Source: Pontiellaceae bacterium (lineage in GTDB: Bacteria; Verrucomicrobiota; Kiritimatiellia; Kiritimatiellales; Pontiellaceae). Taken from it: a DNA stretch of 64,000 bases. Shown here one piece after another: positions 1-64,000 of this stretch; positions within the stretch are counted from its first letter, which is position 1, and the number at the start of each line of letters is the position of its first letter. The position numbers and the translations under genes are program-made. The notes beneath the pieces were generated by a model. It was not told the DNA's origin and did not search any database. It saw only the letters and a program-made list of their open reading frames with translations. The stretch is from positions 1 through 64,000 of the forward strand of contig JAFGVP010000006.1 in assembly GCA_016937945.1 (NCBI GenBank), written 5' to 3'.

Positions 1-2393
1 CGGGAACCGGCGACAGCCGCACGCTGGTCGTGGATGCCTGCCGGGCCGCCGCAGCACAGTATCCGGATATTGACTGGAGTGTCTATGATGGCGATGGCGA
101 CGGGGTGATTGATTCGCTATGGATCATTTTTGCGGGTACATCAGAGTCGTCGGGCAAATTTTATGAGGACGCCATACATCCAGAATCGCAGTTATGGGCG
201 CATAGCTGGAGTGTGTATCCGCGTCAGGAGATTGCAGACGGAATATCAGTGGGGCCCTTCATCATGCTCCCGGAAAACAGCGGCATGGAGGTCGTTTGCC
301 ATGAATACGGCCATGCTCTGGGTGCTATAGATCTGTATGCGTATCAGGAGGGGAACCTTTCCCCATTCAGCTGGGCCCTGATGAACACCTCTCAGTCCGG
401 ATTCCCGCTGCTCATGCTTCCGTCTTCCATGGATCCTTATCATCTGGACGGGTGGGGCTGGCTGCATCCCTATTCCATCACGAATCCGGCAGATACGGCG
501 ACGGTGGAATTGTATCAGGCGGGAAACGGTCTGGATCTTCCGTCGGGAACCTATCGCTCCGCCCGGATCCGTCTGGAAGATCAGCCGATTCCCTTGCCGG
601 TCGCTCCTCCTTCGGACCACGAAATCTGCTGGTGGGGCGGAAAGGATAACTATCTTCTGGTAGAACTGGCTCCGACGAATACCTTTTTTATTTCCGGTGC
701 CAATGCCGTTCTTTCCTTTCAGATGACCTATGACATTGAGCTGGACTGGGATTATCTGGATTGCATGCTGATCACAAGTCCTGATGAACAACGCTGGACG
801 ACCAATACGGTGTCGTATACCGGAACAAGTTCGAATTTTCCCGACTATCATGTGGAAACGATTGAGCTTGGCGATTATGCAGGGCAGTATTTCCGGTACA
901 AATTCCTTTACAGGACGGACTCAAATACATTGGAGGAGGGGCCGTTTATCGGCGAAATCATTCTGGAGGAGGGCGGGGAATCCGATGTGCGGCGGTGGTC
1001 GGCCGAGGACCCGCAGGGGATGCAGACCGACTGGCGGACCACGAACGGATCCCGTATGGTGCCGCACTATTACTACCTGCAGTGGCGGAACACAGGGGAA
1101 GATGGCGGGTATGATCAGGGACTTGGGTATGCGTCGAATTTTGCCGGCCGGGCGACCTCTGGGCTGTTGACCTGGTATGTTAATGAGCTTTATACCGACA
1201 ACGAGGCTCCCGACTACCTGGCAGACTATCCGTCCTATGGTGCCAAAGGGATGGCCATGCTGGTGGATGCTCATCCCTCCGTCTTTTTCTACACAAATGC
1301 GTTCGAGGGGTACCCCTGCACCAATGCACTGGCATATTATAATAATTCCTTTCTGAGCCGGGATATTGCATTTGGACTGCGGGACACATTCCCGTTTGCT
1401 GATGGAATAAACGGTGGGCTGGCCGGGCGCCCGTTCTTTACGGATTGCCGGAATTACGGGGCTGGCGTAGAGTATAGCTACCTTAATCCAGCATCGGTTC
1501 CGCCTCAGTTTGAATGGTCTGCCCGCTCGTTTGACGGCAGCGTGGTGACCCCTTCAAAAAATGCGTATGGCTGTCGGGCACCCGGGATGCCTGCCCAGTC
1601 TGAGATTCATCGGGTCTGGCTGGATCGGGGGAGATATAATCACGAATTTGAGTTCGTCTCGCTGCCCGGAGGCGCCGGTAATCCTCTGGACGTCGGGGGG
1701 GAGTATGGCTGGAATTTTGAAGTGATCGAAGATAAGGGGACCTCCGCCGTTGTGCGCATCTGGAACAGTCATTACCACGCGCCTTATCCCGTGTTGGTAG
1801 ATTGTTTCGGGGCGGGAGGCTCGTGGCCGGCCGATGATTTCCTTGCGGCACCGGAATCGAATACCGTCGTACAGATTGCGGCGGATGCCTATCACCATAT
1901 CGAGAAGCTGCTATGCAATGGCGTTGAGATTCCGGAGGCGGTTGGTCTTCGGGAGTATGAGCTGGCCATGGGCGCGGTCATCTCCAATTCATCCGTGTAT
2001 GCCTTTTTCAGTGCGGATCTTGTCGATGGAAGCCGAATTCCGCAACAGTGGTTTGTGAATCAGGGGATACCGTTGACGCCCGATGTGCTTGGTTCTGACT
2101 ATGATGGCGACGGTATCAGCAACGAAGATGAATACCAGTCCGGGACACGGGCCAATGATGCGGAGTCCGGCTTGAAGCTGGCACTCTCACCATCCGCCGG
2201 CGGAGTATCTCTGGGCTGGCAGAGCGAGTGGGGCCGCTGGTATGAGCTGGATGTTTCCACCAACCTGTTGACCGATCCGTTCCGGCGGGTGATAGGGCCG
2301 CTTCCGGGGGAATATGATTTCATGAATCAGGAAATGCCCCTGTCTGAAGACGGAGTCGGGTTTTACCGGGTCCGTGCTGTACCGGACGAGTGA
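1..2393 (+). CDS. Secreted M6-family metalloprotease, 5' truncated by the window edge
   Basis: The reading frame is open from base 3, so the true start and any signal peptide lie upstream; an internal GTG at 30 is only the first start codon in the window. About 90 residues after that GTG is HEYGHALGAID (HEYGH at 300-314), which fits the HExxHxxGxxD zinc site of M6 (immune inhibitor A-like) peptidases. A DGDGDGVIDS calcium-loop-like stretch lies 50-60 residues earlier, as is usual in M6. Near the C-terminus, DYDGDGISNEDEY looks like a thrombospondin type 3 or EF-hand-like calcium loop. It is followed by a beta-rich module of about 70 residues ending FYRVRAV. The protein probably hydrolyses proteins outside the cell. 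The M6 assignment is firm; the substrate is unknown. Confidence 0.85.
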   Translation, partial: GTGDSRTLVVDACRAAAAQYPDIDWSVYDGDGDGVIDSLWIIFAGTSESSGKFYEDAIHPESQLWAHSWSVYPRQEIADGISVGPFIMLPENSGMEVVCHEYGHALGAIDLYAYQEGNLSPFSWALMNTSQSGFPLLMLPSSMDPYHLDGWGWLHPYSITNPADTATVELYQAGNGLDLPSGTYRSARIRLEDQPIPLPVAPPSDHEICWWGGKDNYLLVELAPTNTFFISGANAVLSFQMTYDIELDWDYLDCMLITSPDEQRWTTNTVSYTGTSSNFPDYHVETIELGDYAGQYFRYKFLYRTDSNTLEEGPFIGEIILEEGGESDVRRWSAEDPQGMQTDWRTTNGSRMVPHYYYLQWRNTGEDGGYDQGLGYASNFAGRATSGLLTWYVNELYTDNEAPDYLADYPSYGAKGMAMLVDAHPSVFFYTNAFEGYPCTNALAYYNNSFLSRDIAFGLRDTFPFADGINGGLAGRPFFTDCRNYGAGVEYSYLNPASVPPQFEWSARSFDGSVVTPSKNAYGCRAPGMPAQSEIHRVWLDRGRYNHEFEFVSLPGGAGNPLDVGGEYGWNFEVIEDKGTSAVVRIWNSHYHAPYPVLVDCFGAGGSWPADDFLAAPESNTVVQIAADAYHHIEKLLCNGVEIPEAVGLREYELAMGAVISNSSVYAFFSADLVDGSRIPQQWFVNQGIPLTPDVLGSDYDGDGISNEDEYQSGTRANDAESGLKLALSPSAGGVSLGWQSEWGRWYELDVSTNLLTDPFRRVIGPLPGEYDFMNQEMPLSEDGVGFYRVRAVPDE

Positions 2394-2415
2394 CGGGGAT
2401 GGAGCCGGCGGGGGC

Positions 2416-3852
2416 TCACTCCTCTTTCAAGGTATCGAACCATTCCTTGCAGGCAAATATGGATGGGAAAAATCCGCCGGTATGCGTGGCGGATGGAAGC
2501 GGATCGATCAGCTGAACGAGATTGCTTGATGCTCCGGCATTCAGAAAGGCATTGACCGCTACAACCGAGTTTGAATAAGGGACGATGTCATCGGATGCAC
2601 AGTGATAAAAGTGTGTCGGAGCGGTCGGAACCCAGTCCCGATAGGTGTCATTTTTCCGCAATGCTGCCACAAACGGATCATTCGTATTTCCGATGGCATT
2701 ACTGATAAAGGCGTCGGTCAGGATTTCGGCCGGAACGGTCGGAAGCTGCGCGCTGATTTCAGAGCCGTAATGGCTGCCGTCAAAAAGAGAAGGAAGGCTG
2801 TCGGCATAGGGCGGCTTGAAAAAGTCGTCGCAGGTTCCAAAATGATAGACTGAATTCAGGCCGAGGATGCTGTAGGGGACATAGGCCGGGAAGTTATAGG
2901 CCTGACCGGAAAAGATTAGAGGTTGCATCGTGCCGGAGAGGTCATGCGGGCCGGCCATCGGGGCGGAGGCGGCGAGGGGGAATTCCTTTGCGTGGAAGGT
3001 TTCCAGTTCCCGCTGGAGGGCCAGAGTGGCGTGACCGCCCTGCGAGTAGCCGGCGATAAAGAGTCGGCCGTTAGGCTGCGGTAGGGGAGCCGTTTTCATA
3101 AACTGCAGGACGGCCCGTAGCATATCGACGGAAGCGACGGCTTCGGAGCGTGCGTGCAGATACGGATGCAGGCCGGGCGAGGTATTTCCCATGCCGGGAT
3201 AGTCGGGCATCGAGACTGCATATCCGCCGGTTGCAAAAATCATTCCGGAATTAACATCCGCAGTTGTGCGGCCTTCTGAGGGGGCAATCTGATCGGCGCA
3301 CAAGGTTCCATGCTGAAGCGATATCATGGGAACCCGGGCAGGAGGCTCGGGAAAGGATGATCCGGGCACTTTCGTTGGGACCAGCAGCAATCCGGAGGCA
3401 AGATCCGAGAGGTTCCGATGGTCGAAGGTTTCATACACAACAGCGATCATCGCTACCGGATAGTGGACCTGATTGGTGTCGAGTCCATAGTACCGAAAAA
3501 TAGATGTCAGATTGGTAGGCGAAACATAACCTATGAAGGTAGTACTTTCCAGCCGCCCTCGTTCTGCATGGCGAACTTGGTAAAACGTTTGGGGAGCTTC
3601 GGCGTATGCGGACCAGTTGGTTGTCGAAGATGGCCAAAGATCAACTTCTCCGGCGGCAACCCAGTTGCTTGTCATTAAGTCGGTGTTTTTCTGAAGGCCG
3701 AATCCGTCCCGGTTTGTTGCTGTGGTTTCAGACCATTCGAGTTGCACGATTCCGTTGGTTGAATCGACCGTGCATTGAGTAAACTCTGCCGCAGGAGCCT
3801 TTCCGGCCAGCATGGCGAGGAAGTTTATAAAGAATATATGTCCTGTTTTCAT
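2416..3852 (-). CDS. Secreted alpha/beta hydrolase (lipase-like)
   Basis: A 478-residue protein. The ATG at 3852 is chosen because it puts a signal peptide (MKTGHIFFINFLAMLAG) at the N-terminus; an in-frame GTG at 3876 would place extra residues before it, and neither start has a convincing SD. An N-terminal module of about 80 residues (VQLEWSETT to FYQVR) resembles the C-terminal module of the preceding protease. The rest is an alpha/beta hydrolase: nucleophile elbow GYSQGG (Ser about 270), a likely acid in CASDDIVPYS (about 420) and a likely catalytic His in SATHTGG (about 456). The overall pattern resembles secretory lipases and esterases. It converges with the protease gene, 22 bp apart. 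Ester hydrolysis is likely; the substrate is not. Confidence 0.75.
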   Translation of the reverse strand: MKTGHIFFINFLAMLAGKAPAAEFTQCTVDSTNGIVQLEWSETTATNRDGFGLQKNTDLMTSNWVAAGEVDLWPSSTTNWSAYAEAPQTFYQVRHAERGRLESTTFIGYVSPTNLTSIFRYYGLDTNQVHYPVAMIAVVYETFDHRNLSDLASGLLLVPTKVPGSSFPEPPARVPMISLQHGTLCADQIAPSEGRTTADVNSGMIFATGGYAVSMPDYPGMGNTSPGLHPYLHARSEAVASVDMLRAVLQFMKTAPLPQPNGRLFIAGYSQGGHATLALQRELETFHAKEFPLAASAPMAGPHDLSGTMQPLIFSGQAYNFPAYVPYSILGLNSVYHFGTCDDFFKPPYADSLPSLFDGSHYGSEISAQLPTVPAEILTDAFISNAIGNTNDPFVAALRKNDTYRDWVPTAPTHFYHCASDDIVPYSNSVVAVNAFLNAGASSNLVQLIDPLPSATHTGGFFPSIFACKEWFDTLKEE

Positions 3853-4056
3853 CTTCTCATAGTTGCACGGATACACCGGTTGGAACGAGGAAAAGGATAT
3901 AGGAACTGATCCGGAAAAATCGGATCAAATCCGGGTAAATCCCCGAAATCCCCCTATACGGAGTCGTATATTTTTCGTATTTACGGCTTGAATGAGAGGG
4001 AGATGCACCTAATATGACCCGCTCATTCATGGGAGAGGTATGTCTTGACCGAGTGG

Positions 4057-4084
4057 TTGAAACTTTTCCCTGAACGAATAACAT
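4057..4084 (+). promoter_or_regulatory. Candidate promoter for rpsA
   Basis: TTGAAA (4057-4062) and TAACAT (4079-4084) are 16 bp apart and lie about 40 bp before the rpsA ATG. Upstream, TGAATGAG (3989-3996) and CTCATTCA (4022-4029) form an inverted repeat. No obvious SD precedes the ATG, which is common for rpsA because S1 binds its own leader. The promoter is a by-eye match only. Confidence 0.35.
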
Positions 4085-4123
4085 GAACAAAAGGTCAGGG
4101 CGCGCGTGTGCCCGCTTTATAAT

Positions 4124-5845
<1,722 letters not shown>

Positions 5846-5867
5846 TTTCAACTGCTTCAATGAAAAG

Positions 5868-5894
5868 CCTGCCCGGATTCGGGCAGGTTTTTTT
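5868..5894 (+). terminator. Intrinsic terminator of rpsA
   Basis: CCTGCCC, loop GGATTC, GGGCAGG, then seven T residues: a perfect 7-bp GC stem with a T-tract, 22 bp after the rpsA stop codon. Confidence 0.93.
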
Positions 5895-5985
5895 GTGACT
5901 TTCGCGCGCAGGTATGGCTAAATGCGCGCTTTCTTTCCGGGACTGTTTCTCGCGCAACGATGCAAGGAAATACAATTTGCATCCA

Positions 5986-6015
5986 TTGCGGCTTTCGCGA
6001 AGCGGGCGTGATAAT
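5986..6015 (+). promoter_or_regulatory. Candidate promoter for tyrS
   Basis: TTGCGG (5986-5991) and GATAAT (6010-6015) with an 18-bp spacer, ending about 20 bp before the tyrS ATG. There is no T-box-like leader. By-eye match. Confidence 0.4.
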
Positions 6016-6036
6016 GATTCCCGAGAATTGATAGGT

Positions 6037-7254
6037 ATGGATATGAACATTGAAGAACAACTCGATTTCCTCTCGGCGCGTGCGGTCGATTTCATCAACC
6101 GCGACGACATGAAGAAGAAACTGGAAAAGGCCCAGTCCGAAGGCCGCGGCCTGCGGATTAAATACGGCGCCGATCCGTCCGCTCCGGACATCCATCTCGG
6201 CCATGTGGTCGGACTCAATAAACTGCGCGAATTTCAGGAAGCCGGCCATACTGTCGTTTTCATTATCGGCGACTTTACCGGCATGATCGGCGACCCGTCC
6301 GGGAAATCGGCAACGCGTCCGGCGCTTTCCCGGGAGCAGGTTGCGAAAAACGCCGAAAGCTACAAGCAACAGGTTTTCAAAATTCTTGATCCGGAGAAGA
6401 CCGAAGTCCGCTTTAATTCCGAATGGCTCGGCGAAATGAAGTTTGAGGATGTGATCCGCCTGACGGCCCACGTGACGGTTGCTCAGCTGCTGGCCCGCGA
6501 CGACTTTTCCAAGCGCTATTCGGAAAACCGACCGATTTCGCTGGTTGAATTTCTCTACCCGCTGGTGCAGGCCTATGACTCCGTCATGGTGAAAGCCGAT
6601 CTTGAACTCGGCGGAACCGACCAGCTCTTTAACCTGCTGCTCGGCCGTGAGCTCCAGAAAATCATGGGGCAGGAGCCGCAGTGCGTTATGACGCTTCCGC
6701 TGATCGAAGGTCTCGACGGTGTGAACAAGATGAGCAAGAGCCTGAACAACTATGTCGGCGTCGATGAAACTCCGCGCGATATGTACGGCAAGCTCATGAG
6801 CGTGCCGGACGACCTGATGTGGAAATATTTTGAATACATTCTCTGCTGGCCGGCAGACAAGGTGAAGGAGACCCATGCCAGGGTCGCCGGTGGCGAACTG
6901 CATCCGCGCGCCGTCAAGGACATGCTGGGGCAGGAAGTGGTTGCCCGCTTTATCGGCGAAGATGAAGCGAAGGCGGCCTCGGAGGAATTTACGCGCATCT
7001 TTGCGAAGGGCGATCTGCCGGATGAGATTCCGGAAGTAAAGGTTCCCGCCGGCGTGGAGATGATCGGTCTGTTGAACCTGATGGTGCTGGCCAAGCTGGC
7101 CAACAGCAACGGCGAGGCCCGCCGTTTGATCAAGCAGGGGGCCGTGAAGATCAATGATGAAAAAATCAGCGATGAACGCGCAGAGATTAAACCGGAAGAC
7201 GGCATGATTATCCGTTCCGGCAAGCGCGGCTTCGCGAAAGTAGTAATAGGTTAA
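6037..7254 (+). CDS. tyrS: Tyrosyl-tRNA synthetase
   Basis: A 405-residue class I aminoacyl-tRNA synthetase that charges tRNA-Tyr. The HIGH motif appears as HLGH (residues 53-56) and the signature loop as KMSKS (231-235). An S4 RNA-binding domain occupies the C-terminal 60-70 residues (EARRLIKQGAVKIN). The order and length fit the TyrRS subgroup with HLGH and a canonical KMSKS. The frame is open back to 5914, but the MDMNIEEQ start at 6037 matches the family N-terminus; ATG 6043 is an alternative. No strong SD is visible. Confidence 0.96.
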   Translation: MDMNIEEQLDFLSARAVDFINRDDMKKKLEKAQSEGRGLRIKYGADPSAPDIHLGHVVGLNKLREFQEAGHTVVFIIGDFTGMIGDPSGKSATRPALSREQVAKNAESYKQQVFKILDPEKTEVRFNSEWLGEMKFEDVIRLTAHVTVAQLLARDDFSKRYSENRPISLVEFLYPLVQAYDSVMVKADLELGGTDQLFNLLLGRELQKIMGQEPQCVMTLPLIEGLDGVNKMSKSLNNYVGVDETPRDMYGKLMSVPDDLMWKYFEYILCWPADKVKETHARVAGGELHPRAVKDMLGQEVVARFIGEDEAKAASEEFTRIFAKGDLPDEIPEVKVPAGVEMIGLLNLMVLAKLANSNGEARRLIKQGAVKINDEKISDERAEIKPEDGMIIRSGKRGFAKVVIG

Positions 7255-7260
7255 ATAAAT

Positions 7261-7291
7261 TCTCACGCAAAGACGCATAGTAAGCGTGAGA
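7261..7291. repeat. Inverted repeat between tyrS and yebC
   Basis: TCTCACGC (7261-7268) and GCGTGAGA (7284-7291) form a perfect 8-bp stem with a 15-nt loop. The sequence after it is AT-rich but has no clean T-tract. It could be a weak terminator, an RNA-processing site or a leader hairpin for yebC. Confidence 0.5.
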
Positions 7292-7320
7292 CCATTTATA
7301 TTTTAGCAGGAGGTTTAGTA

Positions 7321-8079
7321 ATGGCCGGACATAGTAAGTGGGCAAACATCAAACATCGTAAAGGCAAGGCCGACGCTGCACGAGGTAAGGTTTTCAGCAA
7401 GATTGCCAAGGAAATCATCGTGGCGGCATCAGCCGGAGGCGGCAATGTGGATGACAACATCCAGTTGCGGGCATTGGTTCAGAAGGCCAAGGGCGTTTCC
7501 ATGCCGAAAGACAATATCGAGCGCGCCATCAAGAAGGGCACCGGCGAGCTCGAAGGCGGTCAGTTGACAGAGGGCTCCTACGAATGTTACGCCGCCGGCG
7601 GCATTGCCGTGGTGATCAAGGTCCTGACCGACAACAAGAACCGTTCGGCTTCCGAAGTCCGTCATGCCATGAGCAAGGCCGGCACCGAGCTGGCGACGCC
7701 CGGTTCCGTCAGCCGCATGTTCCAGCGTAAGGGCCAGATCTTCATCGACAAGGACAAGTCCGATGAGGAAACCCTGATGGAAGTGGCACTCGAAGCGGGG
7801 GCTGAAGACCTGAAGACCGATGGCGAACAGTTTGAAATCATCACCGATCCGAATGATTTTGATACGGTTTCGGAAGCGATTACCAACGCCGGCATTCCGA
7901 TGGATGAGGAGTCGCAGATTACCATGATTCCCGACATGGTTACGGAAGTAACCGATGTGGCGCAGGCGCAGCAGATCATGAAGTTCGTTGATGCGCTGGA
8001 AGCGCTCGACGATGTTCAGGATGTCTACACCAACTTTGACATCTCCGACGAAATCGCCGCCCAGCTGGACGCGGAATAG
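7321..8079 (+). CDS. yebC: YebC/PmpR family protein
   Basis: A 252-residue protein with the family N-terminus MAGHSKWANIKHRKGKAD and full-length similarity, including the central TEGSYECYAAGG segment and an acidic C-terminal third. Members act as DNA-binding regulators or as translation factors that relieve ribosome stalling; which applies here cannot be told from sequence. The start is fixed by a strong SD (AGGAGG) ending 7 nt before the ATG. A terminator follows. Confidence 0.95.
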   Translation: MAGHSKWANIKHRKGKADAARGKVFSKIAKEIIVAASAGGGNVDDNIQLRALVQKAKGVSMPKDNIERAIKKGTGELEGGQLTEGSYECYAAGGIAVVIKVLTDNKNRSASEVRHAMSKAGTELATPGSVSRMFQRKGQIFIDKDKSDEETLMEVALEAGAEDLKTDGEQFEIITDPNDFDTVSEAITNAGIPMDEESQITMIPDMVTEVTDVAQAQQIMKFVDALEALDDVQDVYTNFDISDEIAAQLDAE

Positions 8080-8104
8080 CATTAGTTCCGATTCGGAATG
8101 CATA

Positions 8105-8130
8105 AAGCGGCTCGTTTGCGGGCCGCTTTT
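8105..8130. terminator. Terminator after yebC, possibly bidirectional
   Basis: AAGCGGC (8105-8111) pairs with GCCGCTT (8122-8128), followed by TTCTGTTTT. It lies between convergent yebC and the kinase remnant ending at 8150. Confidence 0.85.
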
Positions 8131-8149
8131 CTGTTTTCCCTGTGGAACG

Positions 8150-9517
8150 TTATGCGGCGCCAGTCCTTGATTCTTCTTTTCCGGCGGTATTCATGAGAAG
8201 AGCGTCTGTTTCTAAAGGCACTTCAAAGTAAACCTGAAAGGTGGTTCCTTCGTTCGGGGTGCTGTCGATGGTGATCCATCCGTTATGTTGCTGGGCAATG
8301 CCGTGAATCACGTAGAGTCCGAGGCCGGTGCCTTTTTCCGGCCCCTTGGTGGTATAAAACGGTTCGAACAAACGGGATTGAATTTCCTTCGGGATGCCTA
8401 TTCCGGTATCTGAGACGCTGAGGCAGACAAAGCGCCCTGGACGGGCCTGGGCAATGTCCGCTACAGTATTTGCGTCGAAATCGTAATTTTTTGTGGCAAT
8501 GGATAGCGTTCCGCCGTTTGACATGGCGTCGCGTGCATTCACGCAGAGGTTCATGACCACCTGTGTCATTTGGATCCGGTCGGTCTGGATCGTATAGAGT
8601 GCGGACTCAAGCTGCAGTTCGAATTGGATGTTTCTACCCAGCAGGCGTTTAAGCATTTTGCTCTCTTCATGAATCAGGTCGTTAAGTTGCTGCGGAGCAT
8701 ATTCAGTGCTTTGCTTCCGGCTGAAAGACAAAAGCTGCTTGGTCAGGCGGGAGCCGTTTTTGGCGGCCTTTTTGATTTCCTCAATATCGCTGCACAACTC
8801 CGGTCGATCCTGAAGTTCGGTCATCAGCAGAGCGCTGAACCCAAGAATGGTTTGCAGGACATCGTTGAAGTCATGAGCAACCCCGCTGGCGAGCTGACCG
8901 ACGGCTTCCATCTTCTGGGCCTGACGATACTGTTCTTCCAGTCGAAGTTCCTGAGTAATGTTCCGTTTGACGGCAACATAATGCGTAATATTTCCCTCAT
9001 CATCGAAAATAGGGGTAATCGATGCTTTTTCCGTATAAAGGGAGCCATCTTTCCGCAGGTTTTCAAACCGGCCTTCCGTCTTCGCCGGGAATGGCTTCAT
9101 GCAGTGCGAAGGCGGTCAGCATGTTTTCAAAGAGATGTTGGTATTCCGCTTCGCTCTGCCGGATCTTCCGGGTTTGCCGCATGACCTGATGGCGGAGGAA
9201 TCGCACTAAAAAAAGGGACAACACGGCAATGCCGCTGACGATGCCAAGCGAGATCAGGAACCAAATGGGGATCGCGTCCTTCGGTTCCCTCAGTCCAAGC
9301 CAACGATTCCCCGTTTTATGGTAGAACGAGTTTTCATCATATTTCCAGCGTATCGGGTCGATTGTAAAGCCCTGTGGAGTGTCGTCTACATCAAAAAAGT
9401 TCAGCGGATGCATGGGAAATACGCCCATGCGAACATTTCGCATTTCGTCGGACGTCGCCCATGCAGTGCAGGTAAGAAAATAAATAATGTAATCAAAAGC
9501 CGGATTTTAATTGTCAC
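8150..9517 (-). pseudogene. Broken membrane sensor histidine kinase with several lesions
   Basis: The reading frame is interrupted. A signal peptide (MTIKIRLLITLFIFLPALHG, GTG start at 9517) is in one frame; the continuation AWATSDEMRNVRMGVFP is in another, and that second frame has a stop and no start codon upstream. Next comes the beginning of a periplasmic solute-binding-like sensor domain, which jumps from GFTIDPI to its usual ending (YDENSFYHKTGNRWLG), so its middle is missing. One TM segment follows (IPIWFLISLGIVSG). A PAS domain begins (EYQHLFENM), hits a stop at 9063 after DGRPV and resumes in another frame at GRFENLRKDG. The rest is an intact HisKA/HATPase_c kinase core: HDFND His box, N box NLCVNARDAM, G boxes DTGIGIP and GTGLGL. 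A truncated cytoplasmic kinase from the ATG at 9100 cannot be excluded. Confidence 0.8.
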
Positions 9518-9615
9518 GCTGGATAAGCATTAAATGCGCCCAATCTCAGTGTAAGCGCTACTAATTCATAAATATCGAAAATGCGGAGTCGACAGGAGTG
9601 AGCGAAGGCTTCGGC

Positions 9616-9642
9616 GAGCCGGTTTCCGGTCTCTCGTTTTTT
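9616..9642 (+). terminator. Orphan terminator-like hairpin
   Basis: GAGCCGG (9616-9622), loop TTT, CCGG-T-CTC (9626-9633), then TCG and TTTTTT. No + strand gene lies immediately upstream, since the kinase remnant runs the other way. It may end a short non-coding transcript starting around 9530-9600, or be chance. Confidence 0.4.
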
Positions 9643-9711
9643 AATTCAAATTAAGTATACAGCCCTGCGGGTTAGGGCTATATAGCGCTGAATATTCAAT
9701 GCAGGAGCCGA

Positions 9712-10179
9712 ATGAGCCCGACCCTCTGTGCCGATGTGGTATGCCGCCGCGTCGGCCTTAATAGAATCGATGATTTGTTAGCCCTTGAGGATGCTTGCTT
9801 TCCGACCGATCGGGCCAAGCGACGTAATCTGCGCCGCCTGCTGCTCTCCCCCAGCGCCTATTGCGTCGCGGCTTATCTGCGGGGGGATGTGGTCGGCAGC
9901 ATGGTTGTTCTTTTCAGAAGCAATTCGGGGGTGGCGCGGGTTTATTCGCTGGCGGTTTCTCATGCGGCGCGCGGATTGGGGATCGGCCGGCGCATGATGG
10001 CGGGTGCAGAGCGCGAGGCACGCCGGCGCGGATGCGACCGCATGCGACTGGAAGTGCGTATGGACAATATTCCGGCCATCCGCCTGTATGAAAGTCTGGG
10101 CTTTGTGGATACGCAGGTTCTGCCGGGCTACTATGAAGATGAGTCACATGCTTTTGTAATGCGTAAGGAGTTGGGCTAG
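9712..10179 (+). CDS. GNAT-family N-acetyltransferase (RimI-like)
   Basis: A 155-residue single-domain GNAT protein. Motif A, which binds the acetyl-CoA pyrophosphate, is seen as VSHAARGLGIGRRMM (R/QxxGxG/A type), and motif B as NIPAIRLYESLGF. The SD AGGAG sits 5 nt before the ATG. The gene ends 3 bp before the ATP-grasp ligase, so the two are certainly co-transcribed. GNAT enzymes are known partners of RimK-type ligases in predicted peptide-metabolite or protein-modification systems. It may acetylate the amine of the ligase product, which is an inference. Confidence 0.88.
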   Translation: MSPTLCADVVCRRVGLNRIDDLLALEDACFPTDRAKRRNLRRLLLSPSAYCVAAYLRGDVVGSMVVLFRSNSGVARVYSLAVSHAARGLGIGRRMMAGAEREARRRGCDRMRLEVRMDNIPAIRLYESLGFVDTQVLPGYYEDESHAFVMRKELG

Positions 10180-10182
10180 TTC

Positions 10183-11667
10183 ATGTCTAAGCAGTTCATT
10201 GTTGTCGATAGAATCGAGGATTGGGGACCGTTTTTCCCCAGCGAAAATCTGATTTCGGCGGAGCAGTATCTCGGATCCGATCCGTCTCCCGAGCTGCCGG
10301 CGCAGGTAATCAATCTGTGTCGTGACTATAAATATCTGGGCAAGGGCTATTACTGCTCGCTGCTGGCCGAGGCGCGCGGAGACCGGGTGATTCCCTCGGT
10401 TCGCACGATTAATGACCTGAGCCGGCGCCGCATGTACACCCTCGGGCTTTCGGCACTGGAAAAGCTGGTGAAGAATAAAAAGACCCATCAGGGAAAATCC
10501 GAACTGACCGCCTACGAATTCCGGATCTATTTTGGTACAACCGTGGTGGAAGAGCTTCAGGGGCTTGCCCGCCAGCTGTTTGAAATCTTTCCGTGCCCGA
10601 TTCTGAACGTCGGTTTTAAACGGGTGGAACAGACCTGGGCGATTGAAAGCGTCAAGCCGCTCTCGATTCACCAGCTGTCCGACACCGGGCAGGACGAGTT
10701 TGCTGCCGCGCTTGATCAGTTCAGCCGCAAGGTATGGCGCCGGCCGCGCCGCAAGAAGCGTTATGCCTACGACCTGGCCATGCTTGTTGATCCGAACGAA
10801 GCATTACCGCCCAGCTGTAAAAAGGCGCTGGATAATTTTGTGCAGGCGGGCCGGCAGATCGGCATTGATACGGAAATCATCGGCAAGAAGGATTATCCGC
10901 GCCTGACGGAATATGACGCGCTTTTCATCCGCGAAACCACGGCGGTGGACCACCATACCTACCAGTTTGCGCAAAAGGCCGAATTTGCCCACATGCCGGT
11001 GATCGACGATCCCAATTCCATCCTGAAATGCGCGAACAAAGTTTACCTGGCCGAACTGCTCCGCGAGAATGAACTGGCGACGCCGCGCACCGAAATCCTT
11101 TATCGCGATCAGGGCGCCGCGCTGGAACGCGCTGCCGACCTGCTCGGGTTTCCGCTGGTCCTGAAAATTCCCGACGGATCCTTTTCGCGGGGCGTACACA
11201 AAGCCTCGAATATGGTGGAATTAAAGGATCGGGCCCGGGAGCTGTTCCAGTCGTCCGTACTCGTGCTGGCGCAGGAGTTTATGTACACGGATTTTGACTG
11301 GCGGGTCGGGGTGCTCGGCGGGCGTCCGCTGTTTGCCTGTAAATACTTCATGTCAGCCGGCCATTGGCAGATCTACAACCATTCGGCCAAGAGTTCTGCA
11401 CGGTCCGGCGGTTTTGAAACGATGGCGATTGAGCAGGCGCCGGCGGAAGCAATCAAGCTGGCGGTCAAGGCCTGCGGGCTGATTGGAAACGGATTATACG
11501 GCGTGGATATCAAGCAAAGCGGCGATCGTTTTTCTGTAATCGAAATCAACGACAATCCCAATATTGACGCCGGCGTCGAGGACCTTCACCTTGGCAAACT
11601 TTGTTACCTGCGCGTGATGGAACACTTCTACAGCGAGATGGAGCGGTTCCGCTACGGAGCCCGATAA
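10183..11667 (+). CDS. RimK-type ATP-grasp ligase with N-terminal RLAN domain
   Basis: A 494-residue protein. Residues 1-170 match the RimK-like ATP-grasp N-terminal (RLAN) region: FIVVDRIEDW, INLCRDYKYLGKGYYCSLLAEARG. The second half is an ATP-grasp ligase with FPLVLKIPDGSFSRGV (nucleotide-binding loop), DWRVGVLGG and the metal-binding EINDNPNID near the end. RimK-type enzymes form amide bonds by activating a carboxylate as acyl phosphate, often adding glutamate or another amino acid. The acceptor and amino acid are unknown here. It is coupled to the upstream GNAT gene with a 3-bp gap. The family is secure; the product is not. Confidence 0.9.
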   Translation: MSKQFIVVDRIEDWGPFFPSENLISAEQYLGSDPSPELPAQVINLCRDYKYLGKGYYCSLLAEARGDRVIPSVRTINDLSRRRMYTLGLSALEKLVKNKKTHQGKSELTAYEFRIYFGTTVVEELQGLARQLFEIFPCPILNVGFKRVEQTWAIESVKPLSIHQLSDTGQDEFAAALDQFSRKVWRRPRRKKRYAYDLAMLVDPNEALPPSCKKALDNFVQAGRQIGIDTEIIGKKDYPRLTEYDALFIRETTAVDHHTYQFAQKAEFAHMPVIDDPNSILKCANKVYLAELLRENELATPRTEILYRDQGAALERAADLLGFPLVLKIPDGSFSRGVHKASNMVELKDRARELFQSSVLVLAQEFMYTDFDWRVGVLGGRPLFACKYFMSAGHWQIYNHSAKSSARSGGFETMAIEQAPAEAIKLAVKACGLIGNGLYGVDIKQSGDRFSVIEINDNPNIDAGVEDLHLGKLCYLRVMEHFYSEMERFRYGAR

Positions 11668-11773
11668 TTCTGTCGGCGCTTTTGTGGAAAGTCTTTGGAT
11701 TGTATTTACGGATGTTGCGCCCATGTGCTATTTCCGGAAGATCGTTTCATAATCAAGGGAAAGGGAGAGAAAA

Positions 11774-12037
11774 ATGAGTAAGGTATTGTTCGAAAATGCT
11801 GACAAAAAAGTGCCGGCAGCAATTTGTGGAATTCTTCTGGGATCCTTTGGTGTCCATAAGTTTATTCTGGGCTACACCAAGGAAGGAATCATTATGCTGG
11901 CCGTTACGCTGGTCACCTGCGGGGTTGGTGCATCCATTATGGGTATCATCGGCCTGGTAGAAGGAATCCTCTACCTGACCAAATCGGATGAAGAATTTGT
12001 TTCCACCTACGGCAACGGCGAAAAGGGCTGGTTCTAA
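11774..12037 (+). CDS. TM2 domain membrane protein
   Basis: An 87-residue protein with two predicted TM helices (about 15-33 and 38-65) and the TM2 pattern, including GSFGVHKFILGY and a glycine-rich second helix (CGVGASIMGIIGLVEGI). SD GGGAGAG precedes the ATG. TM2 proteins are small inner-membrane proteins without a settled bacterial function. A terminator follows at 12158-12194. Confidence 0.88.
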   Translation: MSKVLFENADKKVPAAICGILLGSFGVHKFILGYTKEGIIMLAVTLVTCGVGASIMGIIGLVEGILYLTKSDEEFVSTYGNGEKGWF

Positions 12038-12076
12038 AAGGCTCTCCGAAGCGCTTTAGAGCATATTTCTTTTTAG

Positions 12077-12119
12077 GCAGGCGAGCCGCCTGCGATACGT
12101 ACCGCCGCCGGCCCGGCGG
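12077..12119. repeat. GC-rich dispersed palindrome, single copy
   Basis: GCAGGCGAGCCGCCTGCGATACG (12077-12099) differs at two positions from the unit repeated three times at 48769-48860. It is followed by the palindrome CCGCCGGCCCGGCGG (12105-12119). It lies between the TM2 gene and its terminator and looks like a REP-type intergenic element. Confidence 0.6.
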
Positions 12120-12157
12120 CTTTGAAAAATTAAAGCGAACATGCTCCGGATCGCGAT

Positions 12158-12194
12158 AAAACCCTCATGCATTTTCATGCAATGAGGGTTTTTT
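12158..12194. terminator. Bidirectional terminator between TM2 gene and ahpF
   Basis: AAA-ACCCTCAT (12158-12168) pairs with ATGAGGGT (12182-12189), followed by TTTTT. The A-run on the left and T-run on the right let it serve both convergent genes. Confidence 0.9.
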
Positions 12195-12217
12195 GCGTTG
12201 GGTGCGATTGGTCCGGA

Positions 12218-13789
12218 TCAACTTTTCCGCGGCGGTTTCGGCAACTGCTCAATGTTGCCGCGGGCAAAATCCTCGAAGGCGCTGAGGCCGGCTTTGGCGC
12301 CTTCGCCCATCGCGACGATGATCTGCTTGTACGGAACATCGGTCACATCGCCGCAGGCGTAGATGCCGGTTCGCTGCGTCCGGCAGTGTCCATCCACCAC
12401 GATTTCCCCGCGCTGGTTCAGCTCGACGATCTCCTGGAAAAAGGCGCTGTTGGGCACGAGCCCGATCTGTACAAAGATTCCGTCTGCCGGAATGGTTTCA
12501 ACGGCTTCTGTTGTGCGGTTTTTCACTTCGATGCCGGCTACTTTGTCGCCGTTGTCCAGTACGCGGGTGGACTGACTGTTGGTCAGGACACGGGCGTTGG
12601 GCAATGAGTTAAGCTTGTCGACCAGCACGCCGTCGGCCCTCAGCGCATCACCATATTCAATCAGCACAACGGACTCGCAGATGCCGGCCAGATCGATCGC
12701 GGCTTCCACGCCGGAGTTTCCTCCTCCGACCACGATGACCGGTTTGTTCTGGTAGAACGGGCCATCGCAGTGCGGGCAGAAGGCCACGCCGCGTCCGATG
12801 TTTTCCCGTTCACCGGGGATTCCAAGCTGCCGCCATTTTGCGCCGGTCGCCAGTACCAGCGCGCCGGTGGTCACAATCTCCCCGCCCTTCATGTGCAGGG
12901 TTTTGCGCGGTCCGTCCTCAATGTTCTCAACACGGCGGTTTTCGAGAATCTCAATCGGGTAGGCATCGAGATGCTTGAAGAGATCGGCCGCCAGCTGCGG
13001 GCCTTCGGTGTAGGGGATTGATATCAGGTTTTCAATGCCCTTGGTTTCATTCACCTGACCGCCGATGCGTTCGGCAATGATGGCGGTTTTAAGTCCTTTG
13101 CGCGCGGTATAGATGGCCGCCGCCACGCCGGCGGGGCCGCCGCCGATGATGGCAACGTCATATTCCTTCAGCTCACCCTGCTGTTCGACGGGATCGGAGC
13201 CAAAGTGCGCTTCCAGTTTTTCAAGCAGGTCGGCGAGGTTGGCCTTGCCGGCATGCAGCAGTTTTTCGGCAGCAAATACGGCCGGAACGCCCTGGATCTT
13301 GCGGGATAGAATCTCTTCCTGGAAGTGGGTTCCTTCCACCATCTCATGCTTGAAATCGTCGTGAATGAGCGCCATCAGGTTGAGCGCCTGTACGACATCG
13401 GGGCAGTTGACGCAACTGGTGGATACATAGCTGGTCAGGCGGACGGGGCCTTTGAGCGCCTTGATCCGCTGTTGAATACCTTCATCCGGCAGCTTGCCTT
13501 TGCCGTCGGCATTGAGAATCGCGAGAATAAGGGTGGTGAATTCGTGGCCTCCGGGAATGCCTTTGAATTCGATCGGCAGCGTGCATCCGTTCTTTTCGAT
13601 GCGGAAGCGCAGGTCGTTGATCGGGCGTTCCTCGATTTCAATTTTATCCGATGTCGAGGCCACATCGCGCATCATAGCAACGAGGTCGTTTTGCGCCGGA
13701 TGACCGTGCGCTTCAATGACAATGCGGTAATTTGCCTCAAGATTGGCGAATACAGTTTTCAGCTGTTGTAAGGTTGCTTGATCCAACAT
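12218..13789 (-). CDS. ahpF: Alkyl hydroperoxide reductase subunit F
   Basis: A 523-residue flavoprotein disulfide reductase that passes electrons from NAD(P)H to AhpC. The N-terminal tandem thioredoxin-like region carries CVNC (126-129). An FAD-binding [10 protein letters not shown] follows at about 216, the active-site disulfide CPHC is at 338-341, and a second nucleotide-binding [10 protein letters not shown] comes after it. All redox centres are present and the length is normal. It is third in the likely ahpC - FMN reductase - ahpF operon, 58 bp after the FMN reductase start-to-stop boundary, and is probably induced through the block upstream of ahpC. Confidence 0.97.
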
Positions 13790-13847
13790 GGTTTTTCCTT
13801 GGTGTTATCCGTCTTCGTGATGAAAGAGGTTGTTCAATCTGTTTATG

Positions 13848-14408
13848 TCAGGCCGGAACCAGTTCCTGCAGAAGATGGTTTTCAAACGCGGTCACGTTCT
13901 CTTTCAGTCGTTCATCCTCTGATAAATCTGTAATGAGATTCTGCTTTGCATCAAAGGCGTCATGAAATGCCGGCAGATAAAAATCCGCGTAAACTGCTGA
14001 TGCGCCCCAGTGCGGGACGACCGCTCTCATGGTGGCGAGATTGTTTCGTCCTCCGCCGGGGCCGGGAGCCGTACTCGTAAGGAATACCGGTTTATCCTGA
14101 AAGATTTTTCCATCCATGCGGGAAATCCAGTCGATGATGTTTTTGAAGAACGCGGGCATCATGCCGTTGTGTTCGGGCGAAGCAATCATGAAAGCATCGT
14201 GTGCATCAAACAGGCGGCGCAGCTGCTGGATATTTTGCGGAAAGCCATTGGTCTGCTGAAGTTCCTCGGAATAGATCGGCGCATCAAATTCCCGCAGATC
14301 AATCAGCGTGATCTCGGCGTTGCGAACCTGATCCGCTGCATATTCGAGCAGTTTCCGGTTGATGGAGTTCGAAGCGTTGCTTCCGGCAAATGCGAGGATC
14401 TTTTTCAT
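13848..14408 (-). CDS. NADPH-dependent FMN reductase family protein
   Basis: A 186-residue flavodoxin-like protein. The FMN phosphate loop is AGSNASNSINRKLL at the N-terminus, and SPEHNGMMPAFFKNIIDW is the family signature. Members reduce FMN, quinones or other substrates with NAD(P)H. It sits between ahpC and ahpF on the same strand, so it is probably part of the peroxide response. Its own substrate is unknown. Confidence 0.9.
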   Translation of the reverse strand: MKKILAFAGSNASNSINRKLLEYAADQVRNAEITLIDLREFDAPIYSEELQQTNGFPQNIQQLRRLFDAHDAFMIASPEHNGMMPAFFKNIIDWISRMDGKIFQDKPVFLTSTAPGPGGGRNNLATMRAVVPHWGASAVYADFYLPAFHDAFDAKQNLITDLSEDERLKENVTAFENHLLQELVPA

Positions 14409-14442
14409 GATGTTTCTTCCCGTCTCATGGAGGGATTTTTCC

Positions 14443-14475
14443 CCGGCCGCCTGAAGGCCGCCTGAAGGCGGCCGG
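14443..14475. repeat. GC hairpin between ahpC and FMN reductase
   Basis: CCGGCCGCCT (14443-14452) pairs perfectly with AGGCGGCCGG (14466-14475). The loop contains a second GGCCGCCTGAA copy, so an alternative 8-bp hairpin is also possible. There is no T-tract, so it may be an mRNA-stabilising or partial-termination element that raises AhpC over the downstream genes. Confidence 0.7.
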
Positions 14476-14490
14476 AGATCGGGTGGGGGA

Positions 14491-15054
14491 CTAGATTTTA
14501 CCTACGAGATCCAGACCGGGGGTCAGTGTGTCGGAACCCGGCTGCCAGTTGGCGGGACAAACCTGATCGCCGTGCTCGTGGACAAACTTGGCGGCTTCCA
14601 GCTTACGAAGCGCTTCCGCCGCGCTGCGGCCGATACCGAGGTCGTGGATCTCAGCGGTCTTCAGTACGCCATTCGGATCGATGATGAACGTTCCGCGAAG
14701 CGCCAGACCTTCGTTGTCGATGTATACACCAAACAGTTTGCTCACGGTTCCGGTCGGGTCGGCGCCCATCAGGTAGTTGACCTTGCTGATCGCCGGCGAT
14801 TCATCGTGCCATGCCTTGTGAACAAAGGCGGTGTCGGTGCTGACCGAAATCACTTCAGCGCCGGCGGCCTGGAATTTCGGGTAGAGATCGGCCACCTCTT
14901 CGAGTTCGGTCGGGCAGACGAAGGTAAAGTCGGCGGGGTAGAATACGACAACCACCCATTTGCCCTTGTAGTCCGACAGCTTGATATCCTTGATTTCATC
15001 ATTCTGGAATGCGGCCATCTTGAATTCCGGTACTTCCTGTCCAATCTTGATCAT
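14491..15054 (-). CDS. ahpC: Peroxiredoxin AhpC (alkyl hydroperoxide reductase subunit C)
   Basis: A 187-residue typical 2-Cys peroxiredoxin. The peroxidatic Cys is in DFTFVCPTELEEVADLYP (about residue 47) and the resolving Cys in DQVCPANW near the C-terminus. It reduces H2O2 and organic hydroperoxides and is recycled by AhpF. SD AAGGAG precedes the ATG. A block of about 50 bp shared with the katG-oxyR intergenic region lies upstream, pointing to OxyR control. Confidence 0.97.
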   Translation of the reverse strand: MIKIGQEVPEFKMAAFQNDEIKDIKLSDYKGKWVVVVFYPADFTFVCPTELEEVADLYPKFQAAGAEVISVSTDTAFVHKAWHDESPAISKVNYLMGADPTGTVSKLFGVYIDNEGLALRGTFIIDPNGVLKTAEIHDLGIGRSAAEALRKLEAAKFVHEHGDQVCPANWQPGSDTLTPGLDLVGKI

Positions 15055-15123
15055 TTTTTTCTCCTTGTTTGAGTTAACACTTCATTTGTTTTCTATCGAT
15101 GCAGCTGAATATGCCCGAATCGC

Positions 15124-15174
15124 GTGCATATGTAAAATTTATAGAATTTACCGCATTGATAAGTAATGATTATG
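15124..15174 (-). promoter_or_regulatory. Predicted OxyR operator/promoter block of ahpC
   Basis: This stretch aligns without gaps to 17584-17634. A 15-bp core AAAATTTATAGAATT is identical, then ACCG and GATAAGT at the same spacing. It has the same orientation relative to ahpC as the second copy has to katG. ATTTATA and GATAAGT make an imperfect dyad. OxyR is the obvious candidate because its gene is adjacent; binding is inferred. Confidence 0.65.
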
Positions 15175-15197
15175 AGTCATGTGAGGCCTTAACGAAG

Positions 15198-15227
15198 TCA
15201 GCCGCCCGAAAAGTTCCGGCCGGCTGA
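15198..15227. repeat. Inverted repeat downstream of katG
   Basis: TCAGCCG (15198-15204) pairs with CGGCTGA (15221-15227), with further partial pairing inside. It lies 31 bp beyond the katG stop. There is no good T-tract, so it is at best a weak terminator. Confidence 0.45.
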
Positions 15228-15257
15228 TCCGTGGTGAAAAATTTCAGCGTCCGGCAT

Positions 15258-17504
<2,247 letters not shown>

Positions 17505-17583
17505 TTACCATGCCTGCAATCCTCATCCTTTCAGGGGGTCTGCATGCTTCCCTTTTCGGCAGAAAGAACCATGAGGTGAAAGG

Positions 17584-17634
17584 GTGTATTTGCAAAATTT
17601 ATAGAATTAACCGTCGCGATAAGTTTGGTATATG
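17584..17634. promoter_or_regulatory. Predicted OxyR operator between katG and oxyR
   Basis: Second copy of the block at 15124-15174, with the same 15-bp core and GATAAGT at identical spacing. It lies about 120 bp before katG and immediately before oxyR. On the + strand, TTAACC (17607-17612) and TATATG (17629-17634) with a 16-bp gap could be the oxyR promoter, in which case the block overlaps it and would allow autoregulation. Confidence 0.65.
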
Positions 17635-17647
17635 TTACGTTGCGTGC

Positions 17648-18526
17648 ATGAATCTGCGAGCATTTGAATATCTGTTGGCTCTTGAAAAGCATGGCAGCTT
17701 TCGTCTGGCCGCCGAGGCGTGCAATGTAAGCCAGCCGGCGCTGAGCATCCAGATCAAGAAGATCGAAGAGGAGCTTGATGTCCTGTTGCTGGAGCGAAGC
17801 CAGAAAGGCTTTATGTTTACTCCGAGCGGGCTGGAGGTGCTCAAGCGTGCGCGCATTGTGATGCAGCAGGTGGAAGAGGTCGAAGGACTGGCGCAGATCT
17901 GGCACGATCCCTATTCCGGTGCACTCTCGCTCGGCGCATTCCCGACACTGGCGCCTTATTATTTTCCGCGCATTCTCGATCATCTGGTTGATGCCTATCC
18001 CAATCTGCAGGTGAATCTGGTCGAGGAAAAAACCCATGTCCTGATTGAACGGCTTCGGGACGGTTCGCTTGATGCCGCATTTCTCGCGCTGCCTGTGCAT
18101 GAGGAGCTGCTTGAGCATGGCGAAATTTTTACCGAGGAGTTTTATGTCGGCATTTCGCCGAAGCATCCGTGGGCCGGCCGTAAAACGATTGATTCTTCGC
18201 AGCTTGCCGCTGAGCCGCTGCTGCTGCTGGAAGAGGGACACTGCCTGCGCGGACAGGCGCTCGATTTCTGTTCGCATGAAGGACTCGGGGAGGTCCTGAA
18301 CTTTCGGGCCAGCTCCATGGAGACGCTTTTGCAGATGGTTTCCATGGGACGGGCGATTTCGCTGGTGCCGGAATGCGTTGCGAAAAAAAATCCTCATATC
18401 CATTACCTGAAATTCAAGGGCGGCGGTCCTGCACGCACGATTGGACTCTACTGGCGCAAATCGTCGGTCCGGCGCGATCTGATGCTCGAGCTGGTCGATG
18501 ATCTGGGGCGGGAGTACGGGGTATAG
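17648..18526 (+). CDS. oxyR: Hydrogen peroxide-sensing LysR regulator OxyR
   Basis: A 292-residue LysR-type regulator. The N-terminal winged HTH is NLRAFEYLLALEKHGSFRLA with SQPALSIQIKKIE as the recognition region. The effector domain holds Cys199 and Cys208 in GHCLRGQALDFC, the same residue numbers and context as the redox pair of E. coli OxyR, which forms a disulfide with H2O2. The ATG at 17648 gives the canonical N-terminus, although the frame is open back to 17510. Targets nearby are katG and probably the ahpC operon. Confidence 0.95.
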   Translation: MNLRAFEYLLALEKHGSFRLAAEACNVSQPALSIQIKKIEEELDVLLLERSQKGFMFTPSGLEVLKRARIVMQQVEEVEGLAQIWHDPYSGALSLGAFPTLAPYYFPRILDHLVDAYPNLQVNLVEEKTHVLIERLRDGSLDAAFLALPVHEELLEHGEIFTEEFYVGISPKHPWAGRKTIDSSQLAAEPLLLLEEGHCLRGQALDFCSHEGLGEVLNFRASSMETLLQMVSMGRAISLVPECVAKKNPHIHYLKFKGGGPARTIGLYWRKSSVRRDLMLELVDDLGREYGV

Positions 18527-18568
18527 CCTGCAGGCGCAGGAAGGATGGAATAATTCAAGGGGTGCAGT

Positions 18569-20014
18569 ATGACTAGAGGTAAATGGGTGCGTGCAAACAG
18601 ATGTTTATGGGTTGTGATGAGTCTCCTTGGTGCCGGCGTGGCATATGGCGCCGATGATGGCGGATACCGCACTTTTACCGGCAAGGACGGGCGGACCTTG
18701 CGGGCGCGTATTACCGAATATAACCGGGCAAAGAATGAGATCCGGATTGAGCGTCCGGCGGGTAAAACCGTCTGGGTGTCGCCCGGCATATTTGCCGAAT
18801 GCGACCATGCATACATTTCGGAATGGATTGAGGCCGACCGGTTTCTTTCTCCTCGTTCGCTGAACCTGAATCTGGATAAAAAGAGCAGCACCGGCTCGCA
18901 GGGTAAAGAGATTATTCATTATGAAATCAGCCTCAGGAACAGTTCCGGCCGGGATATGGAAAATGTGCAGATTGAATATCGCTACTTCCTTCAGCTATCC
19001 AGTTCCCGTTTTTCCATTTCAAAGCCGAAAAGGATGATTTCCGGGGTGGTTAAAGCCGGCTCGCTCGACGATGGCCGTACGGCAACCGTCCGAACGGCAA
19101 CGGCTATCGATTTCGAGGAATTTACGAAGGAATATACATCAACGTATAATGATCAATACGGCGTCTCGCATGAGACGAAATCCAAGGCGGAAAGCGTCGG
19201 GCATTGTGAAGTCCAGGGCATCTGGATCCGGATCCAGGGGCCGGATGTCGACGGCAAACCGACGTATCGCGAGTTGTGTCATCCGGAAAGTCTCTCGGCC
19301 GCTGTTCGGTGGAATGACGAGGAGCGCGTTCCCATGGAGGAGGACTTTACCTTTTGGAAGTCGTCTCAGCCGGACAAAAACATTATGTCGCTGGAGGAGA
19401 TCAGGAAGCGGGGAAAGGCCAAGGACGAGGCCGAGTATAAGGAATGGATGATGTTGGTGGAGGAGCAGCTCCGACTGGAGCCCGGCAAGGAGGAAATGAG
19501 CACGCTGGAGTCCGGTTTCCGGGTTTTCTATGAGCCTTCATATGATGAATACGGATCCCAGGCCTCAGTGGTCGGATTTAACTGCTTGAGGCGGGGATTG
19601 TATTCGGAGGCGGTTTACTGGCTGGAAATTCAGTTAAAGAGCCTCTGTAGCGCGAATCCGCCGGCGAATCTGGCGAAACACTTCAGTCCCGGCCCGGTCC
19701 GGCAGAAACTCGCCAATATTTACGCCTGCGGGGATGATGCCTCGGTGCGCAATGGCGCCAAAGCGGTTTCGTATGCAAAGACGGAGCTGGATAACGATGA
19801 AAAGAACGAAAATCTGATGGACCTGATGGCTCGCGCCTATGCGGCCAACGGACAGTTTGATCTCGCGGTCAAGATGCAGAAAAATGCCATAGACCGCTAT
19901 CAGAGAACCCGCGGGAAACAGGAAACCGATCGCACGCTCATCGCCTATAACAAGCGGCTTGAACTGTATGAGAGCGGAACGGCGTATGTTGAAACAGACG
20001 CGAGAAATCTGTAG
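18569..20014 (+). CDS. Secreted protein with SHD1-like N-terminal domain
   Basis: A 481-residue protein. An N-terminal hydrophobic segment (LWVVMSLLGAGVAYG) looks like a signal peptide. Residues 30-75 (YRTFTGKDGRTLRARITEY to VSPGIFAECDHAYISEW) resemble the small SH3-like SHD1 domain common in secreted proteins of Planctomycetes and Verrucomicrobia. The middle is beta-rich and unrecognised. The C-terminal 120 residues look helical with a TPR-like repeat (ENLMDLMARAYAANGQFDLAVKMQKNA). No enzyme motif is seen. Envelope location is likely and the function unknown. Confidence 0.65.
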   Translation: MTRGKWVRANRCLWVVMSLLGAGVAYGADDGGYRTFTGKDGRTLRARITEYNRAKNEIRIERPAGKTVWVSPGIFAECDHAYISEWIEADRFLSPRSLNLNLDKKSSTGSQGKEIIHYEISLRNSSGRDMENVQIEYRYFLQLSSSRFSISKPKRMISGVVKAGSLDDGRTATVRTATAIDFEEFTKEYTSTYNDQYGVSHETKSKAESVGHCEVQGIWIRIQGPDVDGKPTYRELCHPESLSAAVRWNDEERVPMEEDFTFWKSSQPDKNIMSLEEIRKRGKAKDEAEYKEWMMLVEEQLRLEPGKEEMSTLESGFRVFYEPSYDEYGSQASVVGFNCLRRGLYSEAVYWLEIQLKSLCSANPPANLAKHFSPGPVRQKLANIYACGDDASVRNGAKAVSYAKTELDNDEKNENLMDLMARAYAANGQFDLAVKMQKNAIDRYQRTRGKQETDRTLIAYNKRLELYESGTAYVETDARNL

Positions 20015-20106
20015 ATTTTTGTCCGTGATTGTATTTTTGGATGAGATATAGCATACGCTGTATCGGATGTGTGGCAGGCGGAAAGCCTGCGGAATAACAG
20101 GAGAAA

Positions 20107-20427
20107 ATGATGTCTGAATTCAATGATGTGACGGTGGTGCGCGAAGCGAATGTATATTTTGACGGCAAGGTGACGAGCCGGACGGTTCGGTTTGCGGATG
20201 GAACCCGTAAGACGCTCGGTTTTATGCAGCCCGGCGAGTATTCATTTGATACGGCGGCGGCTGAAGTGATGGAAATGCTCGGCGGTGAAATGGACGTGCT
20301 GCTTCCGGGATCGACCCATTGGAAGACGGTAACGGCGGGCGAGTCATTCGACGTTCCGGCCAATTCCAGGTTTGATCTCGTCGTCAAGACGTTCGCGGAC
20401 TATTGCTGCAGTTATATTGAGGCATAG
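20107..20427 (+). CDS. ppnP: Pyrimidine/purine nucleoside phosphorylase
   Basis: A 106-residue cupin-fold protein matching the YaiE/PpnP family along its length, including [26 protein letters not shown] and [13 protein letters not shown]. PpnP splits many nucleosides with phosphate into base and ribose-1-phosphate. SD AGGAG sits upstream; the second ATG at 20110 is an alternative start. Confidence 0.93.
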
Positions 20428-20493
20428 CAGTCCGGAATAGAATGCGGACAATAGAGGCGAGCTGGCAGGTTCGCCTTTTTTTGTGGATATCCT

Positions 20494-21165
20494 ATGAAAA
20501 ACGGTTATGTCGGAATTGATGTGCAGTTGCAGCGTCCGTGCGCATTCGCGATTGTTAATGAGTCCGGCGCGCTGATTGAGTCCGGCTGGTTTTCGACGGT
20601 CGAAGAGGGGCAGGAAAAGCTGCGGCTGTTTGCGGAGGACTTTTCTCTCCATATCGGGATCGATGCGCCGCGATGCCCAATCCTTCATCCGCGGGCGTGG
20701 TATTGGGATGGAAGCCGTCAGTCGTGGCGAGGCCGTCGTTCGGCGGATAAAGGGCTGGGACGGCATTGCGAAGTGGCGGTAAAAGCTTTGGGACTGGCAA
20801 ATCCGCAATGGACGCCTATGGCGGGTAACGCGCCGGATTGGATGGAACTCGGGTTTATGCTGTTTAATGCGCTGAACGGCATCGGAAAAACCTATGAAGC
20901 ATTTCCTTCCGCCGCATATTCCGTGCTGCAGGACGATCCATCGGTTTCGCTGACCCTTCATTTTTCACAGATGAAGCCGGGACCAAAGGATATGCTGGAT
21001 GCCTTTATGGCCGCGGCGACTGTGCGCGAGTTTGTCGAGGGACGCGGTTCGGAGGTGGGCGGCGGCGATGGCCTGGGAACGATTATATTGCCGCGCCCCG
21101 TCCGGGATATGGCCTCCGCTGTACTGGCGTGGCCGGATCCCGGATTCCATGATGCTCTTCAGTAA
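20494..21165 (+). CDS. DUF429 family protein
   Basis: A 223-residue protein starting YVGIDVQLQRPCAFAIV, the RNase H-like beginning of the DUF429 family, with YEAFPSAAYSVL, KDMLDAFMAAATVREF and GGDGLGTIILP downstream, all typical of this family. The conserved acidic residues (GIDV, IGIDAPR, DMLDAF) suggest a metal-dependent nuclease-like fold. The biochemical role is not known to me. There is no close operon partner; a CCCGA-TCGGG hairpin follows the stop. Confidence 0.7.
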   Translation: MKNGYVGIDVQLQRPCAFAIVNESGALIESGWFSTVEEGQEKLRLFAEDFSLHIGIDAPRCPILHPRAWYWDGSRQSWRGRRSADKGLGRHCEVAVKALGLANPQWTPMAGNAPDWMELGFMLFNALNGIGKTYEAFPSAAYSVLQDDPSVSLTLHFSQMKPGPKDMLDAFMAAATVREFVEGRGSEVGGGDGLGTIILPRPVRDMASAVLAWPDPGFHDALQ

Positions 21166-21362
21166 CCCGACCTTCGGGAATGGAACCGTTAATGGATGCT
21201 GATAAGCGTTTATACGGAGCTGTTTGTAAAATATTCCTTGATCATCCGGAAGGTGATGCTGTCACTGAATCAGTGTGGAGAACGTAAGTGCCGGCATTGC
21301 TAACCATTCGCGTTTATTCATGTTCATTCACGGTTTGTCATTGCCGTTTCTAGGCTAACAGG

Positions 21363-21827
21363 CTAGCTGCGTTTGTACATGGCAAGACGGCTGCCGCCGT
21401 CCGCACCGCTATCGGTGGTGGCGTGCTGCAGCAGTGAGCTGGCCCGTACGGAGCAGTCACCTTCGCAGGCGTGTGCCCAGCCTTCATCAATCATTTCCTG
21501 ATTGATATACTGCACGCCCACGAAGAGATCGCCGGTAATCACAGAGCCATCCTTCTTGCGGTCGATACGGACCTGTACCGTGGTTCCCTTTGTTTTCCAG
21601 GTGAGCGCACGTTTTGCCTCAAGACCGTTCGGCTGATCCAGATCCGGCGCATCAGTGCCGGTCAGATGCATGTGAATAACCTGACCACTGCCAAGCTGTA
21701 CCGTCAGGGTATCGCCGTCCTCAACGGAAACAACCTTGCCGCTGAACAAGGTCATCTGCTGTGCATGTGCCAAGGGACTGCCCAGAAGCGCACAACTCAA
21801 ACCTACTGAAAACAAATTCTTCATCAT
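21363..21827 (-). CDS. Secreted, degenerate staphylococcal nuclease-like protein
   Basis: A 154-residue protein. The ATG at 21827 gives a good signal peptide (MMKNLFSVGLSCALLGSPLAHA) and has SD AAGGAG 9 nt upstream; an in-frame ATG at 21836 is possible. The body begins GKVVSVEDGDTLTVQL, the usual start of an SNase (thermonuclease) OB-fold, and continues with GTDAPDLDQPNGLEAKRAL and INQEMIDEGWAHAC. The catalytic Arg before the DTPE-like motif is replaced (HLTGTDAPD), and the usual YGR segment is DGSVITGDLFVG. Nuclease activity is therefore doubtful. Confidence 0.7.
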   Translation of the reverse strand: MMKNLFSVGLSCALLGSPLAHAQQMTLFSGKVVSVEDGDTLTVQLGSGQVIHMHLTGTDAPDLDQPNGLEAKRALTWKTKGTTVQVRIDRKKDGSVITGDLFVGVQYINQEMIDEGWAHACEGDCSVRASSLLQHATTDSGADGGSRLAMYKRS

Positions 21828-22188
21828 CACGAACATCTCCTTTTCCGGTCGTCTCCCAAACCCTTTTTTATGCCTCGGGTAAAATACCTCAAAAGTTGGC
21901 ACGGCATGTGGGAGGTTGAAAATTAATGCGGAAGTATTGAGCACGTAGAGTGCCAGCTCCGGAGATGGAATCTAAATAGTTGTAACATGTTGCATGACAT
22001 GTATATGCAAAAATGAGAATTTGGTGCGTGATTTCAGAGAGGGTTCTTCTGTTCGCGTGAAATATGAGAATGTTCTTATTATTGAGAGATGCAGGCTCGG
22101 GGTCGGACAAAAAAATACAAAATTATCAACGGTGAGATTTGCTGGTTTTGCCTGAAAAAGTTCTCACAAACGAAAATCCGCCTGTAAG
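21828..22188. other. Intergenic stretch between SNase-like gene and ABC exporter
   Basis: 361 bp of AT-rich sequence with no credible ORF or RNA gene. The only structure seen is a pair of ACATGT boxes (21985-21990 and 21997-22002) around TGCATG, which could be an operator for the divergent-side promoter of the SNase-like gene. The two TGAGAAT copies nearby are probably chance. Confidence 0.4.
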
Positions 22189-23898
22189 TCAGAAGAGGCT
22201 TTTGGTGTAGAGGGTCTGGTAATAGCCGTTCAGCGCAGTGAGTTCGGCGTGGGTTCCGCTTTCAACGACTTTGCCGTTGCGCAGCACATAGATGGTGTCG
22301 GCGTGTTTTACGGTCGAGAGGCGATGGGCGATAATGATGGTGGTGCGGTTTTTGCACAGGCGCTCCATCGCGTCCTGAATCAACTGTTCGGATTCGGTAT
22401 CGAGCGCGGAGGTGGCTTCATCAAAAATCAGGATCGGAGGATTTTTCAGAAAGACGCGGGCGATGGAGATGCGCTGTTTCTGACCGCCGGACAGCTTAAC
22501 CCCGTGCTCGCCGACGTGGGAATCGAAGCCGTCCGGCAATGATTCGATGAAGTCCAGAATATTGGCCTGCCGTGCAGCGGCGACCAGCTCGGCATCGGAA
22601 GCTTCGCGATTGCCGAAGAGAATATTGTCGCGGATCGTGGAGTCGAAGAGGAAGGGAGATTGCTGGACAATGCCGACCTGTTCGCGGAGGAACTGCTGGC
22701 GCAGATCCAGCACGTCGACTCCGTCGATTTTTATGGTGCCATGGTGCGCTTCATAAAACCGGGGGATGAGGGCCGCCAGTGTTGATTTGCCGGCGCCGGA
22801 CTCGCCAACCAGTGCCACGGTCTGGCCGGCGGGTATTGAGAGGGAGACGTTGCGCAAAACTTCGGCGTCGTTGCTTTCGTAGGCAAAGGAGAGGCTTTCG
22901 ATGTCGATGGCGCCGGTCACCTGCTGCGGCTCGACGGGATTCGGTCGATCCCGTATATCCGGCTCGATGTCCATGATTTCCGTAAAGCGTTCAAAGGAGG
23001 CGGCGCCCTGTCCGAACTGTTCGACAAAGTTAACCATGCGGTCGATGGGCTTGGTCATGAAGCGGGCAAACATGAGAAAGACGAGTACATCTGCAATTTC
23101 CACGGCCCCTTTGAAGGCCATGACGGCGCCGGCAATGGCGATGATGATTTCGTGAATGTGGATCAGTCCCATCATGGTGGAGTGAAAGGCAGCCATGGTG
23201 TGATACATGGTTTCCTTGGATTCCCGGAAATCGTGGTTCACTTCGTCAAACTGCGCAACGGCGTGGTTCTCGCCGGCGAAGGATTTGACTTCGCGAATGC
23301 CCTGAATGGCGTTTTCAATATTGGCGTTTATGTCGGCCACGCGCCGGCGCATGGTGCGGACATTGCGCCGGAAGCGCTGCTGGAATCCGATGCCGCAAAG
23401 GACCATGATCGGCAGGGGAATCAGGGCAATCCAGGCCAGCAAGGGATTCATCCAGAACATGCAGGCAAAGGCGCCGGAGATGGTGAAAACGGCCAGAAAG
23501 ATATCTTCGGGTACGTGGTGAGCGACCTCGGAAATGGTGAAGAGATCGTTACTCAGGCGCGACATGATGTGGCCGGTCTTGGTTTTGTCGTAATAACTGA
23601 ATGAAAGCTTCTGCAGGTGGCGGAACAGAACGCCTCGCATGTCGGTTTCAATACGCGTTCCCAACACGTGGCCCCACTTGATGTTATTGAAGGCCGAGAG
23701 CGCCAGTATGGCGACCAGCAGAATCAGCACGGAAACGGTCACGATGATTTCGTGAACTTCTGCGCCATCGAGCTTGAAAAGGTGGCGTGTAGCGACCGGA
23801 ATCAGCACGGCGCACAGGGCCCGGATGAATGCCATTGAAAGATCGAGGGCAAACAGAGCCTTGTGCGGCCGGTAGAATGCGCAGAACCGTCGAATCAT
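22189..23898 (-). CDS. ABC exporter half-transporter (permease-ATPase fusion)
   Basis: A 569-residue type IV ABC protein. The N-terminal ABC transmembrane domain (about 1-305) has six predicted helices and the intracellular-loop segment SRLSNDLFTISEVAHH. The nucleotide-binding domain has Walker A GESGAGKST, signature LSGGQKQR, Walker B ILIFDEATSALD and the switch His in IIIAHRLSTVKHAD. It probably works as a homodimer exporting lipids or other hydrophobic substrates (MsbA/LipA-type exporters are the closest in layout). It overlaps pyk by 4 bp (ATGA), so it is translationally coupled to it. The substrate is not deducible. Confidence 0.92.
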   Translation of the reverse strand: MIRRFCAFYRPHKALFALDLSMAFIRALCAVLIPVATRHLFKLDGAEVHEIIVTVSVLILLVAILALSAFNNIKWGHVLGTRIETDMRGVLFRHLQKLSFSYYDKTKTGHIMSRLSNDLFTISEVAHHVPEDIFLAVFTISGAFACMFWMNPLLAWIALIPLPIMVLCGIGFQQRFRRNVRTMRRRVADINANIENAIQGIREVKSFAGENHAVAQFDEVNHDFRESKETMYHTMAAFHSTMMGLIHIHEIIIAIAGAVMAFKGAVEIADVLVFLMFARFMTKPIDRMVNFVEQFGQGAASFERFTEIMDIEPDIRDRPNPVEPQQVTGAIDIESLSFAYESNDAEVLRNVSLSIPAGQTVALVGESGAGKSTLAALIPRFYEAHHGTIKIDGVDVLDLRQQFLREQVGIVQQSPFLFDSTIRDNILFGNREASDAELVAAARQANILDFIESLPDGFDSHVGEHGVKLSGGQKQRISIARVFLKNPPILIFDEATSALDTESEQLIQDAMERLCKNRTTIIIAHRLSTVKHADTIYVLRNGKVVESGTHAELTALNGYYQTLYTKSLF

Positions 23899-25310
23899 TT
23901 CAGCAGCGTGGCCGGCGTATCGACCTGCAGGAAGTTTGTGTGGGCCGAATAAACCTGACCGCCGCCGATAAAGACGATGGTATCGTCCATGCCGAAGTGC
24001 TCTTCTTCGATCAGTTTTTTCAGCGATGCTTTAACGAGTACATCCGTGCTTTGCGGAATTTCAATCTGTTCCGCGAGTACGCCGTAGCTCAAGGAGAGCT
24101 CGCGGACCGTTCGCATGCTGGCGGATAGGGCAATGATCGGGGTCTTGCCACGGTACGAGGCACAGATCTGGGCGGTGTCGCCGGATTTAGTACTGGTGAT
24201 AATCGCCTTTGCCGGAAGCATGGCGGCCATGGCAACGGCGGCCTTGGCCAGATGGTTGCGGGGCATAAGATCTTCCGACTGCTGCACGACGGGGAGCTGA
24301 TAGCCAAGTGTCGCTTTCTGGGCCTCTACGTTGCGGGCAATATCGGCCATGGTCTGGACAGCTTCAACCGGATATTTTCCGTAAGCGGTTTCGCCGGAGA
24401 GCATCACCGCGTCGGTGCCATCGTAGATGGCGTTGGCCACATCGGATACTTCGGCGCGGGTGGCGCGCGGATTGTCGATCATGGAGTGGAGCATCTGGGT
24501 CGCGGTGATGACCGGCTTCACACGGCGAATACAGGTTTTGATCATCTGCTTCTGGATGATCGGGACCTCTTCGGCCGGGATTTCGATGCCGAGGTCGCCG
24601 CGGGCGATCATCACGGCGTGGGCGACATCAAGGATGGATTCGATATTGTCGACGCCTTCACGGTTTTCAATCTTGGCGATGATTTTGATGGGGCTCTTGC
24701 GCATGTCCAGAATGGACTGAACCGCCATGACATCGTCACGGCTGCGGACGAAGGAGTGGGCGATAAATTCGATATCATCGCGGCGCGTGGCCCAGTCGAT
24801 AAACTCCGCATCCTTTTCGGTGAGCGCCGGCATGTTCATTTTTACGTCGGGCACATTGACGCTCTTGCGGTTTTTGATGGAGCCATCGTTGGTGGCGATA
24901 CAGATCAGGGTGTCTGCCGTTTTGTCCTGGACGTGCAGTTGAATTTCCCCGTCATCAATCAGAATGTTGCTTCCTGCAGGAACCTCATCGATGAAGTCTT
25001 CATAGTTGACCCGGAATCCACCTTCTGGAGTGTGGTCCGCTGCCACGACGACGCAGTCGCCGGTTTTAACAACGATCGGCGTTGCTATATCACGTGTGCG
25101 CACTTCCGGGCCTTTGGTGTCGATCAGGATTCCGATGTGTTCGGAGACGGACCGGATATTGGCAACCATTCGCTCTGCGTCGACGGTGCTGATGTGTGCG
25201 GTGTTAAGACGCACCACGTTCATGCCGTTCACGTAGAGTTCGCGGATAAAATCCGGCTCGCAGCGGTTATCGGCGATCGTACAGATGATTTTTGTTTGCT
25301 TAATTTGCAT
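23895..25310 (-). CDS. pyk: Pyruvate kinase
   Basis: A 471-residue enzyme making pyruvate and ATP from phosphoenolpyruvate and ADP. Visible signatures are IICTIADNRCEPDFIREL at the N-terminus, ILIDTKGPEVRT, IKIIAKIENREGV (with the active-site Lys), MIARGDLGIEIP and TATQMLHSMI. A mobile B domain sits between about 70 and 160. Length is normal. SD AGGAAG is near the ATG, and the stop overlaps the ABC exporter start. Confidence 0.96.
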   Translation of the reverse strand: MQIKQTKIICTIADNRCEPDFIRELYVNGMNVVRLNTAHISTVDAERMVANIRSVSEHIGILIDTKGPEVRTRDIATPIVVKTGDCVVVAADHTPEGGFRVNYEDFIDEVPAGSNILIDDGEIQLHVQDKTADTLICIATNDGSIKNRKSVNVPDVKMNMPALTEKDAEFIDWATRRDDIEFIAHSFVRSRDDVMAVQSILDMRKSPIKIIAKIENREGVDNIESILDVAHAVMIARGDLGIEIPAEEVPIIQKQMIKTCIRRVKPVITATQMLHSMIDNPRATRAEVSDVANAIYDGTDAVMLSGETAYGKYPVEAVQTMADIARNVEAQKATLGYQLPVVQQSEDLMPRNHLAKAAVAMAAMLPAKAIITSTKSGDTAQICASYRGKTPIIALSASMRTVRELSLSYGVLAEQIEIPQSTDVLVKASLKKLIEEEHFGMDDTIVFIGGGQVYSAHTNFLQVDTPATLLK

Positions 25311-25346
25311 ATTTCTTCCTTTTTGGCGGCGATGCTTTTAGCAGAT

Positions 25347-25367
25347 TAAAAACGAGGGGCTAGCCTC
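25347..25367 (-). terminator. Weak terminator after slyX
   Basis: On the - strand, GAGG-CTAGCC-CCTC (25354-25367) is followed by GTTTTTAAT. The stem is only 4-5 bp, so confidence is low; it lies between slyX and pyk. Confidence 0.4.
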
Positions 25368-25379
25368 AATACCGACTAA

Positions 25380-25577
25380 TTACCAGTGAGGCGGTTTTTC
25401 CTGGCCGGCAATTTCATCCGGACCTTCAAGTTCCCGCAGCTTTTCCTCCAGCCTTTCGATGCGCCGGATCAGGCGTGTTATATCCTGTTGCTGTCGAAAA
25501 ACCTCCGCATTGAGTTCCAATATTGTATTGTCCTGCATGGCCGCAAGGCCTTCGAGTTGAATAATGCGTTTTTCCAT
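25380..25577 (-). CDS. slyX: SlyX family protein
   Basis: A 65-residue, mostly coiled-coil protein (heptads from about 3 to 50: IIQLEGLAAMQDNTILELN) ending KPPHW, close to the PPHY-type tail of SlyX. The function of SlyX is unclear. It is divergent from the PAS-PP2C pair. Confidence 0.8.
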   Translation of the reverse strand: MEKRIIQLEGLAAMQDNTILELNAEVFRQQQDITRLIRRIERLEEKLRELEGPDEIAGQEKPPHW

Positions 25578-25687
25578 GTCGGGCAGGATAGCATATCATG
25601 AGTAGATTAGGAGTGGTTAAATCGGCTTTTGCGTTGATGCATCGGCCGGGTTGGAATAACAATAGAGCGGATTTTGGAGAGATATGA

Positions 25688-26905
25688 ATGGCTGATAATC
25701 TGAACGATACCCGGTTTTTGCTGAAAAACCTGATGGAGAACATGCCGGACAACATCTATTTCAAGGATGTGGATTCGCGCTTCATTATGGTGAACAGAGC
25801 ATTCTGTGAGTGGACCGGACTCGATCCCGATACGGTGGTCGGCCATTCTGATTTTGACCTGTTTGCCGAAGCCCACGCCCGGCAGGCCTACGATGACGAG
25901 CAGCGCATCATCAATACCGGGGAGCCGCTGGTTGGTGTGGAGGAGAAGGAAACCTGGCCGGACGGCCGGATCACCTGGGTTTCGACCACTAAGATGCCGC
26001 TCAAGGATGCCGACGGAAACATTATCGGAACCTTCGGTGTTTCCCGCGATATTACCGATCATAAAGAGGCCGAGCTGCGCGCCGCCTATTTTGCCGAACA
26101 GGTTCGTCGCATCAAGGAAAGCATGGAGGAGGACGTCCGCATGGCCGCCGAACTCCAGAAAACCTTTTTTCCGCGTAGTTATCCCTCCTTCCCCTCATCG
26201 GTTTCAGAAGCCGAGAGCTGTGTTGAATTCAACCACTACTACAATGCGAGCGGCATGGTCAGCGGCGACTTCTGCACGGTCCGGCGCCTTTCCGATACGC
26301 AGTCCGGTATTTTCCTCTGCGATGTCATGGGGCACGGTGTCCGGGCGGCGCTTGGAACGGCCCTCATCTGTGCCATTGTCGAAGAGCTGGCTCCGGTTGC
26401 GACCGATCCCGGCGCCTTTCTTGAGCGCATGAATGATCTGTTGCTGCCCATGCTCAGGCAGGAGGACATTCTTCTCTTTGCGTCGGCCTGCTATATGGTA
26501 TTCGATGCGTCAACCGGCCTGCTGCGCATAGCAAATGCGGGGCATCCGTTGCCGCTCCATTTCAAGGCGCAGGAAAATACAGCAGAATGGCTGATGGACG
26601 ATCCGTCGCTACGCGGGTGCGCGCTGGCCATTACGGAGGAATCCACCTACACCACGATTGAAAAACAACTTCAGCCGGGCGATTCGGTGATGATGTACAC
26701 CGACGGGCTATACGAAGTGGAACGCTCGGATGGCGAGGAGTTTGGCGAGGATCGCCTGCTGGAAACGGCGCGTCGTCACACCGGTCTGCCGCTCCAGCAG
26801 CTGTTCCCGACGCTGACCCACGAGGCTTGCCAGTTCGCCGAGGACGGTGAGCTGAATGATGATGTATGCATGATCGGTCTGAAATTCAGGAAGATGATGA
26901 ATTAA
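25688..26905 (+). CDS. PAS domain - PP2C (SpoIIE-type) serine phosphatase
   Basis: A 405-residue cytoplasmic protein. The PAS domain is at about 10-125 (PDNIYFKDVDSRFIMVN to GVSRDITDHKEAE), followed by a short coiled linker and an RsbU/SpoIIE-like phosphatase domain from about 165. Phosphatase motifs are intact: VSGDFC, LCDVMGHGVRAA, NAGHPLPL, YTDGLYE and NDDVCMI. Such enzymes usually dephosphorylate anti-anti-sigma (STAS) proteins, but no STAS or kinase partner lies next to it. SD GGAGAG is present. A paralogue follows directly. Confidence 0.9.
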   Translation: MADNLNDTRFLLKNLMENMPDNIYFKDVDSRFIMVNRAFCEWTGLDPDTVVGHSDFDLFAEAHARQAYDDEQRIINTGEPLVGVEEKETWPDGRITWVSTTKMPLKDADGNIIGTFGVSRDITDHKEAELRAAYFAEQVRRIKESMEEDVRMAAELQKTFFPRSYPSFPSSVSEAESCVEFNHYYNASGMVSGDFCTVRRLSDTQSGIFLCDVMGHGVRAALGTALICAIVEELAPVATDPGAFLERMNDLLLPMLRQEDILLFASACYMVFDASTGLLRIANAGHPLPLHFKAQENTAEWLMDDPSLRGCALAITEESTYTTIEKQLQPGDSVMMYTDGLYEVERSDGEEFGEDRLLETARRHTGLPLQQLFPTLTHEACQFAEDGELNDDVCMIGLKFRKMMN

Positions 26906-26938
26906 GGGGTGCACGAACGGTGCCTGGACTGGAAAGGT

Positions 26939-28162
26939 ATGAAAGAACTGCCGGATGCCGGATACCTGCTGGAGCAACTGCTCCATGGGACAACCGACGT
27001 CATCTATTTTAAGGATCTTCAGTCCCGCTTTGTGCTCTACAATCAGGCCTGTGCGGAGAAGCACGGCTGGAGCACGCTGCAGGATGGCATTGGGAAAAGC
27101 GACTTCGATCTCTTCGAGAAAGAGCATGCCCGAGCCGCATTTAATCAGGAGCAGCAGATTATGTTTTCCGGCACACCCGTGCTTGGGCTGGAAGAGCGGG
27201 AAACCTGGCCCGATGGACGCGTAACATGGTGCTCATCCTCCAAGGTTCCCCTCAAGAATGAGCAGGGAATGATTGTGGGAATCTTCGGGATTACACGCGA
27301 TATTACGTCCAAAAAAGTGGCTGCTCTGAAGACGAAACAGTATATCGAACAGATCAGTGCCATTAAAGAGATCCTGGAGGAAGATGCCCGGATGGCCGGG
27401 CAGCTCCAGCAAAACTTTTATCTCACAAATCCGCCCGTCTTTCCGAGAGGCGCTTCGGTCGATGAGAGCTGCATCGATTTTCATTACCGCTTTAACAAGT
27501 GCAGCCTCGTCAGCGGCGATAACTGCTATATCCAGCCGATCAGTGATACGAAAGTGGCGCTTATGCTCTGCGATGTCGCAGCAATGGGCACGCGGGCCGC
27601 TCTCGGTGCCGCACTCATTCGAGGGATTCTCCAGAATCTCTCCTCCGTGGCGGATGATCCCTCCGCCTATGTTGAGCGACTGAACGAACAGCTCTATCCG
27701 CTGCTGCATAAAGATTCCCTGCTACTCAGGAGCTCGGCCTGCTACATGGTGCTGGATGTGTCAACCGGAGAGCTGCGGACCGCCAATGCGGGGCATCCGA
27801 TTCCGCTGTTGATCCGGGAGGGAGAACCGGCAAGATGGCTGTATGAAAATCTGGTCTTGCGTGGTCCGACGCTGGCAGTGGAACCGAATGCGGGGTTCCA
27901 CACCGTGACAAGCCGGTTGCGCCCCGGCGACTCTGTCATTTTATATACCGACAGTCTCTTTATGGTGGAAAACGGATTGGGTGAGCCGTGGTGCGAAAAA
28001 CGCCTGCTGAGCACGACCCGCAGCCTTGCAGGAAGACCTATGGAAAAAATTCTGCCGGAACTTGAGCGGGAAGCGCTGGAGTTTGCCGGGGAAAAAGCCT
28101 TTTCGGACGACGTGTGCATGATTGGATTTCACCTGCGCGGGTTGATGGAGGTTTCGCCATGA
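26939..28162 (+). CDS. PAS domain - PP2C-like protein with altered catalytic motifs
   Basis: A 407-residue tandem paralogue of the previous gene, colinear throughout. The start at ATG 26939 (SD GGAAAGG) makes its N-terminus line up with the paralogue; a GTG at 26909 is possible. The PAS domain is well kept (VIYFKDLQSRFVLYN to GITRDIT). In the phosphatase domain SGDF is SGDN, DVMGHGVRAA is DVAAMGTRAA and YTDGLYE is YTDSLFM, while the last acidic motif DDVCMI is retained. The Asp residues survive but the glycine-rich metal-site loops do not, so it may have reduced activity or act as a regulatory pseudo-phosphatase. It overlaps the next gene by 4 bp. Confidence 0.85.
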   Translation: MKELPDAGYLLEQLLHGTTDVIYFKDLQSRFVLYNQACAEKHGWSTLQDGIGKSDFDLFEKEHARAAFNQEQQIMFSGTPVLGLEERETWPDGRVTWCSSSKVPLKNEQGMIVGIFGITRDITSKKVAALKTKQYIEQISAIKEILEEDARMAGQLQQNFYLTNPPVFPRGASVDESCIDFHYRFNKCSLVSGDNCYIQPISDTKVALMLCDVAAMGTRAALGAALIRGILQNLSSVADDPSAYVERLNEQLYPLLHKDSLLLRSSACYMVLDVSTGELRTANAGHPIPLLIREGEPARWLYENLVLRGPTLAVEPNAGFHTVTSRLRPGDSVILYTDSLFMVENGLGEPWCEKRLLSTTRSLAGRPMEKILPELEREALEFAGEKAFSDDVCMIGFHLRGLMEVSP

Positions 28163-28809
28163 TGCGGTGGATCATCGTTTTCTGTTTTGTTGCGCTTTCC
28201 GCCTTTGCCGATATTGAGTGGAAAACCCGGGAGGTGGAGCTGAAGGTGCTGCCGACACAGGTGCTGGCTGAGGCGCAATTTGTGTTTACCAATGCCGGAC
28301 CGGATACCGTTTCGATTGATGATGTCCAGATATCCTGCGGCTGCCTGAGCGTTAAGTCGTTCCGGAAGAGTTATGCGCCCGGTGAAACCGGTCGATTGAG
28401 TGTGGTCTATAATCTCCGCAATCGCACGGGCCGGCAGAGCAAAATGGTTCGGGTGGTAACGAGCGATGGCCGTGCCAGCAATCTTTCCGTCACGGCGGAT
28501 ATTCCGGTTCTCTATGATGCAACGCCAAGGCTCCTGATGTGGAAAAAGAGTGATGAGAGCACAGAAAAAGTGATCAAGCTGTCCAATCCGAACAAGGATC
28601 CCATCAAACTCCTTTCGGCTACCTCCTCGCAGGAAAAAGTTTCGGTCCACCTTAAGGAGATACGGGCGGGTTATGAATATGAGGTAATCGTTACCCGGGA
28701 GCCGGGTTCCGAAAAGGCTCGGTCGGTTATTCGAGTGGAAACCGAAAAGCCGACCGGGGTCAAAGAGACCAAATCGATCAAGCTCTACGTCGTGATCGAT
28801 GCCGCCTAA
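28159..28809 (+). CDS. Secreted DUF1573 protein
   Basis: A 216-residue protein. The signal peptide MMRWIIVFCFVALSAFA directs export. Residues 25-120 form an Ig-like DUF1573 domain: EAQFVFTNAGPDTVSIDDVQISCGCLSV followed by YAPGETGRLSVVYN. The Cys pair in SCGC is characteristic. A second beta domain follows. ATG 28159 overlaps the stop of the PP2C-like gene (ATGA), so expression is coupled. Function is unknown; DUF1573 proteins are common periplasmic proteins in Bacteroidetes and PVC bacteria. Confidence 0.85.
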   Translation: MMRWIIVFCFVALSAFADIEWKTREVELKVLPTQVLAEAQFVFTNAGPDTVSIDDVQISCGCLSVKSFRKSYAPGETGRLSVVYNLRNRTGRQSKMVRVVTSDGRASNLSVTADIPVLYDATPRLLMWKKSDESTEKVIKLSNPNKDPIKLLSATSSQEKVSVHLKEIRAGYEYEVIVTREPGSEKARSVIRVETEKPTGVKETKSIKLYVVIDAA

Positions 28810-29549
28810 GCGCCGCGCAGGATAATTTCATCCGCGCATCCGTTCATGCGTTCACGCAGCTGGTGAAGCCGGGCCGACGTAGTTCGCGTGAGTGCGCTGA
28901 ATCCGGCATCCGGCAGGTTTTCACGGGGAATGAATGCCTGAAGAGCATAGCGGCGCGAACCTTGAATGATTTCCCGCACTTCGTCCATCTGTTCATCAGA
29001 ATGAATGGGATCAATGACGGTCGTGCGGAATTCATAGTCCCGTGCCGCCGATTTTATGAGTTCAATAGAGCGTCGGATATTTTCCGTTTTCGAATAGCCG
29101 ACCAGATCTTCGTAGCCGGTAAATCCAGTTTTTACATCCATAGCCACATAGTCCACCAATGAAATACACGCGGCCAGCTGATCTGGATTCGATCCGTTGG
29201 TGTCGAGCTTGACAGAAAATCCGAATCGCTTCCGGAAAAAACAGATCAGGTCCGGCAGGTCCGCGCAACAGGTGGGTTCGCCGCCGGTAATCACCACGCC
29301 GTTCACCCAGTTCTGCTTAAACTTAAGGCCTGCAGCCTCCAGTTTTTCCCAGGAGAGTCCGGCCTGCTTTTTGCCCATCAGCGTTGCGTTATGGCAGAAT
29401 CCGCAACTGAAGTTGCATCCGCTGGTAAAGAATACCGCGGCAAAGCGCCCCGGATAATCCACCATGGAGGGCTTTTCCAGATAGGCATAAATCGACGATG
29501 TTGCCGATGATCGGCCGGCGGTTTCCGGTTGTGGGGACTGCGAAGGCAT
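28806..29549 (-). CDS. nrdG: Anaerobic ribonucleotide reductase activating protein
   Basis: A 247-residue radical SAM enzyme. The cluster-binding motif is CNFSCGFC (C-x3-C-x2-C), with MVDYPG before it and GGEPT after it. It makes the glycyl radical on NrdD using S-adenosylmethionine. It is longer than E. coli NrdG and resembles the PflA-like NrdG type (DYVAMDVKT, YEFRTTVIDP). It is last in the nrdD - thioredoxin-like - nrdG operon, after a large hairpin, and its end overlaps the end of the DUF1573 gene by 4 bp. Confidence 0.94.
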   Translation of the reverse strand: MPSQSPQPETAGRSSATSSIYAYLEKPSMVDYPGRFAAVFFTSGCNFSCGFCHNATLMGKKQAGLSWEKLEAAGLKFKQNWVNGVVITGGEPTCCADLPDLICFFRKRFGFSVKLDTNGSNPDQLAACISLVDYVAMDVKTGFTGYEDLVGYSKTENIRRSIELIKSAARDYEFRTTVIDPIHSDEQMDEVREIIQGSRRYALQAFIPRENLPDAGFSALTRTTSARLHQLRERMNGCADEIILRGA

Positions 29550-29563
29550 GATGTCCGAAAGGT

Positions 29564-29604
29564 GGCCCGCCAGGCGCGGGGGAGGAAGATGCGCCTGGCG
29601 GGCC
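29564..29604. repeat. Perfect 14-bp inverted repeat within the nrd operon
   Basis: GGCCCGCCAGGCGC (29564-29577) and GCGCCTGGCGGGCC (29591-29604) pair perfectly around a 13-nt loop. It fills most of the gap between the thioredoxin-like gene and nrdG. There is no T-tract on either side, so it is more likely a REP-type or mRNA-stability element than a terminator. Confidence 0.8.
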
Positions 29605-29617
29605 GGGTGATAATCGA

Positions 29618-30013
29618 TTATTCAGAAAGTTCAGCAAGGATGGACTGAATCATCTTTGGGGAAATGACGCCCTTGCCGCTGGCTGAATAATCGGTTTGTA
29701 AACCAAGGTAATGATACAGTCTGGATTTCTTGCAGACCGGATCGGCGGCACCCGGCTCTACTACCGGGACCGGAACAAATTCCGCAAGGGTGTCATTCCA
29801 TTCTGTAACAAGCATGGCCGGAATCCGCGAAGGATTGATGCACTCTGCCTCGGCAAAGGCCACCAGCCCTTCAATGGTTTCTACATCGCAGTACATTTTT
29901 TCGAAGGCGCCGTACTCATTCTTTGCCAGCAGCTTGTCGAGGCGCTGGTTCAGGGTGTGGCATTTATCGCAACCCTCTTTTCCAAACACTTTGATCTGAT
30001 ATTTCGCAGCCAT
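29618..30013 (-). CDS. Thioredoxin/glutaredoxin-like protein linked to NrdD
   Basis: A 131-residue protein. The N-terminal half begins YQIKVFGKEGCDKCHTLN, a glutaredoxin-like fold with a CDKC redox pair, and has a cis-Pro in SRIPAMLV. The second half is unusual and carries one more Cys (DPVCKKSRLYHYLGL). Its start codon overlaps the nrdD stop by 1 bp (TAATG), so it is coupled to NrdD and is likely its reductant, since many class III enzymes of this type take electrons from thioredoxin or a NrdH-like protein. That role is inferred from position. Confidence 0.8.
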   Translation of the reverse strand: MAAKYQIKVFGKEGCDKCHTLNQRLDKLLAKNEYGAFEKMYCDVETIEGLVAFAEAECINPSRIPAMLVTEWNDTLAEFVPVPVVEPGAADPVCKKSRLYHYLGLQTDYSASGKGVISPKMIQSILAELSE

Positions 30014-32748
30014 TATTCAACCTCCGCATTGTCTGCAGTAACCAGTACGGGTTCTGCGGTATCGTCGTCCGCCGTGGTAATGTTATAACGACCGGCGTGG
30101 CGGGCCATCAGCTCGCCGTAGCGTTTGGATTTGTTCCAGTTCTGGATCTTGCTGAAATAGCCGACGACGCGGGTTTCTCCAACGACTTCGGTCGATCCGC
30201 ATTCGGGGCATTGCTCCAGCAGACCGCGGGTCTGGTGGTGGCAGTGGTCGCAGAACGTGAATTCCGGGGAAACACAGACCTGCGCCGACTGGGTCCGGTG
30301 AAAGACCTCGGTCATCAGATGTGCAATCGACGCCGAATCCGGCCGTTCTTCACCGATGAAGCAGTGGGTGATGGCGCCGGACTCGATCATGCTGTGATAT
30401 TTGGACTGTTCGATAATCCGGTCAACCAGCGAAACGTCCGCTTCGGCTGCCAGGTGAATCGAGTTGGTGTAATATTCCGCATCGGCCGGGCCTTTGACGA
30501 CATCCCGCGATTCTTCCGGGAAATAAATCATGTCCGACTTGGCCAGGCGACGGGCAGCGGATTCCGCCGGTGATTCCTCAAGGGTAAACTTCAGGTTATA
30601 CTTCTTGGCCAGTTTCTTGGCCTTGGTATACATGTGCGCCACGATCTTGAGGCCGAAACGCTGCGCCTGCGGGCTCTCGTGCAGCTCCTGTCCGATGAGG
30701 AACTTCACGGCATCGTTCACGCCGATCAGTCCGAGGATATAAGTGCACTTTTCGAGATCCACGTAGGGTTTGCCATCGTTGGCTTCCTTGCCGATCTGCC
30801 AGAGCGGATGGCCGGGCCCGCTGAGCATTTCAGCCGCCTTCGCCTTTTTCTGCAGGTGGGCGTCAACAGCCAGCTCCATGGTACGGTCAAGCTCGGCGAA
30901 GAAGTTCTGCATGATATCCCCGCCGGTGCGGGATGCGCGGTATGAAGCCTGCGGAATGTTAATCGTCACATTCTGGAAGCCGCAGAAGCGCATGCTTTCC
31001 GGATGCCGAAGCATACGGTTGTCGTTAATGGTGGTACGAAGGCGGCAGCAGGCCGACAGGGTTACTTCATCGCGGTCGAAGATGAAGTAGGTCGATCCAT
31101 TTCGGCTGGCGAGCTCGCAGGCTTCCTGATAGATCGCGAACTGCGACGGATCCTCGAAGGTTTCATCGGATACGTGGAAGTCGCATTTCGGGAACTCGAA
31201 GATGCGTCCGAGGGCATCGCCTTCGCCGAATACCTGAAGGAGCGCGCGGCAGAAATCCTGCGCTTCCTTGGTATAGTCGCCGTAGGTGACGATGGCTTCG
31301 CCGTTTTCTGTCAGGCCGGCCTGGACGTCGGGATCATAGACGGATCCTTCAGCTTCATCCGCCAGTTCACGCAGTACGAGGCGCTTACCCAGCTCGGGAT
31401 CCTGATAATAGAGATCCATCAGCTTGTAACCGCCGGCGTCGGTTTCGTTACGAAGCTCTTCTTCGAGTTCGACGATGGTTCCGTTTTTAAGGCGGAGCTG
31501 GTAATGGCCGCCCGGGCCGATCGCAGGAACCGTTTTCAGATAGCTGGGGACGCCCGTATGAATGTTGAAATCCAGGAACAGGGTCTGGCCGCCGCGTGAG
31601 AAGGCGTTCTGGGAGCCGTTGAAGATCAGCTCCTGCGCAATCTGGTGCAGCTGGCGGTCATCCAGCCCAACAAGGAACGGGGCATAGAGAATGTTGATGT
31701 AGGCAATGCCGAGTGCGCCGGCATAGTTGGCCTGCATCGATGCCAGAAACGTATTGAGATGACCGGTCAGCACCGATGCCGAACGTGCCGGACTTGAGGC
31801 GGTGTTCAGGTTGATAAGGCCGGTCAGTCCATATTTTTTGACGTATTCAATCGAATGGGACGAGCAGTAAACGCGGGTCGGATAGCCGAGGTCGTGAATA
31901 TGCACGGCGCCGGTATCATGTGCGCGTTTAACTTCCGGACTGAAGATGGTGTCGAGCGCCCACTGCTTCAAGACCAGCTCGGCAACACCGAGATTCACGG
32001 CTTCCGGGTTGTTGTTTACAATATTCGAATTTTCGGTCGATTTCGTGAACATCAGGTTTTCAAGGTAATCCTTGGAAACGCGGTAGAGGGAAAGGTCGCG
32101 GAGCTGCTGAGAATAGCCGCGTTCCATCAGTTCATTGTTCACCAGTTCCCGGATAAGAGTGGTATTGATGACGCTCAAGTCGCTGGCAATAATGCGGTTT
32201 TCAACGGATTTAGCAACGTTGATCGCCAGTTCGATGGAGAGGTCGGTTTTGTCGATAATCTGCTTAACAATGCGTTTGCGATCCCACGGCAGGTTGACGT
32301 TGCGGGAAGAGGATTCAACCAACAGCAGGCTGGCGTCGGTGACATCGACGTTTCCCTTGGTATTGGATCCGCGTACACGGATGTTGCGGCGGGCGATTTC
32401 GCGTTGTTTACGATAGCGTTTGTAGGCGGCCACAACGAGGGTTTCGCCCTGTTCGGCCAGCACGATTTCCACCAGATCCTGTACATCTTCAATTTTCGGT
32501 ATGCGCTTCCGGTTTTCATCGGGGTGAACAAAGAACTCGCTTTGCGGATTGTTGAGCTGCTTGAGCACTTCGTCCGTTACCTTGGACGCCAATCCCTCGT
32601 TTTTAGCGATTTGCTGTTTACGTGCGATTTCATCGACTGCGCGGTCGATGGCCAGCTCGATTTTCTGCCAGCTGAATGGAACTATGAGTCCAGAACGTTT
32701 CTGGAAGCCGTCAAATGCGGCGTTGGTTTGGGCCTTTCCTCCCGCCAT
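30013..32748 (-). CDS. nrdD: Anaerobic (class III) ribonucleoside-triphosphate reductase
   Basis: A 911-residue glycyl-radical enzyme that makes deoxyribonucleotides without oxygen. The ATG at 32748 follows SD GGGGGA; the frame is open to 32856 but that adds no homologous sequence. The N-terminal region (residues 15-120) is an ATP-cone for allosteric control. The catalytic barrel follows. Near the C-terminus CDHC and CPEC form the zinc site, followed by RVVGYFSKIQNWNKSK, whose Gly should carry the radical. An NrdR box lies 103-118 bp upstream. First gene of the nrdD - thioredoxin-like - nrdG operon. Confidence 0.97.
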   Translation of the reverse strand: MAGGKAQTNAAFDGFQKRSGLIVPFSWQKIELAIDRAVDEIARKQQIAKNEGLASKVTDEVLKQLNNPQSEFFVHPDENRKRIPKIEDVQDLVEIVLAEQGETLVVAAYKRYRKQREIARRNIRVRGSNTKGNVDVTDASLLLVESSSRNVNLPWDRKRIVKQIIDKTDLSIELAINVAKSVENRIIASDLSVINTTLIRELVNNELMERGYSQQLRDLSLYRVSKDYLENLMFTKSTENSNIVNNNPEAVNLGVAELVLKQWALDTIFSPEVKRAHDTGAVHIHDLGYPTRVYCSSHSIEYVKKYGLTGLINLNTASSPARSASVLTGHLNTFLASMQANYAGALGIAYINILYAPFLVGLDDRQLHQIAQELIFNGSQNAFSRGGQTLFLDFNIHTGVPSYLKTVPAIGPGGHYQLRLKNGTIVELEEELRNETDAGGYKLMDLYYQDPELGKRLVLRELADEAEGSVYDPDVQAGLTENGEAIVTYGDYTKEAQDFCRALLQVFGEGDALGRIFEFPKCDFHVSDETFEDPSQFAIYQEACELASRNGSTYFIFDRDEVTLSACCRLRTTINDNRMLRHPESMRFCGFQNVTINIPQASYRASRTGGDIMQNFFAELDRTMELAVDAHLQKKAKAAEMLSGPGHPLWQIGKEANDGKPYVDLEKCTYILGLIGVNDAVKFLIGQELHESPQAQRFGLKIVAHMYTKAKKLAKKYNLKFTLEESPAESAARRLAKSDMIYFPEESRDVVKGPADAEYYTNSIHLAAEADVSLVDRIIEQSKYHSMIESGAITHCFIGEERPDSASIAHLMTEVFHRTQSAQVCVSPEFTFCDHCHHQTRGLLEQCPECGSTEVVGETRVVGYFSKIQNWNKSKRYGELMARHAGRYNITTADDDTAEPVLVTADNAEVE

Positions 32749-32850
32749 GTTTTCCCCCTGAGCTTCAATGATTAATGCGATTTTGTGAGAATTTCGCTGT
32801 GAAGCGATTATGGAAGCTATTCTATGACGTGTATCAGTGTCAAGGCGTCG

Positions 32851-32866
32851 ACACAATATATTGTGG
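32851..32866 (-). promoter_or_regulatory. NrdR box upstream of nrdD
   Basis: ACACAATATATTGTGG is a near-perfect palindrome matching the NrdR box consensus ACAC(A/T)ATATAT(A/T)GTGT. NrdR boxes usually occur in pairs about 31 bp apart; at that spacing toward the gene (32820-32835) there is only a poor match. nrdR itself is not in the window. Confidence 0.8.
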
Positions 32867-33010
32867 TATTTGGAAAAAGCCTCGATTTTACGGTGAAAAA
32901 TGTGCGATGAGCATCCGGTCTATCAGGGTTTAATCGATTTTTCGAAACTGGCTTTTTAATTGCTTCGTTATCCGGTAGTATTCAAAGAGTTGAAACCGGA
33001 GTGTTGAATC

Positions 33011-33592
33011 ATGCCTGAGTGGCTCAGTTTTATAGATATTGCTTTTGTTGCGGCGGTCGTGCTGTTTGCATGGGGCGGCCTGCAAAAGGGATTTGCGGCA
33101 CAGGTGGCGCACGTGCTGACAGCCCTGATTCTCGGCGGGCTGCTTTTCCTCGGTTATCAGCCGCTTTTCGAGCTGCTGACCGGACTTTTCAGCAAGGTGA
33201 ACGAGGCCTATATGTTGTGGATTCTTGCGGTCGCTCTGCTGATCATTGCCTTTCTGATCTATATTCTGATCAGTAAGCTGTTGGCATCCATGCTGAAAGC
33301 CAACATTTCAAACATTGCGGATCGGGTGTATGGTCTGCTGCTGGGCGCCGGCCGCGGGGTGCTGACGGCACTTCTTCTGATCGTGATTATTGCGCTTCTG
33401 GTACCACCGAGTGTTGAACAGACGCTCCAGAAAAAATCCTATGTCGGGCACTATATCGTGGAGCACATGATGCCGCACATCCGCCCCCGTCTCGACCCGG
33501 AGCTTTGGGAGTCCGGGAAAAGCCGGATCCAGCAGCGCATCATGGAGAAACGACTGCAGGAACAGCAGGAACGGGATTCCGTTTACGACTAG
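33011..33592 (+). CDS. CvpA family membrane protein
   Basis: A 193-residue protein with four predicted TM helices (about 8-25, 33-53, 66-90, 103-125) and the CvpA-type start IDIAFVAAVVLFAWGGLQKGF. The C-terminal 60 residues are charged and probably cytoplasmic. CvpA proteins support envelope integrity and colicin V production in E. coli; the precise role is not settled. It is divergent from nrdD. Confidence 0.85.
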   Translation: MPEWLSFIDIAFVAAVVLFAWGGLQKGFAAQVAHVLTALILGGLLFLGYQPLFELLTGLFSKVNEAYMLWILAVALLIIAFLIYILISKLLASMLKANISNIADRVYGLLLGAGRGVLTALLLIVIIALLVPPSVEQTLQKKSYVGHYIVEHMMPHIRPRLDPELWESGKSRIQQRIMEKRLQEQQERDSVYD

Positions 33593-34558
33593 CTACAACG
33601 CCCAGAGCAGAAGCAGCGGAATCGTTACAATGGCAGCCAGATGCGTGATCAGCAGGGTCGTGGCAATAAAATCGGAATCACCGCCAAATCGTTCGCTGAA
33701 TACCAGGCTGGCCACGGCCGCCGGCATCACGGCCACCACGCAGAGGATGCCGTAAGCGGTTTCGTCATTCGGTCCGTTCAGGATCTGCTTCAGAATCAGG
33801 ATAAAAATGACCGGTGTCACGACGAGACGCAACAGGGATACAATCCATACATGCCGGTCAAATGCCGCCTTCACGTCCAGCGCGGCAATCCGGCTGCCGG
33901 ACACAATCATTGAAACGGCAACCGTAGCCTTTCCGATGGTTTCTGTGCCGAAATAGCAGAGCTCCAGCATGCGCCGCGTCAGGTCGGAAAAAAAGCCGGC
34001 CGCCGGCAGCGTCGGATGAACCAGATCGCGCACGCAAACCCAGCCGATTGAAAAAATCAGGGCGATCAGTGGCGGCCCGAACATCATCCGAATTCCTTCA
34101 GAAAGCTTGCTGGATCGGTTAAACAGGAAGACGCCCACGGTCCAGACCGTCAGCTCAAAACCCATGGAGGCAAAGACCAGCAGCGCTACGCCTTCTTCCT
34201 TCCACAGGAGCATGACCAGAGGGAGCGGCAGGAACAGATAGTTATTGATTGTGTTCTGGAACAGAAAGGCGCTGGCCCGTTGCTGGTCGACATTTTTCAT
34301 GCAGCGCAGGGCCAGCAGGCCCAGGATCAGTCCGGTTCCCGCAATCGCCATGGCCATGACCGGCATGATCCAGTTATCCGCCAGCTTCTGGGCATTCAAC
34401 CGGGTTACCGAAGAAAAAATCAGGCAGGGATAGATGATTGAGATCAGCACCCGGACCATTTCACTGGTTCCGACGGCGCTGATAACCCCGCGCTTCCGGG
34501 CGGCAAAACCGATGGCCATCAGGACCAGAATGAATAAAACCTGCAAAACGTAGTTCAT
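33593..34558 (-). CDS. AEC-family (auxin efflux carrier-like) transporter
   Basis: A 321-residue integral membrane protein with about ten hydrophobic segments and the family halves separated near LFNRSSKLSEGIRMMFGPPLIALIFSIG. The inner repeat FLFQNTINNYLFLPLPLV (N-rich broken helix) and PAAVASLVFSERFGGDSDFIATTLLITHL match the AEC fold. Members export organic anions or act as malate/amino acid carriers; the substrate is unknown. It converges with the CvpA gene with no spacer. Confidence 0.88.
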   Translation of the reverse strand: MNYVLQVLFILVLMAIGFAARKRGVISAVGTSEMVRVLISIIYPCLIFSSVTRLNAQKLADNWIMPVMAMAIAGTGLILGLLALRCMKNVDQQRASAFLFQNTINNYLFLPLPLVMLLWKEEGVALLVFASMGFELTVWTVGVFLFNRSSKLSEGIRMMFGPPLIALIFSIGWVCVRDLVHPTLPAAGFFSDLTRRMLELCYFGTETIGKATVAVSMIVSGSRIAALDVKAAFDRHVWIVSLLRLVVTPVIFILILKQILNGPNDETAYGILCVVAVMPAAVASLVFSERFGGDSDFIATTLLITHLAAIVTIPLLLLWAL

Positions 34559-34667
34559 GTGTTCCTCGTAAAATCCGGCACCATGGAATAGCGGATAGCG
34601 TGATCATTGAAAGCCCCATTTGCAACTTTTAGCCGGCCTCCGGCATGTTCCGGGAGCGCTTCATGCG

Positions 34668-34730
34668 ACCTCCGAATGTGCATCATGCAAAACCGGAGGT
34701 GTGCCGGCGTTGACACCTCCGCTTTTGTTT
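34668..34730 (+). promoter_or_regulatory. Attenuator-like leader before the ATPase-Nudix operon
   Basis: CGGAGGTGT (34694-34702) pairs with ACACCTCCG (34713-34721) and is followed by CTTTTGTTT, a terminator-like hairpin 16 bp before the ATPase start. The same 5' arm can instead pair with ACCTCCG at 34668-34674. These mutually exclusive pairings are the layout of a transcription attenuator. No known riboswitch is recognised. Confidence 0.5.
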
Positions 34731-34745
34731 AATACAAAACCGGTC

Positions 34746-35804
34746 ATGAATCCGTTTAAGATAGATGGCATCGTTGACGGGGCCGATTACATGCCCCGCA
34801 AGGAGAGCGAAGAGCTGCTGAATTATCACAGGGCCGGTAGGAATGTACTGATCCGCGGGCCGCGCCGGACCGGAAAATCGTCGCTGGTGGTCAATACCTT
34901 CCGGGATACGGAATGCCTGTTTCTTCGGGTCGACTTCTGGGGTGTCAAGACCGAGATGAAAGCGGTGGAAAAGATTGCCCGGGCATTTGAGCCCTTCTGC
35001 AAAAAGCTGCCGATGCTCAGCGGTTTTAATATCGGGGGAATCGGTCTGCAGTGGAAGAGCCCGGAAGCGGTTTCAAGCGTGGAAGACCTGCTGCGGCTGG
35101 CGCCCGGGCTGCATCGTAAAAAGCCGGTGGTGATCTTTTTTGACGAATTTCAGGCGCTGCTTGATCTTCCGGATTCCGACCAGTTTCTCGGGGCGCTCCG
35201 GTCGGAAATCCAGGCCCAGCCCGAAGTGCAGTATATTTTTGCCGGCAGCAACCAGAACCGGCTGATGGAAATCTTCTATTCCCAGCGCAGCCCCTTTTTT
35301 AAATCAGCGGCCCTGATGGAGGTCGGCGGCCTGGACCGCGACGATTTCGTAGCATGGCTGGAGGATAAGTTTGCCGCCACCGACCGATCGATCAGTCCCC
35401 GGCTCTGGGATGCGATTTTCGAGCTGAGCCACGCCATCCCCGGTGATGTGCAGGATATCTGTTATCATCTCTGGAATGACTCGACGGAAGGGGGCGAAAT
35501 CGGACCGGAGGATCTGGGGGCGACTCTGAAGCGGGTATTGCAGGAGCGGGCGTCCGGTTATGCCGGCATGTGGAACATGCTGACCGATAACCAGCAGAAA
35601 ATCGCCATGGGCCTGACGCGCTATCGCGGCGAAATGTATGCCTCCAACGAGTTTCTTCAGATGTGCGGAACCACATCACATGCATCGGTCAAACGCGGGA
35701 TCGAAGCGCTGGAATCGAAGGGTTTGATCTGGATGAGCTCCAGCCGCTGGATTTTTTCCGACCCGTTTTTCACGCTCTGGATCGCCAACTCGGTGGACGC
35801 ATGA
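34746..35804 (+). CDS. AAA/STAND-type ATPase with C-terminal winged-helix region
   Basis: A 352-residue protein. Walker A is GPRRTGKSS (38-46), Walker B is VVIFFDEFQ (about 132-140), followed by a sensor motif (IFAGSNQN), as in archaeal-type (Arch_ATPase/AAA_14) single-protein ATPases. The C-terminal 90 residues (TDNQQKIAMGLTRY to SSSRWIFSDPFFTLWI) look like a winged helix, ending with the IFSDPFFTLWI motif typical of this family. The ATG at 34746 is chosen because the longer frame reads through the leader hairpin. It overlaps the Nudix gene by 4 bp. Target unknown. Confidence 0.82.
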   Translation: MNPFKIDGIVDGADYMPRKESEELLNYHRAGRNVLIRGPRRTGKSSLVVNTFRDTECLFLRVDFWGVKTEMKAVEKIARAFEPFCKKLPMLSGFNIGGIGLQWKSPEAVSSVEDLLRLAPGLHRKKPVVIFFDEFQALLDLPDSDQFLGALRSEIQAQPEVQYIFAGSNQNRLMEIFYSQRSPFFKSAALMEVGGLDRDDFVAWLEDKFAATDRSISPRLWDAIFELSHAIPGDVQDICYHLWNDSTEGGEIGPEDLGATLKRVLQERASGYAGMWNMLTDNQQKIAMGLTRYRGEMYASNEFLQMCGTTSHASVKRGIEALESKGLIWMSSSRWIFSDPFFTLWIANSVDA

Positions 35805-36427
35805 CGGACGGATTCCGGCATATTGAACGGGCCCGCAAGATCCAATCGATCGCCCAGATCGGGCTTGAATATGCGAGCGATCCCTATGACCGGGAGCGGT
35901 ATGAGGAGCTTCGTGCGATTTCGGCGCAGATGATGGCCGAGGCCTCCGAGCTTCCGGCGGAGTGCTGGCTGGAAATTTTCGAACATGAAACCGGCTATGC
36001 CACGCCGAAAGTGGATGTACGCGGTGCTGTTTTCCGCGATGGGCAGATTCTGCTTTCCCGCGAGGCCAGCGACGGCTGCTGGAGTCTTCCGGGCGGTTGG
36101 GCGGATGTAAATGATCCTCCGTCAAAGGCGATCGAACGGGAAATGCAGGAAGAGACCGGTTATGACGTCCGGTGTATCAAGCTGGCGGCGGTGCTGGACA
36201 GGGATCTGCACTATCACGCCGATTGCCGGCCGTTCCACAGCTATAAGCTGATGTTCCTGTGCAAGATAGTCGGCAAGTCCGGCGTGCTGGATCACGATAT
36301 TCTTGATGCCCGTTTTTTCCCGGTCGATGCGCTGCCGCCGCTGTCGCTGCAACGGACGCTGCCCATGCACATTGAGCGGCTGTATCGGCATTATTGCGAT
36401 CCGGCGCTGCCTACAGAATTCGATTAG
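35801..36427 (+). CDS. Nudix hydrolase with N-terminal helical domain
   Basis: A 208-residue protein. Residues 1-60 form a helical region like the Nudix_N domain (IERARKIQSIAQIGLEYA). The Nudix fold starts at KVDVRGAVF; the Nudix box is GGWADVNDPPSKAIEREMQE plus ETGY, with the first Glu of the canonical box as Asp. Such enzymes hydrolyse nucleoside diphosphates linked to X. ATG 35801 overlaps the ATPase stop, so they form a two-gene operon behind the attenuator-like leader. It ends tail-to-tail with the NFACT-R gene. Confidence 0.9.
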   Translation: MTDGFRHIERARKIQSIAQIGLEYASDPYDRERYEELRAISAQMMAEASELPAECWLEIFEHETGYATPKVDVRGAVFRDGQILLSREASDGCWSLPGGWADVNDPPSKAIEREMQEETGYDVRCIKLAAVLDRDLHYHADCRPFHSYKLMFLCKIVGKSGVLDHDILDARFFPVDALPPLSLQRTLPMHIERLYRHYCDPALPTEFD

Positions 36428-36807
36428 TTTTCCGGTTGCGCCGGACGAACCTTCACGATTTTTTCGCGCCTGATGGTAACACTTCCCGGTTTGGTGCCGC
36501 GCGGTTTTCCAACATGTTTAGCTTCTGTATAGCAGACCGGAACGGTTCCGGCGTTGCGGGCCTTGGAGTGCCAGGCGGCAATGGCCGCCGCATTTTTGAT
36601 GGTGGTGTTATCCGGTTTTTCGCCTTCGGGATGGCGCAGGATGACATGACTTCCGGGCAGGCCGCGTACGTGGAACCAAAGATCTCCGGGAGCCGCAACG
36701 CGCAGACTCAGCAGATCGTTGTCGGTATCGGTTTTGCCCGCAAGGGCTTCAAAACCTCCGGGCAGGTCGTATTTCCAGAAATCGGGCTGGACTTCTCTGT
36801 GCTTCAT
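36424..36807 (-). CDS. Stand-alone NFACT-R (DUF814) domain protein
   Basis: A 127-residue protein equal to just the RNA-binding NFACT-R domain: LLSLRVAAPGDLWFHVRGLPGSHVILR, then NTTIKNAAAIAAWHSKARNAGTVPVCYTEAKHV and KPGSVTIRREK. In full-length RqcH/Rqc2 this domain contacts RNA on stalled 60S/50S subunits; the NFACT-N and coiled-coil parts are absent. The start is either ATG 36807 or GTG 36828; neither has a clear SD. Likely a nucleic-acid or ribosome-binding protein. Confidence 0.85.
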   Translation of the reverse strand: MKHREVQPDFWKYDLPGGFEALAGKTDTDNDLLSLRVAAPGDLWFHVRGLPGSHVILRHPEGEKPDNTTIKNAAAIAAWHSKARNAGTVPVCYTEAKHVGKPRGTKPGSVTIRREKIVKVRPAQPEN

Positions 36808-36857
36808 TCGGACGATTGTTACCCACACAACGCGGTTAATTCACGGAAATTCGAACA

Positions 36858-37253
36858 ATGAAGCTGTTTGCATATGGAACGTTAATGTGGCCTGAAGTGC
36901 TTGAAGCGGTGATCGGGCACCGGCTGTCCGGCGCGCCGGATGCACTGCTGGGTTATTGCCGCCTGCGCGTCCGCGGCGAGCATTATCCGGTCGTAGTGCC
37001 TGAAGAGGGCGGCCGGGTGGAAGGCATCCTGTACGACAACCTTTCGGAATCCGATTTCCGGCATCTCGATCATTTTGAGGGCGAGGAATATGAGCGGAAA
37101 ATTCTTAAGGTTGGAGAGACGGAAGCGGCCGTTTATGTGCTGTCCGACCGTTGGCGCCATATTGCGGAGGATTCGGCCTGGCATCCGGAACAGATGCTGC
37201 CGCAGCATCTTGCTGCCTTTCAGGCGGAATACAAAGGATGGAAGGATCTGTGA
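36858..37253 (+). CDS. Gamma-glutamylcyclotransferase-like (AIG2) protein
   Basis: A 131-residue protein with the substrate-binding FAYGTLM at the N-terminus, RVEGILYDNLSESDFRHLDHFEGEEYER in the middle (the conserved acid in the DxFEG region) and a short C-terminal helix. Members release 5-oxoproline from gamma-glutamyl amines or peptides; many homologues are uncharacterised. It is divergent from the NFACT-R gene with about 50 bp between. Confidence 0.85.
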   Translation: MKLFAYGTLMWPEVLEAVIGHRLSGAPDALLGYCRLRVRGEHYPVVVPEEGGRVEGILYDNLSESDFRHLDHFEGEEYERKILKVGETEAAVYVLSDRWRHIAEDSAWHPEQMLPQHLAAFQAEYKGWKDL

Positions 37254-37257
37254 AGGG

Positions 37258-37287
37258 TTCCGGGCCGGCGTCCTGCCCGACCCGGAA
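37258..37287. terminator. Hairpin between convergent GGCT-like and ACT genes
   Basis: TTCCGGG (37258-37264) pairs with CCCGGAA (37281-37287), with extra GC pairs possible inside. Placement between convergent genes suggests a bidirectional terminator, but T-tracts are poor. Confidence 0.45.
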
Positions 37288-37299
37288 TTGTCTGCCGGC

Positions 37300-37701
37300 C
37301 TAGCTGTTGAGCAGCACCAGAGCGCGGTCATTGTGCTCCGTGGAGAGAATGGCCAGGCAGGTTTCTTCGGGAATCGGGGCGGTGGTGTACATATACTTCA
37401 TGTTGATTCCGCTGCTCCCCATCCGTTCGCATACCGAGCTGAGCATGCCGGGTGAATGCCGAAGCGTGACTGCAATGGAGTCGATCTCCATTGGAATATA
37501 ACCATGCTCCCGAAGGGCCTCGAGCGCCCGAAGATTATCGTCGGTAATGAGCCGGACGGTCCCTTTGGTCCCATCCTCCACCCAGGCGGCAGCCGCGCGG
37601 ATATTTATTCCCTTGTCGGCTACGATCCGGGTCAGCTGGGCGAGAATCCCGATATCGTTAAGCACTCTTACGGAAATCTCTTTGCAATGCGTTGCCGTCA
37701 T
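37300..37701 (-). CDS. Tandem ACT-domain protein
   Basis: A 133-residue protein with two ACT domains: KEISVRVLNDIGILAQLTRIVADKGINIRA and IAVTLRHSPGMLSSVCERMGSSGINMKYMY. The start is set by a strong SD (AAGGAGGTG) 9 nt before the ATG at 37701; the upstream open frame has no SD. ACT pairs bind amino acids and usually regulate enzymes; no enzyme domain is attached here, so it is probably a ligand-binding regulator. The partner is unknown. Confidence 0.88.
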   Translation of the reverse strand: MTATHCKEISVRVLNDIGILAQLTRIVADKGINIRAAAAWVEDGTKGTVRLITDDNLRALEALREHGYIPMEIDSIAVTLRHSPGMLSSVCERMGSSGINMKYMYTTAPIPEETCLAILSTEHNDRALVLLNS

Positions 37702-37876
37702 CACATCAATCACCTCCTTTTCTTCGAAGGGCACTCTAACCGTAATACACTGTTTTGTCCAGTGCGCCGGCGACATGCGGTCGAATGAATGATCATTGAA
37801 AAAACTGTTTTTCAATGGGGATTTAAGGCATATACGCTGTAACTTTGAACGGCGGCTCCACCTGAGCCGAAGCACT

Positions 37877-39247
37877 ATGAGCGCAAGTTGGATGAAAGAG
37901 ATCTATTCAAAAGCCGGAGGCATTCTGCTGGGTGTCGGCGTTCTGGGCATCCTGCTTGCCGGATGTTCAGAGGGGACGGTCGATGCGCCGATCAATCCGG
38001 CCTTTATTGCGGGCCATCAAGCGCCATCTCCAAAGCATCCCCTGCGCTGGATGGGACACTGGAAGGGTGAAGGCAAGCGGGAGCAGCTGGTACTCGAGGT
38101 TCTGGAGGAATTTTGCTACACCCACCCACAGATTGATGTTTCGTTCCGGTTTGCGTCCGATATCCTGCCGGAAAAGAGTCAGCAGGCCGCCGGAGAATAT
38201 ATTGCTGAAATGATTCGCTCCGGAAATTATCAATGGGATGTGATCTGGATGGATCCGCTGATTTATCATCATGTCGCAATGGAACTTGATGACCGGGAGT
38301 GGGGCAAAAAATATCTCGTGGATTTTTCGGAAATTCCCGGCTTTACCGAGCGCCATGTCGCGTCGTTGATCGAGGGGGAGTATACGTCCCGCTATACCGG
38401 AGGAATCTGTACCGGGCCGTATATCGAAGGGTTTTACTATGCGCTGTGGTATAATCGGGATCTGCTCGGGAAGCTGGGGATTTCGCTGGATGAAGAGCAG
38501 GTGGATGAAAGTGACCTGCTCAAGTGCATTGCAAAACTGGGGCAGTACAACCGGCAGCAGGAACGACCGGCCTCGCTCCTGGTGGATTTTGAAAATGCCG
38601 GATCCGTTTCGCGGTTTCTCGTGAGCCTTAAATGTTCGCTCAGTGATTGCCCGGAAGGCGGAGAGGCTGTCACCGTGAGCAACCGGCTGATCTCCCTGAT
38701 TGAGCAGATGTCCGAGGCCGCACAGCCGGACTGTCCGCTGGTTCTGGAGGCGGACTCCTGGAGTGAGGCGGCCCGCGCTCTGATCGATGGGCAGGCCCTG
38801 TTTTTCTGTGATGCGACCTGGCGGTATAACGCCTTTGAATCTCTGGATCCGGAGGGTTTGAAAAAACTTGGGCTGGCTCCGCCTCCGGAATTCTCGGACG
38901 GATGCCGGCATGCGATCCGGGGATATATTTCAACATGGGCTGTTCTGAAGGATGCCCCCGGGTGTGATGAGGGTATTTCACTGATGGAATACTGGAGCCG
39001 GCCTTCGATTGCCGAAAAATGGATCCGTTACACGAAGAGCCCGACTGGGCTAAAGGGAAGCCTGTATGATCCTCTTTACGGAAAGGATGCGTTTGCGGAT
39101 TACCAGCGGCGACTTGTAACACAGCACCGGCATGCCCTGCTGGACCCGTTGCTGTTTCGTGACGAAGTCATGGATGAAGAATTTGAATTGCTGGAATATG
39201 CCGAGCATCTGCTGCTGGGCAAAGTGCCTGATACGGAGGCGCAGTAA
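37877..39247 (+). CDS. Lipoprotein extracellular solute-binding protein
   Basis: About 456 residues. The N-terminal helix ends with a lipobox LLAGC, so the mature protein is anchored through that Cys. The rest follows the family 1 ABC solute-binding pattern: [55 protein letters not shown] and the C-terminal [27 protein letters not shown]. No ABC permease or ATPase is next to it; instead a hybrid kinase follows 17 bp later. It therefore probably presents a ligand, perhaps a sugar, to the kinase. ATG 37877 or 37892 are both possible starts. Confidence 0.82.
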
Positions 39248-39264
39248 CATGCGGGTGGTATTTC

Positions 39265-41193
39265 ATGGTTAAGCTCATCTATTCTCTTGCCTTCAAGATC
39301 GGTCTGGGAATCTTCCTGATCACGGCGATCCTGCTTTCCGGCCTCGAGGCGTTTTATGCCTATTATTACAGCAAACAGGTCGATGACGGTCTCTACCTTA
39401 AGGCACAGATTCCCGGCCGCCTCATGCTGCGGCAGGATATCCCCTATGCAATTGTGCGCGATCCGGATGCGCTTGAACGGCTGGTGGGTGAAAAGGTGGA
39501 AGTCGCCGCGGTCAGTCAGCCGGATCAAACCATCTATTATTGCAGTCATGACGAGCTGGAAGGGGCGGATGTCAGTACTGTATTCGGAAAAATGTTTTCC
39601 AACCGGGCCGTCGTGCTTGAATCGGGGACGAGTATTGTGCGGCTGAAGGAGGGCGGTAAAAACTATCTGCTGGTCACATCGCCCCTCTATCACGAGGAGC
39701 AATGGCTGGGCAACTTTCATATGAAGATGGCAACCGGGAATGCGGAGGTTCTCAAGCGGGGGCACATGCTCGGATTCTTCATCGGATTCATGGTTAGCAT
39801 TTTCCTGATCACCGTCGTGGGCGCCCTGCTGGTGCATGTGCTGACAACGCCGCGCCTGAACGATATGCTCGATTGCTTGAACGGGGTTCGGCAGGGTGAC
39901 CTGAGCGGCCGCGTCCGGCGGAACATCTCGCGCGACGAGCTGGGGCAACTGGCCCGCGGTGTGAATGGCATGATTGAGGACCTCTCGCGCCGTCGCCTTC
40001 ATCAGGATCGTCTCTCCATGCAGCTGAAGGCGGCAAAGGACGATGCGGAAAAAGCCAGTCGTGCCAAGAGCGAGTTTCTCGCCAACATGAGTCATGAAAT
40101 CCGTACTCCGATGAACGGGGTGCTGGGAATGACCCAGCTGATGACAGATACCCAGCTGACCGGCGAGCAGCGCGAATATGTGGAGACGATTTCTGCTTCG
40201 GCCGAAAATCTTCTGAAAATCATCAATAATATCCTCGATCTCTCTCGGATCGAGATGGGGAAATTCCAGCTGAATATTGATACCGTGGATTTGGTGAAGA
40301 TGCTTAACGAGCTGGAAACCTTCTTCTCGCCAGGTGTTCGGAAAAAGGGGCTGGAGCTGAAGGTTGACTGTCCGGATAACCTGCCCCGCGTGCGTGCCGA
40401 TGAGGGCAGCCTGCGGCAGATCCTGATTAATCTGATGGCGAATGCCGTCAAGTTTACACAGAGGGGGCACGTTGAGGTCGGGGTGCGCTGCGTGGGGATG
40501 ACGGGCAACGAATGCACGCTATGCTTCCGCGTCTCGGATACCGGCATCGGGATCACCAAAGAGGCGCAGGAGATTATTTTTCAGGAATTCACGCAGGCGG
40601 ACGGATCGCATACGCGGCAATACGGCGGCACCGGACTCGGGCTGGCAATCTCCAAAAAGATGGTTGAAACCATGGGCGGACGCCTCTATGTCACCAGCGA
40701 GCCGGACAAGGGGGCTGAATTTGCATTTAATATTACGGTGAACATGGAGGATGGTTCGGCCGATGAAATTCATCGCCGCCAGAAGTCTGAGTTGCAGAAG
40801 AGCAGATTTGATCTTGCTGTGCTTCTGGTGGAGGATAACAAACTGAACCAGCAGGTGATTTCCAAGATGCTGATCAAGCTCGGTTGTCGCGTGGATATCG
40901 CGGATAATGGCCGCGATGCGCTTAACCTCCTGCGGCTGACCCATCCTCCGGAAGATCGTCCCCGTTATGACCTGATTCTCATGGATGTCCAGATGCCGAT
41001 CATGGATGGGCTGAAAGCCACCGCCATGATCCGGGCCCAGGAGGGGGCGGACTCTCATATTCCGGTGATCGCCATCACGGCCCACGCCATGAAAGGTGAT
41101 CGTGAAAAATTTCTCGAAGAGGGTATGGATGGCTACATTTCAAAGCCCGTTCGGCGCGAGGACCTTTGCGCGACCCTTCAGGAATACAGCTGA
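39265..41193 (+). CDS. Membrane hybrid sensor histidine kinase - response regulator
   Basis: A 642-residue protein. TM1 (about 9-30) and TM2 (about 170-192) flank a periplasmic sensor domain of about 140 residues. A HAMP domain follows ([23 protein letters not shown]), then HisKA with His277 in [11 protein letters not shown], HATPase_c with [10 protein letters not shown] and [13 protein letters not shown], and a C-terminal receiver domain with Asp574 in [13 protein letters not shown] and a Lys in YISKP. The HxRT box and receiver Asp are intact. It is 17 bp after the solute-binding lipoprotein and is probably its signalling partner. No output regulator is adjacent. Confidence 0.93.
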
Positions 41194-41341
41194 ATTCCGG
41201 CCTGCTCTGCCATTCCCTTAGATTTGCCGGCTCTTTAAATCGTCTGTTCTGAAATAAATCATATTTATTGTGAAAGAAATATTTGGACCCATCCGTTGGT
41301 TGCAGGATATATCTTCATTAAACCCAAGGAAGGATGCTCAG

Positions 41342-41590
41342 ATGCACGGTAACGGAAAAGTCCCAATGTTCAAAATGCGCCCTCATACCGGAACTCTGGT
41401 GGGGGCTATTGTTGTTTTGGTACTGGGACTGACCTTCTTTCTGGAAGGGCGCAGCGATCCGGGCGATATTCCGGGGCAGCGCCGGGCGGATCTGATCCTT
41501 GTCATTTCCATTGTGATTTCGGGGCTGCTGTTTATCGTGGCCACGGCCCGGATGTGGTTTAAGCACCTGTGGCATGACCGCTATAAATAA
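41342..41590 (+). CDS. Small two-TM membrane protein of unknown function
   Basis: An 82-residue protein with two hydrophobic helices (about 15-34 and 47-69) joined by a charged loop (EGRSDPGDIPGQRRADL). SD AAGGA precedes the ATG at 41342; the frame is open upstream to 41270. No family is recognised. Confidence 0.6.
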   Translation: MHGNGKVPMFKMRPHTGTLVGAIVVLVLGLTFFLEGRSDPGDIPGQRRADLILVISIVISGLLFIVATARMWFKHLWHDRYK

Positions 41591-41675
41591 GGGGCTTTGA
41601 AATCCGGTTTCCGCTCTCCTGAGCACAGACTGAAAAAAAGCTCGAAACATTTGACCTGACTGCTAACGTGTTACT

Positions 41676-42263
41676 GTGAATCCGATAAACCATTTTGAGC
41701 AGAACCGTCCTATTCACCTTGCATTGCGGGATGTCTATTTTGAAAAGGCCGTCGAGCTGGTTGCCGCCAGCGAACAGCTGGCCGGCGCTGAACTGCTGGT
41801 GAAGGACTTTGAAGAGATGCTGTTCATGCTCCGCACCGCCCGGAAGCATGCCCGTTTCGCAATTCGACATACGGGAAAAAACGGGCACGACGAACAGTTC
41901 AGCCTGTTTATCAATCTGCTGGCCGGAAACGTGAAGGCGGTTCTCTCCATGATCAACCTCAAAGGCATGGTTGAAAGTTCCCATGGGTCGTCATTCAGTT
42001 TTCTCGGGGTCAATCAGGCGTCCGCCGGTCTTCAGGCCGAAGAATATCAGCGCCGGGCGATGGATATTGTCCGTTCCATCCAAAACACGGTTCGGCTGGC
42101 CCGGGAGCCCTTCGAAAAGCTCAAGCAGGAAAACCGTAGCTGTTTTGACGACGAGGAGTCTGCCCGGTATAAAAAAGCGCGCGAGCATTATGAAAGCCTG
42201 CTGATGCAAAAGCAGCGGCCGCCCCGGGTTCCGGCCCTGATGCGCCGATTCCTTCGTTTCTGA
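41676..42263 (+). CDS. Hypothetical protein
   Basis: A 195-residue protein with a GTG start and no clear SD. It is predicted mostly helical with no TM segment: an N-terminal helical bundle-like region (KAVELVAASEQLAGAELLVKDFEEMLFML) and a C-terminal charged region (RAREHYESLLMQKQRPPRVPAL-like). I do not recognise the family. It ends 5 bp from mutL on the other strand. Confidence 0.55.
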   Translation: MNPINHFEQNRPIHLALRDVYFEKAVELVAASEQLAGAELLVKDFEEMLFMLRTARKHARFAIRHTGKNGHDEQFSLFINLLAGNVKAVLSMINLKGMVESSHGSSFSFLGVNQASAGLQAEEYQRRAMDIVRSIQNTVRLAREPFEKLKQENRSCFDDEESARYKKAREHYESLLMQKQRPPRVPALMRRFLRF

Positions 42264-42267
42264 ACCG

Positions 42268-44091
42268 TCAGTTCCGGCTGAACTTTCGGTCGAGCTCCGT
42301 GAAGCTGGTATAAATCAGTGTCGGTCTTCCCCGTGGAGAGGTATAGGGCATCTCCGTCGTCGCCAGATCTGCCACCAGACGTTCAATTTCCCGATCCGAA
42401 AGCCGTTCCTTCACCCGCACCGCCGTCTGGCAGGCCGCTTGGGCAACCACATCCTGCAGCAGTTCACGGGTTCCGCGCTGCCTGCCCGCCTTATCCAGCG
42501 CCCGCGCCATTTCGATCAGGAGCGATTCCGCCGGACCCTCCTGAACGTAGATCGGCAGCGCATCGACAATAAAGCTGTCACCGCCGAATTCCGAAACCCC
42601 GAATCCAAGCTCCTGCAACAGATCGAGATGACGCCGGACCACCATCGCATCCGCCGGCAGCAGCTCGATGGTCTCCGGAGCCAGCAGGCCCTGTTTCTGG
42701 ACCTGATGCTCGTGGACCGCCCGGATGAAACGCTCAAACAGCACCCGCTCGTGGGCTGCCCGGGGCTCCATCAGGACATAGCCGTCCTCTGTTTCGAGCA
42801 CGACATAATTCCCTCCAATCTGGCCGACAATACGGCACCAGCCCCACGGACTTTTTACCGAGTCGGTTTCCGGTTTTTCAGCCTTCGGTTCCGGCGCGGG
42901 TTCCACGGTAACGGATATTTTTGCAACCGGTGCCGGAGCCGGCGTCTTTTTCGGGGATGCTGCGGAATGAATTATTTCCGGACGAACAAGCAGTTCCTCC
43001 ATCTGTCGTTGTGTCTCGATCACCGGGCGAACCGGGCGGGGCGGTGGCAGAACAACCCGCTCCTCCTCCGGTATTTCCGGTTCCGGCGCATCAAAACGTG
43101 GGTTCAACGCGTTCTGAAGCGCAGCGGCAATGGCGTCGCGCAGGGCGTTTGGCTGATGAAAGCGGACCTCTTTCTTGGTCGGGTGTACATTCACATCCAC
43201 CAGCGCAGGTTCCATTTCAATGAAGAGGAAAACCGCCGGATAACGCCCTTTGGCAATCAGGGCGTGATAGGCCTCGTTCAGCGCGTGATAAACCACCGGC
43301 GCCGCCGCGGGGCGGTTGTTGACAAAAATATACTGATCCTGCCGGTCCTTGCGGCCGGTCTGCGGCAGGCCGGCATAACCGTGAATGGTATAGTCGCCGA
43401 CAGTATGCCTGACCGGAAGCAGCTGCTTGAAGAAGGCGGGGCTGTAAAGTTCGCCGATCCGGTCCTCCATGGTGCCGGACATCGGTAGCTGATAAACCAT
43501 CCGCTCATCCACTTTCAGGCTCATGCCGACGTCAGGATGGGCGAGGGCATGCACCAGAAAAAGCTGGCGAATGTGCGCCAGCTCGGTTTGTTCGGCGCGC
43601 AGGAATTTACGGCGGGCCGGCACATTGAAGAAAAGGTTGCGGATCTCGATCCGGGTTCCGACCGGGCAGCCGATATCATCAACGCTCAGCAGTTTTCCTC
43701 CGGCGATCTGGATCTCGGTGCCGGAGAGCTCTTCTTCGGGGCGGGAGATCAGCGAAAAGCGGGAGACGGAAGAGATGGCGGCCAGCGCTTCGCCGCGGAA
43801 CCCCAGTGTATGAATGTTTTCGATATCGGCTTCGGAGCGGATTTTACTGGTGGCATGCCGCTCAATGCTGAGCAGGGCCTGGTCGCGATTCATGCCGCAA
43901 CCGTTATCGGTAACCGCCATCAGCTGGCGTCCGCCTTGAATCACTTCGATATCCACCTGCGTTGCACCGGCATCCAGAGCATTTTCAAAGAGCTCCTTGA
44001 TGGCGGAGGCGGGGCGTTCGACAACCTCGCCGGCGGCAATCTTGTTGATTACCTGATCGGGGAGCAGCTGGATGACGGGTTTACTGGACAT
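42268..44091 (-). CDS. mutL: DNA mismatch repair protein MutL
   Basis: A 607-residue protein. The GHKL ATPase half is standard: INKIAAGEVVERPASAIKEL, VTDNGCGM, TLGFRGEAL and the transducer motif VDVNVHPTKKEVRF. A Pro-rich linker (about 345-420) joins the dimerisation domain. There the endonuclease metal motif, normally DQHAxxE, reads EPRAAHER, and the later conserved CPHGRP is SPRGRP. This resembles MutL proteins without nuclease activity, although mutH is not in view. ATG 44091 matches the family N-terminus. Confidence 0.95.
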   Translation of the reverse strand: MSSKPVIQLLPDQVINKIAAGEVVERPASAIKELFENALDAGATQVDIEVIQGGRQLMAVTDNGCGMNRDQALLSIERHATSKIRSEADIENIHTLGFRGEALAAISSVSRFSLISRPEEELSGTEIQIAGGKLLSVDDIGCPVGTRIEIRNLFFNVPARRKFLRAEQTELAHIRQLFLVHALAHPDVGMSLKVDERMVYQLPMSGTMEDRIGELYSPAFFKQLLPVRHTVGDYTIHGYAGLPQTGRKDRQDQYIFVNNRPAAAPVVYHALNEAYHALIAKGRYPAVFLFIEMEPALVDVNVHPTKKEVRFHQPNALRDAIAAALQNALNPRFDAPEPEIPEEERVVLPPPRPVRPVIETQRQMEELLVRPEIIHSAASPKKTPAPAPVAKISVTVEPAPEPKAEKPETDSVKSPWGWCRIVGQIGGNYVVLETEDGYVLMEPRAAHERVLFERFIRAVHEHQVQKQGLLAPETIELLPADAMVVRRHLDLLQELGFGVSEFGGDSFIVDALPIYVQEGPAESLLIEMARALDKAGRQRGTRELLQDVVAQAACQTAVRVKERLSDREIERLVADLATTEMPYTSPRGRPTLIYTSFTELDRKFSRN

Positions 44092-44159
44092 GCGGCGCAA
44101 TGTAGCAGAATCCACTACGCCATGCCGACCGAAGAATGTCGTTTATCTGCTGCCGCCGC

Positions 44160-44762
44160 TTAGAAGGAGTCGGTAATGATCACTTCGTCCAGCGGCAGCT
44201 TGTCCTTGCCTTCATCGGCTTCACCGATCGCTTTGCCGATCGCAACAAAAAGGCAGATGGCGTGATCGTCCGGCAGGTTGATCAGGTCGGAAACGGCATC
44301 AAAGTCAAATCCGTCCATGGGGCAGGAGTCGTAGCCCATGGATTTTGCGGCGAGCATCAGAGTCTGGGCGGCAATTCCGCAGGAGCGCATGGCTTCGTCA
44401 CGCTGGACCTGATCGAGGCCGTTGTAGTAATCACGCATGGCCGGTACAATAAATTCCCGGACCGGCTCCGGCGCGGAACGCCAGTAGCGGATCGGCTCCT
44501 TTTCCCACGCCTTCAGGTCGGCGCAGAGAATAATCAGCAGGGAGGCTTCGGTCACCTGCGCCTGATCCCACGAGGCCGCCCGGATCTTTTCACGCAGCGT
44601 TTTGTCCTGAACCACGACAAAGCGCCAGTTCTGGATGTTAAATGCCGTCGGCGACTGCACCGCCAGGGAGAGCAGTTTATCGATCTCTTTCTTGTTCATT
44701 TTATGGTCGGCATCAAAATGCCGGACCGCCCGGCGGGCCTGGATCGCTGCAGCAACATTCAT
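44160..44762 (-). CDS. Nitroreductase-family flavoprotein
   Basis: A 200-residue FMN-dependent NAD(P)H oxidoreductase. FMN-binding Arg residues lie in IQARRAVRHFD, then SPTAFNIQNWRFVVV, and the C-terminal GYDSCPMDGFD. SD AAGGAG is upstream of the ATG. Likely reduces nitroaromatics, quinones or dihydropteridines; substrate unknown. Confidence 0.92.
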   Translation of the reverse strand: MNVAAAIQARRAVRHFDADHKMNKKEIDKLLSLAVQSPTAFNIQNWRFVVVQDKTLREKIRAASWDQAQVTEASLLIILCADLKAWEKEPIRYWRSAPEPVREFIVPAMRDYYNGLDQVQRDEAMRSCGIAAQTLMLAAKSMGYDSCPMDGFDFDAVSDLINLPDDHAICLFVAIGKAIGEADEGKDKLPLDEVIITDSF

Positions 44763-44835
44763 GATCGATCTACTCCTTTGAAAATCAACGCGTGCAGGAT
44801 AGGTAAGAAGCGCTTGGAAGGAAAGGGTTTAGTTA

Positions 44836-44869
44836 CAAAACCGGACGGAGGCTGCGGCTTCCGTCCGGT
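44836..44869 (-). terminator. Intrinsic terminator of the DUF4139 operon
   Basis: ACCGGACGGA (44840-44849) and TCCGTCCGGT (44860-44869) form a perfect 10-bp stem. On the - strand it is followed by TTTT, 28 bp after the last DUF4139 gene. Confidence 0.85.
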
Positions 44870-44896
44870 CGGGTTGCAATGGCTGTATTGCGGCGT

Positions 44897-46018
44897 TTAC
44901 GGACGAATATTACGCCGGTGATAATGCATGCTGAATTCCTGTTTGCTGTTGGCCGCCAGCTCGATTTCAAACTTCAGGGTTGAGGCGTCGTCGAGTGTAT
45001 ATTCCATATTGCATGCCTCCATGTCCCACTGCCCGTCGATGTGCTGGATCAGGGTCAGTCGTGCGGGGGTATCCTTGAAGTTTTCGATGGTGGCGGTGAT
45101 CAGCTCATCCGTGTCGTGAAGCACGATTTTTCCGTCATTGTTGCGGCGGATGTTGATTTGCTTGTCGTTCATTTTTTTCTGTACCACGGTGATGTCGCGG
45201 CTGTCGCCGATATAGATTTTCATCGCTTCGCCCACCGGAACCGGCTGGGTATTATCCTCGCCCAGCACAATCGTGCCGCCGCGTCCGTCGTCCTGATAAA
45301 CCCGGGCTTTGCCGCCGTTGAGCGCAAATTCACCGAGTCCGTTTGCTTTTGTGTTTTTGATCACATAGGAGACCGGAATGCCGACATTGCCTCCGACATA
45401 CTCCGGATCCCACGGCAGGGCGGCGGCGTCAAAGGTCCATACCTTCTCGACGGCGATTTCGCCCGGCGAGAGAAAGAGCAACTGCTTGGTTTCCTCGTGC
45501 TGGATGCCGCGCTCGAAGGCTTCGCCGTAGTCGAGCAGGACGCGGGCGTTTTCGAAATCTTCGCCCGAAAAGTTGCGCAGTACCAGATGGCTCTTGAAAT
45601 CGACCTGTGTTTCATTCTTGTCGGCTACCAGTTTATAAGTCACGAGCCGGTCAATGTTGTACAGCAGGTAGGAAATCCGAACGGTTTCCTGCACGGCTTC
45701 CGCACTGCTGATTTCCCACACCAGCGCCTGTTCATTCGGCGGATAGCTGACGTTGAGCAGAGTGACGGAATCCGGGTGATCGATCACCTGCAGCCGGATG
45801 GAGTCGGCATCAATGCTCACGCCGTTCCACGAAAAGTCCACCTGGTTGAGGCCTTGCTGCAGGGTGAGTACGCGCTCCTCCTCAATCAGTGTGACCGTGG
45901 GATTGTCGAGCCGGATGTCGGTGTCGGCGCGTTCCGGCAAGGCGACCATTTTGATGCGGGCCGTTGCCGATGTGGCCGTGAGTGCTGCGATAGCCAGTAT
46001 GACGGTTAAATATTTCAT
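44897..46018 (-). CDS. Secreted DUF4139-like protein, short form
   Basis: A 373-residue protein with a signal peptide (MKYLTVILAIAALTATSATA). It follows the DUF4139 pattern: an N-terminal beta domain (TVTLIEEERVLTLQQGLNQVDFSWNGVSIDADS) then SGEDFENARVLLDYGEA and a late beta-sandwich with VPVGEAMKIYIGDSRDITV. It is colinear with the next two genes upstream but lacks the long Tyr-rich central insert. Fourth gene of the sigma-factor operon. The role is unknown; an extracytoplasmic location is likely. Confidence 0.75.
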   Translation of the reverse strand: MKYLTVILAIAALTATSATARIKMVALPERADTDIRLDNPTVTLIEEERVLTLQQGLNQVDFSWNGVSIDADSIRLQVIDHPDSVTLLNVSYPPNEQALVWEISSAEAVQETVRISYLLYNIDRLVTYKLVADKNETQVDFKSHLVLRNFSGEDFENARVLLDYGEAFERGIQHEETKQLLFLSPGEIAVEKVWTFDAAALPWDPEYVGGNVGIPVSYVIKNTKANGLGEFALNGGKARVYQDDGRGGTIVLGEDNTQPVPVGEAMKIYIGDSRDITVVQKKMNDKQINIRRNNDGKIVLHDTDELITATIENFKDTPARLTLIQHIDGQWDMEACNMEYTLDDASTLKFEIELAANSKQEFSMHYHRRNIRP

Positions 46019-46036
46019 GATATTCTCCGGTTAAAA

Positions 46037-47377
46037 TTAAAAGCGGTTTTCGCCAAGGCGGGTGGTGAGGGTGTAGGTGAAGGTCTTTACCGACTCCGCC
46101 GGCAGTTCGAGGGTAAACTTGACGGTGTCCGAGTCGTCTTTTTCGAAGGTTCCGAAATCGCCGGCCTTTTCGAGCGTCCAGTAGGGGGTATGGAAGTTCC
46201 GCTTAATTTCGACCTTTACCGGGACATTGCGCGTATTGCGCACTTCGATCCGGAAGTCGTAGGTCGTATCCCAGCCACTGACATTTCCCTCATTATTGAA
46301 GCGGAAATTGCCGGTCGCAACCTTCATCAGTTTCGGCTCAACGATCACATCCTGAACTCCGCCCAGATCGAGTTCCACCTTTTCGCCGACGGGAATATAT
46401 TTAAAATTCGACTGTCCTTCGTAGGCCAGATGTTCGTTTTCGCCCGTACTGCGATAAACCTTCATTGCACCGCCGGGAATCGGGGTTTCGCCCAGGGCAT
46501 GATCGGTATCATTCGTGAAACTCAGAAAACGGCGCGTCTGCATACCATAGCGATCTTCTTCGTATTTATAGAGGTTTTTCACCGGGATTTCCGAAACGTC
46601 AAAACTCGGCAGGCGCTTGGACCACGTGTTCGGAATCGTTTCCGTTCCCTCGATCGTATAAAGAAAATATTCGCTCAGGCCCTCCTTGACGATTTCTTTG
46701 GGAGCTTCGTCCAGAGCGATGCTTTTCACAATGCGGGAACTGGGTTTGCTGAGTTTCATTTTAGGGCGCTCAATAGCACCACTATCGTAACTATAATAAT
46801 CGAGTGTAATCTCCCCCGGTCTTCCATACGGCGGTTGCTGTTGGGCGAGCTGGGCAATCTGGTCGATCAGGTGCACCTGTCCGACAATCAGCCGGACCTG
46901 AGCATTTTCATAATCCTCGCCGCTGTTGTTGGTGACGCGTACATAGCCCTGCAGGCGCAGGCTGGTTTCGTCCGGCGACAGCGTTCCCATGTAGAATGCC
47001 CGCCACGACAGGCCGCTGGTGAGGTAGCTGATCTCCACCGGCGACTTCCCGCTGATCCGGCTGTTCACGTTCCAGAGCCCGAGGTTGTTGACGCGCGGCG
47101 GATAAACCAGGTCCTGAATATCGATCCGGTCCGCGTTGGCCTTGGGAATCATCTCCAGGCTGGTCGGATCAATCAGCGTGTTTTCCCATGAAAACTGCAG
47201 TTTATTATCCCCTTCCTTCAGGGTCAGGTCGCGCTGCTCGCGCACCAGGGTCATATCGGCCGAGTTATAGATGGTCAGCTGGACGGTATCACGCGTCGGG
47301 ATCGTGACCAGATCCACCTTGGCCTGTGCCGCGCCGCACAGCGCCGCTGTTACGAGGATGGTTGCTGTTCGTTTCAT
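46037..47377 (-). CDS. Secreted DUF4139 protein
   Basis: A 446-residue protein. ATG 47377 is preceded by SD GAGGTG and gives a clear signal peptide (MKRTATILVTAALCGAAQA). The DUF4139 region covers nearly the whole mature protein: VQLTIYNSADMTLVREQRDLTL, LTSGLSWRAFYMGTLS, NNSGEDYENAQVRLIVG, LYTIEGTETIPNTWSKRLPSF and FRIEVRNTRNVPVKVEI. It closely parallels the extracytoplasmic half of the anti-sigma protein encoded just upstream, overlapping that gene (its ATG lies before the anti-sigma stop region, with the ends about 8 bp apart). Function unknown. Confidence 0.8.
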   Translation of the reverse strand: MKRTATILVTAALCGAAQAKVDLVTIPTRDTVQLTIYNSADMTLVREQRDLTLKEGDNKLQFSWENTLIDPTSLEMIPKANADRIDIQDLVYPPRVNNLGLWNVNSRISGKSPVEISYLTSGLSWRAFYMGTLSPDETSLRLQGYVRVTNNSGEDYENAQVRLIVGQVHLIDQIAQLAQQQPPYGRPGEITLDYYSYDSGAIERPKMKLSKPSSRIVKSIALDEAPKEIVKEGLSEYFLYTIEGTETIPNTWSKRLPSFDVSEIPVKNLYKYEEDRYGMQTRRFLSFTNDTDHALGETPIPGGAMKVYRSTGENEHLAYEGQSNFKYIPVGEKVELDLGGVQDVIVEPKLMKVATGNFRFNNEGNVSGWDTTYDFRIEVRNTRNVPVKVEIKRNFHTPYWTLEKAGDFGTFEKDDSDTVKFTLELPAESVKTFTYTLTTRLGENRF

Positions 47378-47384
47378 ATTCACC

Positions 47385-49217
47385 TCATTTTCGTGTTCCA
47401 TGACGAACGGTCAGTTCGTAGTTGATTCTCTTCTTGCTCCACGGTTCGAGCCGGACGGTAAAGCGAATGTGTCCGGCATCATATTTTTCAAACGGATCAT
47501 CCGTGCGGAGATTCCAGTCGTTTGATCCGGTGGCGCGCGTGATCTCCACTTCAACCGGCAGATCACGCGTGTTATTGATCTCAATGGTCCAGTTGGTAGT
47601 TTCATCCCAGCCGGAGATCTCGCCATCGGAATTAAACTGATAGGTATCCGTGCGGGTGCGCATCAGTCTGGGTTCCACAACGACCTGCTGCGCCGGACCG
47701 AGCTCCAGCTCCACCTCCTCGCCGACCGGGATATATTTAATACCGGTGGCGCCGATGTAGCTCAGGTCGTATACGGAGTTTCCAGCTCTTTCTACATTGC
47801 GAAACATCCGAACAAAGCCGTTTGGTAACGGCGTTTCGCCGAGCTTGCAGGTTTCGGTGTTGGCGAAGGAGAGGAATCGGATTGCGTTGGGGCCCCATCG
47901 CTCTTCGTCAAATTTATAGAGATTAGTTACGCCGATTTCCTGCACATCGAACGATGGCAGTCGCTTACCCCAACCGTCCGGGATCGTTTCGTGCCCTTCG
48001 ATCGTGTAGAGCTGGTATTCGCTCAGCGCCTGTTTGATGATTTCCCTCTTAAAGAACGCGGATTTATCCACGACCTGACCACTCCAGCTATAGGAAGAGA
48101 TAAACGATACGGATCCTTCCAGATCCATAATCTCTGGTACGCCTCCCATCGAAGCAAGGGCTCCAGACGTGGGCTGGATCCCGTCTGGGGCGCCGTATGG
48201 ATATTGCCGTTGTGCCAACGCAACGATCTTTTCTTCCAGATTGATTTCCCCGACGACGAGGCGGGTCTGGGCGTTTTCGTAGTCTTCACCGCTGGCGTTG
48301 TCGACGCGGACAAAAGAGCGCAGTTGCATGGTTTGTTCGTCCGGCGCGAGCGTGGCTTCGTAAAAGGCTTTCCATTGAAGTCCGCAGGTAAAATAGGTCA
48401 GCTCAAATTCGGCCTCGCCGTCAAATTCGGAAAAGATGGTCCAGCGCGCGAGTTCGTTGAGGCGCGGCGGATAGACCAGCTGGGTAATCTCGATTTGGTC
48501 GGCGTGGGTCTTTGGTTCGAGCGACAGCGAGGTCGGATCGATCTGCGTATTGCTCCACATAAACTGCAGCCAGTTCCAGCCGCGCTTGAGGGTCAGTCTG
48601 CGGGTTTCGCGCACCAGCGTCAGGTCTTCGGCGTTGTAGATCGTCAGCTGCACGTCGTCGCGTCGCGGCAGTATGTTTAGCTCGATATTGCTGGCCGGAG
48701 CGAACGGCTTTTCGGCGCGCAGTTCGGCGAGGGAAGGGACGGCTCGCTGAGTTGTCCGCTCCGTCAGGGCAGGCGGGCCGCCTGCGGTACGGTCGGGTTT
48801 TGCAGGCGGGCCGCCTGCGGTACGGTCTTGTTTTGCAGGCGGGCCGCTTGCGGTACGGTCGGGTTTGGGGAGGAAGAATTTACTGTGGGCGGTTTGCGGA
48901 GGGGTCGGTGCTGGGTCTTTGACTAAGTTGATCCCGAAAACTATGGCAATACTTGCGGCTGCCGCGAGAAGGGCAACGGTGCGGAATGGAATAGTTTTTC
49001 GCGGCGGTTTTGCACGCAGTACTTCGGCAATGAGTTTTTCGGGAACTTCGGGCTGAACCTTCAGGAGATCGAGCGCGGCAAACTGTCGCCGGATTTGTTC
49101 GAGTCCGGCGCTGCATTCGGCGCAGGTTCCGAGGTGGGCCGTGATTTCTTCCGCCGGCCCGTTTTCAAGCAGGCCGAAGTGATAGTCGCGGAGCTGGTCG
49201 GTGTTATAATGCATCAC
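47385..49217 (-). CDS. Anti-sigma factor fused to an extracytoplasmic DUF4139 domain
   Basis: A 610-residue protein. The cytoplasmic N-terminus has a zinc anti-sigma motif, H-x3-C-x2-C in AHLGTCAEC. One TM helix lies at about 80-98 (TVALLAAAASIAIVFGINL). Three 11-residue repeats (PDRTAGGPPAK type) follow in the linker, encoded by DNA repeats at 48769-48860. From about residue 180 the protein is DUF4139, colinear with the next gene (LTIYNAEDLTLVRETRRLTL, SGEDYENAQTRLVVGE). It overlaps the sigma-factor gene by 4 bp. It probably holds that sigma factor inactive until the outer domain senses something in the envelope. Confidence 0.85.
   Translation of the reverse strand: MMHYNTDQLRDYHFGLLENGPAEEITAHLGTCAECSAGLEQIRRQFAALDLLKVQPEVPEKLIAEVLRAKPPRKTIPFRTVALLAAAASIAIVFGINLVKDPAPTPPQTAHSKFFLPKPDRTASGPPAKQDRTAGGPPAKPDRTAGGPPALTERTTQRAVPSLAELRAEKPFAPASNIELNILPRRDDVQLTIYNAEDLTLVRETRRLTLKRGWNWLQFMWSNTQIDPTSLSLEPKTHADQIEITQLVYPPRLNELARWTIFSEFDGEAEFELTYFTCGLQWKAFYEATLAPDEQTMQLRSFVRVDNASGEDYENAQTRLVVGEINLEEKIVALAQRQYPYGAPDGIQPTSGALASMGGVPEIMDLEGSVSFISSYSWSGQVVDKSAFFKREIIKQALSEYQLYTIEGHETIPDGWGKRLPSFDVQEIGVTNLYKFDEERWGPNAIRFLSFANTETCKLGETPLPNGFVRMFRNVERAGNSVYDLSYIGATGIKYIPVGEEVELELGPAQQVVVEPRLMRTRTDTYQFNSDGEISGWDETTNWTIEINNTRDLPVEVEITRATGSNDWNLRTDDPFEKYDAGHIRFTVRLEPWSKKRINYELTVRHGTRK
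48769..48860. repeat. Three tandem 33-bp repeats inside the anti-sigma gene
   Basis: Units start at 48769, 48802 and 48835. Each carries GCAGGCGGGCCGCCTGCGGT-ACGGTC (the third has one C-to-T change), and the period is exactly 33 bp, so the frame is kept. Each core is a palindrome resembling the intergenic element at 12077. On the coding strand they give DRTAGGPPAK-type peptides in the linker. Confidence 0.9.
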
Positions 49218-49768
49218 AGAACCCCTCCCTTTGGCAGTTGAGTGGAGAGCTTTTTCAGGGCGCGGGACATATGGGACTTCACGGTGCCGAGTGAGCAGCC
49301 CATGATTTGCGCGACTTCCGGATAGGTGTGTCCCTGATAGTAGGCCAGAACCAGCGCGGCCCGCTGCTGCGGCGGAAGGGTTTCAAGTGCGGCCTGCACA
49401 ACCTGCCGCAGTTCGCTTTGCTCCGCATGGTCGGATGGATCGTGTGCGTCGGAGCGGGCGGTATCCTCGTTTTCGAACGGTTCGGTCTGGAGGCGTCGTG
49501 CGTTGCGGCGCAGGCGGTCGACGGCAATTCGGGTGGCGATGGTGTAGAGCCATCCCTTGAATTTTGCGCCGGACCGGTAGGTGTGCGCCTTGCGATGCAC
49601 CCGCAGGAAGGTTTCCTGAAAGCAGTCTTCCGCGATTTCGCTGTTTTGAACCATGCGCATGAGGTAGCCGTACAACAGGTTCCGGTATCGATGGACGAGG
49701 GTCGGGAACGCGGATTCGTCGCCGTCCCGGTACGCTTCCATAAGAAGTTCGTCTGTCCGCTCCATCAA
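49214..49768 (-). CDS. ECF (sigma-70 family) RNA polymerase sigma factor
   Basis: A 184-residue sigma factor with region 2 (YRNLLYGYLMRMVQNSEIAEDCFQETFLRV) and region 4 (LPPQQRAALVLAYYQGHTYPEVAQIMGCSLGTVKSH) joined by a flexible linker; sigma 3 is absent, as in ECF factors. Start is ATG 49768 or 49765. The next gene, overlapping by 4 bp, is its probable anti-sigma factor. ECF genes are often self-activated, but no promoter motif is evident here. It is divergent from serS. Confidence 0.92.
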   Translation of the reverse strand: MMERTDELLMEAYRDGDESAFPTLVHRYRNLLYGYLMRMVQNSEIAEDCFQETFLRVHRKAHTYRSGAKFKGWLYTIATRIAVDRLRRNARRLQTEPFENEDTARSDAHDPSDHAEQSELRQVVQAALETLPPQQRAALVLAYYQGHTYPEVAQIMGCSLGTVKSHMSRALKKLSTQLPKGGVL

Positions 49769-49943
49769 AATTTGCCTGTTCCTTTACCTGCTCATACGCC
49801 TGCCGAGCCGATCCAGTTTACACAAAGAGACAAAAAAGTTCATGAGGAATGTCGGGCGATTCGGAAAAGTGCGAATTCCCGCTTCCAAAACAGGAGCGCT
49901 TCGGCGAATAATATGGGCCGTTTTATTAACAAAGGGGCACGTT

Positions 49944-51212
49944 ATGCTGGATATTCGTTTTGTTCGTGAAAATGCTGAAGCCGTGAAGGCCGCCATGGCC
50001 AATCGTAATGCCGATGTGGATGTAGACGCCGTGCTGGCGCTCGATTCCCGCCGGCGCGCCATTGTTGCCGAGGCCGAAGAGCTGAAGGCCGAGCGCAACC
50101 GTATTTCCAAAAGCATCGGCCAGATGATCAAGGAGGGCGGCAATCCTGAAGAGATCAAGGCGCAGGTCCGCGAAATGGGCGACAAAATTTCCGCGTTCGA
50201 CGAAGAGCTCCGCGAAGTCGATGCAAAGCTCCGCGAAAGTCTGCTCTTTATTCCCAACATGCCGTCTGCGACCACGCCGGTCGGCAAGGATGAAAACGAT
50301 AATCCGGTGGTCCGTTCCTGGGGCGAAAAGAAATCCTTTGATTTTGAGCCGAAGCCGCATTGGGATCTGGGAACTGCGCTGGGCATGTTTGATTTTGAGC
50401 GCGGCGCCAAGATTGCCGGCTCCGGCTTCCCGCTGTTCAAGGGGCGGGGTGCCAAGCTGGAGCGCGCACTGATCCAGTTCATGCTCGATCTGCATACCGA
50501 GGAAAACGGGTACACGGAAATTGCGCCGCCGTTCATGTGCAACGCCACCGCCATGACCGGCACCGGCCAGCTGCCGAAGTTTGCCGAAGACATGTATAAC
50601 GTGCAGCTCGACGAGCTCTATCCGATCCCGACCGCCGAAGTGCCGGTCACCAATATGTACGGCAACGAAATCCTCGATCAGAAACTGCCGATCTGCCATA
50701 CCGCCTACACGCCCTGCTTCCGTCGCGAAGCCGGTTCCGCCGGCAAGGATACGCGCGGACTGCTGCGCGTTCATCAGTTTGACAAGGTCGAGCTGGTCAA
50801 GTTTACCACGCCCGAAACCTCCGAAGAGGAGCATGAAAAGCTGACGGCCGATGCCGAAAAGGTGCTGCAGAAGCTGGGCCTGCACTATCGCGTGATCGAG
50901 CTCTGCACCGGCGACATCGGATTCAGTGCCGCCAAGTGCTACGACATCGAGCTGTGGGCGCCGGCGCAGGATAAGTGGCTGGAAGTGTCCTCCTGCTCCA
51001 ACTTCAAGGATTACCAGGCGCGCCGCGCCAACATCCGCTACCGCGGTGAAGACGGTAAACCGGCGTTTGTGCACACGCTCAACGGCTCCGGCGTCGCATT
51101 GCCGCGCCTTGTGATCGCCATCATGGAAAACTATCAGAATGCCGACGGCTCCATTGATCTGCCGGAAGCGCTCTGGTCCTACATGGGCGGCCTGCAGAAG
51201 CTGGAAGTTTAA
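49944..51212 (+). CDS. serS: Seryl-tRNA synthetase
   Basis: A 422-residue class II synthetase. The N-terminal long antiparallel coiled coil (about 30-105) contacts tRNA-Ser. Motif 2 is [21 protein letters not shown] and motif 3 [18 protein letters not shown]. The ATG at 49944 (SD AAGGGG) matches the family start [10 protein letters not shown]. It converges with the ABM gene, their stop codons overlapping. Confidence 0.97.
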
Positions 51213-51526
51213 ACGGCTGAATCCCAGCCGAATTCGTTCGGAACAATGTTGCTGAATTTGGTGCTCGAGCGGGGCTCGGCCATCATGTCGGCCACGGTGT
51301 CGCGCCAGGTGGCATAGTGGGCGGTTTCCTTGTGCTTTGCCGCGTCTTCCGGTTCCCGGTAGACTTCGACGAGAACGAAACGGGTGGGATCATCCTGCTG
51401 TTCGAGGAAATCAAACCGCGCAATACCCTCTTCCTGAATAGAGTTTTCCGCGTTGGCAACGGTTGCGGCTTTGAAGGCTTCGATGCACTCCGGCTTCACG
51501 TGAATGAATACATGGACGATAAACAT
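51209..51526 (-). CDS. Antibiotic biosynthesis monooxygenase-type (ABM) protein
   Basis: A 105-residue dimeric ferredoxin-like-fold protein: [19 protein letters not shown], then [36 protein letters not shown]. The pattern matches the YgiN/LsrG-type small monooxygenases. Substrate is unknown. It lies 15 bp after the acyltransferase on the same strand and is probably co-transcribed. Confidence 0.88.
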
Positions 51527-51541
51527 GGCCGTCTCCTCTGG

Positions 51542-52438
51542 TTATTTGTTCAGGACCCATCGCTTGTTGTGCCAGAAATACTGTTCCGGCGTTTTCAGAA
51601 TTTCTGCGGTAAAGGCGTTCATGATTTCCTGCATCATGCGCTCCTGATCCGCATCGCGGTCGGCAGCCTCCGGATCGGACCGGATGGGATCAAGCAGGAC
51701 GGCGTCGTGCTTCGTCCAGCCGATGCGCCGGACAAAGATCGGGTAGATCGGGCAGTCGGCCAGCTGGGCAAAGTGGGCGGCTCCGGGCGCAATCGTAGCC
51801 TTGCCGTTCAGGAAGTCGACGGTAACGCCTCGGTTTTTGGAATTAATGTCCGGCAGGATCGCGAGGATTTTTCCCTGCTTGATCCGGTCGGCCACGCCTT
51901 TCCAGATTTTTGATTCGCGGTGCAGGACCTCCAGATTAAACGAGCGGCGCATCTTGTTGATGTAGTTGTTCAGCAGCGGATTTTTCTGTTTGCGGACAAT
52001 TACAAAAAGCGGGAATCCCAACAGGTCGCCAGCAATCCCGGCGATTTCCCAGTTCCCCATGTGCGGCGTGGCGAGGATAAAGCCGTTTTCGCAATCATCA
52101 AGAATACGACGCAGATCACCCTCCAGACTCGCCAGCGGCATTTTCCGGATTTTATCGGTAGTCAGTTTGGTAAAGCGGAACCCGTCGATGGCATTGAAAA
52201 CCAGATTGCGCCAGGCCAGCCAGGCAACGCGCCGGACCGCTTTTTCGTCCGCTTTCGGTCCCAGCACCTGCCGGACCCGTTGTCGCGTGCGTTTGACGTG
52301 CACCCGCCCGATAAAGTGCGATGCCGCCGCCACCAGCCAGCCGAGCGACAGGGCAACGCGCAACGGAAGTATGCGAATCAGCCCGCCAAAGGTAACGACG
52401 ATGATGTATTCCAGAACGTGTGATGGTTTGTATTTCAT
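51542..52438 (-). CDS. LpxL/HtrB-type lysophospholipid (lipid A) acyltransferase
   Basis: A 298-residue inner-membrane protein. An N-terminal hydrophobic segment (IIVVTFGGLIRILPLRVALSLGWLVAA) anchors it. The catalytic HxxxxE/D site is HMGNWE, followed by FPLFVIVRKQKNPLLNNYINKMR and ILPDINSKNRGVTVDFLNG, as in late lipid A acyltransferases that add secondary fatty acids. This supports a lipopolysaccharide-bearing outer membrane. It lies 85 bp downstream of dnaE. Confidence 0.9.
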   Translation of the reverse strand: MKYKPSHVLEYIIVVTFGGLIRILPLRVALSLGWLVAAASHFIGRVHVKRTRQRVRQVLGPKADEKAVRRVAWLAWRNLVFNAIDGFRFTKLTTDKIRKMPLASLEGDLRRILDDCENGFILATPHMGNWEIAGIAGDLLGFPLFVIVRKQKNPLLNNYINKMRRSFNLEVLHRESKIWKGVADRIKQGKILAILPDINSKNRGVTVDFLNGKATIAPGAAHFAQLADCPIYPIFVRRIGWTKHDAVLLDPIRSDPEAADRDADQERMMQEIMNAFTAEILKTPEQYFWHNKRWVLNK

Positions 52439-52523
52439 GAGCGTAAGAAGGGATTAGTCACCAGGCATAAGGCCCTGATGCATTGTCTTGCCTGTTTTCG
52501 GGTGCGGAAAATCATCTTATGTC

Positions 52524-55500
52524 CTATTGCTTTCTCTTATTCCATTTGCGTTCTGGCGGCGGGTTACGCAGAGCATCGGATTTTCCGGCAATATAGACCA
52601 GTCCTTCGCCAATGGCATGCTCAACCTGTCGTTCAAATTCAGGGCTGGGGCGCACCCGGAAGGCGTGGTCGGCGTTGATAAACACCTTCTGGCCATCGAC
52701 AAACTCGATGCACAGGTTGAGCGGAATGCTTCCGGGGTGGGCATCCGTGATATTGCGCAGAATCTTTATCACCTGTTCATTAACGCCCATTTCCGGCAGA
52801 TGAATGCTCACGCGGTCGCAAAAGAGGCTGGTGGCCTGTTCCAGCGGAAAGATTTCCATCACCTGCAGTTTCGTGTCGCCACCGTCCTCTTCCATCATAA
52901 TACCGCCGAACATCAATGTGGCATCGTCTGCCAGCAGGTCGCCATACTGTTCATACGGTCCGGGGAAAATGATGGCGCTGATGGAGCCTTCGAGCCCTTC
53001 AAGCCGGAAGGTGGCCATTGGCTTCTGATCCTTTTTGGTGAACAGCTTGCGCATTTCGGTCACCATTCCGCCGATGCGGGTCCGTGTTCCGGGGGGCAGT
53101 TTGGTGATATCCTTCATGCGCGTCAGGGCAAAGCGGTCCAGCGCCCATTCATGCTGCGCCAGCGGATGGCCGGAAATGTAAAACCCGATCAGCTCCTTTT
53201 CTGCAGCGAGCATGTCCGATTCCGACCACGGTTTCACTTCCGGCAGCTCTTCGTCGGAGCTTTCGCCTTTGCTCTCTTCGGTGTCGGCCAGCATGTCGAA
53301 CATGGAGCACTGGCCGGACGCTTTGTCCTTGAGCGCTTCGGCCGCGCGGCCGATAGCGGTGTCGATCCCGGCAAAGAGGCGGGCGCGATGTACTCCGGTA
53401 AAGTCAAATGCGCCGGAACGGATCAGGTTTTCCAGCACCTTTTTATTGGCGGAGGGCACGCGTGCGCAAAAATCCATCAGGCCGGTATAGAGCCCGTTAT
53501 CGTCGCGTTCGCGTACGATATCGGCCACGACGCCTTCGCCGACCCCCTTGATCGCCGCCATGCCGAAGCGGATGCCGCTGCCGTCGGGAACGGCGTTAAA
53601 GCGGGCGATGGATTCGTTGACGCACGGCGCCATCACCTCAATGCCCACTTCTTTGGCCTCGCCGATAAAGCCGGTCAGCTTTTCGGAGTTGCCCATTTCA
53701 CCCGAGAGCAGGGCCGCCATGAATTCAGCCGGATAATGCGCCTTCAGCCAGGCGGTCTGGTAGGTGACGAATCCGTACGCGGTGGAGTGCGACTTGTTGA
53801 AGCCGTACTGGGCAAACTTTTCGATATTGTCGAAAATCATGTTCGCCTGTTTTTCGGGAATCTGGTTGGCCGACAGGCAGCCGTCCACAAACTTGCCGCG
53901 CTGCTGCGCCATGACCTCCGGCTTTTTCTTGCCCATGGCGCGGCGCAGAATATCCCCTTCGCCCAGTGTAAAGCCGGCCAGGTCGCGCGCGGCCTGCTGG
54001 ATCTGTTCCTGATAGACGATAATGCCGTTGGTCTCTTTCAGGATCGGCTCGAGAATCGGGTGGTCGTATTTAATCTCTTCCTGCCCGTGCTTTCGCTTGG
54101 TGTAGGTGGGAATAAACTGCATCGGACCCGGGCGGTAGAGGGCCAGAATGGCGATAATGTCTTCGATACAGTCCGGATTTACCTGCCGAAGCGTGTCGCG
54201 CATGCCGCCGGATTCCAACTGGAAGACGCCGACGGTGTCGCCGCGGGCCAGCAGCTCGAAGGTCTTCTGGTCGTCGATCGGCAGCTTTTCCGGATCAATC
54301 GCAATACCGTGATTCCGTTTGATCAGGTCGCAGGCTTCATAAATGATCGTCAGGTTTTTCAGCCCGAGAAAGTCCATTTTCAGCAGGCCGATCTCCTCCG
54401 TCGGCCCTTTTTCGAACTGGACCACGGTCAGCTTTTCCTTGGGCTCAACCGTCAGCGGAATAATTTCAATGAGCGGTTTTTCCCCGATCACCACGCCGGC
54501 GGCGTGCATTCCGGTATGGCGGGGCAGGCCTTCGAGCAGGCGCGCATACCGCATGATGCGCCGGGCGTTTTCGTCGGTTTCCGTGGCCCGTTTGAAGTCC
54601 GGACTTTCCGCCAGCGCCTTCTCAAGGGTTGTTCCGGGCGTATCGGGAATCAGCTTGGCCAGCTTATCGCACTCCGGCAGCGGGATTTCGAGCACGCGGC
54701 CGAGGTCGCGCATCAGGGTCTTAGCGCCGAGCGTTCCGAAGGTGATAATCTGGGCCACGCAGTCGTGCCCGTATTTTTCGCGCACATACTGAATGACCTG
54801 ATAGCGCTTGGTCGGGCAGAAGTCGATATCGAAGTCCGGCGGCGACACGCGGTCCGGATTGAGGAACCGTTCGAAAATCAGGCTGTATTTCAGCGGGTCG
54901 ATCGTGGTGATTTCGAGCGAATAGGCCAGCAGTGATCCGGCGCCGGACCCGCGACCGGGCCCCACGGGAATGCCCTGTCGGCGGGCCCACTGGATAAAGT
55001 CGGCGACCACGAGGAAATAGTTGATGTAGTTGGTCTTAACAATCACGCTCACTTCATAGTAGAAGCGCTCGTTGATCTCTTTTTCCCGCTCGTCTTTCGG
55101 ATTGTCCAGATCCTCGATATCGTAAAGTTTTTTCAAGCCGCGCTTTCCGAGGTGCACCAGATAGTCGAGGTCCTTGCTGAATCCGTCGGGTAAGGGAAAT
55201 TCCGGGAAATGGAGGTCCTCCGCCTTTTCCGGGAAGAAGAATTCCACGTTGCAGCGCCGGGCGATTTCGATGGTGTTGGAGATGGCCTCGGGATGGTCGG
55301 GAAACAAGGCAGCCATTTCGGCGCCGCTTTTCATGTAAAACTGGTCGCCTTCATAGCGGTGGCGATTGGGGTCGGCCACGAGATCGCCGCGCTGCAGGCA
55401 GATCAGGACGTCATGCGCCTCCGCGTGTTCCTTGCGGACATAGTGCACATCGTTGGTCGCCACCAGCGGCAGGCCGGTCCGTTTCGAAATTTCAATAATG

Positions 55501-56090
55501 TTGGGCAGGGCGGTTTTCTGGTCGGCCAGCCCATGATCCTGAATCTCCAGGAAAAAGTTGTTCGGTCCGAGGATATCCGAATATTCCCGAGCCAGCGCTT
55601 CGGCCTTATCGAGCTCTCCGAGCAGGCAGGCCTCGGTCACTTCGCCGCGCAGGCAGGCGGCCAGCCCGATGAGTCCCTTGCTGTATTGCCGCAGCCACTC
55701 CTTGTCGATACGCGGCTTGTAATGAACCCCTTCGAGGTGAGCCTTGGAAACCAGCCGGACCAGATTTTCATAGCCCTCCTGCGTTTCGGCCAGCAGCACC
55801 AGATGCATGTTGTTGCGCTGCGAGCGGACGGCGGGATCGGTGGAGTTCTGGGTGAATTCAACCCCGTGGCGGGCCACATACACCTCGCAGCCGATAATCG
55901 GCTTGATGCCGGCGCCGCGGCAGGCCTTGTAGAATTCAACCGCACCGAAAAGCACGCCGTGGTCGGTCATCGCCAGATAATCCATGCCCATTTCCTTGGC
56001 TGCCTTCACGGCATCCTTCACCTTCACGGCACTGTCGAGCAGGCTGTAGCAGGTGTGAAAATGCAGATGGCAGAACGGTACTTGGCTCAT
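52524..56090 (-). CDS. dnaE: DNA polymerase III alpha subunit
   Basis: A 1188-residue replicative polymerase. The N-terminal PHP domain begins CHLHFHTCYSLLDSAVKVKD. The palm has PPDFDIDFCPTKRYQVIQYV and GPGRGSGAGSLLAYSL. A helix-hairpin-helix region (YGFNKSHSTAYGFVTYQTAWL nearby) and OB-fold domain (RTRIGGMVTEMRKLF) follow. Length fits DnaE1. The ATG at 56090 has SD GGGAG and matches the family start; the frame is open back to 56291. It is divergent from the DUF134 operon. Confidence 0.97.
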   Translation of the reverse strand: MSQVPFCHLHFHTCYSLLDSAVKVKDAVKAAKEMGMDYLAMTDHGVLFGAVEFYKACRGAGIKPIIGCEVYVARHGVEFTQNSTDPAVRSQRNNMHLVLLAETQEGYENLVRLVSKAHLEGVHYKPRIDKEWLRQYSKGLIGLAACLRGEVTEACLLGELDKAEALAREYSDILGPNNFFLEIQDHGLADQKTALPNIIEISKRTGLPLVATNDVHYVRKEHAEAHDVLICLQRGDLVADPNRHRYEGDQFYMKSGAEMAALFPDHPEAISNTIEIARRCNVEFFFPEKAEDLHFPEFPLPDGFSKDLDYLVHLGKRGLKKLYDIEDLDNPKDEREKEINERFYYEVSVIVKTNYINYFLVVADFIQWARRQGIPVGPGRGSGAGSLLAYSLEITTIDPLKYSLIFERFLNPDRVSPPDFDIDFCPTKRYQVIQYVREKYGHDCVAQIITFGTLGAKTLMRDLGRVLEIPLPECDKLAKLIPDTPGTTLEKALAESPDFKRATETDENARRIMRYARLLEGLPRHTGMHAAGVVIGEKPLIEIIPLTVEPKEKLTVVQFEKGPTEEIGLLKMDFLGLKNLTIIYEACDLIKRNHGIAIDPEKLPIDDQKTFELLARGDTVGVFQLESGGMRDTLRQVNPDCIEDIIAILALYRPGPMQFIPTYTKRKHGQEEIKYDHPILEPILKETNGIIVYQEQIQQAARDLAGFTLGEGDILRRAMGKKKPEVMAQQRGKFVDGCLSANQIPEKQANMIFDNIEKFAQYGFNKSHSTAYGFVTYQTAWLKAHYPAEFMAALLSGEMGNSEKLTGFIGEAKEVGIEVMAPCVNESIARFNAVPDGSGIRFGMAAIKGVGEGVVADIVRERDDNGLYTGLMDFCARVPSANKKVLENLIRSGAFDFTGVHRARLFAGIDTAIGRAAEALKDKASGQCSMFDMLADTEESKGESSDEELPEVKPWSESDMLAAEKELIGFYISGHPLAQHEWALDRFALTRMKDITKLPPGTRTRIGGMVTEMRKLFTKKDQKPMATFRLEGLEGSISAIIFPGPYEQYGDLLADDATLMFGGIMMEEDGGDTKLQVMEIFPLEQATSLFCDRVSIHLPEMGVNEQVIKILRNITDAHPGSIPLNLCIEFVDGQKVFINADHAFRVRPSPEFERQVEHAIGEGLVYIAGKSDALRNPPPERKWNKRKQ

Positions 56091-56265
56091 GAAAACAACT
56101 CCCCGGAAATTGAGGATGGAAGATAAAATCCGGCGCCGGCAAATAACAGGAAAAATTTCCGACGGATCCGGCGTTCGACGGTATCCGCACGTCCTGCAGA
56201 CGCTTCCGGAAACACATTTATAAAACACGCACAACATTACCCATAATATCCGCTTGATTTTAGTA

Positions 56266-56281
56266 ATGAGCATATGCTCAT
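56266..56281. promoter_or_regulatory. 16-bp perfect palindrome, candidate operator of the Fe-S operon
   Basis: ATGAGCATATGCTCAT is a perfect palindrome 21 bp before the DUF134 start. It falls between a possible -35 (TTGATT, about 56254) and a -10 like CATATG just after it. A dimeric HTH protein such as the adjacent DUF134 product could bind here; this is an inference. Confidence 0.6.
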
Positions 56282-56302
56282 ATGCGGCCAAGGAGAGATT
56301 CG

Positions 56303-56659
56303 ATGCCGAGACCGGAAAACATTCGTGAAATTGATACCGCCCCGCAGGTGACGTGGTTTAAGCCCGCCGGCGTGCCTATGCGCAACCTGGAGGAAGTTGT
56401 ACTGACGCTTGACGAGATCGAGGCCATACGCCTGGCCGACGCCGAAGGGCTCTATCAGGAGCAGGTCGCTGAGCAGATGAAAGTGTCACGTCCCACGGTA
56501 GGCCGGATTCTTGCATCGGCGCGCGGAAAGATCGCGGACGCGCTGGTGAACGGCAAGGCCATGCGCATTGAGGGCGGAACCGTGGTCTTCCGCGAAAAGG
56601 AACCGGGCAGCTGTCATGGACGTCATCGTCACGGACAGGGTCGCGGCGGGCACCAATAG
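56303..56659 (+). CDS. DUF134 family HTH protein
   Basis: A 118-residue protein. MPRPENIREI and FKPAGVPMRNLEEVVLTLDEIEAIRLAD are the DUF134 signature. Residues 50-80 (LYQEQVAEQMKVSRPTVGRILASAR) form an HTH like sigma-70 region 4. The C-terminus is His/Gly-rich (HGRHRHGQGRGGH) and may bind metal. SD AGGAGAG precedes the ATG. It is first in the operon and is probably its regulator. Confidence 0.9.
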   Translation: MPRPENIREIDTAPQVTWFKPAGVPMRNLEEVVLTLDEIEAIRLADAEGLYQEQVAEQMKVSRPTVGRILASARGKIADALVNGKAMRIEGGTVVFREKEPGSCHGRHRHGQGRGGHQ

Positions 56660-56686
56660 AAAATATATAAAACAAGGAGGCATATC

Positions 56687-56959
56687 ATGCCAAATGGAGA
56701 TCGAACAGGTCCGGACGGTGCCGGATCAGGAACAGGACGAAGAATGGGTTATTGCGCCGGCAACGAAATGCCGGGAAGGCAGTCCGGCGGCGGACGCGGC
56801 ATGGGACGGGGATTTCGCTGTGGAGGACGCGGCATGGGCCGCGGCGGAATGCGCGGCAACCGCTCCGACTCAGAGAATGCTCTGCTTCGTGAAGAGCTTG
56901 AGGCTTTGCGTATGCAGGTGGCGGCGCTCGGTCGGCAGATTGCAGAGCAGAAAGGATAG
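56687..56959 (+). CDS. DUF5320 family small glycine-rich protein
   Basis: A 90-residue protein. It starts MPNGDRTGPDGAGSGTGRR, close to the DUF5320 N-terminus, then has a Gly/Arg/Cys-rich stretch (YCAG, FRCGGRGMGRG) and a C-terminal coiled coil (ENALLREELEALRMQVAAL). Such proteins regularly accompany NifX-like and MinD/Mrp ATPase genes in anaerobes. Function unknown. SD AAGGAGG is clear. Confidence 0.85.
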   Translation: MPNGDRTGPDGAGSGTGRRMGYCAGNEMPGRQSGGGRGMGRGFRCGGRGMGRGGMRGNRSDSENALLREELEALRMQVAALGRQIAEQKG

Positions 56960-56967
56960 GGCCGGTC

Positions 56968-57330
56968 ATGAAAATTGCAGTAACAACCTCCGGTGATCAT
57001 CTGGATGCTCCGGTCGATCCGCGATTCGGGCGGGCGCCGCAGTTTCTGATTTTCGATACGGAAACCGAAGTGATCGGCATCAAGAAAAATACGCAGAATC
57101 TCAATGCGGCGCAGGGTGCGGGCATTCAGTCGGCAATGAACGTCTGTGAAGAATCGGTGGACTGCGTGATTACCGGAAACTGCGGCCCGAAAGCCTATGC
57201 AACGCTCAGTGCGGCCAATGTTTCGGTCTATATCGGCGTGGATTGCACGGTGGGCGAGGCCATTGAAAAGCTGAAACGCGGTGAGCTTGAAGTATCGCAG
57301 GAAGCCAACGTGGAAGGGCATTGGGCTTAG
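56968..57330 (+). CDS. NifX-like dinitrogenase iron-molybdenum cofactor family protein (ORP-like)
   Basis: A 120-residue single domain: MKIAVTTSGDHLDAPVDPRFGRAPQFLIFD, then CVITGNCGPKAYATLSAANVSVYIG. This is the NifB/NifX/NafY cofactor-binding fold; the best known stand-alone relatives are the orange protein (ORP) of Desulfovibrio, which carries a Mo-Cu-S cluster, and MTH1175. Nothing points to nitrogenase. It is 8 bp after DUF5320 and probably binds or carries a metal cluster made by the operon. Confidence 0.9.
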   Translation: MKIAVTTSGDHLDAPVDPRFGRAPQFLIFDTETEVIGIKKNTQNLNAAQGAGIQSAMNVCEESVDCVITGNCGPKAYATLSAANVSVYIGVDCTVGEAIEKLKRGELEVSQEANVEGHWA

Positions 57331-57331
57331 C

Positions 57332-58198
57332 ATGCAGAGCTACACGGAATGTATTCCCTGTTTTGTCCGTCAGGCCTTCGATGCGCTGTGTATGGTTGGA
57401 AGCGACGAGCGTCAGCGTCATCGGGTGCTTCAGCGGGTATTGGTGGAGGCGGCGCGTTTCCCGCTGGACCGTCCTCCTCCGGCCATGGCGCAGGAGATTC
57501 ATCGAATCATTCGCGAAGAGCTGCAAAACGCCGATCCCTACGCAAAAATCAAAGATGCGTCCACCCGGATTGCACTCGATCTTGCGGAAGAGGCCCGGGG
57601 CCTTATCAAGGCGTCCATCGAGCCGTTCCGCATGGCGGTCCGGTTCGCAATCGCCGGCAACATCATGGACTTTGCGCTGGCTTCGGCCTGGGACCGGCTG
57701 GATCTGAACAACTTTATTGAAAAGACGCGGCTTTATCCACTCGATGACGCTGCGGTCGGGCGGCTGCATCGGGCCGTTGATGCGGCGCAGTCCATACTCG
57801 TGCTGGGGGATAATTGCGGGGAAACCGTATTTGACCGCTTGCTGATCGAGCAGATGGCCGGGAAAAGGATTCATTATGCGGTCAAGGGGGCGCCGGTGAT
57901 CAACGATGCAACGTTGGCGGATGCAATCGCCGCCGGACTGGATCAGGTGGCCGAATTGGTTGAAAACGGGAGCGATGCGCCCGGTACGCTGCTCGAAGAC
58001 TGCTCCGAAGCGTTCTGTGAACTGTTTGATTCCGTTGACCTCGTGATTGCAAAGGGGCAGGCCAACTATGAAAGCCTCAACAGCGTCGCCCGGCCTGTCT
58101 TTTTCCTGACCCAGGTCAAATGCCCGGTGATCGGCCGGGATCTGGATGAACCGGTGGGCCGCTGGGTAATCCGTGAACATAAAGGGGCGGGCCGATGA
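57332..58198 (+). CDS. DUF89 (ARMT1-like) metal-dependent phosphatase family protein
   Basis: A 288-residue protein. The N-terminus has a CIPC pair (YTECIPCFVRQAFDAL), as in bacterial DUF89 members. The active-site signature is VLGDNCGETVFDRLLIEQM, with a downstream D-rich VDLVIAKGQANYESL. DUF89 proteins are carbohydrate-phosphate phosphatases proposed to clear damaged metabolites. It starts 1 bp after the NifX-like gene and overlaps the next by 4 bp. Confidence 0.9.
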   Translation: MQSYTECIPCFVRQAFDALCMVGSDERQRHRVLQRVLVEAARFPLDRPPPAMAQEIHRIIREELQNADPYAKIKDASTRIALDLAEEARGLIKASIEPFRMAVRFAIAGNIMDFALASAWDRLDLNNFIEKTRLYPLDDAAVGRLHRAVDAAQSILVLGDNCGETVFDRLLIEQMAGKRIHYAVKGAPVINDATLADAIAAGLDQVAELVENGSDAPGTLLEDCSEAFCELFDSVDLVIAKGQANYESLNSVARPVFFLTQVKCPVIGRDLDEPVGRWVIREHKGAGR

Positions 58199-59028
58199 AG
58201 ATTGCCATTGCATCCGGCAAAGGCGGAACCGGCAAGACCACGCTCTCCTGCGCCATGGCATTTGCCATCGACGGACCGGTCCGGTTGCTCGACTGCGATG
58301 TCGAAGAGCCGAACAGCCACTTTTTTGTACATCCGGCCATCGAATCCGCGGAAGAGGTCTACAGTCTGGTGCCGGAAGTGGATCCTGAAAAATGCACCAA
58401 TTGCGGAGCCTGCGGCCGGGTTTGCCGGTTCAGCGCGATTGTGCCGCTCGTTAAAAAAACGCTGGTTTTCAGCGAGCTGTGCCATAGCTGCGGCGGCTGT
58501 GCGCGGATTTGCCCGTCCGGCGCCATTACGGAAGTCCGGAAGCGGATCGGCACGATCGAAACCGGTCGGCGCGATCATGTTGAATTTATTTCCGGGCAGC
58601 TGGATGTCGGGCAGGCGATGTCACCTCCGGTCATCCGCGCCGTTCTGAATCGTGCATCGGAAGACGGCCTGACGATTGTCGACTCTCCGCCCGGAACGGC
58701 CTGTCCGTTTGTGACCGCCGTCAAGGGATGCGATGCCGTCATTCTGGTAACCGAACCTACGCCCTTCGGCCGGCATGATCTCGGACTGGCTGTTGAAACG
58801 GTTCGTGAGCTGGGCGTTCCCTTCGGCGTGGTTGTTAACCGCTCGACGGCAGAGGAAAACCTGATCAGCGAATACTGCAGGAAGGAAAACATTCCCCTTT
58901 TGCTTCAGATTCCCGAGGACCGGCGCGTGGCGCAGGCCTATTCCCGAGGCCGCCTGCTGACTGACGTCATGCCGGAACTGCGGGACGCCCTGCGTTCGCT
59001 TCCGCAGCAACTGGAGGAATTGGCATGA
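58195..59028 (+). CDS. MinD/Mrp-type P-loop ATPase with inserted 2[4Fe-4S] ferredoxin domain, copy 1
   Basis: A 277-residue protein. The deviant Walker A is SGKGGTGKTT at residues 8-17, then LLDCDVEEPNSH. The inserted ferredoxin domain (about 62-110) has CTNCGACGRVC and CHSCGGCARIC. Switch II is VDSPPGTACPFV. This is one half of the paired Fe-S ATPases seen in ORP-type clusters. It likely forms a heterodimer with the next product. Confidence 0.93.
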   Translation: MKIAIASGKGGTGKTTLSCAMAFAIDGPVRLLDCDVEEPNSHFFVHPAIESAEEVYSLVPEVDPEKCTNCGACGRVCRFSAIVPLVKKTLVFSELCHSCGGCARICPSGAITEVRKRIGTIETGRRDHVEFISGQLDVGQAMSPPVIRAVLNRASEDGLTIVDSPPGTACPFVTAVKGCDAVILVTEPTPFGRHDLGLAVETVRELGVPFGVVVNRSTAEENLISEYCRKENIPLLLQIPEDRRVAQAYSRGRLLTDVMPELRDALRSLPQQLEELA

Positions 59029-59906
59029 AAGAGCTGGTAATCATCAGTGGAAAAGGCGGAACGGGAAAAACCAGTGTGACCGCATCGTTTGCATCGTTGG
59101 CCGGCTCCTGTGTGCTGGCCGACTGCGATGTCGATGCCGCCGATCTGCACCTGATTCTGCGTCCGCAGGTTCTGCAACAGGAAACTTTCATGAGCGGCCA
59201 CGCCGCGGCGATTCGCGAGGCGGACTGTACGCAGTGCGGGCTTTGCGAAACCCTGTGCCGCTTCGATGCCATTCATAACCTGACGGTGGATGCGGTCGGA
59301 TGCGAAGGCTGTGGTGTATGCGTAGAATTCTGTCCGGCGTCCGCTATCGACTTCCCGGAGCAGGCCTGCGGCGAGTGGTTTGTTTCAGAAACGGCCTGCG
59401 GAAAAATGGTGCATGCCCGTATGCATCCGGGCGCGGAGAACTCCGGCAAGCTGGTTTCGCTGGTCCGGCAGGAAGCGCGCAGGATTGCGGAACAGAATCA
59501 AACCGATTTCATCCTGGTAGATGGACCACCCGGCATCGGCTGTCCGGTGATTGCTTCGATCACGGGCGCCGATGCCGTGCTGGTGGTTTCCGAGCCGACG
59601 CTCTCCGGTGAACACGACCTGAAGCGCGTGCTGCAGCTGGCCAGGCATTTCAAGGTGCAGGCGATGGTCTGTGTGAATAAGTGGGACATCAATCCGGACA
59701 TGGCGCAGCGCATTGAGGAGCTGGCGCGCTCAATGGGCGCGGTTCCGGTGGGCCGGATCCCATACGACGCAGCAGTTACCGAAGCGCAGGTGAACGGGTG
59801 TTCGCTGGTCGAGCACTCCAGAGGGCCTGCCGCCAAGGCCGTTCGACAGGTTTGGGATGCGGTCAGGGCGGCGCCTGCTGAAACGGTGGGAGGAGCGCAT
59901 GAGTAA
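59025..59906 (+). CDS. MinD/Mrp-type P-loop ATPase with inserted 2[4Fe-4S] ferredoxin domain, copy 2
   Basis: A 293-residue paralogue of the preceding gene, overlapping it by 4 bp (ATGA). Walker A SGKGGTGKTS, then ADCDVDAADLH. The ferredoxin insert has CTQCGLCETLC and CEGCGVCVEFC, and the switch is VDGPPGIGCP. The two copies differ enough to suggest distinct jobs in a heterodimer. Confidence 0.93.
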   Translation: MKELVIISGKGGTGKTSVTASFASLAGSCVLADCDVDAADLHLILRPQVLQQETFMSGHAAAIREADCTQCGLCETLCRFDAIHNLTVDAVGCEGCGVCVEFCPASAIDFPEQACGEWFVSETACGKMVHARMHPGAENSGKLVSLVRQEARRIAEQNQTDFILVDGPPGIGCPVIASITGADAVLVVSEPTLSGEHDLKRVLQLARHFKVQAMVCVNKWDINPDMAQRIEELARSMGAVPVGRIPYDAAVTEAQVNGCSLVEHSRGPAAKAVRQVWDAVRAAPAETVGGAHE

Positions 59907-60327
59907 GCCGTTGAAGACCCGGGCCCAGACCGTGATGGATGCCTTTGAGTCCCGCCCGAAAAATTTCGGGCCGATGCGTGATGCGTCGGCTCATGCAAAG
60001 ATTACGGGCCCATGCGGCGACACCGTTGAGGTTTGGTTTCGTATTGACGGCGGGCGGATACGGCGCGGCACCTTTATGTCCGATGGTTGTGGCTATTCGT
60101 GTCACTGCTGCAGCACAGCGGTGAAGCTTGCAGAAGGAATGGTTCCCGACGCGGCGGCTGAAATAACCAGGGAACAGGTGCTGGCGGCTGCCGGCGAAAT
60201 ACCGCCGGATCACCGGCATTGTGCCCTGCTTGCGGCCAACACGATTCGCAAAGCATTGATGGAAAGGCCGGACTCAAAACCAAATAGCAGCCTGATCTCG
60301 AAAATCCGAAGGAAGTTTACGCGATGA
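59899..60327 (+). CDS. NifU/IscU-like iron-sulfur scaffold protein
   Basis: A 142-residue protein. Family Cys are seen in TGPCGDTVEVWF, SDGCGYSCHCCSTAV and DHRHCALLAANTIRKAL, matching the three-Cys pattern of IscU/NifU-N. Extra Cys residues (CHCC) in the second site are unusual. ATG 59899 follows SD GGAGG and overlaps the ATPase gene by 8 bp. It is probably the platform where the operon's cluster is built or stored. Confidence 0.88.
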   Translation: MSKPLKTRAQTVMDAFESRPKNFGPMRDASAHAKITGPCGDTVEVWFRIDGGRIRRGTFMSDGCGYSCHCCSTAVKLAEGMVPDAAAEITREQVLAAAGEIPPDHRHCALLAANTIRKALMERPDSKPNSSLISKIRRKFTR

Positions 60328-61160
60328 ATGAATCGATGCCATATGTAAAAATTCTGGTAGATAACCGGGCCGCGCCGGGGTTGGTCGCGGAGCACGGCTT
60401 TGCCGCATGGATAGAGGCCGGCGGAAAAAAGATACTCTTTGACTGCGGGCAGGGAGCCGCCCTGCGCCCGAACAGCGAACGGACGGCGTGTGATATCGTC
60501 CACGCGGATCTCTGGGTGCTGAGTCACGGCCATTACGATCATACCGGCGCATCCGATTATGTGCTGGAACGCAATCCCGAAATCCAGGTTTACGCCCATC
60601 ACGGTATTTTCCGTGAGCGCTACAGTCTCCATCCCGAACAGCCGCCGAAAGAGATTTCCATGCCGTCCGAGCAGCGTCTCGTGGTGGCCAACCTTCCGGA
60701 TTCCCAGCTGCATTGGGTGCGGGAGCCGTTGCAAGTGGCAGAAGGCGTCTGGGCCAGCGGTCCGATTCCCCGTAATCATCCTCTTGAGGATACCGGCGGG
60801 CCGTTTTATCTCGATAGCGAGGGTCACGATGCGGACGCGATTCCGGACGATCAGGCACTCTGGATTGAAACGCCGAGAGGGCTGCTGGTGATCTGCGGCT
60901 GCTGTCATTCCGGGCTGATCAATACGCTCGACTATGCGCGCCGGATGAGCGGCTTCGACAAGGTTTGGGGCATCATCGGCGGATTTCATCTGAAGCATGC
61001 ATCCGAAGAGCGGCTTACGGCCACGGCTGCGGCCCTGAAGGAAATTGCACCGGATTTCATTACGCCGTGTCACTGCACCGGAGACGCTGCGATCGAGTAT
61101 CTCAAAGAAACCCTTTCCATTCCCGTTGAGTCCGGATTTGCCGGTTATGTTGTTGATTAA
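60324..61160 (+). CDS. MBL-fold metallo-hydrolase (MJ0301-like)
   Basis: A 278-residue protein. The metal-binding motif is LSHGHYDHTG, with FDCGQG before it and later CGCCHSGLINTLDY and HLKHASEERL. The pattern matches the subfamily annotated as dihydropterin-ribofuranosyl-aminobenzene phosphate synthase-like (MJ0301), found in anaerobes. It overlaps the scaffold gene by 4 bp. Substrate unknown; a pterin or phosphate ester is possible from family knowledge only. Confidence 0.88.
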   Translation: MNESMPYVKILVDNRAAPGLVAEHGFAAWIEAGGKKILFDCGQGAALRPNSERTACDIVHADLWVLSHGHYDHTGASDYVLERNPEIQVYAHHGIFRERYSLHPEQPPKEISMPSEQRLVVANLPDSQLHWVREPLQVAEGVWASGPIPRNHPLEDTGGPFYLDSEGHDADAIPDDQALWIETPRGLLVICGCCHSGLINTLDYARRMSGFDKVWGIIGGFHLKHASEERLTATAAALKEIAPDFITPCHCTGDAAIEYLKETLSIPVESGFAGYVVD

Positions 61161-61168
61161 GGAGAACC

Positions 61169-61999
61169 ATGAGTACATGCAAGAGTCAGCCGGCGACCAA
61201 TCCGGCACAGGATCAGGAAAAAGTCAATGCGCGCATGGCGCATATCAAGCATAAGATTTGTGTGCTGTCCGGCAAGGGCGGCGTCGGAAAAAGCACCGTC
61301 TCGGTGAATCTGGCAGCCGCCCTGGCCGAAGCCGGTAAAAAGGTGGGCCTGCTGGATGTGGATATTCATGGTCCCAGCATTCCGACCATGCTCGGGCTCA
61401 GGCCGCAGCCGTTTATGGGAACGGCCGATGCGATTGAGCCGGTGGTAGCTGGAAATCTGAAGGTGATGTCGGTCGGCTTTGTGAATGAAGATCTGGATGC
61501 GCCGTTCATCTGGCGCGGTCCGATGAAGATGGGTGTTATCACCCAGTTTCTCGGCGATGTGGAGTGGGGAGAGCTCGACTACCTGATCATCGACTGCCCG
61601 CCCGGAACCGGCGACGAGCCGCTCTCCGTCTGCCAGCTGATCAAGGAGCCCGCCGGTGCCGTCATCGTGACCACGCCGCAGAAGGTGGCCGCCGTGGATG
61701 TGCGCAAATCCCTGACCTTCTGCGGAAAACTGAATATGCCGGTATTGGGAATTGTTGAAAACATGAGCGGCTTTGCCTGCCCGAAGTGCGGTGAGGTCGT
61801 CAATATTTTCCATTCGGGCGGCGGTGCGGAGCTTGCGGCCGATTTCGGGGTGCCGTTTCTCGGTGCGCTTCCGATCGATCCGGCCATCGGGATGGCGTGC
61901 GACGCCGGCCAGCCGTTTGTCCAGAGTTACGCCGCCAGCGAAACCGCGCAGATCCTGCGCGAGATCATCCAGCCGCTTCTGCACATCAATCGGGGATAA
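61169..61999 (+). CDS. mrp: Mrp/NBP35-type iron-sulfur carrier ATPase
   Basis: A 276-residue P-loop protein. Walker A SGKGGVGKST (about 34-43), LLDVDIHGPSIP, VRKSLTF and NMSGFACPKCGEVVNIF, whose CPKC is the dimer-bridging [4Fe-4S] site of Mrp/ApbC. It transfers clusters to apoproteins. It lacks the N-terminal DUF59 domain of long Mrp forms. SD AAGGAG; 8 bp after the MBL gene. Confidence 0.94.
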   Translation: MSTCKSQPATNPAQDQEKVNARMAHIKHKICVLSGKGGVGKSTVSVNLAAALAEAGKKVGLLDVDIHGPSIPTMLGLRPQPFMGTADAIEPVVAGNLKVMSVGFVNEDLDAPFIWRGPMKMGVITQFLGDVEWGELDYLIIDCPPGTGDEPLSVCQLIKEPAGAVIVTTPQKVAAVDVRKSLTFCGKLNMPVLGIVENMSGFACPKCGEVVNIFHSGGGAELAADFGVPFLGALPIDPAIGMACDAGQPFVQSYAASETAQILREIIQPLLHINRG

Positions 62000-62003
62000 T
62001 GCG

Positions 62004-62795
62004 ATGAAAAAACAGGTTCACCACGTTTTCTTTTCACCAACCGGAACAACCCGGGCGGTTATTGATGGGATCTGCCGGGGAACAGGGCTGGCCGACGGAG
62101 TGGTGATTGACCTGACGCACGACACCGGAGTCTCTTCTTCGTTTGGCCCGGAAGATCTGGTTGTGGTCGGCATGCCGGTTTATGCCGGCCGTCTGCCGAA
62201 ACTGGCACTGGAACGGTTTGCCGCAATTTGCGGGAATGACGTACGCGTGGCCGCCGTGGTCGTGTATGGAAACCGCGCCTACGATGATGCCCTGCTGGAG
62301 CTGTGTGACTGTTGCTCAGAGCAGGGATTCCGCGTGGTCGGGGCCGCCGCATTTGTCGGGGAGCATTCCTTCTCTTCGTTGGAGGTCCCGATTGCGCAGG
62401 GCCGCCCGGATAAAGAGGATCTGGTGCGGGCAGAAGCCTTCGGCCAGCATGTGGCGGCGCAACTCCAGGCTCTCGATCTGGCCGAAATTCCCGGGAACCG
62501 CCCTTATAAGGATAATCCGGTATTTCCGGGCGCGGCGGCGGAATCGGATCCGGAACACTGTATCCGCTGCGGCCAATGCGTCGAGGTTTGTCCGGCGGAT
62601 GCCATTACCATGTCTGCTGCATTACCGGAAACCAATGCGGAGGAATGCCTCTGGTGCGAAGCCTGCGTCCGGGCCTGCCCGACCCAGTCGCGCGCCGTGG
62701 TCCTGCCGAAGATCCGGGAAGTCGCCGAACGGCTGCACCAGACCTGTTCGGAACGCCGGGAGCCGAGCTGTTATTTTGAGGACGCCCAATGCTGA
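62004..62795 (+). CDS. EFR1-type flavodoxin - 2[4Fe-4S] ferredoxin fusion
   Basis: A 263-residue protein. The flavodoxin domain (about 1-165) has the FMN loop SPTGTTRAV. The ferredoxin domain follows with CIRCGQCVEVCPADAI and CLWCEACVRACP. A likely electron carrier that feeds the ATPase or scaffold steps of the operon. The ATG at 62004 is 4 bp after mrp. It overlaps the transporter gene by 7 bp. Confidence 0.93.
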   Translation: MKKQVHHVFFSPTGTTRAVIDGICRGTGLADGVVIDLTHDTGVSSSFGPEDLVVVGMPVYAGRLPKLALERFAAICGNDVRVAAVVVYGNRAYDDALLELCDCCSEQGFRVVGAAAFVGEHSFSSLEVPIAQGRPDKEDLVRAEAFGQHVAAQLQALDLAEIPGNRPYKDNPVFPGAAAESDPEHCIRCGQCVEVCPADAITMSAALPETNAEECLWCEACVRACPTQSRAVVLPKIREVAERLHQTCSERREPSCYFEDAQC

Positions 62796-64000
62796 AACTG
62801 CTGCATGCCATTCAAAAGAAACTGATTCTTGCCATTCCGCTGACCATGCTGGCCGGCCTGGCCGCCGGGATCGTCTGGAATCCCGCTCCGCTCAAACAGC
62901 TTATCGTGCCGCTGACTTTTCTGATGGTCTTTCCGATGATGGTCAACCTGCAGCTGAAAAAGGTGATCGAAGGCGGTGACACCAAAGTCCAGCTGGTTAC
63001 GCAGTTGCTGAACTTTACGATTATTCCGTTGTTTGCTTTCGGCATGGGTAAACTGTTTTTTGCCGATGCGCCCTATCTTGCTCTAGGGTTGCTGCTGGCC
63101 AGCCTGCTGCCTACATCCGGCATGACCATTTCCTGGACGGGGATGGCCAACGGCAACATGGCCGCAGCGGTCAAGATGACGGTCTTCGGGCTGATCATCG
63201 GGTCCATTCTAACGCCGATCTATATCAAGGGACTGATGGGAACAGTCATCGAAATTCCCATGGCAAAGATTTTTACTCAGATCATGGTGGTCGTGGTGCT
63301 TCCGCTGGTCCTGGGGAACATGACGCAGCGCCTGCTGATCCGGCGTTATGGGATGGCGCACTACCAGAAGGATCTCAAACCGATGTTCCCGCCTTTTTCC
63401 ACATTGGGGGTGCTGGGCATTGTATTCGTGGCGATGGCCCTGAAGGCCCGCTCCATTGCGGATCATCCCGGCCAGTTGCTCCGCCTGGCTGTCCCGTTGA
63501 TCCTTCTCTATGGCGTCAATTTTGTACTCAGCACGCTGGTGGGACGCTTCTTCTTTAAGCGAGGGGATGCCATTGCCCTGGTGTATGGAACCGTTATGCG
63601 CAACCTGTCGATTGCGCTGGCGATTGCCATGACGGCGTTTGGAAAGGACGGGGCCGAGATCGCGCTGATCATTGCGCTGGCCTACATCATCCAGGTTCAG
63701 GCCGCGGCTTGGTATGTAAAGTTTACGGATCGCTTCTTTGGTCCCGCCGGAGAGGAAACGGTTGGGCAACTGATGCTCGAAGGCGTCTTTTCATTGCACC
63801 GTAGCGACACTCTGCAGCAGGCACTGCAGTTGCTGGCCGAAGAGCATATTCATTCCTTTGTTGTGTTAGGTGAGAACGATCGGCCGGAGGGCATGCTTTC
63901 CACGTCTGCTGTGCTTGATGCCCTGGCTGACGGATTGCCGCGTACGATCACGTTGTCGGATCTTGAGCTTGAACCGCTGGTGGTTGCGACGGCCGCGACT
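62789..64000 (+). CDS. Bile acid/ACR3-type (BART superfamily) transporter with C-terminal CBS-like region, 3' truncated by the window
   Basis: 404 codons run open to the last base, so the 3' end is missing. About ten hydrophobic segments from residue 12 to 320 match the bile acid:Na+ symporter/ACR3 fold, with LLASLLPTSGMTISWTGMA and GTVMRNLSIALAIAMTAFG as the conserved broken-helix repeats. From about 335 (VFSLHRSDTLQQALQLLAEEHIHSFVVL) the sequence turns cytoplasmic and looks like a CBS domain (ending STSAVLDALAD). Start ATG 62789 lies inside the end of the EFR1 gene. It may export an oxyanion or take up a precursor; a CBS domain could gate it by nucleotide. Confidence 0.85.
   Translation, partial: MLKLLHAIQKKLILAIPLTMLAGLAAGIVWNPAPLKQLIVPLTFLMVFPMMVNLQLKKVIEGGDTKVQLVTQLLNFTIIPLFAFGMGKLFFADAPYLALGLLLASLLPTSGMTISWTGMANGNMAAAVKMTVFGLIIGSILTPIYIKGLMGTVIEIPMAKIFTQIMVVVVLPLVLGNMTQRLLIRRYGMAHYQKDLKPMFPPFSTLGVLGIVFVAMALKARSIADHPGQLLRLAVPLILLYGVNFVLSTLVGRFFFKRGDAIALVYGTVMRNLSIALAIAMTAFGKDGAEIALIIALAYIIQVQAAAWYVKFTDRFFGPAGEETVGQLMLEGVFSLHRSDTLQQALQLLAEEHIHSFVVLGENDRPEGMLSTSAVLDALADGLPRTITLSDLELEPLVVATAAT

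Follow-up and report, generated by a model that had tools for sequence, protein, structure and literature searches.

Our analysis indicates that a Pontiellaceae genome probably encodes a dedicated, self-amplifying switch made of an ECF sigma factor and a membrane anti-sigma factor, in which the external sensor, a DUF4139 region, is derived from one of the switch's own output proteins. The switch lies in the 64,000-nucleotide stretch of DNA analysed here (the window; assembly GCA_016937945.1, contig JAFGVP010000006.1). Genome comparison confirms at the sequence level that it is real and conserved in two phyla, establishing its architecture, operon and conservation, a single clade of fusions and a common promoter.

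Architecture of the locus

The genes are arranged on the minus strand in the order promoter, ECF sigma factor, anti-sigma/DUF4139 fusion, D454 and D373 (Table 1). They overlap or nearly touch, the sigma reading frame running into the start of the fusion frame, and serS begins divergently across the promoter. The first product is clearly an ECF sigma factor by its domain matches: it is short, has regions 2 and 4 only (Sigma70_r2, PF04542, and r4_2, PF08281; sigma70-ECF TIGR02937, E=2.1e-39) and is 51-78% identical to the sigma factors adjoining other fusions.

Table 1. Features of the switch locus, in window coordinates.
Feature	Position	Strand	Details
Predicted ECF promoter of the operon	49794..49822	-	TGTAAACT-N16-CGTAT; the sigma start codon lies ~25-28 nt further on
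ECF sigma factor	49214..49765	-	183 aa; ATG 49765, TTG 49768 also possible
Anti-sigma/DUF4139 fusion	47385..49217	-	610 aa; motif, Pfam matches, AlphaFold2 model
Cytoplasmic zinc-type anti-sigma domain	49068..49211	-	residues 3-50; H3, H28xxxC32xxC35
Transmembrane helix	48921..48977	-	~residues 81-99; peak mean hydropathy 2.4
Extracytoplasmic sensor	47391..48704	-	PFAPAS motif (171-176) and DUF4139 region to residue 609; PF13598
Hypervariable disordered loop in the sensor	48048..48185	-	residues 345-390; pLDDT, conservation
Free secreted DUF4139 protein D454	46037..47377	-	446 aa from ATG 47377; 454 aa from ATG 47401
Second free secreted DUF4139 relative D373	44897..46018	-	373 aa; BLAST kinship to D454

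The second product had been described in the initial annotation as an ECF anti-sigma factor carrying an extracytoplasmic DUF4139 domain, and this is borne out by the layout of the protein, which consists of a zinc-type anti-sigma domain with an HxxxCxxC motif, one membrane helix, a linker and an external DUF4139 region that scores above the Pfam cut-off (PF13598, residues 272-606, 46.6 bits against 31.8). The HxxxCxxC motif and its upstream His are present in 48/48 fusions, and a hydropathy peak separates the anti-sigma and DUF4139 parts in 51/51. Judged by these motifs, the fusion has the features of the class I zinc-binding (ZAS) anti-sigma factors, namely His...HxxxCxxC, a membrane helix and a co-located cognate ECF gene. 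The N-terminus matches the NCBIfam 'anti-sigma factor' model NF052375 under that model's cut-off (E=1.3e-7) and Pfam zf-HC2 weakly (E=0.015), the latter being matched at E<=0.01 by 14 members of the fusion family (best 2.9e-6). The weak zinc-finger score of the window protein could be taken to mean that the fusion is a mere membrane-anchored DUF4139 protein, with a zinc-finger remnant devoid of any anti-sigma role and an unrelated sigma factor next to it. We consider this highly improbable in view of the invariance of the motif, the position of the sigma gene directly upstream of 48 of 50 fusions, the common promoter and the joint exchange of sigma factor and N-terminus at one locus, L152 (see below). 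The linker of the window protein contains three in-frame copies (window 48769-48866) of a 33-bp palindromic repeat, GCAGGCGGGCCGCCTGCGGTACGGTCGGGTTTT, which is dispersed across the genome (10 matches in total with at most 2 mismatches).

The sensor includes the PFAPAS motif, which is fusion-specific and near-invariant (F172, P174, A175 and S176 are invariant in 45/45 fusions) and which occupies the position of the signal-peptide cleavage site of free DUF4139 proteins. Further on, the majority-residue frequency drops to a mean of 0.24 in the loop, versus about 0.80 in the flanking blocks. In the AlphaFold2 model of the fusion (mean pLDDT 77.5), the N-terminal helices (91-97 over residues 1-40) and the beta domains are confident, and residues 353-400 are disordered, with pLDDT < 50. 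Although the sensor and D454 exceed the cut-off of PF13598, which covers the DUF4139/mucoidy inhibitor MuiA family, they fall far under that of the MuiA subfamily (TIGR02231; 45.8, 36.5 and 21.1 bits for the DUF4139 proteins of the locus, cut-off 112.6). No convincing sequence relatives were found in the PDB. A PDB fold search with the sensor model gave ribophorin I/Ost1 as its top seven matches (best E=1.4e-7), and the same protein came first for the D373 model; the likeness is one of fold only, with ~12% identity, TM-scores < 0.2 and no sequence match. A distant relationship between DUF4139 and this subunit of the eukaryotic oligosaccharyltransferase is thus possible on the strength of the models, as a lead only.

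The two secreted DUF4139 homologues that had been said to follow in the same operon correspond to D454 and D373, both of which lie outside the interval first annotated (47385-49768, which holds the sigma and fusion genes only). D454 has a signal peptide and a DUF4139 match above the cut-off (E=2.3e-14, 54 bits against 31.8), and is 47-50% identical to the fusion sensor. D373 also has a signal peptide; its PF13598 score (17.6 bits) is under the cut-off and its relationship to D454 was recognized by BLAST. It is the most conserved member of the system, with 60-77% identity across two phyla. The D454-D373 pair is often present without the sigma factor or the fusion. Both are lacking in the Pontiellaceae genomes B12219 and G397, where D454 lies near serS (accompanied by D373 in B12219). 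The free proteins thus also serve some purpose outside the switch. Elsewhere, some DUF4139 proteins contain lectin-like Laminin_G_3 domains, either as an insertion or as an appendage (L093:9844-11859, L135:117-2909).

Distribution and origin of the fusion

Scanning 84,980 species, each represented by a single genome, we obtained 471 relatives, the best 75 of which (loci L087-L161) belong to Planctomycetota (mostly Phycisphaerae, Sedimentisphaerales), Kiritimatiellota or records labelled Lentisphaerae. A search for further zinc anti-sigma/DUF4139 fusions with adjacent free DUF4139 genes, which the initial annotation had proposed as a check, yielded at least 51 fusion loci, many of them in metagenome bins, in Planctomycetota (Phycisphaerae/Sedimentisphaerales) and Kiritimatiellota. 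The fusion is therefore not confined to the window's genome, a possibility that the same annotation had raised against its own reading. Within the window's class, it is carried by five genomes of the family, the window's own included, and by one genome of another family. Among the first 50 fusions (the 51st was added after widening the motif window), 48 directly follow a sigma gene, one is separated from it by a single ORF and one lies at the end of its contig. We found no viral relatives and no membership in anti-phage defence families, apart from one weak sigma match. A 1620-aa FAD-oxidoreductase/DUF4139 'fusion' (L124:4497-9359) was rejected as a scaffolding artefact, since its ORF contains a stretch of 100 N; a split ZAS gene of the same genome (L242) also runs into N.

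A tree built by a quick method from 162 DUF4139 regions, and containing some long branches, places all 50 fusions together in a group of 63 rows (support 99) that is distinct from the main group of free D454 proteins (78 rows). Among the rows of the fusion group that are not fusions are truncated genes and proteins that have apparently lost the ZAS part. This separation of the fusions from the free copies indicates that the fusion is ancient, and the simplest reading of the tree is that it arose once, from a duplicated free DUF4139 protein. The Pontiellaceae fusions, four in number, cluster with full support within the planctomycetal ones. This nesting suggests transfer of the fusion between phyla, albeit with an inner support of only 90-93. 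At one locus (L152:869-3192), a different ECF sigma factor (25% identity) precedes a DUF4139 fusion whose N-terminus lacks HxxxCxxC, an apparent swap of sigma factor and anti-sigma domain onto the same sensor. Such a joint change would be expected if the N-terminus binds the sigma factor. The mirror-tree correlation of sigma and ZAS (0.80) is uninformative in this respect, because every pair of operon members is likewise correlated.

Where more than 5 kb of sequence was available downstream of the fusion (n=26), D373 was found in 26/26 cases and D454 in 24/26. It is possible, though we propose it only tentatively, that the switch senses its partner or the state of an assembly, the D454-like sensor binding D373 in place of free D454, so that an excess or shortage of secreted D373/D454 sets sigma activity. 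This would be a specific form of the competition between free copies and sensor that the initial annotation had suggested. That the sensor is a D454 paralogue, that the most conserved component accompanies all 26 checkable fusions, and that sensor and D373 distances are correlated (r=0.86; partial 0.55 given sigma) are consistent with this explanation; however, such a correlation is expected from linkage alone, and D454 and D373 also exist without the fusion.

A conserved promoter and its predicted regulon

The sequences upstream of the sigma genes share an ECF-like motif, typically TGTCAACC-N16-CGTCTA, about 25 nt from the start. In Planctomycetota it reads TGTCAACC-N16-YGTCTA, and in most Pontiellaceae, the window included, TGTAAACT-N16-CGTAT, with equal N16 spacing. 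The strict motif occurs in 28/51 sigma upstream regions, compared to 0.005 in shuffles. With a position weight matrix (PWM), a score >=12 was reached by 39/49 sigma upstream regions, a circular figure as the matrix was trained on these. No fusion start (0/49) and no DUF4139 gene preceded by another (0/137) reached it, and 5/447 other genes did, the five including a sigma gene and a secreted-protein gene just upstream of a sigma gene. This distribution argues that one promoter drives the operon. The presence of a conserved ECF-like promoter before the sigma gene in two phyla predicts ECF autoregulation and, as the operon would be transcribed by the freed sigma factor, the free DUF4139 proteins are predicted to be outputs of the switch.

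An exact genome-wide scan of 35 genomes gave 23 sites, few per genome, versus 4 in the reversed control. Thirteen are at sigma genes and five have no sensible target. Among the others, two precede unlinked free D454 genes by 45-103 nt (L170/L184), one precedes a chimeric gene that encodes a D454 signal peptide and has a D454 gene behind it (L171/L210), one precedes a secreted GLUG protein adjoining a sigma gene, and one precedes a distant DUF4139 protein. A further motif scan brought another genome in which the motif precedes the distant DUF4139 protein (L183 and L216 in the two genomes), and a serpin. The window's genome has only two strict matches, one being that of the operon, and the strict regulon predicted there consists of the operon and one candidate site. 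This other match (contig C120:5059-5087, L207) lies 34 nt before the gene of a 147-aa predicted secreted protein in which we found no Pfam match.

Secreted serpins as predicted outputs

At 7 loci, the operon contains or adjoins serpin genes, 8 in total. Among unlinked planctomycetal serpins taken from fusion-bearing genomes, 7/14 have the motif within ~80 nt upstream and 7/14 do not, versus 1/206 control ORFs (p=6e-9, with the PWM threshold carried over from the operon analysis and with two ORFs taken out of the controls, one being a D454 gene and the other overlapping one of the serpins). The motif was found before none of 7 Kiritimatiellota serpins, both serpins of the window's genome included, and the serpin link therefore holds only for Planctomycetota, where secreted serpins are predicted to be outputs of the switch. 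The secreted serpins have VNEEGTEAAAATA as their hinge, as is typical of inhibitory serpins, and the hinge EEGTEAAAATA is kept in nearly all serpins examined. In Pontiellaceae, serpins are present in four fusion-bearing genomes and in neither of two without the fusion; none was found in one incomplete fusion-bearing relative. A search of 41 genomes, most of them fusion carriers, gave no serpin match in 12.

The serpin outputs, together with the exposed loop of the sensor, lead us to favour extracellular proteolysis as the signal, if only tentatively. Extracellular or periplasmic proteases would cut the hypervariable loop or the linker, a site-1 event that frees the sigma factor, and the resulting serpins and fresh DUF4139 proteins would serve as inhibitors or decoys. 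This possibility is consistent with the inhibitory-hinge serpins of the 7 loci and the motif before half of the unlinked planctomycetal ones, with a disordered, hypervariable loop set between conserved blocks, and with the precedent of RsiV, a lysozyme receptor and thus a hydrolase-sensing anti-sigma factor (PMC4183432, PMC5014341). Weighing against it, hypervariable loops are common, the Kiritimatiellota serpins lack the motif, and more than a quarter of the genomes searched had no serpin match. A narrower and rather doubtful version holds that the DUF4139 anti-sigma factor acts as bait, its exposed loop being cut by foreign extracellular proteases, and that the freed sigma factor then directs the synthesis of secreted serpins and of replacement DUF4139 bait; if true, this would be an inducible protease-inhibitor defence common to Planctomycetota and, in part, Kiritimatiellota.

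The two serpins of the window's genome are secreted, in tandem and ~608 aa each, and carry long extensions at the N-terminus (contig C98, L187:341-2167 and 2310-4133). A fusion of serpin to anti-sigma factor was rejected in this case, since the ~235-aa extensions have signal peptides and a LolA-like domain but no ZAS domain; in the one scanned, the LolA-like match has E=8.6e-12 and there is a weak match to RseB (E=0.003).

Model and comparison with known systems

In the model that we propose, the cytoplasmic zinc-type domain of the fusion would, as expected from what is known of its family, hold the adjacent sigma factor inactive, while the external sensor is an ancient paralogue of the secreted D454. 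A change in the state of the sensor would inactivate the anti-sigma factor, most likely by stepwise proteolysis; S2P-type (M50) proteases are encoded in the window's genome, as they are in all 14 control genomes. The freed sigma factor would then transcribe its own operon, i.e. the sigma, fusion and free DUF4139 genes, from the TGTCAACC-N16-CGTCTA-type promoter, and in Planctomycetota, as the conserved promoters predict, also unlinked DUF4139 genes and secreted serpins. Since the sensor resembles a free DUF4139 protein and D373 accompanies every checkable fusion, the free proteins may in turn feed back on the switch.

The initial annotation knew of no described signalling system of this form, which is too strong a statement: the general form, an autoregulated sigma factor with a membrane anti-sigma factor whose sensor is homologous to a secreted product, is already known from Clostridium thermocellum, where the GH10 sensor of RsgI6 shares 57% identity with Xyn10D, a secreted enzyme (PMC4711584). 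The SigI/RsgI systems resemble the present one in their autoregulated alternative sigma factor, membrane anti-sigma factor and outer sensor homologous to their own secreted proteins. They differ from it in that SigI lacks region 4, which the sigma factor here possesses, in that their anti-sigma domain is RsgI_N, for which the Pfam scan of our proteins gave no match, instead of a zinc-type domain, and in that their sensors are carbohydrate modules instead of DUF4139, the outputs predicted here being DUF4139 proteins and serpins. With the ECF factors paired with class I ZAS anti-sigmas (PMC7406223), the switch shares HxxxCxxC with its upstream His, a single helix, a co-transcribed ECF gene and autoregulation, but its external domain is DUF4139. 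SigV/RsiV, the lysozyme receptor of Bacillus subtilis, is comparable only if proteolysis is the signal, by virtue of responding to hydrolytic attack; its anti-sigma family and ligand are different and it involves no serpins (PMC4183432, PMC5014341).

The formal parallel with RsgI6/Xyn10D (PMC4711584) and the lectin-like Laminin_G_3 domains of some DUF4139 proteins raise another explanation, in which both the DUF4139 region and the free DUF4139 proteins bind some external ligand, such as a polysaccharide. We regard it as somewhat unlikely, as carbohydrate enzymes do not recur in the operon or the predicted regulon. Ligand sensing and the sensing of a partner through D373 are nevertheless rivals of comparable standing to the proteolytic signal that we favour.

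In the part of the literature that we searched, we found no report of DUF4139 as a sensor, of DUF4139 proteins as outputs of such a switch or of a link to serpins. Our results provide a function-linked context for DUF4139, which is widespread yet hardly treated in the papers searched, and they define in Planctomycetota and Kiritimatiellota an ECF system whose promoter is specified and whose predicted regulon is short. As it appears to activate serpins in one phylum, the switch may represent an uncharacterised alarm that responds when the cell surface is attacked, and the serpin link makes testable both the purpose of bacterial serpins and what turns them on. Two loci also encode, within the operon, secreted proteins of ~530 aa with a thioredoxin-like C-terminus (L097:7529-9139, L114:11217-12812).

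Follow-up and report, generated by a model that had tools for sequence, protein, structure and literature searches.

Our analysis indicates that this anaerobic Kiritimatiellales bacterium has a 14-gene operon of the ORP (orange protein) type, probably self-regulated, which likely builds and distributes iron-sulfur clusters, perhaps of mixed metals, and which begins near the end of the window (the whole stretch of 64,000 nucleotides that was analysed, positions 1 to 64,000 of contig JAFGVP010000006.1). The ORP system, with its unusual Mo-Cu-S protein and its localisation at the cell pole, has been studied mainly in sulfate reducers; to our knowledge it has no clear physiology. Our study places the system across a phylum that is not known for sulfate reduction, and brings a dedicated scaffold into it. 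The operon itself is an enlarged version of a known system; what is new is the regulatory finding, that is, a palindrome before the first gene and the covariation between a residue of its product, DUF134, and a base of the site.

The 14 genes are packed between contig positions 56303 and 66675, so that the operon runs past the window end on the same contig. The sequence-only reading had described eleven genes: Pfam finds all the families that it named, in the order that it gave, but the total is 14, and the permease that closed its set is clipped by the window end, a four-gene tail including the whole permease lying on the same contig. The features are as follows.

56266-56281, no strand: predicted DUF134 operator, a perfect palindrome of 16 bp, ATGAGCATATGCTCAT, that ends 21 bp ahead of the ATG of DUF134
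56303-56659, + strand: DUF134, predicted autoregulator of 118 aa with a helix-turn-helix (PF02001, E 7e-25)
56687-56959, + strand: DUF5320, small Gly/Arg/Met-rich protein (PF17253, E 9e-14)
56968-57330, + strand: NifX1, ORP (Orp8)-like Di-Nase protein, 120 aa (PF02579, Nitro_FeMo-Co)
57332-58198, + strand: DUF89/ARMT1-like damage-control phosphatase (PF01937, E 5e-61)
58195-59028, + strand: MinD1, P-loop ATPase that carries a 2x[4Fe-4S] ferredoxin insertion, Orp3/4 type (CbiA and Fer4)
59025-59906, + strand: MinD2, second ferredoxin-MinD ATPase, Orp3/4 type (CbiA/ParA and Fer4)
59899-60327, + strand: NifU-like scaffold that has one more conserved Cys, GC-x5-C (PF01592, NifU_N)
60324-61160, + strand: MBL-fold hydrolase (PF00753), nearest solved structures 2p4z and Tm1679
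61169-61999, + strand: Fe-S carrier Mrp/NBP35, corresponding to the N-terminal half of MrpORP, which is split here (PF10609, ParA/NUBPL, E 3e-101)
62004-62795, + strand: protein with a flavodoxin-like N-terminus and 2x[4Fe-4S] ferredoxin (Fer4), near the EFR1 family, below its cut-off (NF038196, 67.9 bits against 75)
62789-64123 (the window ends at 64000), + strand: SBF/ACR3-like permease with a C-terminal CBS pair (PF01758 and CBS)
64139-65809: CoA-disulfide-reductase/rhodanese (CoADR-rhodanese), 556 aa, with PF07992, PF02852 and PF00581 in one protein, scoring 426 bits with the CoADR equivalog TIGR03385, whose cut-off is 578.8 bits
65826-66290: DUF302
66337-66675: NifX2, second NifX-like protein, Di-Nase half of MrpORP, 112 aa
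66700-66732: terminator after NifX2, a 14-pair stem followed by a T tract

Inside the window the gaps between genes are indeed at most 27 bp, as had been read from the sequence, and five of the six overlaps proposed at the same time are certain, the sixth existing only if DUF89 starts at TTG 57326 and not at ATG 57332. The terminator region folds as RNA with z = -4.45; terminator-like sites within the part of the operon inside the window, counted on both strands, were not above chance (8 found, 7.5 expected). It is very improbable that the genes are two or three separate transcription units that only happen to adjoin: the SBF-CoADR-DUF302 block, an insertion between Mrp and NifX2 relative to most relatives, would suit such an arrangement, but overlaps and short gaps extend along the whole gene set, a strong terminator follows NifX2, and relatives show both a conserved gene order and gene fusions. 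About 40 loci of the phylum keep this order, which rules out a chance grouping; the core order is not confined to this genome, and it stays together across relatives instead of splitting into unrelated operons. Conserved order and fusions support the view that the genes form one functional unit.

The relation to the ORP clusters of Desulfovibrio, proposed from the sequence, is borne out and proves closer than the letters alone could tell, NifX1 resembling ORP, Mrp and NifX2 the halves of MrpORP, and the MinD pair Orp3/Orp4. Of the solved structures, D. gigas ORP is the closest to NifX1 (2wfb, E 4.7e-15). Mrp covers positions 1-250 of the MrpORP equivalog NF041136 (377 bits) and NifX2 positions 265-365 (128 bits); the equivalog describes one polypeptide scoring above 450 bits, and here the genes are split. 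The MrpORP signature motifs CXHFGHCE, TPPPHXPGXXP and CDH (PMC6345978) read, in NifX2, CMHFGHCE, DPPPHEPGVLP and CDH, the last one terminal. Because the Mrp-ORP fusion arose several times independently (PMC6345978), a split MrpORP does not exclude ORP function. MinD1 and MinD2 have two 4Fe-4S motifs each, with Walker and Cys motifs visible in their translations, and are the predicted counterparts of Orp3/Orp4. Like the ORP operons of D. vulgaris Hildenborough, the present one encodes an ORP-like Di-Nase protein, two ferredoxin-MinD ATPases, and an Mrp ATPase together with a CXHFGHCE/CDH Di-Nase domain (PMC6345978; PMC3897727). However, D. vulgaris has two divergent operons where there is one here, its MrpORP is fused whereas here it is split into two genes, and its sigma54 promoter and cognate enhancer-binding protein are replaced here by DUF134 and the palindrome. 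The additions relative to D. vulgaris are the NifU scaffold, DUF89, MBL, DUF5320, flavodoxin-ferredoxin, permease, persulfide reductase and DUF302. That the product may be an undescribed metal cluster, as had been suggested, goes beyond what the sequence can decide, a Mo-Cu-S cluster, [S2MoS2CuS2MoS2], being known for ORP and [3Fe-4S] for MrpORP (PMC6345978).

In Desulfovibrio, cluster transfer was shown to run from the Mrp domain to ORP proteins (PMC6345978). For the present operon we infer a direction of cluster flow in which the dedicated NifU-like scaffold, with its one extra Cys, would assemble the cluster and pass it to the Mrp ATPase, Mrp and NifX2 together making up the split MrpORP; Mrp would then load the paired ferredoxin-MinD ATPases, and the metal-sulfide cluster would be held by the ORP-like NifX1. 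In this lineage, the CoA-disulfide-reductase/rhodanese would add sulfide from persulfides. NifU and Mrp are fused in six loci, Mrp and NifX2 in four (L044, L061, L067 and L077), and the MinD pair, present in 52 of 289 genomes of the phylum with at least two matches in each, is a single ORF in about 20. These fusions support a scaffold-carrier-client relay and point to the partners within it, NifU to Mrp to Di-Nase on one side and MinD1 with MinD2 on the other. The relay is not obligatory, since NifU, DUF89 (found in 20 of 34 MinD2 loci) or DUF134 is absent from some clusters and one cluster subtype is without the MinD pair (L045-L047, L049, L054 and L055). The nearest solved relative of the NifU-like protein is A. 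fulgidus NifU-1, and its extra Cys, C70, is absent from housekeeping NifU (compared set: L026, L033, L034 and the L058 paralogue). Searched against named GTDB contigs, it gave only six matching loci, all Kiritimatiellales/Pontiella, so that for occurrence beyond the phylum the evidence consists of three plasmid-collection records.

The complete path from import or export through reduction and assembly to carriage, which the sequence-only reading had drawn, is partly supported: the stretch from scaffold to carrier to client is well backed, but the permease, the persulfide reductase and DUF302 are mostly lineage-specific and have no assigned substrate, and the pterin link drawn for the MBL enzyme is putative. 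SBF, CoADR-rhodanese and DUF302 occur for the most part within the genus; they are accessory and may be passengers. For the permease, an identity as the ACR3 arsenite efflux transporter was rejected (TIGR00832, 85 bits, far under the 282.8 cut-off).

It had also been remarked that no nitrogenase is nearby, which is true locally, but the genome has PF00148 nitrogenase-family genes and nifB on other contigs. Together with the NifX-like domains, these genes could point to an accessory system for nitrogenase cofactor supply. We hold this role to be largely refuted, and highly unlikely, because cluster and PF00148 genes come apart in both directions: four genomes at least 91% complete have the cluster without PF00148 (G014, G025, G033 and G039), and two PF00148-bearing genomes (G018 and G023) are without the cluster's NifU or MinD2. 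Across genomes the nitrogenase genes come and go independently of the cluster, and neither NifX1 nor NifX2 matches the nitrogenase NifX model of NCBIfam.

Iron-sulfide storage or sulfide homeostasis, in place of maturation, has a precedent in P. furiosus IssA, which has a NifX domain and for which binding of thioferrate by a cationic Gly-rich tail has been proposed (PMC5524996). NifX and the Gly/Arg-rich tails of DUF5320 and DUF134 would then hold an anionic thiometallate, the persulfide reductase would give sulfide, and sulfur or iron excess would induce the operon. As with IssA, a NifX/Di-Nase protein for Fe and S is found with cationic Gly/Arg-rich sequence, here nearby, DUF5320 and many DUF134 tails being rich in Gly, Arg, Cys and His. 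The closest solved structure to CoADR-rhodanese is the NADH-dependent persulfide reductase of A. fulgidus (6pfz, E 7e-156; PMC7969121), a full-length match over the CoA-disulfide reductase fold and the C-terminal rhodanese, which predicts the same activity here. Unlike IssA, however, NifX1 and NifX2 end shortly after the domain, with no C-terminal cationic Gly/aromatic-rich tail, and are surrounded by scaffold and ATPases; the core of scaffold, carrier and two ATPases fits delivery better, and the persulfide reductase, which differs from that of A. fulgidus in being encoded inside an ORP-type operon, is accessory. We therefore consider storage unlikely and prefer the building and distribution of clusters.

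DUF134 appears to be the autoregulator of this operon, binding the predicted palindrome upstream. The protein belongs firmly to its family (PF02001, 87.9 bits against a Pfam gathering cut-off of 27), for which we found no published function in the open-access literature. ATGAGCATATGCTCAT has its sole exact copy in the 4.28 Mb genome here, and a search for a DUF134 regulon elsewhere in the genome found no other palindrome site with fewer than 2 mismatches. A CATATG-centred site lies at most 200 bp upstream of 22 of 30 DUF134 genes, against 5.9% of random windows; for the other 8 no such site was found. Residue 68, which falls within the predicted recognition helix, covaries with half-site base 3: Arg68 goes with G in 44/44 half-sites and Asn, Leu or Lys in 0/16, counts that are uncorrected for phylogeny and correspond to about three independent shifts on a rough tree. 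Around the palindrome, TTGATT...TCATAT can be read by eye; a sigma70 consensus scan upstream of DUF134 gave no match.

DUF134 matches both the DeoR DNA-binding domain and sigma region 4. Its model helix-turn-helix superposes on operator-bound DeoR (7bhy) with 0.6 A rmsd over 40 residues, a motif-level match (E 0.02). A DeoR-kind effector domain is absent; in its stead DUF134 has a C-terminal Cys/His/Gly/Arg tail or, in relatives, fused NifX domains. Because the fused ORFs have an RBS-like sequence ahead of an internal ATG, free NifX could also be made. We infer that DUF134 would control the operon, by repression or activation, through the GCATATGC palindrome before its own gene, and would probably read cluster status through a NifX domain, the signal probably being cluster-loaded NifX. 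For DUF134 this means a likely signal, a predicted operator and a residue that would set its specificity. More tentatively, and at somewhat less than even chances, the family as a whole would be metal-sulfur-cluster-responsive transcription factors, with a DeoR/sigma-region-4-like helix-turn-helix on a CATATG-centred palindrome, where residue 68 would read half-site base 3. The status of the cluster or thiometallate would then be reported by NifX/Di-Nase domains, either fused or in trans, and the product of an ORP-type operon would switch that operon.

The position of DUF5320 beside NifX1 is conserved in relatives. Clusters without DUF134 have a sigma54 activator instead, mostly with a -24/-12-like box, and these sister clusters in the phylum share sigma54-activator regulation with the D. 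vulgaris ORP system. In the activator-type clusters, the region ahead of the first gene did not contain the strict sigma54 pattern; with relaxed GG-N10-GC scoring, for which controls at the same score gave 0 to 18 of 300, boxes appeared about 18-23 bp ahead of that gene in L048, L050-L052 and L076.

The operon represents a new version of the Desulfovibrio orange protein (ORP) type and is longer than first thought. Its eleven genes named by the sequence-only reading were all confirmed, in the order claimed and with family names that agree with Pfam, and the claimed gaps of at most 27 bp hold throughout the part of the operon inside the window. Five of the six claimed overlaps are certain, the sixth existing only if DUF89 uses a TTG start. 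The count of eleven was too low: the contig is 80,898 bp long, of which the window covers bases 1-64000, and three further same-strand genes follow the permease before a stem with a T tract; the operon, whose first coding base is 56303 (DUF134), therefore comprises 14 genes. Its flanking sites and its continuation are as follows.

56266-56281, perfect palindrome ATGAGCATATGCTCAT, predicted DUF134 operator, 21 bp upstream of DUF134
end at 64123, + strand, SBF permease gene, running past the window edge
64139-65809, + strand, CoA-disulfide-reductase/rhodanese (CoADR-rhodanese)
65826-66290, + strand, DUF302 protein
66337-66675, + strand, second NifX-like protein (NifX2)
66700-66732, terminator-like stem of 14 pairs with a T tract, directly 3' of NifX2

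The terminator region folds much more strongly as RNA than its shuffles (z -4.45), and about 160 bp further on begins the next gene, which was annotated by eye as ruvC.

The claimed tie to the Desulfovibrio orange-protein clusters was borne out. The nearest solved relative of NifX1, the first NifX-like protein, is D. gigas ORP (2wfb, E 4.7e-15). Mrp covers positions 1-250 of the model of MrpORP, the Mrp and Di-Nase fusion protein (377 bits), and NifX2 covers its last 100 positions (128 bits), with the motifs CMHFGHCE, DPPPHEPGVLP and terminal CDH that are described for the Di-Nase domain of MrpORP (PMC6345978). The paired ferredoxin-MinD ATPases, MinD1 and MinD2, share the architecture of Orp3/Orp4. 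The core set is thus an ORP system whose MrpORP is split into two genes. MrpORP binds [4Fe-4S] and [3Fe-4S] clusters and in vitro passes its [4Fe-4S] cluster to Orp3/Orp4 (PMC6345978).

About 40 loci were gathered from 40 related genomes and then from a spread of the phylum, and annotated with profiles built from this operon's genes; the named relatives are Kiritimatiellales, Pontiella among them. The core of the gene order recurs in the phylum and beyond, and the complete 14-gene order was seen, among the loci collected, only in this genome (L050 is nearest). Phylum loci with MinD2 carry NifX2 in 29/34 cases, NifX1 in 24, Mrp in 23, MBL in 22, NifU in 21, DUF89 in 20, DUF5320 in 17, DUF134 in 10, flavodoxin-ferredoxin in 5, and SBF and CoADR in 3 each, all lower bounds because some contigs end early. 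The MinD pair is present in 52 of 289 phylum genomes, every time with at least two matches, and is one open frame in about 20 of the 52. Beyond the phylum, the order DUF134-NifX1-MinD1-MinD2-MrpORP occurs in Peptoclostridium, and NifX1-MinD1-MinD2 on a Chloroflexota plasmid. One distant family (L122) likewise shows an SBF-type gene adjoining a DUF134-MinD cluster. Another cluster subtype lacks the MinD pair (L045, L046, L047, L049, L054, L055; in L047, DUF134-NifX1-NifU-Mrp-SBF-CoADR-NifX2), and genomes G021 and G016 hold both subtypes. A radical-SAM family recurs near clusters in L055, L060, L070, L075, L078, L080 and L082, the L055 assignment being confirmed by Pfam (PF04055).

Separate fusions join NifU-Mrp (L056-L059, L079, L080), Mrp-NifX2 (L044, L061, L067, L077) and MinD1-MinD2, which is most simply read as a relay in which the scaffold hands on to the carrier and the carrier to the client. 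Sulfide and iron would most likely be assembled on the NifU-like scaffold, and the cluster would pass to Mrp, with NifX2 as its Di-Nase partner, for delivery to the MinD pair and NifX1; DUF134 would tune expression from the palindrome. Scaffold residues PCGD, GC and HC are retained in the NifU-like protein, which has an extra conserved Cys six residues past the second scaffold Cys (GC-x5-C); housekeeping NifU carries Ser or Thr there. The extra Cys could serve as a fourth ligand. The chief rival role for the operon, prompted by the Gly/Arg-rich tails of DUF5320 and DUF134, is iron-sulfide storage in the style of IssA (PMC5524996). CoADR-rhodanese matches over its full length the A. fulgidus NADH-dependent persulfide reductase (6pfz, E 7e-156), which produces sulfide from persulfides and polysulfide (PMC7969121), so that a mostly lineage-specific sulfide supply is plausible. 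The MBL protein groups with 2p4z and Tm1679; identification of the permease as ACR3 was ruled out by the ACR3 curated cut-off.

The palindrome has no other exact copy in the 4.28 Mb genome, and relatives' DUF134 genes are preceded by similar sites at the equivalent position. Thirty DUF134 loci were drawn from a family search across the phylum. In 22 of them a site centred on CATATG lies no more than 200 bp upstream, mostly 8-30 bp before the start, against 5.9% of random 200-bp windows. Base 3 of the half-site is G in 44/44 half-sites of DUF134 proteins with Arg at position 68 and another base in 16/16 of those with Asn, Leu or Lys, without exception among the scored sites (p = 7e-15, which overstates the covariation since a rough tree gives about three separate shifts). 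Residue 68 lies in the recognition helix of the AlphaFold2 model (residues 63-83, block pLDDT 88-94), and 40 residues of the helix-turn-helix superpose at 0.6 A on the DNA-binding domain of DeoR, with a profile match too. Among the papers listed by full-text searches with partial literature coverage, none describes DUF134 regulation, and none of the titles listed links the palindrome to DUF134; the predicted operator and the covariation appear to be new. DUF134 shares one ORF with a NifX domain in seven loci by translation (L112, L114, L115, L116, L118, L124, L126), four of them Pfam-confirmed, which makes NifX the natural candidate for its signal-reading partner. In each fused ORF, an RBS-like sequence and an in-frame internal ATG precede the NifX domain; a single gene may thus yield both the fusion and free NifX. 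Since the palindrome overlaps promoter-like sequence (judged by eye), we favour a model of repression by DUF134 that cluster-loaded NifX either relieves or imposes.

The host has nifB and nitrogenase-family PF00148 genes (the latter on C24 and C48) on contigs other than the operon's. Contig C115 (L005, 1-5994) carries NifB with a C-terminal NifX domain, a 2Fe-2S ferredoxin and molybdate-transport-like genes; together with the PF00148 genes, this gene content makes it probable that the host fixes nitrogen, as is reported for Pontiella agarivorans (PMC10880615). In relatives whose genomes are at least 91% complete, G014, G025, G033 and G039 have the operon without PF00148, and G018 and G023 have PF00148 without the operon.

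Seven clusters lacking DUF134 have a PAS-sigma54 activator upstream (two Pfam-confirmed, the others by similarity), and in most of them the first gene is preceded by a -24/-12-like box. The Desulfovibrio orp operons are regulated by this sigma54 activator route (PMC3897727). The first gene in sigma54-activator clusters encodes a third NifX-type protein of about 119 aa with a basic Cys/His-rich tail (L048:13535-13894, L050-L052, L079), which may be the Orp7 counterpart. GTAGC/GCTAC and TTGCA-type repeats about 100-170 bp upstream of the first gene in L048, L050, L051 and L052 look like putative binding sites of the sigma54 enhancer-binding protein.
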